This document shows positions 1 through 32,291 of a stretch of 32,291 bases of DNA, piece after piece. The stretch comes from a virus. The notes under the pieces were generated by a model that did not search any database, was not told where the DNA came from, and worked only from the letters and a program-made list of their open reading frames with translations. The position numbers and the translations under genes were made by a program. The stretch spans positions 1-32,291 of the IMG/VR virus record IMGVR_UViG_3300042922_001481; one strand, written 5' to 3'. Positions within the stretch are counted from its first letter, which is position 1, and every line of letters begins with the position of its first letter.

Positions 1-1032
1 TCATGCTGTGGACATTATGTCGTTCAAAGGGTTCAGCTCGACGGCCTGCTCAAGATGGTCTGGGGCAAAGTGCGCATATTTCATCGTTTCGCGGATGTTG
101 GCGTGACCAAGAATTTTTTGCAGTACCAGAATGTTCCCGCCGTTCATCATAAAATGGGATCCAAACGTATGGCGTAGCACATGCGTTTTCTGCCCTTCGG
201 TCAACTCGATATTGGTGAGCAGAAGCATCTTTTTGAACTCCTGATAGCAGGGCTTAAACATTTTGCCTTGACGCTGGCTCAATTCATCATAAAGCCATTT
301 CGGGATCGGAACGGTTCGATTCTTTTTCCCCTTCGTTTTGGTGAAGGTTAATTTATAGGGGGAGAGCTGAGAGCGGCTAAGCCTTTCCGCTTCCCCCCAT
401 CGCGCGCCAGTAGCCAAGCATACTTTTACTATCATCGTCAGGTCAGGCTTGCCGTATCTTTCACAAGCTTGAAGAAGCTGAGGAATTTGCTCACGTGTGA
501 GCCATGACATTTCTTTTTCGGCTTCTTTAAACACCCTAACCCCATCAAGCGGGTTCGGTAAACTCCACTCACCTAACCTTTTCAGCTCGTTAAAAACAGC
601 TTCAAGGTAATGATGTTCACGGTTAACAGTAATCGGTTTCGCAACCCATTTAGCCGGGTCCTTGTGGTAGCCATTATCTATCTCACCACGGAGACGGCGG
701 TCTCGATAATGAGCCCAATCTTTTGCTGTTAGCTGGGAGGCTACTGGGTCGCCTAGGCCATTGCAGATAATATGCAGTTTAGCTAAGCGTGACTTACTTG
801 CGACTAAAGCCTGCCCGTGGAGGTTATGCCAGAGCATGATTAACTCACTTAGCTTTCTGCGATCCTCTTTCTCTGACATCCACGGTTTATTAGCAGCTTG
901 GTCACGGTAATACTGTTCATAGGCAACCGCCTCCCCTTTAGTGGGAAAGCGTTTCCGCACGCGACGGCTATCTCTGCCATCGACACGAAAATCACATAAC
1001 CACTCGCCGGAAGTCAGTTTTTTTACTGTCAT
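1..1032 (-). CDS. int: Phage tyrosine integrase (P2/186 Int type)
   Basis: Site-specific recombinase that integrates and excises the prophage. The 343-residue length is close to P2 and 186 Int. The C-terminal catalytic domain shows R211 (ATGARWGEAERL), H284-x-x-R287 (HVLRHTFGSH), H310 (LGHANI) and the nucleophile Y319 (TMKYAHF); a basic residue near K233-K237 can serve as the catalytic lysine. Residues 1 to about 50 form a small arm-binding domain rich in basic residues, and about 55-165 is the core-binding domain. The ATG lies 2 nt after the CI stop codon without a strong ribosome binding site, so int is probably translated from a cI-int transcript, as in 186. The stop codon is the first base triplet of the window, so attL and the left host flank are not visible. 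The 3' end contains a TGTGGACA motif (7-14) resembling P2 Int arm sites. Confidence 0.96.
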   Translation of the reverse strand: MTVKKLTSGEWLCDFRVDGRDSRRVRKRFPTKGEAVAYEQYYRDQAANKPWMSEKEDRRKLSELIMLWHNLHGQALVASKSRLAKLHIICNGLGDPVASQLTAKDWAHYRDRRLRGEIDNGYHKDPAKWVAKPITVNREHHYLEAVFNELKRLGEWSLPNPLDGVRVFKEAEKEMSWLTREQIPQLLQACERYGKPDLTMIVKVCLATGARWGEAERLSRSQLSPYKLTFTKTKGKKNRTVPIPKWLYDELSQRQGKMFKPCYQEFKKMLLLTNIELTEGQKTHVLRHTFGSHFMMNGGNILVLQKILGHANIRETMKYAHFAPDHLEQAVELNPLNDIMSTA

Positions 1033-1034
1033 GA

Positions 1035-1901
1035 TTAAATACTTTTACTAAGGGTAATGAAGACCATACCGACGCACTTGACCTCTGATACCTGACATTC
1101 AAAATTTGAAGCGTCGTTTTTAACTATCAGCTTATTGCCCGGTAAGCGCGCGATATCGTATACATCGCACGTTCCATCCACATCAATTAGCCATCGGCCA
1201 TTGGCAATATTTTTTGTGTCGAGATCCACAAGCCAGCGAAGACTGTTTTTCTCTATAAGTGCTGGTTTTTTCACTGAGGCATCAATGAGTGTTTCGTCGC
1301 AGTACCACACTCCATCGTTTATCAAATTGCCGGTATGAATATTGAATTTAGCAATCTGTTTTACTCCTTTAAGTGCCTCAGAAGCTGGTTTCGAATCAGG
1401 GGTACTCTCATACATCGAGCCAATACCTGTAGCCAGCCATAGAAGCGAGGCGCCGGTTTCAAGTGAGCAGACGATAACTACTTCACCGGGGAAATGCTCT
1501 CGGCGTACCCAAGCGCTCATGGTTCCTGATGGAATGTTAAGATGATCTCCCAGCTCTTTTTGAAGTTTGAAACCGTAAGCATCCAGAATGCGGCGGAGCA
1601 CAATTTTCCCACCAGAAGCTTCCATCTTTTCGCTCAACGCGATTCCTGATAATTCGCCAGCCGGGCGACCATCCAAACTTGCATTTGCAAGCTGACCCTT
1701 TTTAAGCCATACGACATCCGCACCTGTGTCAAGAGCACATTGAACAAGGTAGTCACCTGGTAAGCTGTTTCTTTTGAGCCAGTTGTTAACCGTACCTATC
1801 GGAATTCCCACTAAATCAGCATAAGCCTGCCGCGTGCTAACACCATAAGAACTAAGGATTCTTTCGAGAATTTCCCGTACATCTTCAGATGAAGTGACCA
1901 A
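1035..1901 (-). CDS. cI: CI-type lysogeny repressor with tandem N-terminal DNA-binding domains
   Basis: Maintains lysogeny by repressing the early promoter. The protein has two copies of the Phage_CI_repr helix-turn-helix domain, about residues 11-70 and 101-160. They share the pattern RIL..YG, then IP.GT...W..R...PG, then C.L.TGA...WL..G. A 186 CI-like C-terminal oligomerisation domain follows (about 185-288). Phage 186 CI has about 192 residues and one such domain; this protein has about 288. The open frame extends to 1922, but there is no ATG at its start. I chose TTG at 1901 because GGGGG lies about 5 nt upstream; TTG at 1922 and GTG at 1907 are alternatives. If translation starts at 1922, a TGACCA operator-like repeat falls inside the coding sequence. 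Family assignment is strong; the functional meaning of the duplication is inference. Confidence 0.88.
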   Translation of the reverse strand: MVTSSEDVREILERILSSYGVSTRQAYADLVGIPIGTVNNWLKRNSLPGDYLVQCALDTGADVVWLKKGQLANASLDGRPAGELSGIALSEKMEASGGKIVLRRILDAYGFKLQKELGDHLNIPSGTMSAWVRREHFPGEVVIVCSLETGASLLWLATGIGSMYESTPDSKPASEALKGVKQIAKFNIHTGNLINDGVWYCDETLIDASVKKPALIEKNSLRWLVDLDTKNIANGRWLIDVDGTCDVYDIARLPGNKLIVKNDASNFECQVSEVKCVGMVFITLSKSI

Positions 1902-1952
1902 ACACACCCCCAAAACAACCAAATGACCACTTTACACATAGCCAATTGGTCA
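1895..1952. promoter_or_regulatory. Putative CI operator region between cI and the early operon
   Basis: TGACCA occurs at 1895-1900 and 1924-1929, and its inverted form TGGTCA at 1947-1952. The last two form a dyad with centres about 23 bp apart. The repeats lie between the divergent cI and cox-like genes, where P2 and 186 keep their repressor operators and the lysogenic and lytic promoters. No convincing -35/-10 pair could be fixed by eye. The repeats are seen; their role as CI sites is inferred. Confidence 0.5.
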
Positions 1953-2026
1953 CTATTATCAGGCTCAAGCACACCACGAATGTGCGAGAACATACCAAAA
2001 AGCAACTTAACCGGAGATATTCACTG

Positions 2027-2254
2027 ATGAATCTTCAAATTGCAATCCCTGCCGGCCCAGACTTTGTCTCTTATGAGGAGTTTGCGGAGCAATACGGGTG
2101 TAGCCTGAACACCGTTAAGGAAATGGTTAAGCGTGGCGAATTGCTACTGGTGCCTCGCACTCGTGAAGGTGGCTTAGGCCGAATCAATATGATTGCCTTC
2201 CGTGCAAAATTGTTAGCTCAGGCCATCAATTCGCGTTACGCAGTGTTTCAGTAA
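2027..2254 (+). CDS. Cox/Apl-like regulator (putative excisionase and repressor)
   Basis: A 75-residue protein, first gene of the early rightward operon and divergent from cI, which is the position of cox in P2 and apl in 186. These proteins act as excisionase for Int and repress the lysogenic promoter. A helix-turn-helix is visible at about residues 15-35 (SYEEFAEQYGCSLNTVKEMV), followed by a basic wing (KRGELLLVPRTREGGLGR). The frame is open from 1946, but the ATG at 2027 has GGAG about 10 nt upstream and gives the family-sized product. Sequence identity to known Cox or Apl is not evident by eye, so the assignment rests on size, fold and position. Confidence 0.75.
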   Translation: MNLQIAIPAGPDFVSYEEFAEQYGCSLNTVKEMVKRGELLLVPRTREGGLGRINMIAFRAKLLAQAINSRYAVFQ

Positions 2255-2285
2255 CTTGATTTTGCAAGCTGGAAGGAGCCGCAGC

Positions 2286-2795
2286 ATGTTAGATTTTCGC
2301 GTTTCGTCACATTCACACTTCGATGACGCTTGTCGCAAATTCGCCTTGACCCATAACGTCAAGGAGTTAGCAAACAAGGCGGATATCAAGCCCCATACGC
2401 TTTACAACAAACTAAACCCAGAGCAACCGCATCAGTTAACACCCCGTGAAATTTGGACGCTGACCGATATTACCGAGGACTCTACTCTCGTTGATGGCTT
2501 TTTAGCTCAGATCCACTGTCTGCCATGTGTGCCGGTGAACGAACTAGCAAAAGAAAAATTGCAGACCTACGTAATGCGCGCCATGAGTGAACTTGGGGAA
2601 CTGGCAAGCGGTGCCGTTTCGAATGAACGTTTAACCCCAGCTCGCAAGAGCACCATGATTGAAAGTGTAAATGCTGGGATTCGTATGCTCTCGCTTTCTG
2701 CCCTGGCATTACAGGCTCGCCTCCATGCTAATCCAGCAATGGCCAGTGCGTTAGATTCCGTGAGCGGTATTGGCGCTTCCTTCGGGTTAATTTGA
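2286..2795 (+). CDS. cII: Phage regulatory protein CII (186 type)
   Basis: A 169-residue protein of the phage regulatory CII family (Phage_CII of P2-like phages, distinct from lambda CII). In phage 186 CII activates a promoter for establishment transcription of cI and so favours lysogeny. The N-terminal half contains a putative helix-turn-helix (VKELANKADIKPHTLYNKLN, about residues 26-45) followed by the typical PHQLTPREIWTLTDITEDSTLVDGFL stretch, here given in parts because of its conservation. The C-terminal half is helical (AMSELGELASGAV). The ATG at 2286 has an AAGGAG site at 2273-2278; the longer open frame from 2256 lacks a comparable start. It lies 31 nt after the cox-like gene in the same operon. 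Confidence 0.88.
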   Translation: MLDFRVSSHSHFDDACRKFALTHNVKELANKADIKPHTLYNKLNPEQPHQLTPREIWTLTDITEDSTLVDGFLAQIHCLPCVPVNELAKEKLQTYVMRAMSELGELASGAVSNERLTPARKSTMIESVNAGIRMLSLSALALQARLHANPAMASALDSVSGIGASFGLI

Positions 2796-2802
2796 GGTAA
2801 GT

Positions 2803-3003
2803 ATGCTGAAAAATGAACCTTCATTCGCGTCTCTGCTCGTAAAGCAAAGTCCAGGCATGCACTACGGCCACGGCTGGATCGCAGATAAGGACGGCAAGCG
2901 CTGGCACCCGAGCCGCTCACAGGCTGATTTACTGGCTGGCCTCTCAACTCAAAAGCAGGGGGAATCATGGCTATCGAAGCTGTTTCCGCGACTGTTCCAC
3001 TAA
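2803..3003 (+). CDS. Fil-like phage filamentation family protein
   Basis: A 66-residue protein at the place of phage 186 fil (orf79), directly after cII. The family has a conserved core like the one here: LVKQSPGMHYGHGWI, then DGKRWHPSRSQADLL. In 186, Fil expression inhibits host cell division and gives filaments. GAGG lies about 6 nt before the ATG. The gene ends 37 nt inside the next ORF, so the two are probably translationally coupled. I recognise the family from its core motif, but the filamentation activity of this copy is untested. Confidence 0.7.
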   Translation: MLKNEPSFASLLVKQSPGMHYGHGWIADKDGKRWHPSRSQADLLAGLSTQKQGESWLSKLFPRLFH

Positions 3004-3305
3004 AAGCGGGTGAACGTCTGGCCGGTCTCAATCATGTGGCTGAATTGCGCGCGAAATATTGGGGCGATAGCTGGAAAGAGGTTGGGCGTTTTGTTGACGA
3101 TATGCGCGATAAACGCGATCCACAATTTGAAGAAAATAATCGGGCGCTGGCCGCTATTTTCTTTCTGGCAAAAATACCGGCGGCTCGTCATGAGCTCGAA
3201 TTAAGTGAGCTGACTACTGACGAGAAAAAAGCATTGATTACAGCGATGAATCATTTTCGTGCAGTGGTGAGCTTATTTCCAAAACGGCTAACCATGCCGA
3301 ATTAA
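2967..3305 (+). CDS. DUF5347 family phage protein
   Basis: A 112-residue soluble protein of unknown function found in the early region of enterobacterial P2-like prophages. Recognisable stretches are LKAGERLAGLNHVAELRAKY near the N terminus and FEENNRALAAIFFLAKIP in the middle. The ATG is preceded by GGGGGA about 4 nt upstream and lies inside the 3' end of the fil-like gene (37-nt overlap, different frame). No catalytic motif, membrane segment or nucleic-acid-binding motif is visible. Its place between fil and gpA suggests an early function linked to replication or host takeover, but this is only context. Confidence 0.75.
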   Translation: MAIEAVSATVPLKAGERLAGLNHVAELRAKYWGDSWKEVGRFVDDMRDKRDPQFEENNRALAAIFFLAKIPAARHELELSELTTDEKKALITAMNHFRAVVSLFPKRLTMPN

Positions 3306-3372
3306 TCCAAACAGAAATTTAATGGCGTAAACCCGCCGGACTTCTTATTGCCCGAAATCAGGAGAGTCAATT

Positions 3373-3600
3373 ATGCGTAATACCGAAACCCGCACCTTTC
3401 ACACCGATAGCGATGCACTGGCCGTACTGCTGACTGATGCAAAAAAAGAAGAGCGTAAAGACCGCGCTCTCGCCGTTTCCATTCGTCTTGAGGCGCTGGC
3501 TATTCATATCACCAAAAAGGGTATGAGCGGCATCGAAGCCGCTGAACTGCTGCGCCGTGAAGCCACACGCTTTGAGAATGAATCACAGGAGCTGCACTAA
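3373..3600 (+). CDS. DUF2732 family phage protein
   Basis: A 75-residue, charged, helical protein of unknown function typical of the early operon of P2/186-like phages. Its sequence is dominated by alternating acidic and basic residues (DAKKEERKDRALAVSIRLEALA) and probably forms a helical hairpin. An AGGAGAG ribosome binding site ends about 6 nt before the ATG. The stop codon shares its last base with the start codon of the zinc-finger gene that follows. The preceding 67 nt show no gene. Confidence 0.8.
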   Translation: MRNTETRTFHTDSDALAVLLTDAKKEERKDRALAVSIRLEALAIHITKKGMSGIEAAELLRREATRFENESQELH

Positions 3601-3821
3601 TGGCCGACGCAATGGATTTAGCACAACAGCGTGAGCAGGAAGACCGCGAGCGCCACATCAGCAACGCGCGCAGCCGTATCGCTATACCTTCCCGTTTCCT
3701 GTGCGAACAATGTGACGCACCAATCCCCGAAGCTCGCCGTATTGCTATTCCGGGCGTGGCCTTTTGCGTGAGCTGCCAGCAAATCGCCGAGCATAAACTA
3801 AAACACTATCGGGGGTTATAA
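3600..3821 (+). CDS. TraR/DksA C4-type zinc-finger protein
   Basis: A 73-residue protein with a C-terminal C4 zinc finger of the DksA/TraR type: CEQC (residues 39-42) and CVSC (58-61) separated by 15 residues. DksA-like proteins bind RNA polymerase through its secondary channel and mimic part of the stringent response. The short TraR-like members need no ppGpp in the characterised plasmid example. The start overlaps the previous stop by 1 nt, indicating translational coupling. P2-like phages commonly carry such a gene just upstream of gene A. Effect on host or phage transcription is inferred from the family. Confidence 0.85.
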   Translation: MADAMDLAQQREQEDRERHISNARSRIAIPSRFLCEQCDAPIPEARRIAIPGVAFCVSCQQIAEHKLKHYRGL

Positions 3822-3822
3822 A

Positions 3823-6036
3823 TTGGCTGTTCAGTTCGCTTTTCCGTGGAATGCTCCTCGGTCGGCAATAGCCAGCCCTTATCTTACTTATGACCAACAG
3901 CATCGCCGCGATCGTATGTTCGCGGCTTTGCTGCATGCGAGAAAGGTGCTTTCTCTGCAACCTGAGTGCGTGCGTTTTGATGTATACCGCACCGCTGCGG
4001 TGCTGGAGCAAAATCAAGGCAGTCAACGAGCCAATGCCTTTTTAATCAGTTTCTGCAAAAAGGCATTGCCACGTCTTGAACTGGTCGCAAAAAAATACGA
4101 GTGCACAGGTATCAATAGCAAGGTATCAGCCGCTGTCTTTGGTGGTCATTTCGATACTGAGCTTATGCAATATCTGGCATCACGTATGGTCAATATGGTC
4201 GCCAGATATAACCGACTTCCGGATATGGCGCGCGCCGATATTGACCTGCTGGCCGCTGATATCGCTAATTTCATTCGCGCTGAACTGGCAAACATTGATG
4301 ATTCTGATTTTGGTGAGTTTAGAACACTTTATGCCTGGTATATGCACGCCGGGTTTATCTCTCAGCAATTTAATGTAACTCCTCCCAAATGGGAGCGAGT
4401 GATTAATAAAGTTTTCGATAAAAATGATATTGCGCCCGCAGTAATCCGCATGTTTACCGAAACATGGTGGCGTAACCGTCTGCGACGCATTGCGGCTGCA
4501 TGGCGCGAACATCTGCACATTGCAGTCGGTAATGTCAGCAAAAAAAGACACGCATATGCGAGTAAAAACTGCGTGACTGACTGGCGCGAGCAGAAGCGCC
4601 GCACGCGTGAATTTCTCAAGGGACTGGATCTCGAAGACGAAGACGGCAACCGCATCAGCCTGATTGAAAAATACGACGGCTCGGTCGCTAACCCTGCGAT
4701 ACGTCGCTGCGAGCTGATGACCCGCATCCGTGGGTTTGAAAATATATGCAATGAGCTCGGTTATGTCGGTGAGTTTTATACTCTGACCGCGCCGTCAAAA
4801 TATCACGCCACAACTAAAGCGGGATACCGTAACACCAAATGGAAAGGAGCCAGCCCGTCGGACACGCAGAATTATCTCACCGGCCTTTGGGCGCGCATTC
4901 GTGCCAAGCTGCACCGGGAAGAAATCCGCATTTTCGGCATTCGTGTTGCTGAACCTCATCACGACGGGACGCCTCACTGGCACATGCTTATGTTTATGCT
5001 GCCGGAAGACGTTGAGCGCGTGCGCCTCATCATTCGCGATTATGCGTGGGAGGAAGACCACAACGAGTTGAGAAGCGACAAAGCCAAAAAGGCGCGCTTT
5101 CATGCCGAGGCCATTGACCCAGAAAAGGGCAGCGCTACCGGCTATGTGGCTAAATACATTTCAAAAAATATCGACGGCTATGCTCTGGATGGTGAAACCG
5201 ATGACGAAAGCGGTGAACTGCTGAAAGAGACCGCTCCAGCCGTTTCTGCATGGGCGGCGCGTTGGCACATCCGTCAATTCCAGTTTATCGGCGGTGCGCC
5301 GGTGACGGTCTACCGTGAGTTGCGCCGCCTCGCTGACACCGAGACCGCACACGGCCTGAGCGTTGAGTTTGCAGCCGTCCATGATGCCGCTGACGCCGGT
5401 GACTGGGCTGGTTACGTTAATGCGCAGGGTGGCCCGTTTGTCCGTCGCGATGATTTGCAGGTGCGCACGTTGTATGAACCGCGCGCCGAGTTTAACCAGT
5501 ATGGTGAAGAAACCGTCTGCATCCGTGGCGTGTACGACTCCGCTATCGGTGCTGGCACCCCTATTTTAACCCGGCTCACGCAGTGGAAAATTGTGCCGAA
5601 GTGTGCCGTTGATTTGGCCGTTGACGTTAAGGGCGCTCCTGCGCCCTCTCGGAGTTCTGTCAATAACTGTACGGGAAGCGAAAGCGATCCACCGATACTG
5701 GATTTAACAAAACCTCTTAGTCGGCGTGAAAGGCGGGAGTTGACTAACCGACTCAGGAAGCAAAAGCCAGCAATACGGCGAAAATTCATCCACGGAACGG
5801 ATGAGCAAAACGCAGCTTTAGCGAAAATTATTGACGAGGTATACCTCACGACCGGAATCACTATTAGCCGGGGCGAAGCCCTGCACCTGATTACAGGTGG
5901 TAAAAGTTGCATCAACGGTAAATGGCGCAGGGGAACTGCACGCGGCGAACTTTTGAGGGGGACCCCTTCACACGAATCGAAAACCAGAAGCATTCTCGAA
6001 AGAGTCGCGACGTTGGCGCAAGCAGCAAAACATTGA
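3823..6036 (+). CDS. A: Replication initiation endonuclease gpA (HUH, rolling circle)
   Basis: Nicks the phage origin and stays covalently bound to start rolling-circle replication. The HUH motif is at residues 385-387 (HDGTPHWHMLMF). The two catalytic tyrosines expected for the P2 gpA/phiX A superfamily are Y441 and Y445 (GYVAKYISKN). The length of 737 residues compares with 761 in P2. The start is TTG at 3823, preceded by GGGGG at 3811-3815; no ATG fits near the conserved N terminus. The gene follows the zinc-finger gene after 1 nt and ends the early operon. In P2 the nick site lies inside A, so ori is probably within this gene, but I could not place it. The C-terminal about 130 residues are basic. 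Confidence 0.95.
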   Translation: MAVQFAFPWNAPRSAIASPYLTYDQQHRRDRMFAALLHARKVLSLQPECVRFDVYRTAAVLEQNQGSQRANAFLISFCKKALPRLELVAKKYECTGINSKVSAAVFGGHFDTELMQYLASRMVNMVARYNRLPDMARADIDLLAADIANFIRAELANIDDSDFGEFRTLYAWYMHAGFISQQFNVTPPKWERVINKVFDKNDIAPAVIRMFTETWWRNRLRRIAAAWREHLHIAVGNVSKKRHAYASKNCVTDWREQKRRTREFLKGLDLEDEDGNRISLIEKYDGSVANPAIRRCELMTRIRGFENICNELGYVGEFYTLTAPSKYHATTKAGYRNTKWKGASPSDTQNYLTGLWARIRAKLHREEIRIFGIRVAEPHHDGTPHWHMLMFMLPEDVERVRLIIRDYAWEEDHNELRSDKAKKARFHAEAIDPEKGSATGYVAKYISKNIDGYALDGETDDESGELLKETAPAVSAWAARWHIRQFQFIGGAPVTVYRELRRLADTETAHGLSVEFAAVHDAADAGDWAGYVNAQGGPFVRRDDLQVRTLYEPRAEFNQYGEETVCIRGVYDSAIGAGTPILTRLTQWKIVPKCAVDLAVDVKGAPAPSRSSVNNCTGSESDPPILDLTKPLSRRERRELTNRLRKQKPAIRRKFIHGTDEQNAALAKIIDEVYLTTGITISRGEALHLITGGKSCINGKWRRGTARGELLRGTPSHESKTRSILERVATLAQAAKH

Positions 6037-6115
6037 CACTCTATCTGTTTTCATATCAGTCACATACAGCAGAGCTTTAGAAATTATTTTTTCTTTCATT
6101 TTCCTTTTCAATTGT

Positions 6116-6137
6116 TATACTGGATACATATACAGTA
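6116..6137 (+). promoter_or_regulatory. LexA box overlapping an extended -10 promoter
   Basis: TACTGGATACATATACAGTA at 6118-6137 fits the LexA consensus CTG-N10-CAG with the preferred TA flanks on both sides. It overlaps the TATACT hexamer at 6116-6121, which is preceded by TG at the extended -10 position (6113-6114). The ribosome binding site GGGAGGA and the ATG at 6158 follow. LexA would block this promoter until DNA damage. Phage 186 has a LexA-controlled promoter for tum at the equivalent place after gene A. Confidence 0.88.
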
Positions 6138-6157
6138 TTTTCAGAGGGAGGAATTTG

Positions 6158-6340
6158 ATGGTTGCAGAACATTTCAACCAAGCGCAGCATAAATGGGCTT
6201 GTGTACAATTTATCGCCGAGGTATCGCTAATTGCGAATTGTAAGTCTTCTGACCTCAAGCTTGCCCTCTCTATCATTGCCGATTTAGCCAGTAGAGAAAA
6301 CGATAATGAAGAAAGCGATATTTTCTATGAGGTTCAGTAA
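6158..6340 (+). CDS. SOS-controlled 60-aa protein at the tum position
   Basis: A 60-residue protein, first gene behind the LexA box. GGGAGGA lies 5-6 nt before the ATG at 6158; the TTG at 6155 is less likely. It is predicted to be helical (FNQAQHKWACVQFIAEVSLI and LKLALSIIADLASREN) with an acidic C terminus. It lies 3 nt upstream of the DinI-like gene. In 186 the antirepressor Tum (about 146 residues) is made from a LexA-controlled promoter at this location and inactivates CI. The present ORF plus the DinI-like ORF add up to 136 residues, so they may together represent tum. I do not recognise a domain in this ORF alone. Confidence 0.7.
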   Translation: MVAEHFNQAQHKWACVQFIAEVSLIANCKSSDLKLALSIIADLASRENDNEESDIFYEVQ

Positions 6341-6343
6341 TTT

Positions 6344-6574
6344 ATGATAATTAACATTACTCTGAAACCTGTTCAAAACATAGACGACGCAAGGCTCAAC
6401 TCGCTCGAGAAAGAACTCAACCGGAGAGTGAACAACTCATTCCCCTCCTCTACCGTCGTTGTCAAAAAAGGCTCCATACCGAAAATCGATATTAAGGGTT
6501 TCCCGAGCGACTCAGACCGAGAACGATTAGGTGTTATTTTTGAAGACGTCTGGCAGGACGTAACATGGCATTAG
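6344..6574 (+). CDS. DinI-like family protein
   Basis: A 76-residue protein with the DinI fold signature: N-terminal beta strand (INITLKP), helix (LNSLEKELNRRVNNSFP), a central strand pair and a C-terminal acidic/aromatic helix (RERLGVIFEDVWQDVTWH) like that of E. coli DinI (EILQETWE). DinI modulates RecA filaments and the co-cleavage of LexA and UmuD. It is the second gene of the LexA-controlled unit and is followed by a strong terminator 30 nt downstream. It may tune the SOS signal during induction or, with the preceding ORF, act as a split antirepressor. Confidence 0.85.
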   Translation: MIINITLKPVQNIDDARLNSLEKELNRRVNNSFPSSTVVVKKGSIPKIDIKGFPSDSDRERLGVIFEDVWQDVTWH

Positions 6575-6602
6575 CCATATGAAGACTAAGTACTAACTTT
6601 TC

Positions 6603-6634
6603 ACCCCATGTTTGATACCATGGGGTTGTTTTTT
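6603..6634 (+). terminator. Rho-independent terminator of the SOS module
   Basis: The stem CCCCATG (6604-6610) pairs with CATGGGG (6619-6625) around an 8-nt loop, with an additional A-T pair at 6603/6626. A run of T (TTGTTTTTT) follows. It closes the early/SOS transcription unit. The longer open frame of the next gene begins inside this hairpin, which argues against that start. Confidence 0.85.
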
Positions 6635-6658
6635 ATGGGGATGACACAAAGGAAAATC

Positions 6659-7390
6659 ATGGATACCGTAATAGCATTTTTATCTCTGGCTCTCTTTATT
6701 GCTTTTATCGTGGGGTTAATCAGGCCGTCGCTGGTTCGAATGCCGAACCGTAAGCAATCCAGTGCGGTTTATCTCGGTGGATGTCTGGCGTTGGGCGTTA
6801 TAGGCTCGATCTTATGGCCGAGTAAGAATAGTCAGCCTGTGGCACAAACTAATGCACCGGCGGTTAAAGCGGAACCGGTAACGCCAGCGTTTGAGTACGC
6901 AGACTTAACACTCAAAGAATATCGCAACGAACCAAAGCAAACTCGGCACGATATCGTTAAAGGCTATGTTGACTACAAAGGTGTATCGGCCAGCTCTGCT
7001 GATGCCTTTTATGCCTGTATGAGTGAGTACACTTTCACTAAAGATGATGCGTTAACACTCGGTGATGTATTGGGGTGGTGTTTTAACGACTTTGAGAAGG
7101 ATCCACAATCTCTGAATAATAAAATCAATCTTGACGTATTTCAGGGTAATTTTAGCGGTTGGGATGGCTCATATCGACCGTTGGAGAAGTTGATAAAAGC
7201 CAGCATGAATGATGATTCCTCTTATAAGCATGTTTCTACTGTCTATCATCTGATTTTGAATAAAGACCCACATGCAATTGTTAAAACAACGTTTCGTGGC
7301 ACTAATGCTTATGGCGGCATGGTAAAACAGACTGTAGCGGCACGCGTTAACGTGCGAACGGGTGAGGTCGATTCGATATTAGATAATTAG
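6659..7390 (+). CDS. Predicted inner-membrane accessory protein
   Basis: A 243-residue protein with two hydrophobic segments near the N terminus (about 4-22, VIAFLSLALFIAFIVGLI, and 37-54, AVYLGGCLALGVIGSILW), then a long soluble domain of about 185 residues that starts with a Pro/Ala-rich linker. The soluble part contains two Cys (in YACMSEY and GWCFNDF) and ends with a strand-rich stretch (TTFRGTNAYGGMVKQTVAARVNVRTGEV). The frame is open from 6608, but that point lies within a terminator. ATG 6659 has AAAGGA about 5 nt upstream. I do not recognise the family. It sits between the tum region and cos, where P2 carries tin and old, so an exclusion or anti-phage role is possible but unproven. 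Confidence 0.72.
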   Translation: MDTVIAFLSLALFIAFIVGLIRPSLVRMPNRKQSSAVYLGGCLALGVIGSILWPSKNSQPVAQTNAPAVKAEPVTPAFEYADLTLKEYRNEPKQTRHDIVKGYVDYKGVSASSADAFYACMSEYTFTKDDALTLGDVLGWCFNDFEKDPQSLNNKINLDVFQGNFSGWDGSYRPLEKLIKASMNDDSSYKHVSTVYHLILNKDPHAIVKTTFRGTNAYGGMVKQTVAARVNVRTGEVDSILDN

Positions 7391-7405
7391 GCCTCTGTAT
7401 TAGAT

Positions 7406-7448
7406 AACCCTGACTGCGCAAAAACTGGCTTTTTGTGCCGTCAGGGTT
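7406..7448. terminator. Long hairpin between convergent genes
   Basis: AACCCTGAC (7406-7414) pairs with GTCAGGGTT (7440-7448). Inside, GCGCAAAAA pairs with TTTTTGTGC with one G-T wobble, giving a stem of about 18 bp around CTGGC. It lies between the convergent membrane-protein and HNH genes. There is no clear T run on either side, so it may be a weak bidirectional terminator. Confidence 0.55.
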
Positions 7449-7470
7449 TAACAACTCGCTATGCGAGGCG

Positions 7471-8349
7471 TTAGTCGAATTTTACAGGTGACAATGGTTG
7501 TCTTAATTCTTGATTGTGGAAATGTTCGTAGCGTGGATCTTTACGAGCCTCATCGGAAAATACCGCTCGATTATCTTCTATCCTTAAATGGCCTGAGTCT
7601 AATAAACGATGTAGGTCTGAAGCAAGTGCAATACCGTTTTCAACACTTGGCGCTCCTCCTGCCGCGTGGCTTAAAATGTGACACGCATCAATCGCAAAGC
7701 GAGAGCCAGTAATTGCGCAACATCCCTTCCAATTGGCTATTACGTCCTTTCTGAACCTACCTTGGGCTTTTCGGGTTTTCGTTAGCGAATAACCATCTTC
7801 AACATATGAACGCTGCTCGAATGTTGGTGATGATTCGGTCATATGGGATAACTGCCGAGAACTATGTTGGTTAGCTTTAAATTCTTCCCAAAGACCCTTA
7901 CTAACTATTTTTCCTTGTCGAGCGCACCAGTTGGTGAAACCTTTCTTTTCGTGTTCATCTAAAGACGCCAGCCATTCGCGTAGTTCAGAAATGGCTAAAA
8001 CATTTTGATGTAATTGACGCTTTTGTGGTAGTGGGGCCAACCGATCTTTTTTCTCTCCTCGCCGGTAAGGGGGAAGTTTCAATGTGTCCTTCATTGAAAT
8101 CGTGCCAGCTGCGTTAGTTCGGACGCTGAATTGACCAGCATACTCAACTTTTTTAGCAGTTGTGGGAGTTATTGGCTTCCTATTATTAGCCATCCAAAGT
8201 TGTACTTGATGCAAGACTTCACTGGCTTCCAGCCCCTTACTTATCAATTCTTTGACGTAATTCTTAACCTCTTGTTTATTTGGCTGGTATTCGAATAAAT
8301 ACGGTGAAAGCATTAAAATTTCTTTCATTGAAGTTTTTGTTTCAGCCAT
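7471..8349 (-). CDS. HNH endonuclease-domain accessory protein
   Basis: The C-terminal domain (about residues 196-280) is an HNH nuclease: CCAITG, then DACHILSHAAGG with H224, then N238 (SVENGIAL) and H247 (SDLHRLLDSG). This layout resembles HNH_2-type restriction-like nucleases. The N-terminal about 190 residues are not recognised and may recognise DNA or a signal. The frame is open to 8490 (339 residues), but ATG 8349 has GGGGGA directly upstream and removes a 47-residue leader of low plausibility; this gives 292 residues. It is transcribed against the early operon and lies between the tum region and cos, the tin/old locus of P2. A defence or lysogenic conversion role is inferred from locus and domain. 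A packaging HNH is less likely, since P2-like terminases do not use one. Confidence 0.82.
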   Translation of the reverse strand: MAETKTSMKEILMLSPYLFEYQPNKQEVKNYVKELISKGLEASEVLHQVQLWMANNRKPITPTTAKKVEYAGQFSVRTNAAGTISMKDTLKLPPYRRGEKKDRLAPLPQKRQLHQNVLAISELREWLASLDEHEKKGFTNWCARQGKIVSKGLWEEFKANQHSSRQLSHMTESSPTFEQRSYVEDGYSLTKTRKAQGRFRKDVIANWKGCCAITGSRFAIDACHILSHAAGGAPSVENGIALASDLHRLLDSGHLRIEDNRAVFSDEARKDPRYEHFHNQELRQPLSPVKFD

Positions 8350-8524
8350 AAATCCCCCAATATCTTTTTCTAAAAGTGCACTCAATGCCTCTTTTCTCAG
8401 CGTGCATTCATGGTGCATGGTTTTGCATGAGAATAATGTCTCATTTTTATGAGAGCTCCACCAGTGCTGGCGCGGTTTCAAAGTAGTCATGCAAGTGCAT
8501 CAAAACCGCCCCGTTAAGCGCGCA

Positions 8525-8543
8525 GGCGAGGCGGGGATAGCAC
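8525..8543 (+). other. cos: cos site (cohesive-end packaging site)
   Basis: GGCGAGGCGGGGATAGCAC matches, with one difference as I recall it, the 19-nt cohesive end of P2/P4/186-type phages. It lies upstream of the portal gene between the accessory genes and Q, the normal place of cos in this group. The terminase formed by gpP and gpM cuts here, and the linear virion genome starts from this point. The surrounding region 8350-8709 has no convincing gene. It holds cos, GC-rich sequence that may carry terminase binding sites, and a hairpin behind Q. Confidence 0.88.
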
Positions 8544-8678
8544 TGCGCGCCAGACATGGTGACAGGATTTATTTCACGCGTCTGTGCGCGTCGTGGTGGC
8601 GCGCTGTTATGTGCGGTCGGTTAACGAGGTGCTGGCGTGGTTGCGCCGCGTGTGCGGCGTCTGGCTCGCTCTGAGAGG

Positions 8679-8698
8679 ATGCCGCCCGGAGGCGGCAT
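8679..8698. terminator. Hairpin behind the Q-P operon
   Basis: ATGCCGCC (8679-8686) pairs perfectly with GGCGGCAT (8691-8698) around CGGA. It lies 11 nt beyond the end of gene Q. There is no T run in the direction of Q transcription, so termination strength is uncertain. Confidence 0.45.
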
Positions 8699-8709
8699 TT
8701 AGGCGGGGG

Positions 8710-9735
8710 TTACTCAGTTTCGATGTTGTAATCCTTAAAGCGGATCACCTCTAAACCGAGCCATTCATTGATTTCCTTGAAACGCTCCTGCAATGGCGTC
8801 AGCTCGTTACGTACAAATACCCGCGCCACCTTCTCGATATCACCCATTGAGCCAATATTCTCGGGCTTGCCGCCCATAAGCTGGAACGGTACGCGGTGCG
8901 CATCGAGCAGGTCGGCGGCGCTCACCTTTTTGATGTTGAAAAAATCATCCTTCGTGGCGACTTCACTCAGCGGCACAATCTTGATGCCGTCCGGTTTCCC
9001 GTTCGGGGCATAGAAAAACAGGTTTTTGAAATTCCCGAGCCCTTTCGAGTCGCGCATCGCGGAGCGCAGCGCCTCGACGTCGGTGCTGCTCTGCGCCGCG
9101 TCGGTGACGTACATGATGTAACCCGCGTGCGCGCCGTTCTGGTAATACTTGCGACGAAACAGCGTGGCGGATTCATTCAGCCAGGCTGAATTAAGCGCGC
9201 TCAGGTATTCCGGCATCCCGTAGAGCTCCTGATTGATGTCGGGCTCAAGCAAATGACAGACTGAGCCGGGGGCGAACTGGTGCGGGTGCGAGAAATCCGA
9301 CACGTACCAGTAAACATCCTCCTCGACACCCCTGCGGGTGTATTTGGCCGGAGAGGTTTCCAGCTTCATGAGCTGGCCGGTCACGCTCATGCGCTTCTCA
9401 AGATAGCCGTTGGCAAACACCAGATAATCAAGCACAAGGCGGCTGAAGTCCTGACGGGACAGCAACGGGTGCGGAATAAAGGTGCTGGTCAGAATGTTAC
9501 GCTTTACGTAAATCGGGGAGCTGTGATGCACGGCGGCGCGCAGGCTTTTCGCCAGCCCGGAGAAGTTGACCGGCGGCTCGTACCATTTACCGTTATTGAT
9601 GCACTCGACATAGTCGAGGATATCGCGGCGATCCAGAACGGGTGACGGCTCGCCAAAGGTGAACGCCTCCATTTTCTGCGGTGCGCTGGCGGTCATGTTG
9701 GTCTGTTTTGGCTGTTTCTTTTGGCGTTTTTTCAT
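8710..9735 (-). CDS. Q: Portal protein gpQ
   Basis: Forms the dodecameric portal at the capsid vertex through which DNA is packaged. The 341 residues match the P2 gpQ length (344). Conserved stretches include FTFGEPSPVLDRRDILDY near the N terminus, YVSDFSHPHQFAPGSV and LLEPDINQELYGMPEYLSAL in the middle, and KKVSAADLLDAHRVPFQLMG followed by GDIEKVARVFVRNELTPLQ at the C-terminal side, all typical of phage portal family PBSX/P2. The first residues are strongly basic (KKRQKKQPKQ). It begins 1 nt after the stop codon of P, as expected for the P-Q leftward operon. Confidence 0.97.
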   Translation of the reverse strand: MKKRQKKQPKQTNMTASAPQKMEAFTFGEPSPVLDRRDILDYVECINNGKWYEPPVNFSGLAKSLRAAVHHSSPIYVKRNILTSTFIPHPLLSRQDFSRLVLDYLVFANGYLEKRMSVTGQLMKLETSPAKYTRRGVEEDVYWYVSDFSHPHQFAPGSVCHLLEPDINQELYGMPEYLSALNSAWLNESATLFRRKYYQNGAHAGYIMYVTDAAQSSTDVEALRSAMRDSKGLGNFKNLFFYAPNGKPDGIKIVPLSEVATKDDFFNIKKVSAADLLDAHRVPFQLMGGKPENIGSMGDIEKVARVFVRNELTPLQERFKEINEWLGLEVIRFKDYNIETE

Positions 9736-9736
9736 C

Positions 9737-11506
9737 TTAGTTGATATCCAGAATAGAGGTTGAATGCATACCGCTACCGGCGGAAAGTGGCTCGTTTAAA
9801 AGGGCGTGCATGGTCGCCCATGCGATATCCGCGTGGCTGGCTTCCTCACTGCGGCTGGCTTCATAGGTGGCACTGCGACCGCTGCTGGTCATGGTTTTGC
9901 GGATAGCCATAAATGACTGCGTGATGTCGGTCGCACCGGCGTCATACTCCAGACACCCGCGTCGGATGGTGTCTTTCGCTTTCAGCACCATTGCGGTTTT
10001 CATTTCCGGTGTGTAGCGAATAGCGCGCGCTGCCGGGAAGAATGAACGCACGAGCTGGTAAACACCCTGGCCGATGCCGGTCGCATCGATGCCGATATAG
10101 TCGACGGTGTATTTCTCGGTCAGCGCACGGATGGCCTCGGCCTGCGCGGCAAAATCCATGCCTTTCCACTGGTGACGCTCAAGGATGCGGAACTTGCCAC
10201 CGGCAACCAGTGGCGGAGCCAGCACCGCACAGCCTGCGCTGTCGCCGGTGTGTGACGGGTCGTAGCCAATCCAGACCGGACGCCAGTTAAACGGACGGTC
10301 AGCGAATGGCTCGAAGTCCTCCCATTCTTCCATCGCATCGACCATGCAACGCTGGAGCTCCTCGAACGGGAATACCGACGCTTTATCGTCGACGAACTCG
10401 CACATAAACAGGTTACGGAAGTCATCCGCGCTGTTTTCCTGTCTGAGCTGGTCGAGGTTAAACAGGGTACAGCCCCCGGCGAGCGCGTCCTCAATGGTGA
10501 CAATCTGCCGCCACTGGCCGTCCCCGCATAACATGCCCCCGGCAAGCGCCTGATGACTGATATCGATGTCGACACGTTCGTCGCGGTTACTGCGGCCACG
10601 GTTAAACAGCTCCCCTGACCAGAACGGGTACGCGCCGTGCGCCAGCGTCGACGGCGTCGAAAAATAGGTGGTGCGCAGGTGCGACTGTGAGGCCATACCG
10701 GAGGCGACTTTTCGCAGCTTCTGGAAATTGGGTATCCAGAAAATCTCATCGACATAGAGGTCGCCGTTATGACTCTGCGCGGTGTTGGAGTTGGTCCCGA
10801 GGAAAATCAGCTCTGCGCCGTTGTTGCCGATGACAATCGGGTCGCCTGACAGGTCGACGTCGACCAGACGCGCAAAGGCGATGATGTACTTACGGAAAAC
10901 GTAAGCCTGCGTTTTACTGGCGGATAAAAAAATCTGGTTTTGCCCGGTCTTAAGGGCGCGCAGAAGCGCCTCACGCGCAAAGTAGAACGTTGCGCCAATC
11001 TGGCGCGATTTGAGGATGTGGCGAATACGGTGCGCGATGCCTGCCTTATGCCAGTTGAGCTGATACTCAAACGACTGGTCAAAGAAAATCTCTTCCAGCT
11101 TTTCAATCGCTTCTTCACTGAAGAAATTACGTTTCGGCTTTTTGCGATCCCCTTTGTTGCGGCTGGCGATATTGGGGTTTAAATCCACCTCGTTTCCGGT
11201 CTGGCCGTAGCGGTTCACGCGCGCGAGGCGCTCCATCTGTCGCGACAGAAAATCAGCGACCTTAAAGTCGTGCGGCGTCAGGTCGGGCTTGGCGTAAAGC
11301 TGGATGAGACGCGCCTCTAACGTCGACTCAACGCGGTTAATCGGCGCGGTTTCCTCCCATCCATCACGCTGTTTCCAGCTCTGCACCGTGGGGCGCTTGA
11401 GTTGCAGCATGTCGCAGATTTGCGGCACGGCGAACCCCTGCCAGTACAACAGCCGCGCCTGTCGTCGTGGGTCATTGAGTAATGAAAGGTCAGTTGAAAT
11501 GGTCAT
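9737..11506 (-). CDS. P: Terminase large (ATPase) subunit gpP
   Basis: Powers DNA packaging with gpM. The 589 residues equal the P2 gpP size (590). An N-terminal helix-turn-helix is visible at about 26-48 (VPQICDMLQLKRPTVQSWKQ). The ATPase domain carries a P-loop-like KSRQIGATFYF (167-177) and the Walker B motif LYVDEIFW with D253 and E254. The C-terminal RNase H-like region starts at WIGYDPSHTGDSAG, with D416 as a candidate metal ligand. GAGG lies 6 nt before the ATG. It is the first gene of the leftward late operon and diverges from O; both are probably activated by Ogr from the intergenic region 11507-11671. Confidence 0.97.
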   Translation of the reverse strand: MTISTDLSLLNDPRRQARLLYWQGFAVPQICDMLQLKRPTVQSWKQRDGWEETAPINRVESTLEARLIQLYAKPDLTPHDFKVADFLSRQMERLARVNRYGQTGNEVDLNPNIASRNKGDRKKPKRNFFSEEAIEKLEEIFFDQSFEYQLNWHKAGIAHRIRHILKSRQIGATFYFAREALLRALKTGQNQIFLSASKTQAYVFRKYIIAFARLVDVDLSGDPIVIGNNGAELIFLGTNSNTAQSHNGDLYVDEIFWIPNFQKLRKVASGMASQSHLRTTYFSTPSTLAHGAYPFWSGELFNRGRSNRDERVDIDISHQALAGGMLCGDGQWRQIVTIEDALAGGCTLFNLDQLRQENSADDFRNLFMCEFVDDKASVFPFEELQRCMVDAMEEWEDFEPFADRPFNWRPVWIGYDPSHTGDSAGCAVLAPPLVAGGKFRILERHQWKGMDFAAQAEAIRALTEKYTVDYIGIDATGIGQGVYQLVRSFFPAARAIRYTPEMKTAMVLKAKDTIRRGCLEYDAGATDITQSFMAIRKTMTSSGRSATYEASRSEEASHADIAWATMHALLNEPLSAGSGMHSTSILDIN

Positions 11507-11569
11507 GCTTACCTCGTTTTGATGTTACGAGGCAAGGCTAAGGAAATGACCGTACTTAATCGCTAAACC

Positions 11570-11603
11570 CCTGTTGTGTCAGGGATTGCACTTCCGCAAC
11601 AGG
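11570..11603. promoter_or_regulatory. Putative Ogr/Delta binding region for divergent P and O promoters
   Basis: CCTGTTG (11570-11576) and its perfect inverse CAACAGG (11597-11603) lie in the P-O intergenic region, about 92 nt from the P start and 69-102 nt from the O start. In P2 the late activator Ogr binds dyads of the TGT...ACA type upstream of each late operon. The sequence CTGTTGTGTCAG here (11571-11582) recurs with one change upstream of gene V (19116-19127). The dyad is seen; binding is inferred. Confidence 0.6.
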
Positions 11604-11671
11604 TGGCTGATGAGGGGCTGAGTCGGGAAACTAACCCCGACCCGAAAACCCAACATCAGGACACCTGAACA

Positions 11672-12526
11672 ATGGCAAAGAAAGTTTCTAAATGGTTTCG
11701 CATCGGCGTCGAGGGGGACACCTGCGACGGCCGAATTATCAGCGGTAACGATATTCAGGAAATGGCCGAATCGTTTGACCCACGCGTCTACGGTTGCCGC
11801 ATTAACCTTGAGCATATTCGCGGTCTCTTTCCAGACGGTGACTTCAAGCGATTAGGCGATGTGGTTGAGCTGAAAGCGGAGAAAATTGACGACGATTCTG
11901 CGCTTAACGGCAAATGGGCGTTGTTCGCGAAAATCACTCCGACCGATGACCTTGTAGCGATGAATAAAGCCTCGCAGAAGGTCTACACCTCCATGGAAAT
12001 TCAGCCGAATTTTGCAAATACCGGCAAATGCTACCTTGTTGGCCTCGCGGTCACTGATGACCCGGCAAGTCTCGGCACTGAATACCTCGAATTCTGCCGC
12101 AATGTTAAGCACAACCCGCTACAGCGCTTTAAGGCCAATCCTGAAAACGTCTTTTCCGCCGCCACGCTGGCCGAGCTGGAATTTGAAGACGTTCCCGACA
12201 CGCTGCTCAACAGCCTGACCGACAAGGTAAAGGCCATTTTCAGCCGTAAACAGGCCAGCGACGACGCACGTCTTGCAGATGTGCATGAGGCTGTCACCAC
12301 TGTCACCGAGCTGGTTAAAACCAATCTCACCGCAACTGACCAGCGCGTCACCGAGCTTGAGACCGAACTGGCGCAGCTTAAGCAGGACGTGACCAGCAAG
12401 GCTGAAGAAAGCGCGCAGGCGTTTAACGACCTCAAAAACTCCCTCGATAACACCGAAAGCCAGCGCCAACCGCGCCGCGAGCTTTCGAAAGGTGGTACGG
12501 GCGACGAGCTGCTGACCAACTGCTGA
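11672..12526 (+). CDS. O: Capsid scaffolding protein and protease gpO
   Basis: Internal scaffold for procapsid assembly and the protease that matures gpN, gpQ and itself. The 284 residues equal P2 gpO. The proposed serine-protease triad of P2 is present at identical positions: D19 (GDTCDG), H48 (INLEHIRG) and S107 (KVYTSMEI). The C-terminal half contains a long coiled-coil-like region (ATDQRVTELETELAQLKQ), which is the scaffolding part, and a basic tail (QRQPRRELSKGG). It is the first gene of the rightward head operon O-N-M-L. Confidence 0.97.
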   Translation: MAKKVSKWFRIGVEGDTCDGRIISGNDIQEMAESFDPRVYGCRINLEHIRGLFPDGDFKRLGDVVELKAEKIDDDSALNGKWALFAKITPTDDLVAMNKASQKVYTSMEIQPNFANTGKCYLVGLAVTDDPASLGTEYLEFCRNVKHNPLQRFKANPENVFSAATLAELEFEDVPDTLLNSLTDKVKAIFSRKQASDDARLADVHEAVTTVTELVKTNLTATDQRVTELETELAQLKQDVTSKAEESAQAFNDLKNSLDNTESQRQPRRELSKGGTGDELLTNC

Positions 12527-12532
12527 AAACCC

Positions 12533-12551
12533 GCCGGGCGTGCCGCCCGGC
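12533..12551 (+). other. Intercistronic stem-loop between O and N
   Basis: GCCGGGCG (12533-12540) pairs perfectly with CGCCCGGC (12544-12551) around TGC. It lies just after the O stop codon and 30 nt before the N start. No T run follows. It may stabilise the downstream capsid mRNA or act as a partial terminator. Confidence 0.5.
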
Positions 12552-12581
12552 CTGATACCTATTACCCGAACAGGAAAAACC

Positions 12582-13649
12582 ATGCGTAAACAAACCCGCT
12601 TTAAATTCAATGCCTACCTGACCCGCGTCGCGGAGCTGAACGACATTTCCACGGATGACGTGGCGAAGAAATTCACCGTCGAGCCGTCGGTCACGCAAAC
12701 CATGATGGACACCGTGCAGGAATCGTCCTCATTCCTGACGAAAATCAACATCGTGCCGGTCGACGAGCTGAAAGGCGAAAAGGTCGGTGTGGGCGTTAAC
12801 GGCACAATCGCGAGCACCGCCGATACTGAGGGCGATGGCGAGCGTGAAACCGCTGATTTTACTGCGCTGGAGTCCAACAAATACGAGTGCGCGCAGATTA
12901 ACTTTGACTTCCATATCCGCTATAAACAGCTCGACCTGTGGGCGCGATTCCAGGACTTCCAGACCCGTATCCGTAACGCCATTATCAAGCGTCAGGCGCT
13001 CGATTTCATCATGGCCGGTTTCAACGGCATTGAGCGCGCCGCAAAATCTGACCGCAAAAAAAATCCGATGCTTCAGGATGTGGCGGTGGGCTGGTTGCAG
13101 AAGTACCGCAATGAAGCGCCAGCGCGTGTGATGTCAAAAATCACCGACGAGGACGGCGCGGTCATTTCCGATGTGATCCGCGTGGGTAAAAACGGCGACT
13201 ATGCGAACCTCGACGCGCTGGTCATGGATGCCACCGGCAACCTGATTGATGAGATTTATCAGGATGACCCGGAGCTGGTTGTCATCACCGGTCGCAAGCT
13301 GATGGCGGATAAATACTTCCCTATCGTCAATAAAGACCAGGAAAACAGCGAGTCGCTGGCCGCTGACATCATCATCAGCCAGAAGCGAATCGGCAACCTG
13401 CCTGCCGTGCGCGTGCCTTACTTCCCGGCGAATGCCCTGATGGTGACGCGTCTCGATAACCTGTCTATCTACTTCATGGATGACGCGCATCGCCGCAGCA
13501 TCATCGAAAACCCGAAGAAAGACCGCATCGAGAACTACGAGTCAATGAATACCGACTACGTGGTCGAGGCATACGCTGCCGGTTGCCTGATTGAAAATAT
13601 CAAGCTCGGTGACTTCACCGCACCTGCTGCACCGGAAAGCGGAGAGTAA
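12582..13649 (+). CDS. N: Major capsid protein gpN
   Basis: HK97-fold major capsid protein; 355 residues compared with 357 in P2. It is cleaved by gpO near the N terminus during maturation in P2. Recognisable stretches include RFKFNAYLTRVAELNDIS at the N terminus, LWARFQDFQTRIRNAIIKRQ and FIMAGFNGIERAA in the middle, and NYESMNTDYVVEAYAAGC near the C terminus. The open frame begins at 12540, but ATG 12582 with an AGGA upstream gives the family N terminus. Confidence 0.97.
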   Translation: MRKQTRFKFNAYLTRVAELNDISTDDVAKKFTVEPSVTQTMMDTVQESSSFLTKINIVPVDELKGEKVGVGVNGTIASTADTEGDGERETADFTALESNKYECAQINFDFHIRYKQLDLWARFQDFQTRIRNAIIKRQALDFIMAGFNGIERAAKSDRKKNPMLQDVAVGWLQKYRNEAPARVMSKITDEDGAVISDVIRVGKNGDYANLDALVMDATGNLIDEIYQDDPELVVITGRKLMADKYFPIVNKDQENSESLAADIIISQKRIGNLPAVRVPYFPANALMVTRLDNLSIYFMDDAHRRSIIENPKKDRIENYESMNTDYVVEAYAAGCLIENIKLGDFTAPAAPESGE

Positions 13650-13652
13650 GCC

Positions 13653-14408
13653 ATGATGAGTCCCGCAGCGCGTCACATGATGCGGGTCTCGGCCTCTGAA
13701 ACAGCGCGGCGGGCTGCTGTCCCGCTGCGCAATGCAACTGCCTATGAGCAGATGCTCGTTAAGCTGGCCGCAGACAACCGCACGCTAAAACAAATCCGAT
13801 CCAATGAGCGCAAGGCAGATAAAAAGCGTGAGCTGCTGCCGTTCTATCTGCCATGGGTGGCTGGCGTCCTCGCAAACGGCAAGGGCGCGCAGGATGACAT
13901 CGTCATGACGGTCATGCTGTGGCGTCTCGATGCTGACGATATCGCCGGGGCGCTGGAAATTGCCCGTTACGCCATGACCTATGGCCTGACCATGCCGACC
14001 GGTCGACGTCCGACGCCTTACCTGCTGGCCGAAGAGGTGGCACTGTCCGCGCACCGCCTGCTCACTGCAAAACAGCCGGTCGAACTGGCGAACCTGCTCG
14101 ACACCATTGCGCTGACTGAACGCGCTGACATGCCCGATATCGTGCGCGCGAAGCTGCACAAAATCACCGGCTATGTCCTGCGTGATGCGAATCAACTGCC
14201 CGAGGCGCTGGCGCATCTGCAACGTGCGATCCAGTTAGAACGCACCATCGGTGTGAAAAAGGATATCGAGCAGTTAGAGCGCCAGCTCAGGCCAAAACCC
14301 GAACCGGCACCGAAAACCAAAACGACTAAACCGCGCACGCGCAAACCTGCCGCTAAACCAGCGGCACGGCGCGGGCGTCCACCAAAGGCGGCAAAAGCCG
14401 CAGGTTAA
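13653..14408 (+). CDS. M: Terminase small subunit / endonuclease gpM
   Basis: Recognises and cuts cos together with gpP. 251 residues (P2 gpM 247). Conserved features are the N-terminal SPAARHMMRVSA, the central FYLPWVAGVLANGKGAQDDIV and a helical repeat region with LPEALAHLQRAIQLE. The C-terminal 40 residues form a very basic Lys/Pro/Ala tail (KTKTTKPRTRKPAAKPAARR) likely to contact DNA. The start follows the N stop after 3 nt; a second ATG directly after the first is an alternative. The 99 nt that follow up to L contain no gene. Confidence 0.95.
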   Translation: MMSPAARHMMRVSASETARRAAVPLRNATAYEQMLVKLAADNRTLKQIRSNERKADKKRELLPFYLPWVAGVLANGKGAQDDIVMTVMLWRLDADDIAGALEIARYAMTYGLTMPTGRRPTPYLLAEEVALSAHRLLTAKQPVELANLLDTIALTERADMPDIVRAKLHKITGYVLRDANQLPEALAHLQRAIQLERTIGVKKDIEQLERQLRPKPEPAPKTKTTKPRTRKPAAKPAARRGRPPKAAKAAG

Positions 14409-14507
14409 CCGAGCGCTCCCCGAGCCGGGCGGCACGCCGGTCAATGCGGGTATCAATTGCCCTGACTGCAACCGGCGTCCACCGCCCACCTATTACCCGA
14501 GGTTGTC

Positions 14508-15014
14508 ATGACGACGCTGATTATTGAGCAAAACAAAGAGCCGCAGGATGTGCCGGGCGTGGTGATACCGCCGCCGGGTGTGAGCGAGCCGGTAATCAAA
14601 AACACCCCGTTTTTTCCTGATGTTGATCCGAAGCGGGTGCGTGAGGAAATGCGTTTAGAGCAGACCGTTTCCCCTGTGCGCCTGCGCCGGGCAATTAAGA
14701 CCGCCATCGCAGAGACGAACGCGGAGCTGGGCGAATGGCGCGAGCGTCAGCTCGATGCCGGTTACGCCACGCTGGCGGATGTCCCGACCGACAGGCTCGA
14801 TGGCGAAAGTGTGCGCGTATTCCATTACTTCAACGCCGTGTGTGCCATGACGACCGCCACGCTTTACGAGCGTTTTCGCGGCGTGGATGCGACCGCCAAA
14901 GGCGACAAAAAGGCCGACAGCATCGACAGCACTATCGATGAAATGTGGCGGGATATGCGCTGGTCTGTGGCGCGCATCCAGGATAAAGCGCGCTGCATTG
15001 TGGGGCAAATCTGA
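14508..15014 (+). CDS. L: Head completion protein gpL
   Basis: Head-tail connector protein that binds the portal after packaging and stabilises the filled head. 168 residues (P2 gpL 169). Typical stretches are IPPPGVSEPVIKNTPFFPDV in the N-terminal part and VRVFHYFNAVCAMTTATLYERF in the centre. The stop codon overlaps the gpX start codon by 1 nt. Confidence 0.95.
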   Translation: MTTLIIEQNKEPQDVPGVVIPPPGVSEPVIKNTPFFPDVDPKRVREEMRLEQTVSPVRLRRAIKTAIAETNAELGEWRERQLDAGYATLADVPTDRLDGESVRVFHYFNAVCAMTTATLYERFRGVDATAKGDKKADSIDSTIDEMWRDMRWSVARIQDKARCIVGQI

Positions 15015-15217
15015 TGAAAGCGTATGCGCTACAGGGCGACACCCTCGACGCGATTTGTGTGCGGTACTACGGGCGCACCGAGGGTGTGGTCGAAACCGTC
15101 TTAGAAGCGAATCCCGGTCTGTCTGAGCTCGGCGTCATCCTGCCGCACGGCACTGCAATTGAACTGCCCGAGACCGACAGCGCGGCCAGAACCGAAACGG
15201 TGAATCTATGGGACTGA
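15014..15217 (+). CDS. X: Tail protein gpX
   Basis: A 67-residue essential tail protein, equal in length to P2 gpX. The N-terminal part (LQGDTLDAICVRYYGRTEGVVETVLEANPGL) has the LysM-like fold common to this family of tail hub components. It overlaps L by 1 nt and the start of the holin frame by 10 nt, the normal compact order L-X-holin. Confidence 0.95.
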   Translation: MKAYALQGDTLDAICVRYYGRTEGVVETVLEANPGLSELGVILPHGTAIELPETDSAARTETVNLWD

Positions 15218-15219
15218 GT

Positions 15220-15429
15220 ATGGAGAAAATCACCACGTTTATCGCCTACTGGCTGGCCGTCGCGCTGGCGTACCTCGGCGCAATATCGCCCGAAAAGATG
15301 GCGCTTTACGTGGGCGGCGGATGCGCCATTTTTACCGCACTTACGAATTACTGGTTTAAGCGCAAAACGTACCTCTATCTGACGTCACTCGGACTCGACA
15401 AGGGGGCTATTCGTGAAATCAATCGTTAA
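15220..15429 (+). CDS. Holin (HP1-type family)
   Basis: A small membrane protein of 69 residues that permeabilises the inner membrane at lysis time. Two hydrophobic segments are visible: about residues 4-22 (ITTFIAYWLAVALAYLGAI) and 27-45 (MALYVGGGCAIFTALTNYW), followed by a basic stretch (FKRKTYLY). It takes the position of P2 gene Y but belongs to another holin family. The ATG at 15208 would add four residues (MGLS) and is an alternative start, possibly a dual start regulating timing as in lambda S. It overlaps the endolysin by 17 nt. Confidence 0.85.
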   Translation: MEKITTFIAYWLAVALAYLGAISPEKMALYVGGGCAIFTALTNYWFKRKTYLYLTSLGLDKGAIREINR

Positions 15430-15925
15430 ACGTTGCAGTGTGGCCGCAGTGCTGGCGCTGGCGGCGCTGATGCCTGACTTTCGTCTGCTTAACACCTCGC
15501 CCGAGGGGCTGGCGCTGATTGCCGACCTCGAAGGTTGTCGCCTGACGCCTTACCAGTGCAGCGCGGGAGTGTGGACGTCAGGCATCGGCCACACTGCCGG
15601 TGTCGTCCCGAAAGGGGAAATCACAGAACGTCAGGCGGCGGCGAACCTCGTCGCGGATGTGATGAACGTCGAGAAGCGTCTCGCAGTCTGCGTGCCGGTA
15701 GAAATGCCGCAGCACATTTACGACGCGCTGGTCAGCTTCTCATTCAACGTGGGAACCGGCGCGGCCTGCCGGTCGACGCTGGTCTCGTATATCAAGCAAC
15801 ACCAATGGTGGCAGGCGTGCGACCAGCTTACCCGCTGGGTTTATGTGAATGGCTCAATCAATAAAGGGCTGGAAAATCGCCGCGCGCGTGAGCGTGCTTA
15901 TTGTCTGAAAGGAGTTTCTCAATGA
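15413..15925 (+). CDS. SAR-type endolysin (GH24 lysozyme, P1 Lyz class)
   Basis: Muramidase that cleaves peptidoglycan. 170 residues. The catalytic triad is E40, C49 and T55 (DLEGC, then YQCSAGVWTSGIGHT), with Cys in place of the T4 Asp as in P1 Lyz. The N-terminal segment 8-20 (CSVAAVLALAALM) is weakly hydrophobic, as expected for a signal-arrest-release domain. C8 in this segment and C42 next to the catalytic residues match the P1 Lyz arrangement, where a disulfide switch holds the enzyme inactive until membrane depolarisation. P2 itself uses the cytosolic endolysin K, so the lysis module differs from P2. Regulation by disulfide exchange is inferred. Confidence 0.92.
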   Translation: MKSIVKRCSVAAVLALAALMPDFRLLNTSPEGLALIADLEGCRLTPYQCSAGVWTSGIGHTAGVVPKGEITERQAAANLVADVMNVEKRLAVCVPVEMPQHIYDALVSFSFNVGTGAACRSTLVSYIKQHQWWQACDQLTRWVYVNGSINKGLENRRARERAYCLKGVSQ

Positions 15926-16353
15926 AAAAGTTTTTACGTTCACTGATTTTAGATGCCCTGCTGGCTGTATTCCTGCTATGGGGGCTGGCTTCGCCGCAAA
16001 GTGCAGCACTTAATTTTGTTGCAGCGTGGGCGCTGTTTGGCTGTGTTGTCTGTATTGCGGCGAGCCTTGCCGGTGTGGCTGTTTTTGACCACTGGCTACG
16101 AAATGCGGGGAAAGGTATTCCGGTAAAACCCGGAATAATGAAAATCTTCCGCGCTGTTTTCTGCAACAAGCCCTCAAAGGTGCGTCGCGCATGGTCTCTT
16201 ATTATTTTTGTCGTAACCACAGGGTGTCTGCTCGGTGCTGGCTGGATCTTTACCGCGCTGCTTTACCTGATTTGCGTCCTGACCTTTACGGGGGTGCGCA
16301 CCTCATACCGTCAGCGCATTGAGGTGGCGGGGCTGTGTCCAGATTCATTGTGA
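15922..16353 (+). CDS. LysA-like membrane protein (putative antiholin)
   Basis: A 143-residue protein with about four hydrophobic segments (near 8-23, 29-56, 91-107 and 109-125). Its position between endolysin and LysB, and its size, match P2 LysA (about 141 residues), which affects lysis timing as a proposed antiholin. An AGGAG site lies 7 nt before the ATG, and the start overlaps the endolysin stop by 4 nt (ATGA). Assignment rests on topology and place; I cannot confirm sequence identity to LysA by eye. Confidence 0.75.
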   Translation: MKKFLRSLILDALLAVFLLWGLASPQSAALNFVAAWALFGCVVCIAASLAGVAVFDHWLRNAGKGIPVKPGIMKIFRAVFCNKPSKVRRAWSLIIFVVTTGCLLGAGWIFTALLYLICVLTFTGVRTSYRQRIEVAGLCPDSL

Positions 16354-16769
16354 TGTTGCTTGCCGCAGGCCTGGCGCTGGCGGCTGTGCTCTGGTTAAGG
16401 CATGAGAACGGTAATCTACGGCGCTCTTTTGACCGGGCAAATAAGGTCGCGACCGAACAGAAAAACGTGATCGGGATGCTGAAAAATCAGCTTTCCGTTT
16501 CGCAGGGAATCGCCAGGCGAAATGAAACCGCACAGGTCAGTTTACGTGGTGAGCTGATTGCTGCCGGTGCGATGGCCGTGCGCCGGGAAGAAACCATTAC
16601 GAGGCTGATGAATGAAAATGAAACGTTACGCCGCTGGTACAGCGCTGAGCTGCCTGATGTTGTGCGCAGGATGCACACCCGCGCCGGTTGCGCCTCCGCC
16701 GGTCATTGTTTACAGCGCCTGCCCGAAAGTGAGCTATTGCCCGATGCCGGGAAGCGACCCGGCCACTAA
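16335..16769 (+). CDS. lysB: LysB, Rz-like i-spanin subunit
   Basis: Inner-membrane spanin subunit that with Rz1 fuses inner and outer membranes at the end of lysis. 144 residues with a GTG start at 16335, an N-terminal membrane anchor (FIVMLLAAGLALAAVLWL) and a periplasmic coiled-coil region. Stretches such as SFDRANKVATEQKNVIGML and NENETLRRWYSAELPDVVRR closely match P2 LysB. It overlaps the LysA-like gene by 19 nt and contains most of the start of the Rz1-like gene in another frame. Confidence 0.92.
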   Translation: MSRFIVMLLAAGLALAAVLWLRHENGNLRRSFDRANKVATEQKNVIGMLKNQLSVSQGIARRNETAQVSLRGELIAAGAMAVRREETITRLMNENETLRRWYSAELPDVVRRMHTRAGCASAGHCLQRLPESELLPDAGKRPGH

Positions 16770-16902
16770 TGGCGACCTGAGTGCAGATATTCGCAGGCTT
16801 GAGCACGCGCTCGCCGCCTGCGCGTTACAGATTGAAACCGTCAAAGACTGTCAGGATAAACTCGATGAAGAAAGCAATCAGCCTGCGAAAAGCGCTAACT
16901 GA
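16612..16902 (+). CDS. lysC: LysC, Rz1-like o-spanin lipoprotein
   Basis: Outer-membrane spanin partner. 96 residues with a lipoprotein signal peptide and lipobox LCAG-C21, then a Pro-rich start of the mature protein (TPAPVAPPPVIVY), typical of Rz1. It begins inside lysB in a different frame (158-nt overlap) and extends beyond it, as P2 lysC does. The ATG at 16618 is an alternative start. It overlaps the start of R by 38 nt. Confidence 0.9.
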   Translation: MKMKRYAAGTALSCLMLCAGCTPAPVAPPPVIVYSACPKVSYCPMPGSDPATNGDLSADIRRLEHALAACALQIETVKDCQDKLDEESNQPAKSAN

Positions 16903-17332
16903 CGCCGTCCCGCAGCTTAAAACCAATCCCGAGATGATGCGCATTTTTGCCGACGAGGGGAATATCGATGCACGGCTCGCGGCCTCCCTGTCCCACGAGA
17001 AAATTTACACCCTGAATGTCATCGTGTGTGATTTTGTGGGCGACCCTGATTCGATTTTCGTGCCGGTGGCCGCGTGGCTCAGGGAAAACCAGCCGGATAT
17101 CTGCACGCTCGATGGGGGGCGTAAAAAGGGCTACCGTTTCGAGATGGATTTAAACGACGGGGATACGGTTGATATCAGCATCAGCCTCCAGCTCACCGAG
17201 CGCACCCTCATCAAAGAGGAAAACGGCGCACTGCATGTGAGTTATGCCCCGGAGCCGCCACCGCCTGAACCCGTCACGCGTCCAAAAGAGCTCTATATCA
17301 ACGGCGAACTGGTGAGCAAGTGGGATGAGTGA
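16865..17332 (+). CDS. R: Tail completion protein gpR
   Basis: Tail terminator protein needed for joining of head and tail. 155 residues, the same as P2 gpR, when the ATG at 16865 is used; the frame is open from 16781 but the upstream part overlaps lysC. Typical stretches are LRKALTDAVPQLKTNPEMM, HEKIYTLNVIVCDFVGDPD and the C-terminal RPKELYINGELVSKWDE. It overlaps S by 8 nt. Confidence 0.95.
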   Translation: MKKAISLRKALTDAVPQLKTNPEMMRIFADEGNIDARLAASLSHEKIYTLNVIVCDFVGDPDSIFVPVAAWLRENQPDICTLDGGRKKGYRFEMDLNDGDTVDISISLQLTERTLIKEENGALHVSYAPEPPPPEPVTRPKELYINGELVSKWDE

Positions 17333-17777
17333 ATTTAAGCCCTTTGATAACCAGCTCGCCGGGCTGCTTGCTGCCCTGTCATCCGCAGGGCGTCGGAAGC
17401 TTGCCGGTGAGATTGCGAAGCAACTCAGAACGGCGCAACAGCAACGTATCAAACAGCAAAAAGCCCCCGATGGCTCACCGTATCAGGCGCGAAAGCGCCA
17501 GCCCCTGAGAGCCAAAAAAGGTCGAATTAAACGGGCAATGTTTCAAAAACTCCGCACTAACCGGTACATGAAAGCCAGTGGCCGTGAAAGCGGTGCTGCG
17601 GTGGAATTTACCGGAAAAGTGCAGCGTATCGCGCGTGTCCATCAGTACGGCCTCAAAGACCGGCCAAATGCACACGCTCAGGATGTGCAGTACGCAGAGC
17701 GCCAGCTACTCGGATTTAGCCAGGCCGATGAAGAGAACATTAAAGCTGTTATTATGAGTTTTTTAAATAACCAGTAA
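17325..17777 (+). CDS. S: Tail completion protein gpS
   Basis: 150 residues, equal to P2 gpS; acts in tail completion with gpR. Recognisable features are FDNQLAGLLAALSSAGRRKL at the N terminus, a strongly basic centre (KQQKAPDGSPYQARKRQPLR) and RVHQYGLKDRPNAHAQDVQY. It is the last gene of the head and lysis operon; a hairpin follows 7 nt after the stop. Confidence 0.95.
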   Translation: MSEFKPFDNQLAGLLAALSSAGRRKLAGEIAKQLRTAQQQRIKQQKAPDGSPYQARKRQPLRAKKGRIKRAMFQKLRTNRYMKASGRESGAAVEFTGKVQRIARVHQYGLKDRPNAHAQDVQYAERQLLGFSQADEENIKAVIMSFLNNQ

Positions 17778-17783
17778 TTAATA

Positions 17784-17813
17784 TGGATTACCTTTAATAA
17801 TAGAGGTAATCCA
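17784..17813. terminator. Bidirectional hairpin between S and the DUF2971 gene
   Basis: TGGATTACCT (17784-17793) pairs perfectly with AGGTAATCCA (17804-17813) around a 10-nt AT-rich loop. It lies between two convergent genes. T runs are weak on both sides, so it may be only partly efficient. Confidence 0.6.
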
Positions 17814-17827
17814 CACTTTAACTAATT

Positions 17828-19003
17828 CTAACTCAGCTTTATTGATTCAAGGATTTTTGTGGCCTCTTGTTTCTGAATTGCGCTATCTTTAGTAAATTTA
17901 GTAAGAAACGGAAGTTTATCATATTGCAGGTCTGATACCATACCTAGCCCCACTATATCCAATTTATAATGGCCGGGAGTACTTCTGGCCTGATAAACGT
18001 AAATATGATGTTTTTCATGTTGAGTAGCCTTAAGATGATAACAAGCGGAAAGGACTTTCTCTTTGTCGTTACTCGATGTTCGCGAGCCAAAAATCACACC
18101 TTTTATATGTTTAGCGTGAATTTTTATACTTCGTAATGGTGCTGCAAGTTCGCAATTGACAGGTAGTTGTAACCTAACTTCTTTCTCGTACTTCCAGTCT
18201 GAATACTTCACTCTACCAATATCTTCTTCATTATAAGCTTTCAGGCATGAGAGTAAATGTTCTGGATAGCAAGCTTCCCATTCACGGTCGCTGTATGAAA
18301 ACTTAGAAATGATTTTTCTAAACCCATTGGCGCGGACCGGCCTTGCTTTATATATTACATCGAAAACAGGGGCGCTACATTCTGATGATAAACCCATCGA
18401 ATAACAATGTTCGCTGGTTTTTTCAAATGATGGAAAAATCTCTAGATTGCTTTTTAATGTAACGTTACCATCTATTGTTTCATAAATTATCGCAAACCCT
18501 TTTTCAGCGTTGCCGTAATGACCCCACATGGTGAGATTGGTAGCGCTTTTTGAAAAGGATGTCAGGTAATTATTGTCATTTAGTTGCACCTCGAAATCCT
18601 GATTTAGATATGCACTTAATGCCTGCATTGTTTTACGCGCATCCTTATAATCAAGTTCGCTAATCGTCAGTCTAGCGAGTGCATCTGAAAAATCATTTAT
18701 CAGAGATTGGTAGCTGAGGGTTTTGCTTTTTTTACCATTGAGTAAAGAGCGCAGAATTTCGTCCTTGAATGCAAGGAGCGATATAGCAAGTGGGGAGTTA
18801 GGTTCTAAATTAAGCTTTAAACACACTCTAACAATTAAATAATGAACAAACCTTTCCCACACTTCTTTATTGGCATTAAAGACAAACTGTGGTTTACATT
18901 CATGTATGTCATTTAATTCGTTGGGGGAAGCGAAAAAGACTTCCCCATTGCGAAGCATTGATATGCTGAGATCAGAAATTGATGAGTATTTATAAAAAAG
19001 CAT
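17828..19003 (-). CDS. DUF2971 family accessory protein
   Basis: A 391-residue protein of the DUF2971 family. The hallmarks are an N-terminal YKYSSISDLSISMLRNGEVFFASPNELND, here split across residues 4-32, the central TMWGHYGNAEKGFAIIYE (about 158-175), and WKYEKEVRLQLP with GVIFGSR near the C terminus. Its activity is unknown to me; the family appears repeatedly in mobile and defence-associated loci. A start at 19009 is possible, but ATG 19003 has AAGGA at a normal 8-nt distance while 19009 does not. The gene is AT-rich compared with its neighbours, lies in opposite direction to the late operons, and occupies the place of P2 orf30 between S and V, a known non-essential site. This suggests a moron expressed in the lysogen. 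Confidence 0.82.
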   Translation of the reverse strand: MLFYKYSSISDLSISMLRNGEVFFASPNELNDIHECKPQFVFNANKEVWERFVHYLIVRVCLKLNLEPNSPLAISLLAFKDEILRSLLNGKKSKTLSYQSLINDFSDALARLTISELDYKDARKTMQALSAYLNQDFEVQLNDNNYLTSFSKSATNLTMWGHYGNAEKGFAIIYETIDGNVTLKSNLEIFPSFEKTSEHCYSMGLSSECSAPVFDVIYKARPVRANGFRKIISKFSYSDREWEACYPEHLLSCLKAYNEEDIGRVKYSDWKYEKEVRLQLPVNCELAAPLRSIKIHAKHIKGVIFGSRTSSNDKEKVLSACYHLKATQHEKHHIYVYQARSTPGHYKLDIVGLGMVSDLQYDKLPFLTKFTKDSAIQKQEATKILESIKLS

Positions 19004-19025
19004 TCTCATTTTCCTTATTTAAATC

Positions 19026-19055
19026 AAGATACTCATTAAATCGAAAAAATTGCAA
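19026..19055 (-). promoter_or_regulatory. Possible promoter of the DUF2971 gene
   Basis: On the minus strand TTGCAA (19055-19050) and TATCTT (19031-19026) are separated by 18 nt, in an AT-rich stretch 23 nt before the start codon. Each hexamer matches four of six consensus positions. By eye only. Confidence 0.3.
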
Positions 19056-19115
19056 TGTTTCAAATGTAAATCATTTATGTCCGCATTCTGTAGGTTTAAT
19101 CGGTAAGCAGTCTGT

Positions 19116-19138
19116 CTGTTGTATCAGATACTACAAAA
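19116..19138 (+). promoter_or_regulatory. Putative Ogr binding region of the V operon
   Basis: CTGTTGTATCAG (19116-19127) matches 11 of 12 bases of the motif in the P-O region. It is part of a dyad TTGTA-N8-TACAA (19119-19136). It lies 46-68 nt upstream of gene V, where the Ogr-dependent V promoter is found in P2. Binding is inferred from position and similarity. Confidence 0.55.
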
Positions 19139-19183
19139 CCCGCCTCAATTGCCGCTGGCCTTGTCCGGCGGCATCCTTCGCGT

Positions 19184-19825
19184 ATGAATAATTTAAATTC
19201 TCTACAGGAAATCGCACGCGCGATCCGCAACCTCATCCGCACCGGCATCGTGACCGACGTCGACCACGATGAGGGGCTGTGTCGTGTCCAGACCGGCGGC
19301 ATGCAAACCACCTGGCTTAACTGGCTCACCTGTCGCGCCGGTCGCTCTCGCGTGTGGTGGGCTCCGTCCGTTGGCGAGCAGGTGCTATTACTGGCCATCG
19401 GCGGTGAGCTCGATACGGCCTTTGTGCTGCCGGGCATTTTCTCAGATGACAATCCCGCGCCGTCAGCCTCACCCGATGCGCTTCACGTTACCTTCCCTGA
19501 TGGTGCGGTCATTGAGTACGACCCCGAAAACAGTGCGCTCACCGTGTCAGGTATCAAAACCGCAGACGTTACTGCGTCGGATTCCATCACGGCCACCGTA
19601 CCGGTGGTGTTGGTAAAAGCCGAAAGCCGCATCACGCTCGATACACCCGAGGTGGTGTGTACCAGCAAGCTGACGACCGGCACGCTCGAAGTGCAGAAAG
19701 GCGGGAAGATGTCCGGGAACATCGAGCACACCGGCGGGAAACTGACCTCAAACGGCGTGCAGGTGGATGACCATGCACACGGCAACGTACAGAGCGGCGG
19801 AAGCTGGACTAAGGGGACGCAATGA
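19184..19825 (+). CDS. V: Baseplate spike protein gpV
   Basis: Forms the trimeric membrane-piercing spike at the tail tip. 213 residues (P2 gpV 211). An OB-fold domain (about 15-95, with CRVQTGGMQTTWLNWLTCRAG and PSVGEQVLLLAIGGELD) is followed by a beta-helix of short strands. The C-terminal tip contains H197-A-H199 (DDHAHGNVQSGG), the H-x-H that coordinates iron in P2 gpV. It is the first gene of the tail operon V-W-J-I-H-G. Confidence 0.97.
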   Translation: MNNLNSLQEIARAIRNLIRTGIVTDVDHDEGLCRVQTGGMQTTWLNWLTCRAGRSRVWWAPSVGEQVLLLAIGGELDTAFVLPGIFSDDNPAPSASPDALHVTFPDGAVIEYDPENSALTVSGIKTADVTASDSITATVPVVLVKAESRITLDTPEVVCTSKLTTGTLEVQKGGKMSGNIEHTGGKLTSNGVQVDDHAHGNVQSGGSWTKGTQ

Positions 19826-20172
19826 CGGTGCGTTATCTGGGAATGAACAGCCAGACCGGCCTCAGTATCTCTGAGGTCGAGCATATCAGGCAAAGCGTGC
19901 GCGACATTCTCGTCACGCCGGTTGGCTCGCGCGTCATGCGCCGTGAATACGGCTCGCTTCTGTCGGCACTGATTGACCAGCCGCAGACACCGGCACTGCG
20001 ATTGCAGATTATGGCCGCGTGCTATTCCGCGATCCAGAAGTGGGAGCCGCGCGTCAGTCTGACAACCATCACCTTTGAGCGGTCGGAGACCGACGGCGGG
20101 CTGTATGTCGATATCACCGGCACGCGCTCGGCTAACGGCCAGCCCTTTTCCCTCACCATTCCACTGAGTTAA
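19822..20172 (+). CDS. W: Baseplate wedge protein gpW
   Basis: 116 residues (P2 gpW 115), of the T4 gp25-like family. Recognisable are GLSISEVEHIRQSVRDILVTP and the conserved VGSRVMRREYGSLL, which carries the EYGS motif near residue 50. It overlaps V by 4 nt (ATGA) and forms baseplate wedges with gpJ. Confidence 0.97.
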   Translation: MTVRYLGMNSQTGLSISEVEHIRQSVRDILVTPVGSRVMRREYGSLLSALIDQPQTPALRLQIMAACYSAIQKWEPRVSLTTITFERSETDGGLYVDITGTRSANGQPFSLTIPLS

Positions 20173-20177
20173 ACGCT

Positions 20178-21086
20178 ATGGCAATTGTTGACCTTAACCA
20201 GCTCGCCGCGCCTGATGTCGTGGAAGTGCTGGACTATGAGACCATCCTCGCAGAGCGCAAGGCGACGCTCGTCTCGTTATACCCGGAGGAACAACAGGAG
20301 GCAGTCGCGCGCACGCTGACCCTTGAATCCGAGCCGATTGTTAAGCTGCTGGAGGAAAACGCCTACCGGGAAGTTATCTGGCGACAGCGCGTCAACGAGG
20401 CCGCGCGTGCGGTCATGCTGGCGTATGCAGAAGATGCCGACCTTGACCAGATAGGCGGAAATTATAACGTCGAGCGCCTCGTCATCACCCCGGCAGACGA
20501 CACGACGTTTCCGCCCACGCCAGCCGTAATGGAGTCGAATACCGACTACCGTCTGCGGATTCAACAGGCCTTTGAGGGACTGAGTACCGCAGGCTCAACC
20601 GGTGCATATCAGTTTCATGGCCGCAGCGCCGACGGGCGTGTCGCGGATATTTCCGTCATCAGTCCCGAGCCTGCGTGTGTGACCGTGTCTGTGCTGTCGC
20701 GTGAAAATAACGGCGTGGCCTCTGACGAGCTGCTCGCCATCGTGCGCGATGCGCTGAACGACGAGGACGTCAGGCCGGTGGCCGACCGCGTGACCGTGCA
20801 GTCAGCGAAAATCGTCGACTACAAAATCACCGCGTCGCTTTACCTTTATCCCGGTCCCGAAAGTGAGCCGGTGCTCAGTGCGGCAAAAGCAAAGTTACAG
20901 GCGTATATCAACGCGCAACACCGACTCGGGCGAGACATCCGTAAATCCGCCATCTATGCGGCGTTACATGTCGAGGGCGTGCAGCGTGTCGAGCTGGCCG
21001 CGCCGGTGGCTGACATCGTTCTCGATTACACGCAGGCGTCATGGTGCAGCGAGTACAGCGTCACCATAGGGGGCAATGATGAATGA
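20178..21086 (+). CDS. J: Baseplate assembly protein gpJ
   Basis: 302 residues, equal to P2 gpJ; T4 gp6-like edge of the baseplate wedge. Typical stretches are MAIVDLNQLAAPDVVEVLDY at the N terminus, EENAYREVIWRQRVNEAARA in the helical region and GRDIRKSAIYAALHVEGVQR near the C terminus. It starts 5 nt after W and overlaps I by 11 nt. Confidence 0.97.
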   Translation: MAIVDLNQLAAPDVVEVLDYETILAERKATLVSLYPEEQQEAVARTLTLESEPIVKLLEENAYREVIWRQRVNEAARAVMLAYAEDADLDQIGGNYNVERLVITPADDTTFPPTPAVMESNTDYRLRIQQAFEGLSTAGSTGAYQFHGRSADGRVADISVISPEPACVTVSVLSRENNGVASDELLAIVRDALNDEDVRPVADRVTVQSAKIVDYKITASLYLYPGPESEPVLSAAKAKLQAYINAQHRLGRDIRKSAIYAALHVEGVQRVELAAPVADIVLDYTQASWCSEYSVTIGGNDE

Positions 21087-21609
21087 TACCCGACTGTTGC
21101 CGGTTGGCTCCTCGCCGCTTGAGGTGGCGGCGGCGCGCGCCTGCGCTGAAATCGAGAATACCCCCGTCCCCCTGCGCCGACTCTGGAGCCCGGACGACTG
21201 TCCGGCAAACCTCCTGCCGTGGCTGGCGTGGGCGTTTTCAGTTGACCGGTGGGATGAGAACTGGCCGGAGGCCACTAAACGGGATGTGATCCGCAATGCC
21301 TGGTATATCCACGCACACAAAGGAACGATTGGGGCAGTGCGCCGCGTGGTGGAGCCGCTCGGCTACCTGATAAATGTGTCTGAATGGTGGCAAACAAACG
21401 ATCCGCCCGGCACGTTTCGCCTCGATATCGGTGTGTTAGAGACCGGCATCACCGAGGAAATGTATTACGAAATGGAGCGGCTTATCGCTGATGCAAAGCC
21501 AGCCAGCCGCCATCTTATCGGCCTCAATATTATTCAGGACATTCCCGGCTATCTGTACACCGGCGCCCTGAGCTATGACGGCGACATCATCACGGTTTAC
21601 CCCGGATAA
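21076..21609 (+). CDS. I: Tail protein gpI
   Basis: 177 residues (P2 gpI 176). Baseplate component that links the wedge to the tail fibre. Typical sequence: [40 protein letters not shown] and [21 protein letters not shown] second ATG 3 nt downstream is an alternative start. Confidence 0.97.
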
Positions 21610-21620
21610 GTGAGAGCACA

Positions 21621-23522
21621 ATGACAGTGAAATATAAAACGGTCATCACCAAAGCCGGTACCGAAAAACTCGCGGCGGCGACCGTACCGAACGGGAAAAA
21701 GGTGAATTTTACGGCGATGGCCGTCGGTGATGGCGGCGGTGCGCTGCCGGTGCCTGACCCGAACCAGACAAAACTCGTTAAAGAAGTCTGGCGTCATGCG
21801 CTGAACAAAATCAGCCAGGACAGGAAAAATAAAAATTATGTCGTGGCGGAGCTGCTCATCCCGCCTGAGACCGGCGGTTTCTGGATGCGCGAGCTCGGGC
21901 TCTATGACGACACCGGCACGCTGATTGCGGTCGGCAATATGGCAGAGAGCTACAAGCCAGCGCTGGCGGAGGGCTCTGGCCGCGCGCAGACCGTGCGAAT
22001 GGTCATTATGGTGAGCGACATCGAGTCAGTCGAGCTGACCATCGACACCTCAACGGTGATGGCAACGCAGGACTACGTCGACGACAAGCTCGCTGAGCAT
22101 GAGCAGTCCCGCCGCCATCCTGACGCCACGCTCACCGCTAAGGGTTTCACTCAGCTAAGCAGTGCGACCGACAGCGCATCTGAGAGCGTCGCAGCGACGC
22201 CAAAGGCGGTTAAGGCGGCGTATGACCTTGCCAAAGGGAAATACACGGCTCAGGACGCCACCACGGCGCAAAAGGGTATTGTCCAGCTCAGTAGCGCGAC
22301 CGACAGCACATCTGAGAGCGTCGCAGCGACGCCGAAAGCGGTTAAGGCGGCGTATGACCTTGCCAAAGGGAAATACACGGCTCAGGACGCCACTACGGCG
22401 CAAAAGGGAATTGTCCAGCTCAGTAGCGCGACCAACAGCACCTCCGAGGCGCTGGCGGCTACCCCAAAGGCGGTAAAAGCTGCCTTTGATGCCGCGAAGT
22501 CTGCTAACGACAATGCCGAAGGGCGTGTGCCAAAAGGAGCTGGCCTAAATACCTATGCTGAATCAGTTTCAGATATTGCCGTCGATTTGCGGACACGTAG
22601 CGGTTTTTTTAATGGTTCCTCTTTAAAAAATGGCATGCCCGGCGGTCATACCTGGAAGCAATATATCAACTCCGCACACAGTAATACTCAGGGCTATAAC
22701 ACAATTATTGGGATAGATTTTGACGGCAACGTGATTGGTTTTGCAGCGGTCGCAGCAGGCGTATTTAAGGGCTGGAAACTTATTCATCATGATGGATATA
22801 ACAATTTCCCGGTAGGTGCGCCGATTCCGTGGCCGTCTGATACTGTGCCAGCCGGTTATGCCATTATGGCGGGGCAAACCTTCGATAAAGCGGCTTATCC
22901 CCTTCTGGCGGCAGCATATCCGTCAGGCGTAATCCCCGATATGCGCGGATGGACGATTAAAGGGAAGCCTGCAAGCGGTCGTGCAGTGCTGTCACAGGAA
23001 CAGGACGGCATTAAGTCGCACAATCACGGGGCATCAGCTTCATCAACCGATCTCGGGACGAAAAATACCAGCGCATTCGATTACGGGACGAAAACGACCA
23101 GCGCCTTTGACTACGGGACTAAAACATCAAACAGCACCGGTGCACATACGCACAGCGTTTCCGGTACTGCTGCAAGTGCTGGCGACCACAGTCACGCCCA
23201 GAGAGCATGGCGTGATGGTGGGGGCGGGAATGGCGTTTATATCGACCGTAACGTCTTTAATAAAGCCGGCTTTGTTGATACGTCATCTTATACCGTAAAT
23301 GCCGGGGCACACACACACAGCGTAACGGGTACTGCGGCCAGCGCTGGCGCGCATGCGCATACGGTAGCCGTAGGGGCTCATACGCATACGGTGGCCGTAG
23401 GGTCGCACACACACTCGGTTGTTATGGGGTCGCATACCCACACCATTACCGTTGCCGCTGCCGGTAACGCAGAGAACACCGTTAAAAATATTGCTTATAA
23501 CTACATTGTGAGGCTTGCATAA
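21621..23522 (+). CDS. H: Tail fibre protein gpH
   Basis: Receptor-binding side-fibre protein, 633 residues (P2 gpH about 669). The N-terminal about 165 residues form the P2-type fibre attachment domain ([35 protein letters not shown]). Residues about 178-290 carry 44-residue phage-fibre repeats with Q(L)SSATDS and [21 protein letters not shown] shaft region follows, then a tail-collar domain ([19 protein letters not shown], about 395-440). The tip is rich in Gly and His with H-x-H motifs (AHTHSV, SHTHTI), as in lambda Stf and other fibres that bind metal ions. The C-terminal part decides host range and differs most from P2. Confidence 0.95.
22152..22490 (+). repeat. 132-bp tandem repeats within the tail-fibre gene
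   Basis: Copy 1 spans 22152-22283, copy 2 spans 22284-22415, and a partial, more diverged copy starts at 22416. The unit is 44 codons and encodes one phage-fibre repeat. Copies 1 and 2 differ at only a few bases, far less than expected for old protein repeats, so they can recombine and change fibre length in frame. Confidence 0.95.
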
Positions 23523-24094
23523 TGGCTTTTAAATTTTCTGGTAAAGACCGCACTATCCGAATTTACAACCTCCGCGCAGACACCCGAGAGTTTATTGGCG
23601 CGGGGGATGCTTATATACCGGCTAATACTGGTCTCCCGGCAGACTGCACGAACATTGCCCCGCCCGACGTGCCAGAAGGAAAAGTCGCCGTATTCAACGG
23701 GGCTGCGTGGGATCTGGTCGAGGACTATCGAAATCAAACGCTATACAGCAAAGAAACAGGCGAGCGCGTATTTCTTACCGAGCTAGGTGCATTGTCAGCA
23801 GATATAACGACTATCGCCCCTGAGGGAAACTTTATGCGATGGAATGGTGAAGGATGGGAAAAAGACACGGAGGCAGAACGCACCGCAGCGGTGTCGTTCG
23901 CAGAAAGTGAGAAAAAACGGCTGATGCAGGAAGCTACACTCAGCATCGAAACGTTACAGGATGCCGTAGATTTGGGTGAAGCTACTGAGAACGAGGTCAG
24001 CATGTTAACTGTGTGGAAAAAATACCGTGTTTACCTCAGCCGGGTAACACCAGCCGATGCACCAGAAATTGAATGGCCTCCGCTCCCGGTGTGA
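23522..24094 (+). CDS. G: Tail fibre assembly protein gpG
   Basis: Chaperone for folding or assembly of the fibre (Caudo_TAP family), 190 residues (P2 gpG 175). The C-terminal family hallmark is seen in SIETLQDAVDLGEATENEVS followed by LTVWKKYRVYLSRVTPADAP and IEWPPLP. Its start codon overlaps the H stop codon by 1 nt (TAATG). Such chaperones pair with the fibre tip they serve, so H and G were probably acquired together. Confidence 0.95.
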   Translation: MAFKFSGKDRTIRIYNLRADTREFIGAGDAYIPANTGLPADCTNIAPPDVPEGKVAVFNGAAWDLVEDYRNQTLYSKETGERVFLTELGALSADITTIAPEGNFMRWNGEGWEKDTEAERTAAVSFAESEKKRLMQEATLSIETLQDAVDLGEATENEVSMLTVWKKYRVYLSRVTPADAPEIEWPPLPV

Positions 24095-24114
24095 TGAAAT
24101 TTGATAGAAATAAA

Positions 24115-24135
24115 AAACCCGCGTAAAGCGGGTTT
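24115..24135. terminator. Terminator between gpG and the 40-aa minus-strand ORF
   Basis: AAACCCGC (24115-24122) pairs with GCGGGTTT (24128-24135) around GTAAA. Read on the minus strand it is followed by a T run (six T), giving a good Rho-independent terminator for the small ORF. On the plus strand only TTT follows, so the effect on the V-G operon is likely weaker. Confidence 0.8.
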
Positions 24136-24256
24136 AGTCATAGGGGCATTCTTCATATTCTTTTTCTGTTTCGTCACCGACGAACAGTCTGAGCCAGCAA
24201 AAACCAAAGAGCCACCATGCAGCCAGACCACCAACAACCCAGAGTAAAATCGTCAT
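24134..24256 (-). CDS. 40-residue single-pass membrane protein
   Basis: A small ORF below usual length cutoffs. It reads MTILLWVVGGLAAWWLFGFC, then WLRLFVGDETEKEYEECPYD. Residues 3-21 form one hydrophobic segment rich in Trp, followed by a basic Arg and an acidic C-terminal tail, which predicts an N-out or N-in single-pass inner-membrane protein. Support comes from a GAGGAA ribosome binding site 6 nt before the ATG and a terminator directly at its stop codon. It lies between G and FI, the place of Z/fun in P2, and is transcribed against the late genes. Function is unknown; a toxin-like or exclusion micro-protein is possible. Confidence 0.68.
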   Translation of the reverse strand: MTILLWVVGGLAAWWLFGFCWLRLFVGDETEKEYEECPYD

Positions 24257-24304
24257 TATCGCTTCCTCGTTAATGGCGAAACGATAGCGACAATACCCAT
24301 TCAT

Positions 24305-24359
24305 TGATAATGGTTATCAGCGATCAATTAACCATTATTGATCGCTGATAACGATCAAT
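24305..24359. promoter_or_regulatory. Overlapping inverted repeats upstream of the 40-aa ORF
   Basis: A perfect 16-bp inverted repeat, GTTATCAGCGATCAAT (24313-24328) and ATTGATCGCTGATAAC (24337-24352), overlaps a second perfect one, ATAATGGTTA (24307-24316) and TAACCATTAT (24329-24338). The two hairpins exclude each other. CGATCAAT occurs three times (24321, inverse at 24337, 24352). TGATAATGGTTATCA (24305-24319) resembles the Fur 7-1-7 consensus with one mismatch. It probably is an operator or promoter region; the rest of 24360-24484 holds the late F promoter region. Confidence 0.6.
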
Positions 24360-24484
24360 AACCCTTCCCGCACACCACAACCGGTCGCTGTGCGTTGTGC
24401 TGTCACTCCCCCAACGGCCTTTCGTTTCTCACAGCTCACACACAACAGAAAATAGTTGCACCCCTTAACCACGGAGTTAAACGG

Positions 24485-25678
24485 ATGAGCGACTATCATC
24501 ACGGCGTCGAGGTCATCGAGATTAACGATGGCACGCGCACCATTTCCACCGTTTCGACGGCCATCATCGGCATGGTCTGCACCGCCAGCGATGCTGACGA
24601 TTCAACATTCCCGCTTAATGAGCCGGTGCTGATTACCAGCGTGCAGAACGCTATCGGTAAAGCCGGTAAGCTCGGCACCCTGTCAAAATCCCTGCAAGCC
24701 ATTGCTGACCAGTGCAAGCCGGTCGTTGTGGTTGTGCGCGTTGCCGAAGGTATTGAAGACCCGAACGACCCGGAAGCGGCGCAGAAAGAGACCATTTCCA
24801 ACATCATCGGCACGACCGACGAAAACGGCAAATACACCGGTCTTAAAGCGCTGTTGACCGCCAAAACTGTCACCGGCGTTAAGCCGCGCATTCTCGGCGT
24901 GCCGGGGCTGGACTCTCAGGAAGTGGCGACTGCGCTCGCGGCCACCTGTCAGAGCCTGCGCGCGTTTGGCTATATCAGCGCGTGGGGCTGCAAGACCATT
25001 TCCGAAGCTATCGCCTACCGTGAGAATTTCAGCCAGCGTGAGCTGATGGTCATTCACCCTGATTTTCTGGCGTGGGACACCACGGCGAATCAGACCGATA
25101 TTGCATGGGCGACCGCCCGCGCGCTCGGCCTGCGTGCCAAAATCGACCAGGAGACGGGCTGGCACAAAACGCTCTCTAACGTCGGCGTGAATGGCGTCAC
25201 CGGCGTCAGTGCCTCGGTCTCGTGGGACTTGCAGGAGAAGGCCACCGACGCGAACCTGTTAAATCAGGCCGGTGTCACCACGCTAATCCGTAACGACGGC
25301 TTTAAATTCTGGGGCAACCGTACCTGCTCCGACGATCCGTTATTCCTCTTTGAAAACTACACCCGCACGGCGCAGGTGCTGGCCGACACGATGGCGGAGG
25401 CGCACGCCTGGGCGATTGATAAACCCGTCACCGCAACGCTTATCCGCGACATCGTCGCCGGTATCAATGCGAAATTCCGCGAGCTGAAAAACAACGGCTA
25501 TATCGTTGACGGCTCCTGCTGGTACGACCCGGAGTCAAACAGCGTGGAAACGCTCAAGGTGGGGAAACTGTATATCGATTACGACTACACCCCCGTCCCG
25601 CCGCTGGAAAACCTGACCCTGCGCCAGCGCATCACTGATACCTATCTGGCGAACCTGTCAGAGTCGGTCAACAGCTAA
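24485..25678 (+). CDS. FI: Tail sheath protein gpFI
   Basis: Contractile sheath subunit, 397 residues (P2 396). Conserved parts are YHHGVEVIEINDGTRTISTV at the N terminus, SAWGCKTISEAIAYRENFSQ in the centre and YDYTPVPPLENLTLRQRITD at the C terminus. The frame is open from 24395, but ATG 24485 is preceded by a purine-rich CGGAG and gives the family N terminus. First gene of the operon FI-FII-E-T-U-D. Confidence 0.97.
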   Translation: MSDYHHGVEVIEINDGTRTISTVSTAIIGMVCTASDADDSTFPLNEPVLITSVQNAIGKAGKLGTLSKSLQAIADQCKPVVVVVRVAEGIEDPNDPEAAQKETISNIIGTTDENGKYTGLKALLTAKTVTGVKPRILGVPGLDSQEVATALAATCQSLRAFGYISAWGCKTISEAIAYRENFSQRELMVIHPDFLAWDTTANQTDIAWATARALGLRAKIDQETGWHKTLSNVGVNGVTGVSASVSWDLQEKATDANLLNQAGVTTLIRNDGFKFWGNRTCSDDPLFLFENYTRTAQVLADTMAEAHAWAIDKPVTATLIRDIVAGINAKFRELKNNGYIVDGSCWYDPESNSVETLKVGKLYIDYDYTPVPPLENLTLRQRITDTYLANLSESVNS

Positions 25679-25690
25679 GGAGCTCTGAGC

Positions 25691-26209
25691 ATGGCATTAC
25701 CACGCAAACTGAAATACCTGAACATGTTCAACGATGGCCTGAGCTACATGGGCGTTGTTGAATCCGTCACCCTGCCAAAGCTGACCCGTAAGCTTGAGAA
25801 ATACCGCGGCGGCGGGATGCCGGGCTCGGTGTCGATTGACCTCGGTCTCGATGACGATGCGCTGTCGTGTGAGTGGACGCTCGGCGGTCTGCCTGACGTC
25901 GAGCTGTGGGCGCAGTACGCCTCGCCGGGCGCGGACAGCGTACCGTTGCGCTTTACCGGCTCATACCAGCGCGATGACACCGGCGCGATTTCTGCCGTTG
26001 AGGTGGTCATGCGTGGCCGTCACAAAGAGTACGACGGCGGCGAAAACAAACAGGGCGAAAGCGGCACGACCAAAATCTCGACCGAATGCGCGTACTACCA
26101 GCTCACGATTGACGGCAGGGAGGTCATCGAGATAGACGTCATCAACATGGTGCTGAAAGTCGACGGCGTCGACCGTCTGGCAGAGCATCGCAAGGCCATT
26201 GGCCTGTAA
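25691..26209 (+). CDS. FII: Tail tube protein gpFII
   Basis: Major tail tube subunit, 172 residues as in P2. Typical sequence: MALPRKLKYLNMFNDGLSYM, LPKLTRKLEKYRGGGMPGSV and the C-terminal MVLKVDGVDRLAEHRKAIGL. It follows FI after 12 nt with an AAGGAG site. Confidence 0.97.
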   Translation: MALPRKLKYLNMFNDGLSYMGVVESVTLPKLTRKLEKYRGGGMPGSVSIDLGLDDDALSCEWTLGGLPDVELWAQYASPGADSVPLRFTGSYQRDDTGAISAVEVVMRGRHKEYDGGENKQGESGTTKISTECAYYQLTIDGREVIEIDVINMVLKVDGVDRLAEHRKAIGL

Positions 26210-26217
26210 CCCTCTTA

Positions 26218-26240
26218 ACCGGTCAGTCAGGCTGACCGGT
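26218..26240 (+). other. Intercistronic stem-loop between FII and E
   Basis: ACCGGTCAG (26218-26226) pairs with CTGACCGGT (26232-26240) around TCAGG. No T run follows. It may lower transcription or protect upstream sheath and tube mRNA, whose products are needed in high amounts. Confidence 0.55.
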
Positions 26241-26266
26241 CACTTAACTTTGACGAGAGCAACATC

Positions 26267-26590
26267 ATGGAAAACAACATCGAAACCGGCGTTACAGAAA
26301 TTGAAGTCACCGAAACCAAAAAGCCACACGTCGTGATCCTCGATAACCCCCTCATGCGCGGTGAGCAAAAAATCGGAGAGGTGACGGTTTCAAAACCTAA
26401 CGCGGGAACCCTGCGCGGGGTGTCGCTGGCCTCGCTGGCAAACTCTGACGTTGACGCGCTGATTAAGGTGCTGCCGCGTATGACCTACCCGGCACTCACC
26501 GAGCATGAGATTGCTCGTCTGGATGCCTCAGACCTGATGCAGTTCGCCGCTGAGGTGATTGGTTTTTTGTCGCCATCTTCGGCTCGCTGA
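26267..26590 (+). CDS. E: Tail assembly chaperone gpE
   Basis: 107 residues (P2 gpE 91), with a longer acidic N terminus (NNIETGVTEIEVTETK). The core KPHVVILDNPLMRGEQKIGE and LPRMTYPALTEHEIARLDAS is characteristic. It is one of the two tail assembly chaperone products; the other is made by frameshifting near its 3' end. Confidence 0.95.
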   Translation: MENNIETGVTEIEVTETKKPHVVILDNPLMRGEQKIGEVTVSKPNAGTLRGVSLASLANSDVDALIKVLPRMTYPALTEHEIARLDASDLMQFAAEVIGFLSPSSAR

Positions 26591-26745
26591 CGTTCCCCGC
26601 AAAACTTTCGGTCGATGACCTGATGGCGGATATTGCGGTGATTTTTCACTGGCCGCCATCAGAGCTGTATTCCCTGAGCGTGACCGAGCTCCTCACATGG
26701 CGCGACAAGGCGCTACAGCGATGCGGAAACCACTATGAGCAATAA
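26267..26745 (+). CDS. E': Frameshift product gpE+E' (-1 ribosomal frameshift)
   Basis: The slippery heptamer T TTT TTG at 26563-26569, in frame with E, is the one used in P2. A -1 shift lets ribosomes bypass the E stop at 26588-26590 and continue for 58 codons to the TAA at 26743-26745. The extension reads VAIFGSLTFPAKLSVDDLMA and later IFHWPPSELYSLSVTELLTW, RDKALQRCGNHYEQ. The fusion has 159 residues (P2 E+E' 142). Such G/GT-like chaperone pairs bind the tape measure during tail assembly. The extension overlaps the T start by 11 nt. Confidence 0.9.
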
Positions 26746-29185
26746 CGTCAGGATCGAGGTGCTGCTTAACGCAGTAGACCGGGCAAGCCGACCGCTAAAA
26801 GCTATCCAGAACGCCAGCAAATCCCTCGCTGGCGATATCCGCAACTCACAGACGACCCTGCGCGACCTTAACGCGCAGGCGTCCAGAATTGACGGATTCA
26901 GGAAAGCGAGCGCACAGCTTGCCGTGACGGGTCAGTCGCTTAACAAAGCGAAACAGGAGGCCGCAGCGCTGGCCGTCCAGTTTAAAAACACGGAAAACCC
27001 TACCAAAGCGCAGGCGCGTGCGATGGAGGCGGCAAAAAAATCCGCTGCTGACCTGCAATTCAAATATAACGGGCTCAGGCAGTCGGTACAGCGCCAGCGC
27101 ACCGAGCTTGCTCAGGCCGGGATTAATACCCGAACGCTGTCGGCTGACGAGCGTCGCCTTAAAACCAGCATCAGCGAGACGACCGCCCAGCTTAACCGGC
27201 AACGTGAGGCGCTGGCGCGGGTCAGTCAGCAACAGGCAAAGCTGAGCCGGGTTAAAGAGCGCTATCAGGCCGGAAAGAATATGGCCGGTAGCATGGCGGC
27301 GGCTGGCGCGGCGGGTACAGGTATAGCCACGGCTGGCACCATGGCCGGGGTAAAACTGCTGATGCCTGGCTATTCGTTTGCACAGAAAAACTCTGAGCTG
27401 CAAGCCGTGCTCGGCGTTGACAAACAGTCGCCCGAAATGGAGGCGTTACGCAAACAGGCCAGACAGCTCGGTGACAATACCGCCGCATCTGCTGACGACG
27501 CAGCGAGTGCACAAATCATCATCGCCAAAAGTGGCGGGGATGCTGATGCCATTCAGGCGGCAACGCCGGTTACGCTGAATATGGCGCTGTCGAATCAGCG
27601 CTCAATGGAGGAAAACGCCGCCCTGCTGACAGGGATGAAATCTGCGTTTCAGCTTTCCAACGACCAGATCGAGCACATTGGCGACGTGCTGTCGATGACG
27701 ATGAACAAAACCGCCGCCGACTTTGACGGGCTGAGTGATGCGCTGACCTATGCCGCGCCGGTGGCGAAAAATGCCGGGGTCAGTATCGAGCAAACCGCCG
27801 CGATGGTCGGTGCGTTGCACGATGCCAAAATTACCGGCTCGATGGCGGGTACGGGGAGCCGTGCAATCCTGAGCCGCCTACAGGCTCCGACCGGTAAAGC
27901 CTTTGAGGCCATCAAAGAGCTCGGTGTCAAAACCTCTGACGCCAGAGGAAACACGCGCCCGATATTTTCCATCCTGAAGGAAATGCAGCGCAGTTTTGAG
28001 AAAAACAATCTCGGTACCAGCCAGCGCGGCGAGTACATGAAAACCATCTTCGGTGAAGAGGCCAGCTCGGCGGCAGCGGTGCTGATGACCGCAGCGTCAA
28101 CCGGCAAGCTCGACAAACTCACCGCAGCGTTTAAAGCCTCGGACGGTAAAACCGAGGAGCTGGTCAAAATCATGCAGGACAATCTCGGCGGCGACTTTAA
28201 AGAGTTTCAGTCTGCTTATGAGGCCGTGGGAACTGACCTGTTTGACCAGCAAAACGACGCTCTGCGCAAACTGACGCAGACGGCCACGCGATATGTTTTG
28301 AAACTCGATGGCTGGATCACACGCAATAAATCACTGGCGACCACTATCGGTGTTGTAGCCGGTGGCGCACTGGCTCTGATTGGTGTTGTTGGCGGGATTG
28401 GCCTGATTGCGTGGCCGGTGGTGATGGGGATTAACGCCATTATCGCCGCCGCAGGTCTGCTGGGAACGGTCTTTACCGTTGCCGGTGGCGCAATAGTGAC
28501 TGCTGTCGGTGCCATCAGTCTGCCGGTGGTCGCGGTCGCCGGGGCGGTGGTGGCCGGGGCGCTCCTGATTCGTAAATACTGGGAGCCCATCAGCGCATTC
28601 TTTTCGGGCGTGGTGGAGGGGCTTAAAGCGGCATTTGTGCCGGTGGCGGAAATCTTCTCGCCGCTGACGCCGGTGTTTGATTCCATCATCGAGAAATTGC
28701 GCGGGGTCTGGCAGTGGTTTACTGACCTGATAGCACCGGTTAAGGCGACACAGGAAACGCTCGATCGTTTCAAAAATGTCGGTGTGGTGGTCGGCAAGAC
28801 ACTGGCTGATGCGCTGATGCTGCCGCTCCGTTCATTCAATAAGTTACGCAGTGGCGTCGACTGGCTGCTGGAAAAGCTCGGGGTCATCAAAAAAGAGTCG
28901 GACGGCCTCGACCAGACTGCCGCTAAAGCCAGTGCCGCAGCCGGTGCGCAAAGCGGGTCTTATATTCCGCAGACGTCCGTTTATGGCGGTTATCAGATGT
29001 ACCAGCCAGTGACGGCGCCTGCTGGCCGGTCCTATGTCGACCAGAGCAAGCGTGAATACAACATTACTCTGTCGGGTGGCGTTGCGCCGGGAACTGACCT
29101 CGACCGGCAGCTCCGGGAAGCAGTCGAAAAACTCGACCGGGAAGAAAGAGCACGCCAGCGCTCAAGTATGCGCCATGACGGATGA
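26735..29185 (+). CDS. T: Tape measure protein gpT
   Basis: Determines tail length and passes DNA into the cell. 816 residues (P2 815), which predicts a tail of P2 length. The N-terminal about 170 residues are coiled coil (SKSLAGDIRNSQTTLRDLNA). The TP901-type tape measure core follows (about 215-480, with SAAAVLMTAASTGKLDKLTA). A highly hydrophobic region spans about 530-615, with several membrane-like segments such as VVAGGALALIGVVGGIGLIA. Confidence 0.97.
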   Translation: MSNNVRIEVLLNAVDRASRPLKAIQNASKSLAGDIRNSQTTLRDLNAQASRIDGFRKASAQLAVTGQSLNKAKQEAAALAVQFKNTENPTKAQARAMEAAKKSAADLQFKYNGLRQSVQRQRTELAQAGINTRTLSADERRLKTSISETTAQLNRQREALARVSQQQAKLSRVKERYQAGKNMAGSMAAAGAAGTGIATAGTMAGVKLLMPGYSFAQKNSELQAVLGVDKQSPEMEALRKQARQLGDNTAASADDAASAQIIIAKSGGDADAIQAATPVTLNMALSNQRSMEENAALLTGMKSAFQLSNDQIEHIGDVLSMTMNKTAADFDGLSDALTYAAPVAKNAGVSIEQTAAMVGALHDAKITGSMAGTGSRAILSRLQAPTGKAFEAIKELGVKTSDARGNTRPIFSILKEMQRSFEKNNLGTSQRGEYMKTIFGEEASSAAAVLMTAASTGKLDKLTAAFKASDGKTEELVKIMQDNLGGDFKEFQSAYEAVGTDLFDQQNDALRKLTQTATRYVLKLDGWITRNKSLATTIGVVAGGALALIGVVGGIGLIAWPVVMGINAIIAAAGLLGTVFTVAGGAIVTAVGAISLPVVAVAGAVVAGALLIRKYWEPISAFFSGVVEGLKAAFVPVAEIFSPLTPVFDSIIEKLRGVWQWFTDLIAPVKATQETLDRFKNVGVVVGKTLADALMLPLRSFNKLRSGVDWLLEKLGVIKKESDGLDQTAAKASAAAGAQSGSYIPQTSVYGGYQMYQPVTAPAGRSYVDQSKREYNITLSGGVAPGTDLDRQLREAVEKLDREERARQRSSMRHDG

Positions 29186-29195
29186 GGGCTAAAAC

Positions 29196-29660
29196 ATGTT
29201 AATGGTACTGGGTTTATTTGTGTTTGAGCGCCGCACGCTGCCTTATCAGTCGATGCAGTACTCAAAGGACTACCGCTGGGCGTCAAACGACCGCATCGGT
29301 AAACCACCGGCTTATCAGTATCTCGGCGAGGGGGAAACCTCGCGCACGCTCTCGGGCGTGCTGTACCCCGAAATCACCGGCGGCCGCCTGTCGCTGACGA
29401 CTGTCGAACTGATGGCCGACGAAGGGAGGGCATGGCCGCTGATTGACGGAACGGGCATGATCCACGGTATGTATGTCATCGATAAAGTGACCCACACGCA
29501 CACCGAATTATTCAGCGACGGCGCGGCCAGAAAAATTGAGTTTAGCCTCTCGCTGAAACGGGTCGATGACTCGCTCGCGGCGATTTACGGCGACCTGAAA
29601 ACGCAGGCCGACAATCTGGTGACGTCTGCCGGTAACTGGATTGGAGGGCTGGCGGGATGA
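29196..29660 (+). CDS. U: Tail protein gpU
   Basis: 154 residues (P2 gpU 159). Tail tip/initiator component. The signature MLMVLGLFVFERRTLPYQSM and the central YQYLGEGETSRTLSGVLYPE are highly typical. The ATG at 29196 has GAGGG 7 nt upstream; ATG 29202 is possible. It overlaps D by 4 nt. Confidence 0.96.
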   Translation: MLMVLGLFVFERRTLPYQSMQYSKDYRWASNDRIGKPPAYQYLGEGETSRTLSGVLYPEITGGRLSLTTVELMADEGRAWPLIDGTGMIHGMYVIDKVTHTHTELFSDGAARKIEFSLSLKRVDDSLAAIYGDLKTQADNLVTSAGNWIGGLAG

Positions 29661-30820
29661 TTACGGGTCTGAATATTCAGGCCGGGGCGCAGATTGCTCC
29701 GGCGTTTATGCTCACGCTCGATGGCGATGATATCACGCAGAATTTCAGCGACCGGCTAATCAGTCTGACCATGACGGACAATCGCGGATTCGAGGCTGAC
29801 CAGCTCGACATCGAGCTTGACGACACCGACGGGCTTGTCGAGCTGCCGCCGCGCGGTGCAAAACTGACGCTGTGGCTGGGCTGGCAGGGCTCAGCCTTGC
29901 TGAATAAGGGCAGTTTCACGGTCGACGAAATCGAGCACCGTGGCGCGCCTGATACGCTGACCATCAGGGGGCGCAGCGCTGATTTTCGCGGCACGCTGAA
30001 CTCCCGCCGGGAACAGTCATGGCATGACACCACGCTCGGTGTCATTGTTGAGACCATCGCAGCGCGCAACAAACTCACGGCCAGCGTGGCTGACACGCTG
30101 AAAGCGATCCCCGTGCCTCATATTGACCAGGCGCAGGAATCCGACGCGGTGTTTCTGTCCCGCCTGGCTGACCGTAACGGTGCATCAGTGTCGGTGAAAG
30201 CGGGGAAACTGCTGTTCCTGAAAGCCGGTACCGGCAGGACGGCCAGTGGCAAGCCCATCCCGCAGATGACCATCGAACGCGGCGACGGCGACCGTCATCA
30301 GTTTTCGATTGCTGACCGCGAAGCCTACACCGGCGTAACGGCGAAATGGCTGCACACAAAAGACCCGAAGCCGCAAAAGCAAAAGGTGAAGCTCAAGCGC
30401 AAGCCGAAGGAGCAGCACCTGCGCGCGCTGCAACATCCAAAAGCGACAAAAACCACCTCAAAGGCCAGAGCCAAAAAAGAGCAGGAGGCGCGCGAGGGCG
30501 AGTATATGGTCGGTGAGTCTGAGAACGTGCTGGAGCTGACGACCATCTACGCGTCAAAGGCGCAGGCCATGCGTGCAGCTCAGGCGAAGTGGGACAAAAT
30601 TCAGCGCGGAGTCGCGGAGTTTTCAATCTCGCTGGCTATTGGTCGTGCTGATTTATTTCCTGAGACACCGATAGCGGTCAGAGGCTTTAAGCGCGTTATA
30701 GACGAGCAGGCTTGGATAATCAGTCGGGTGGTGCACTACCTTAACGGGAACGGCTACACGACGGGCTTAGAGCTTGAGGTTAGAGTTTCGGACGTGAAGT
30801 ATGAATTATTGGAAGAATAA
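29657..30820 (+). CDS. D: Tail protein gpD (baseplate hub)
   Basis: 387 residues, equal to P2 gpD. Hub protein of the T4 gp27-like fold that carries the spike gpV. Recognisable parts are DRLISLTMTDNRGFEADQLD and IPVPHIDQAQESDAVFLSRL. Residues about 235-275 form a strongly basic linker (KQKVKLKRKPKEQH and KTTSKARAKKE). The overlap with U is 4 nt. Last structural gene before ogr. Confidence 0.97.
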   Translation: MITGLNIQAGAQIAPAFMLTLDGDDITQNFSDRLISLTMTDNRGFEADQLDIELDDTDGLVELPPRGAKLTLWLGWQGSALLNKGSFTVDEIEHRGAPDTLTIRGRSADFRGTLNSRREQSWHDTTLGVIVETIAARNKLTASVADTLKAIPVPHIDQAQESDAVFLSRLADRNGASVSVKAGKLLFLKAGTGRTASGKPIPQMTIERGDGDRHQFSIADREAYTGVTAKWLHTKDPKPQKQKVKLKRKPKEQHLRALQHPKATKTTSKARAKKEQEAREGEYMVGESENVLELTTIYASKAQAMRAAQAKWDKIQRGVAEFSISLAIGRADLFPETPIAVRGFKRVIDEQAWIISRVVHYLNGNGYTTGLELEVRVSDVKYELLEE

Positions 30821-30833
30821 AAAAGCAAACTTT

Positions 30834-30864
30834 AACTTGCAAATGTAAGATGCAAGTTTATCAT
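30834..30864 (+). promoter_or_regulatory. Putative ogr promoter overlapped by an inverted repeat
   Basis: TTGCAA (30837-30842) and TATCAT (30859-30864) are separated by 16 nt and lie 33 nt before the ogr start. The inverted repeat AACTTGCA (30834-30841) and TGCAAGTT (30851-30858) covers the -35 and spacer, as an operator would. In P2, ogr is read both from the late F operon and from its own promoter. Confidence 0.4.
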
Positions 30865-30896
30865 CCCCAATTGTTATTGAATCGGGGGAAAGAAAG

Positions 30897-31115
30897 ATGA
30901 TGCACTGTCCATTATGTCATGATGCTTCACATGCACGCTCAAGTCGGTACTTAAGTTCAGAAACAAAAGAGCGGTATCACCAGTGCCAAAACATAAACTG
31001 TGGCTGTACATTTGTGACTCATGAGACGCTTGCAAGATTCATTGTTAAGCCGGGAGATGTAGTACCTGCTCCCCCCCATCCTTCAAAGTACAACCAGCAA
31101 AATTTATGGCTTTAA
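30897..31115 (+). CDS. ogr: Late gene activator Ogr/Delta
   Basis: Zinc-finger transcription activator of the four late operons. 72 residues (P2 Ogr 72). The metal-binding cysteines are C4, C7, C30 and C35 (MHCPLCHDASHARSSRYLS, then HQCQNINCGCTF), the C-x2-C-x22-C-x4-C pattern of the family. It binds upstream of the -35 of late promoters and contacts the RNA polymerase alpha subunit. GGGGGA lies 7-10 nt before the two adjacent ATG codons; the second ATG (30900) would give 71 residues. Cognate dyads are proposed here upstream of P/O and V. Confidence 0.96.
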   Translation: MMHCPLCHDASHARSSRYLSSETKERYHQCQNINCGCTFVTHETLARFIVKPGDVVPAPPHPSKYNQQNLWL

Positions 31116-31116
31116 G

Positions 31117-31145
31117 AGTATGACCTGCGTATGCAGGTCATTACT
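31117..31145. terminator. Hairpin between ogr and the TIR gene
   Basis: ATGACCTGC (31120-31128) pairs with GCAGGTCAT (31133-31141) around GTAT, extended by AGT/ACT after a one-base bulge. It lies between convergent genes and is probably a bidirectional terminator, although T runs are short. Confidence 0.6.
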
Positions 31146-31155
31146 TATAATGAGC

Positions 31156-32001
31156 TCAAAAGGGTATGTCATCTGAGAAATCAAGTGGAGTTGTATTTGT
31201 TTTTGCTTTTGGCGCTCGTTTTGATAATAGTTCTTCATGCTCAAGTAATTTATCAATGCCTGTATCGGTGATTGTGTATGCGTAGTATTCATCCCCGTTA
31301 TTATTATCTACTTGAAGTGTGCGTTCTATTAAAGACATACGTTCAAGCTTAATCAACTGGAAGTTTACCAAGCTTTCATCCATACCTTTCAGAGCGTATG
31401 TTATTGAATGAGTGGACATCCCCTCAGGATATTTTGTGTGAGTCTCTAAACATACAGCTAAAACTTTTATTGTCGCCTCGTTGATTTCATAGCTATAAGG
31501 ATTAACGATTGCGCGTTCATTTGAATTAAGTGAAATCCTGTTCAACCCCCCTTGAGTTTTCATTGCCTTGTCCATGCTATGGCAAGCAGGCACAAGTGCT
31601 GCGTCGACGTTAGCATCTGAACGATTAGCATCGTACTCTGCCGAAGTTATGCCTAAAAGGTCACTTGGTAATTTAAGTTCTACGCCTCGTGGTTTAACGA
31701 TAAAACATCTTTTGATACCTATGGCGCCAATGAATAAGCCTAACTCAAATAAAACATTATCCCTAACAACATGTTCATGCTTACCTCTGGACTCAATCAA
31801 ATCATCTGGCTGGAACACAAAGACCGCAAAATCCGTTGTTGCAGACCTAGTAATAAGATCATTAATCGTTGTACTGGAGAGCGTAAAATTTCCACTATTC
31901 CAAGGGGTAACTTCATAGTCATGCTCAAAATTTGTGCTGATCGCTCTAGTAACTGCCAAACTTTCACTGGATGAAGCTATAAAGACCTTCGGCTTGACCA
32001 T
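31156..32001 (-). CDS. TIR-domain (CAP12/Pycsar-type) protein with SSB-like C-terminal tip
   Basis: 281 residues. Residues 1-155 form a TIR-like domain of the nucleotide-binding CAP12/Pycsar type: VFIASSSESLAVTRAIS, VTPWNSGNF, DFAVFVFQPDD (57-67) and RDNVLFELGLFIG, with the probable catalytic E86. TIR domains of this kind cleave NAD+ in anti-phage systems. Residues about 165-256 look like a winged helix (YALKGMDESLVNFQLIKLER, YYAYTITDTGIDKLLEHEE). A basic linker (KRAPKAKTNTT) leads to the last eight residues DFSDDIPF, almost the DFDDDIPF tip of E. coli SSB. AGGAG lies 6 nt before the ATG. The gene is AT-rich, read against ogr, and lies between the late genes and attR. Defence by NAD+ loss and docking to SSB partners are inferences. 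Confidence 0.87.
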   Translation of the reverse strand: MVKPKVFIASSSESLAVTRAISTNFEHDYEVTPWNSGNFTLSSTTINDLITRSATTDFAVFVFQPDDLIESRGKHEHVVRDNVLFELGLFIGAIGIKRCFIVKPRGVELKLPSDLLGITSAEYDANRSDANVDAALVPACHSMDKAMKTQGGLNRISLNSNERAIVNPYSYEINEATIKVLAVCLETHTKYPEGMSTHSITYALKGMDESLVNFQLIKLERMSLIERTLQVDNNNGDEYYAYTITDTGIDKLLEHEELLSKRAPKAKTNTTPLDFSDDIPF

Positions 32002-32083
32002 TTTTGCTCCTGCTTACTTGCTTTGTTTTTGGGTAGCTAATAACTAGCAAAACCAAAATGCGTGATCGATAGTATGTAACCTG

Positions 32084-32102
32084 CATGGACATTATGTGGA
32101 CA
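32084..32102. promoter_or_regulatory. Integrase arm-type sites near attR
   Basis: TGTGGACA (32095-32102) matches the arm-type Int consensus known for P2, and CATGGACA (32084-32091) is a weaker copy 11 bp away. A 12-base direct repeat TGGACATTATGT is found here (32086-32097) and in the int 3' end (9-20). The core of attR should lie just to the right, before or within the rplS terminator. Confidence 0.6.
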
Positions 32103-32160
32103 CTGATAACAAAAAAGGGGTTAGCTAGACGCCAACCCCTTGATTATTAACACGCTTTGG
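32103..32160. other. attR: Presumed attR core region
   Basis: The phage arm sites end at 32102 and host sequence is certain from the rplS terminator onward. The recombination crossover therefore falls in this short stretch. The exact core cannot be set because attL is outside the window. Confidence 0.5.
32111..32141 (-). terminator. Rho-independent terminator of the rplS operon
   Basis: Stem AAGGGGTT (32115-32122) pairs with AACCCCTT (32134-32141), with extra GC pairs inside. On the minus strand it is followed by six T. It lies 40 nt behind the rplS stop codon, so the prophage did not remove the host terminator. Confidence 0.9.
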
Positions 32161-32180
32161 ATGTCGCGCTTAAGCGAATC

Positions 32181-32291
<111 letters not shown>

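Follow-up and report, generated by a model that had tools for sequence, protein, structure and literature searches.

In SfSTING, a TIR-STING protein of the Cap12 type, the NADase pocket is built from residues S10, R78, N80 and E84 together with D110 contributed by the opposing monomer, and NADase activity requires the formation of filaments (PMC9402430). In P2-like phages, TIR genes with an experimentally shown role in defence have been found in the cargo hotspot (PMC9122126), and the AbpAB, Retron-Eco8 and Hna systems are known to be set off by phage SSB (PMC10732053, PMC13158370, PMC13381803). The C-terminal tip of SSB itself is recognized by partner proteins through a Phe-binding pocket, with a basic lip that receives the alpha-carboxylate and a basic ridge that receives the Asp residues; binding is weakened or abolished when the terminal Phe is missing or the penultimate Pro is altered, and of the disordered linker only the length is needed, not the sequence, while the tip is essential (PMC10164576). 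The protein described here combines a TIR domain of the Cap12 type with a C-terminus resembling this tip.

The window, i.e. the whole stretch of 32,291 nucleotides that was analyzed, contains a P2-like prophage with int and CI at its left end, integrated next to the host rplS gene. The 3′ end of rplS, recognized from its translation, lies outside the prophage (positions 32181–32291, minus strand) and encodes what we take to be ribosomal protein L19. The attR core TGGACATTATGT (32086–32097) is a direct repeat of positions 9–20 beside int. Between attR and the ogr/delta late activator gene (30897–31115, plus strand; PF04606, E 1.7e-20) there is an intact ORF (31156–32001, minus strand; ATG start, TGA stop) encoding a protein of 281 aa, in which a TIR domain, a winged helix, a linker and an SSB-like tip follow one another, and whose C-terminus reads ...KRAPKAKTNTTPLDFSDDIPF. 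The ogr and TIR genes are convergent, with a palindrome, ATGACCTGCGTATGCAGGTCAT (31120–31141), between them; as read from the sequence it may be a shared terminator, although the terminator scan made no call at this position.

The sequence-only reading had described this gene as moron cargo, placed beside attR, reversed and AT-rich, and every element of that description was borne out. The orientation of the gene is opposite to that of ogr and D, so that it reads against the late genes, and its GC content is 39.5%, compared with 55.4% in the phage core. Its location between ogr and attR, its opposite orientation and its aberrant GC content identify it as prophage cargo. In agreement with this assignment, a tblastn search of 50,697 phage records returned no copy or relative of the gene. 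No relative was found in E. coli genomes at the DNA level either, and a search for a LexA box at the TIR gene gave nothing convincing.

Other parts of the prophage also carry genes of possible interest for defence or SOS regulation. A gene of 37.5% GC located among the tail genes (17828–19009, minus strand) encodes a 393-aa protein matching the PADLOC defence candidate PDC-S31 (E 4e-27) and Pfam DUF2971, and the prophage probably carries in it a second cargo gene for defence. The gene for an HNH_2 nuclease-like protein (7471–8490, minus strand; 42% GC) lies between those for replication and the portal, close to the region where P2-like phages have a known defence hotspot. In addition, the early region contains a gene for a DinI-like SOS regulator (6344–6574, plus strand).

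The N-terminal part of the 281-aa protein (residues 5–124; 31630–31989, minus strand) is a CAP12/Pycsar-type TIR domain, matching PF10137 (CAP12-PCTIR_TIR) with an E value of 5.9e-32 and a score of 110.6 bits against a cut-off of 24.7; all ten members of the homologue set described below match this profile. The closest solved structures, both by sequence and by fold, are the TIR-STING Cap12 proteins 7un8 and 9lmq. Alignment with SfSTING placed E86 (31744–31746, minus strand), within the motif LFELGLF, at the position of the catalytic E84, in line with the earlier proposal of an N-terminal TIR domain with this Glu in FELGLF; it is therefore the predicted catalytic residue. The remaining pocket residues are S11, R80, N82 and D114, equivalent to SfSTING S10, R78, N80 and D110, and all five are invariant across the ten homologues (alignment A7). 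Given its family and the conservation of the complete SfSTING active site, the protein is predicted to be an NADase.

The last eight residues, DFSDDIPF (residues 274–281; 31159–31182, minus strand), had been singled out as a near copy of the SSB acidic tip, and the tail searches as well as homologue conservation upheld this claim. Seven of the eight positions are identical to those of E. coli SSB (DFDDDIPF); for a protein of average composition, the chance of at least such a match (7/8) at the C-terminus is about 6e-9. As in the SSB-Ct motif, Asp residues and a hydrophobic residue lead up to a C-terminal Pro-Phe whose carboxylate is free. When a 27-residue tail query was compared with 177,635 PDB sequences, the top two matches were SSBs (7f2n and 1eqq; E 0.02–0.035), the alignment reaching the chain end in one and stopping within 6 residues of it in the other. 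When the whole protein was scanned against NCBIfam and PHROG, weak matches to SSB models (E 0.13 and 0.19) were obtained over residues 260/261–281, and these alignments extend to the last position of the SSB profile. The C-terminal half, compared with 50,697 phage genomes, produced four matches, all to SSBs by way of the tail. Three are annotated as SSB; the fourth, from Salmonella phage gmqsjt-1, is labelled "hypothetical protein" but is an SSB according to PHROGs and ends in ...MDFSDDIPF, so that its last eight residues are identical to those of the TIR protein.

A search of the whole window with PF00436 (OB-fold SSB) gave no match, hence no SSB gene was found there. A recent fusion to an ssb gene was considered as the source of the tip but is not supported: the tip codons differ among lineages, the linkers are unrelated and the window has no identified ssb gene. 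As a separate observation, two phage protein families without an assigned function, phrog_2544 and phrog_4477 (362 and 393 positions), matched by L071:375-866 in PHROGs, also match an SSB tail at their C-termini; further non-SSB proteins may carry such tails.

We propose that the gene encodes a stand-alone CAP12-type TIR NADase whose SSB-tip mimic docks on SSB partner proteins, and that clustering on these partners aborts infection; taken as a whole, we consider this proposal about evenly balanced between right and wrong. In place of the nucleotide-sensing half of a CAP12-type effector there would here be a winged helix, a flexible spacer and the tip mimic. By analogy with the established biochemistry of SSB-Ct, and with good support at the sequence level, the tip would dock in the pocket common to ExoI, RecQ, PriA, RecO, RecG, Pol III chi and others, whether encoded by the host or by a phage. 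In an uninfected lysogen, abundant host SSB would outcompete the tip, leaving the TIR protein dispersed and inactive. Upon infection by a competing phage, pockets might be freed because phage ssDNA titrates host SSB or phage SSB takes its place; alternatively, phage proteins with SSB-Ct pockets could provide newly made ones. Such a trigger, freed or phage-made, is speculative. Several TIR copies would then cluster on the replication or recombination machinery, and self-association of their TIR domains would lead to NAD+ depletion and abortion of the infection. Activation by clustering is suggested by analogy with the filament requirement of SfSTING, and a role in anti-phage defence would fit both the prophage setting and the precedents mentioned above. 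The more specific idea, that this is a single-gene immune sensor in which the tip mimic is the sensing element and the NADase is armed by SSB-partner pockets during phage replication, is put forward tentatively, as being somewhat more likely wrong than right.

The distribution of the tip was analyzed in ten distinct intact TIR-winged-helix proteins (the window protein, L003, L004, L042, L043, L044, L025, L005, L006 and L029), a small set drawn from viral contigs and plasmids. A single-sequence scan of genome contigs returned only distant TIR proteins. Besides a 99% copy (L002), the closest relatives are L003 (76%) and L004 (77%), found at the same location in other P2-like contigs and both ending in DFSDDIPF. 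More distant members are encoded by a contig with a P2-like gpD gene (L042; 41%, SFDDDIPF), a Mu-like prophage with Mu portal and gpF genes (L043; 39%, DFDNDIPF), a contig with a phage integrase gene (L044; 44%, DMDDDIPF), a P2-like prophage (L025; 48%, DLSDKPPF) and the Vibrio conjugative plasmid pAQU2 (L005; 47%, GFKNDVPF). The tip has been lost in a protein of a Spartinivicinus plasmid (L006; 47%, SYDEASFL) and in one of a P2-like contig (L029; 55%, ...GLSEDF). A further homologue from a Pseudomonas fragi plasmid (L007, 6001–6903), whose C-terminus was lost beside an IS30 transposase gene, was left out of the count.

A Pro-Phe end is thus present in eight of the ten intact homologues, down to 39% identity, but in none of the 20 TIR relatives whose C-terminal domains differ from theirs (Fisher p 8e-6; if the window clade is treated as a single case, 7e-5). 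The strongest tips, those of the window clade, L042, L043 and L044, each match DFDDDIPF at seven of eight positions at the exact C-terminus, whereas those of L005 and L025 are weaker (4/8). Among the eight tip-bearing sequences, Phe at −1 and Pro at −2 are invariant, and seven have Ile or Val at −3 and seven an Asp at −4. The expectation that homologues would share the tip was therefore mostly borne out: eight of them end in PF behind unrelated linkers, but L006 and L029 lack the tip. Either the tip is dispensable in some lineages, or these two proteins have been re-specialised or have decayed. In the phylogenetic tree, the TIR-winged-helix architecture forms one clade (99/99) with weakly resolved inner branches, and a history of one gain and two losses of the tip fits this topology.

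Comparison of close relatives showed that the tip and the linker evolve differently. Between the window protein and L003, 10 of 13 linker residues differ, compared with none of 10 tip residues, despite four synonymous changes in the tip codons; for L004 the differences number 9 of 13 in the linker and 1 of 10 in the tip. Linker lengths also vary among the homologues. Judged from these alignments, retention of the tip while the linker drifts is the pattern of SSB itself. Such data leave very little room for the view that this C-terminus arose by chance or hitch-hiking and has no function, which we regard as most improbable. The tip-less L006 and L029 are what would speak for it, but a match of at least 7/8, expected at about 6e-9 per protein, was seen in four separate lineages, and the tip amino acids remained unchanged through synonymous codon changes while the linker diverged; a chance origin was rejected on these two grounds, the match probability and the codon pattern. 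The persistence of an SSB-like tail in distant relatives suggests that it probably plugs the enzyme into the replication and repair machinery, through which invading viruses would be detected or reached.

The loci examined comprise P2-like, Mu-like and plasmid contexts, and no conserved partner gene was found among them, as expected for a single-gene effector. Three of them have features of their own. In Spartinivicinus plasmid pB, a PD-T7-4 homologue (L006:6837-7505; E 6e-91) begins 5 bases after the tip-less TIR gene; perhaps the pair is a two-gene unit that has lost the tip. In the Mu-like prophage, ORFs of 420 and 352 aa without a Pfam or PADLOC match lie directly upstream of the TIR gene (L043:1604-3924), making a defence cassette possible. 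In L025 (4581–8349), the TIR gene is located between int and gene D and not at the host junction, and the int/att order is unlike that of the window.

The middle of the protein (residues 170–254; 31240–31494, minus strand) is net acidic and predicted to be a winged helix-turn-helix of the MarR/PadR type. An AlphaFold2 model, for which Foldseek identified MarR/PadR folds as the nearest to this domain, and weak family hits agree with the winged-helix-like middle proposed from the sequence. The domain has a net charge of −3 to −8 in all ten homologues, with a near-neutral recognition helix, and DNA binding by it, considered as a candidate function, is not supported by this charge. The same property weighs on one of the two main rivals to the docking proposal, according to which the tip serves for localisation only, placing the TIR protein at replication forks, while the winged helix or the TIR domain senses a phage protein or DNA structure. 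The winged helix, which the family has kept as a domain, must do something, and with the sensor elsewhere in the protein L006 and L029 could more readily do without the tip; sensing of DNA, however, is not supported by an acidic domain with a nearly neutral recognition helix, and no phage ligand is known. We consider this explanation unlikely, though a serious one.

The linker (residues 255–273; 31183–31239, minus strand) is mostly predicted to be disordered from residue 262 and cannot be aligned among the homologues. It had been described as basic and flexible. Flexibility is supported by the prediction of disorder, which covers most of residues 262–281, and the charge is +4 in the window protein, but homologue linkers are not consistently basic, so the basic character does not hold for the family.

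Phages encode SSB-linked recombination factors, and the other main rival gives these a direct part: the tip would act as bait, folding back onto its own or a paired subunit and keeping the TIR domain off until a phage protein that binds SSB tips pulls it away and the NADase is released. In this case the tip itself would do the sensing, instead of tethering the protein to host hubs. An exposed C-terminus of this kind would explain the likeness to precisely that part of SSB which phage recombination and replication proteins must bind, and autoinhibition agrees with all the conservation data. Against it, the TIR domain is, like the winged helix, net acidic in all ten homologues, so that neither domain suggests an obvious basic groove to hold the acidic tip, which argues mildly against such folding back. 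AlphaFold2 leaves the tip at a pLDDT below 50, which is weak evidence since a single chain was modelled, and two homologues manage without a tip. This explanation, too, appears improbable to us, without being far-fetched.

The intact active site bears on a further possibility, that the protein competes with SSB: the several tips of an oligomer would poison the phage or the host by stripping partners from SSB, and the TIR domain would serve chiefly for oligomerisation or toxicity. A prophage moron product is likely to be far scarcer than SSB, and full retention of the NADase active site indicates that catalysis matters; both speak against competition, which we judge very unlikely. In its favour, an assembly with many tips would bind with higher avidity, as tetrameric SSB does, and blocking of the pockets would be damaging, since E. 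coli cannot survive without the SSB tip (PMC10164576). Returning to the docking proposal, the sequence-only reading, in which the protein docks on the SSB-binding hub and would be switched on when a superinfecting phage disturbs replication forks or SSB partners, is on the whole partly supported.

If the docking proposal is true, this would be the first immune effector with an SSB-tip mimic, as far as found in the open-access literature, where no description of one was encountered. Immunity would be wired directly into the SSB interaction hub, and the modular TIR effectors of prophages and plasmids would gain a new type of sensor. The C-terminus described here suggests a testable answer to the question of how stand-alone bacterial TIR proteins sense phages, as the SSB hub consists of few, well-mapped partners with solved pockets and a known dependence on Phe.

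Comparison with known systems defines what is shared and what is not. Cap12/TIR-STING (SfSTING) is the best PDB match and has an N-terminal TIR domain of the same Pfam family with the five active-site equivalents, but the window protein lacks a STING domain, its C-terminal half consisting of the winged helix and SSB-like tip; accordingly, the NCBIfam Cap12 equivalogs score only 113.5 and 89.5 against a cut-off of 450. PycTIR of Pycsar has a TIR domain of the same family (PADLOC PycTIR, E 9e-38), located C-terminally, whereas that of the window protein is N-terminal. In the window, no match was obtained with the SMODS profile for a CD-NTase or with PF00211 (guanylate-cyclase-type) for a Pycsar-type cyclase, and a Pfam scan of the TIR protein found no cyclic-nucleotide-binding domain. 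With no cyclase gene found in the window, and with neither a STING nor a cNMP-sensor domain in the protein, membership of CBASS or Pycsar was rejected; of the earlier CAP12/Pycsar assignment the domain family stands and the system does not. The TIR part also matches the PADLOC candidate PDC-S35 (E 2e-12), but the match is confined to the C-terminal region of those models, which places their TIR domain at the opposite end.

AbpAB, Retron-Eco8 and Hna resemble the proposed system in coupling SSB/ssDNA biology to abortive infection (PMC10732053, PMC13158370, PMC13381803). They respond to phage SSB, however, and act through nucleases or helicases instead of TIR NADases. We know of none among them with an SSB-tip mimic of its own. 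With bacterial SSB, the window protein shares the last eight residues, a disordered spacer ahead of them and a free C-terminal Phe, but not the OB fold. The TIR domain family is already known, and it is its pairing with an SSB-tip mimic that is, as far as found, new.
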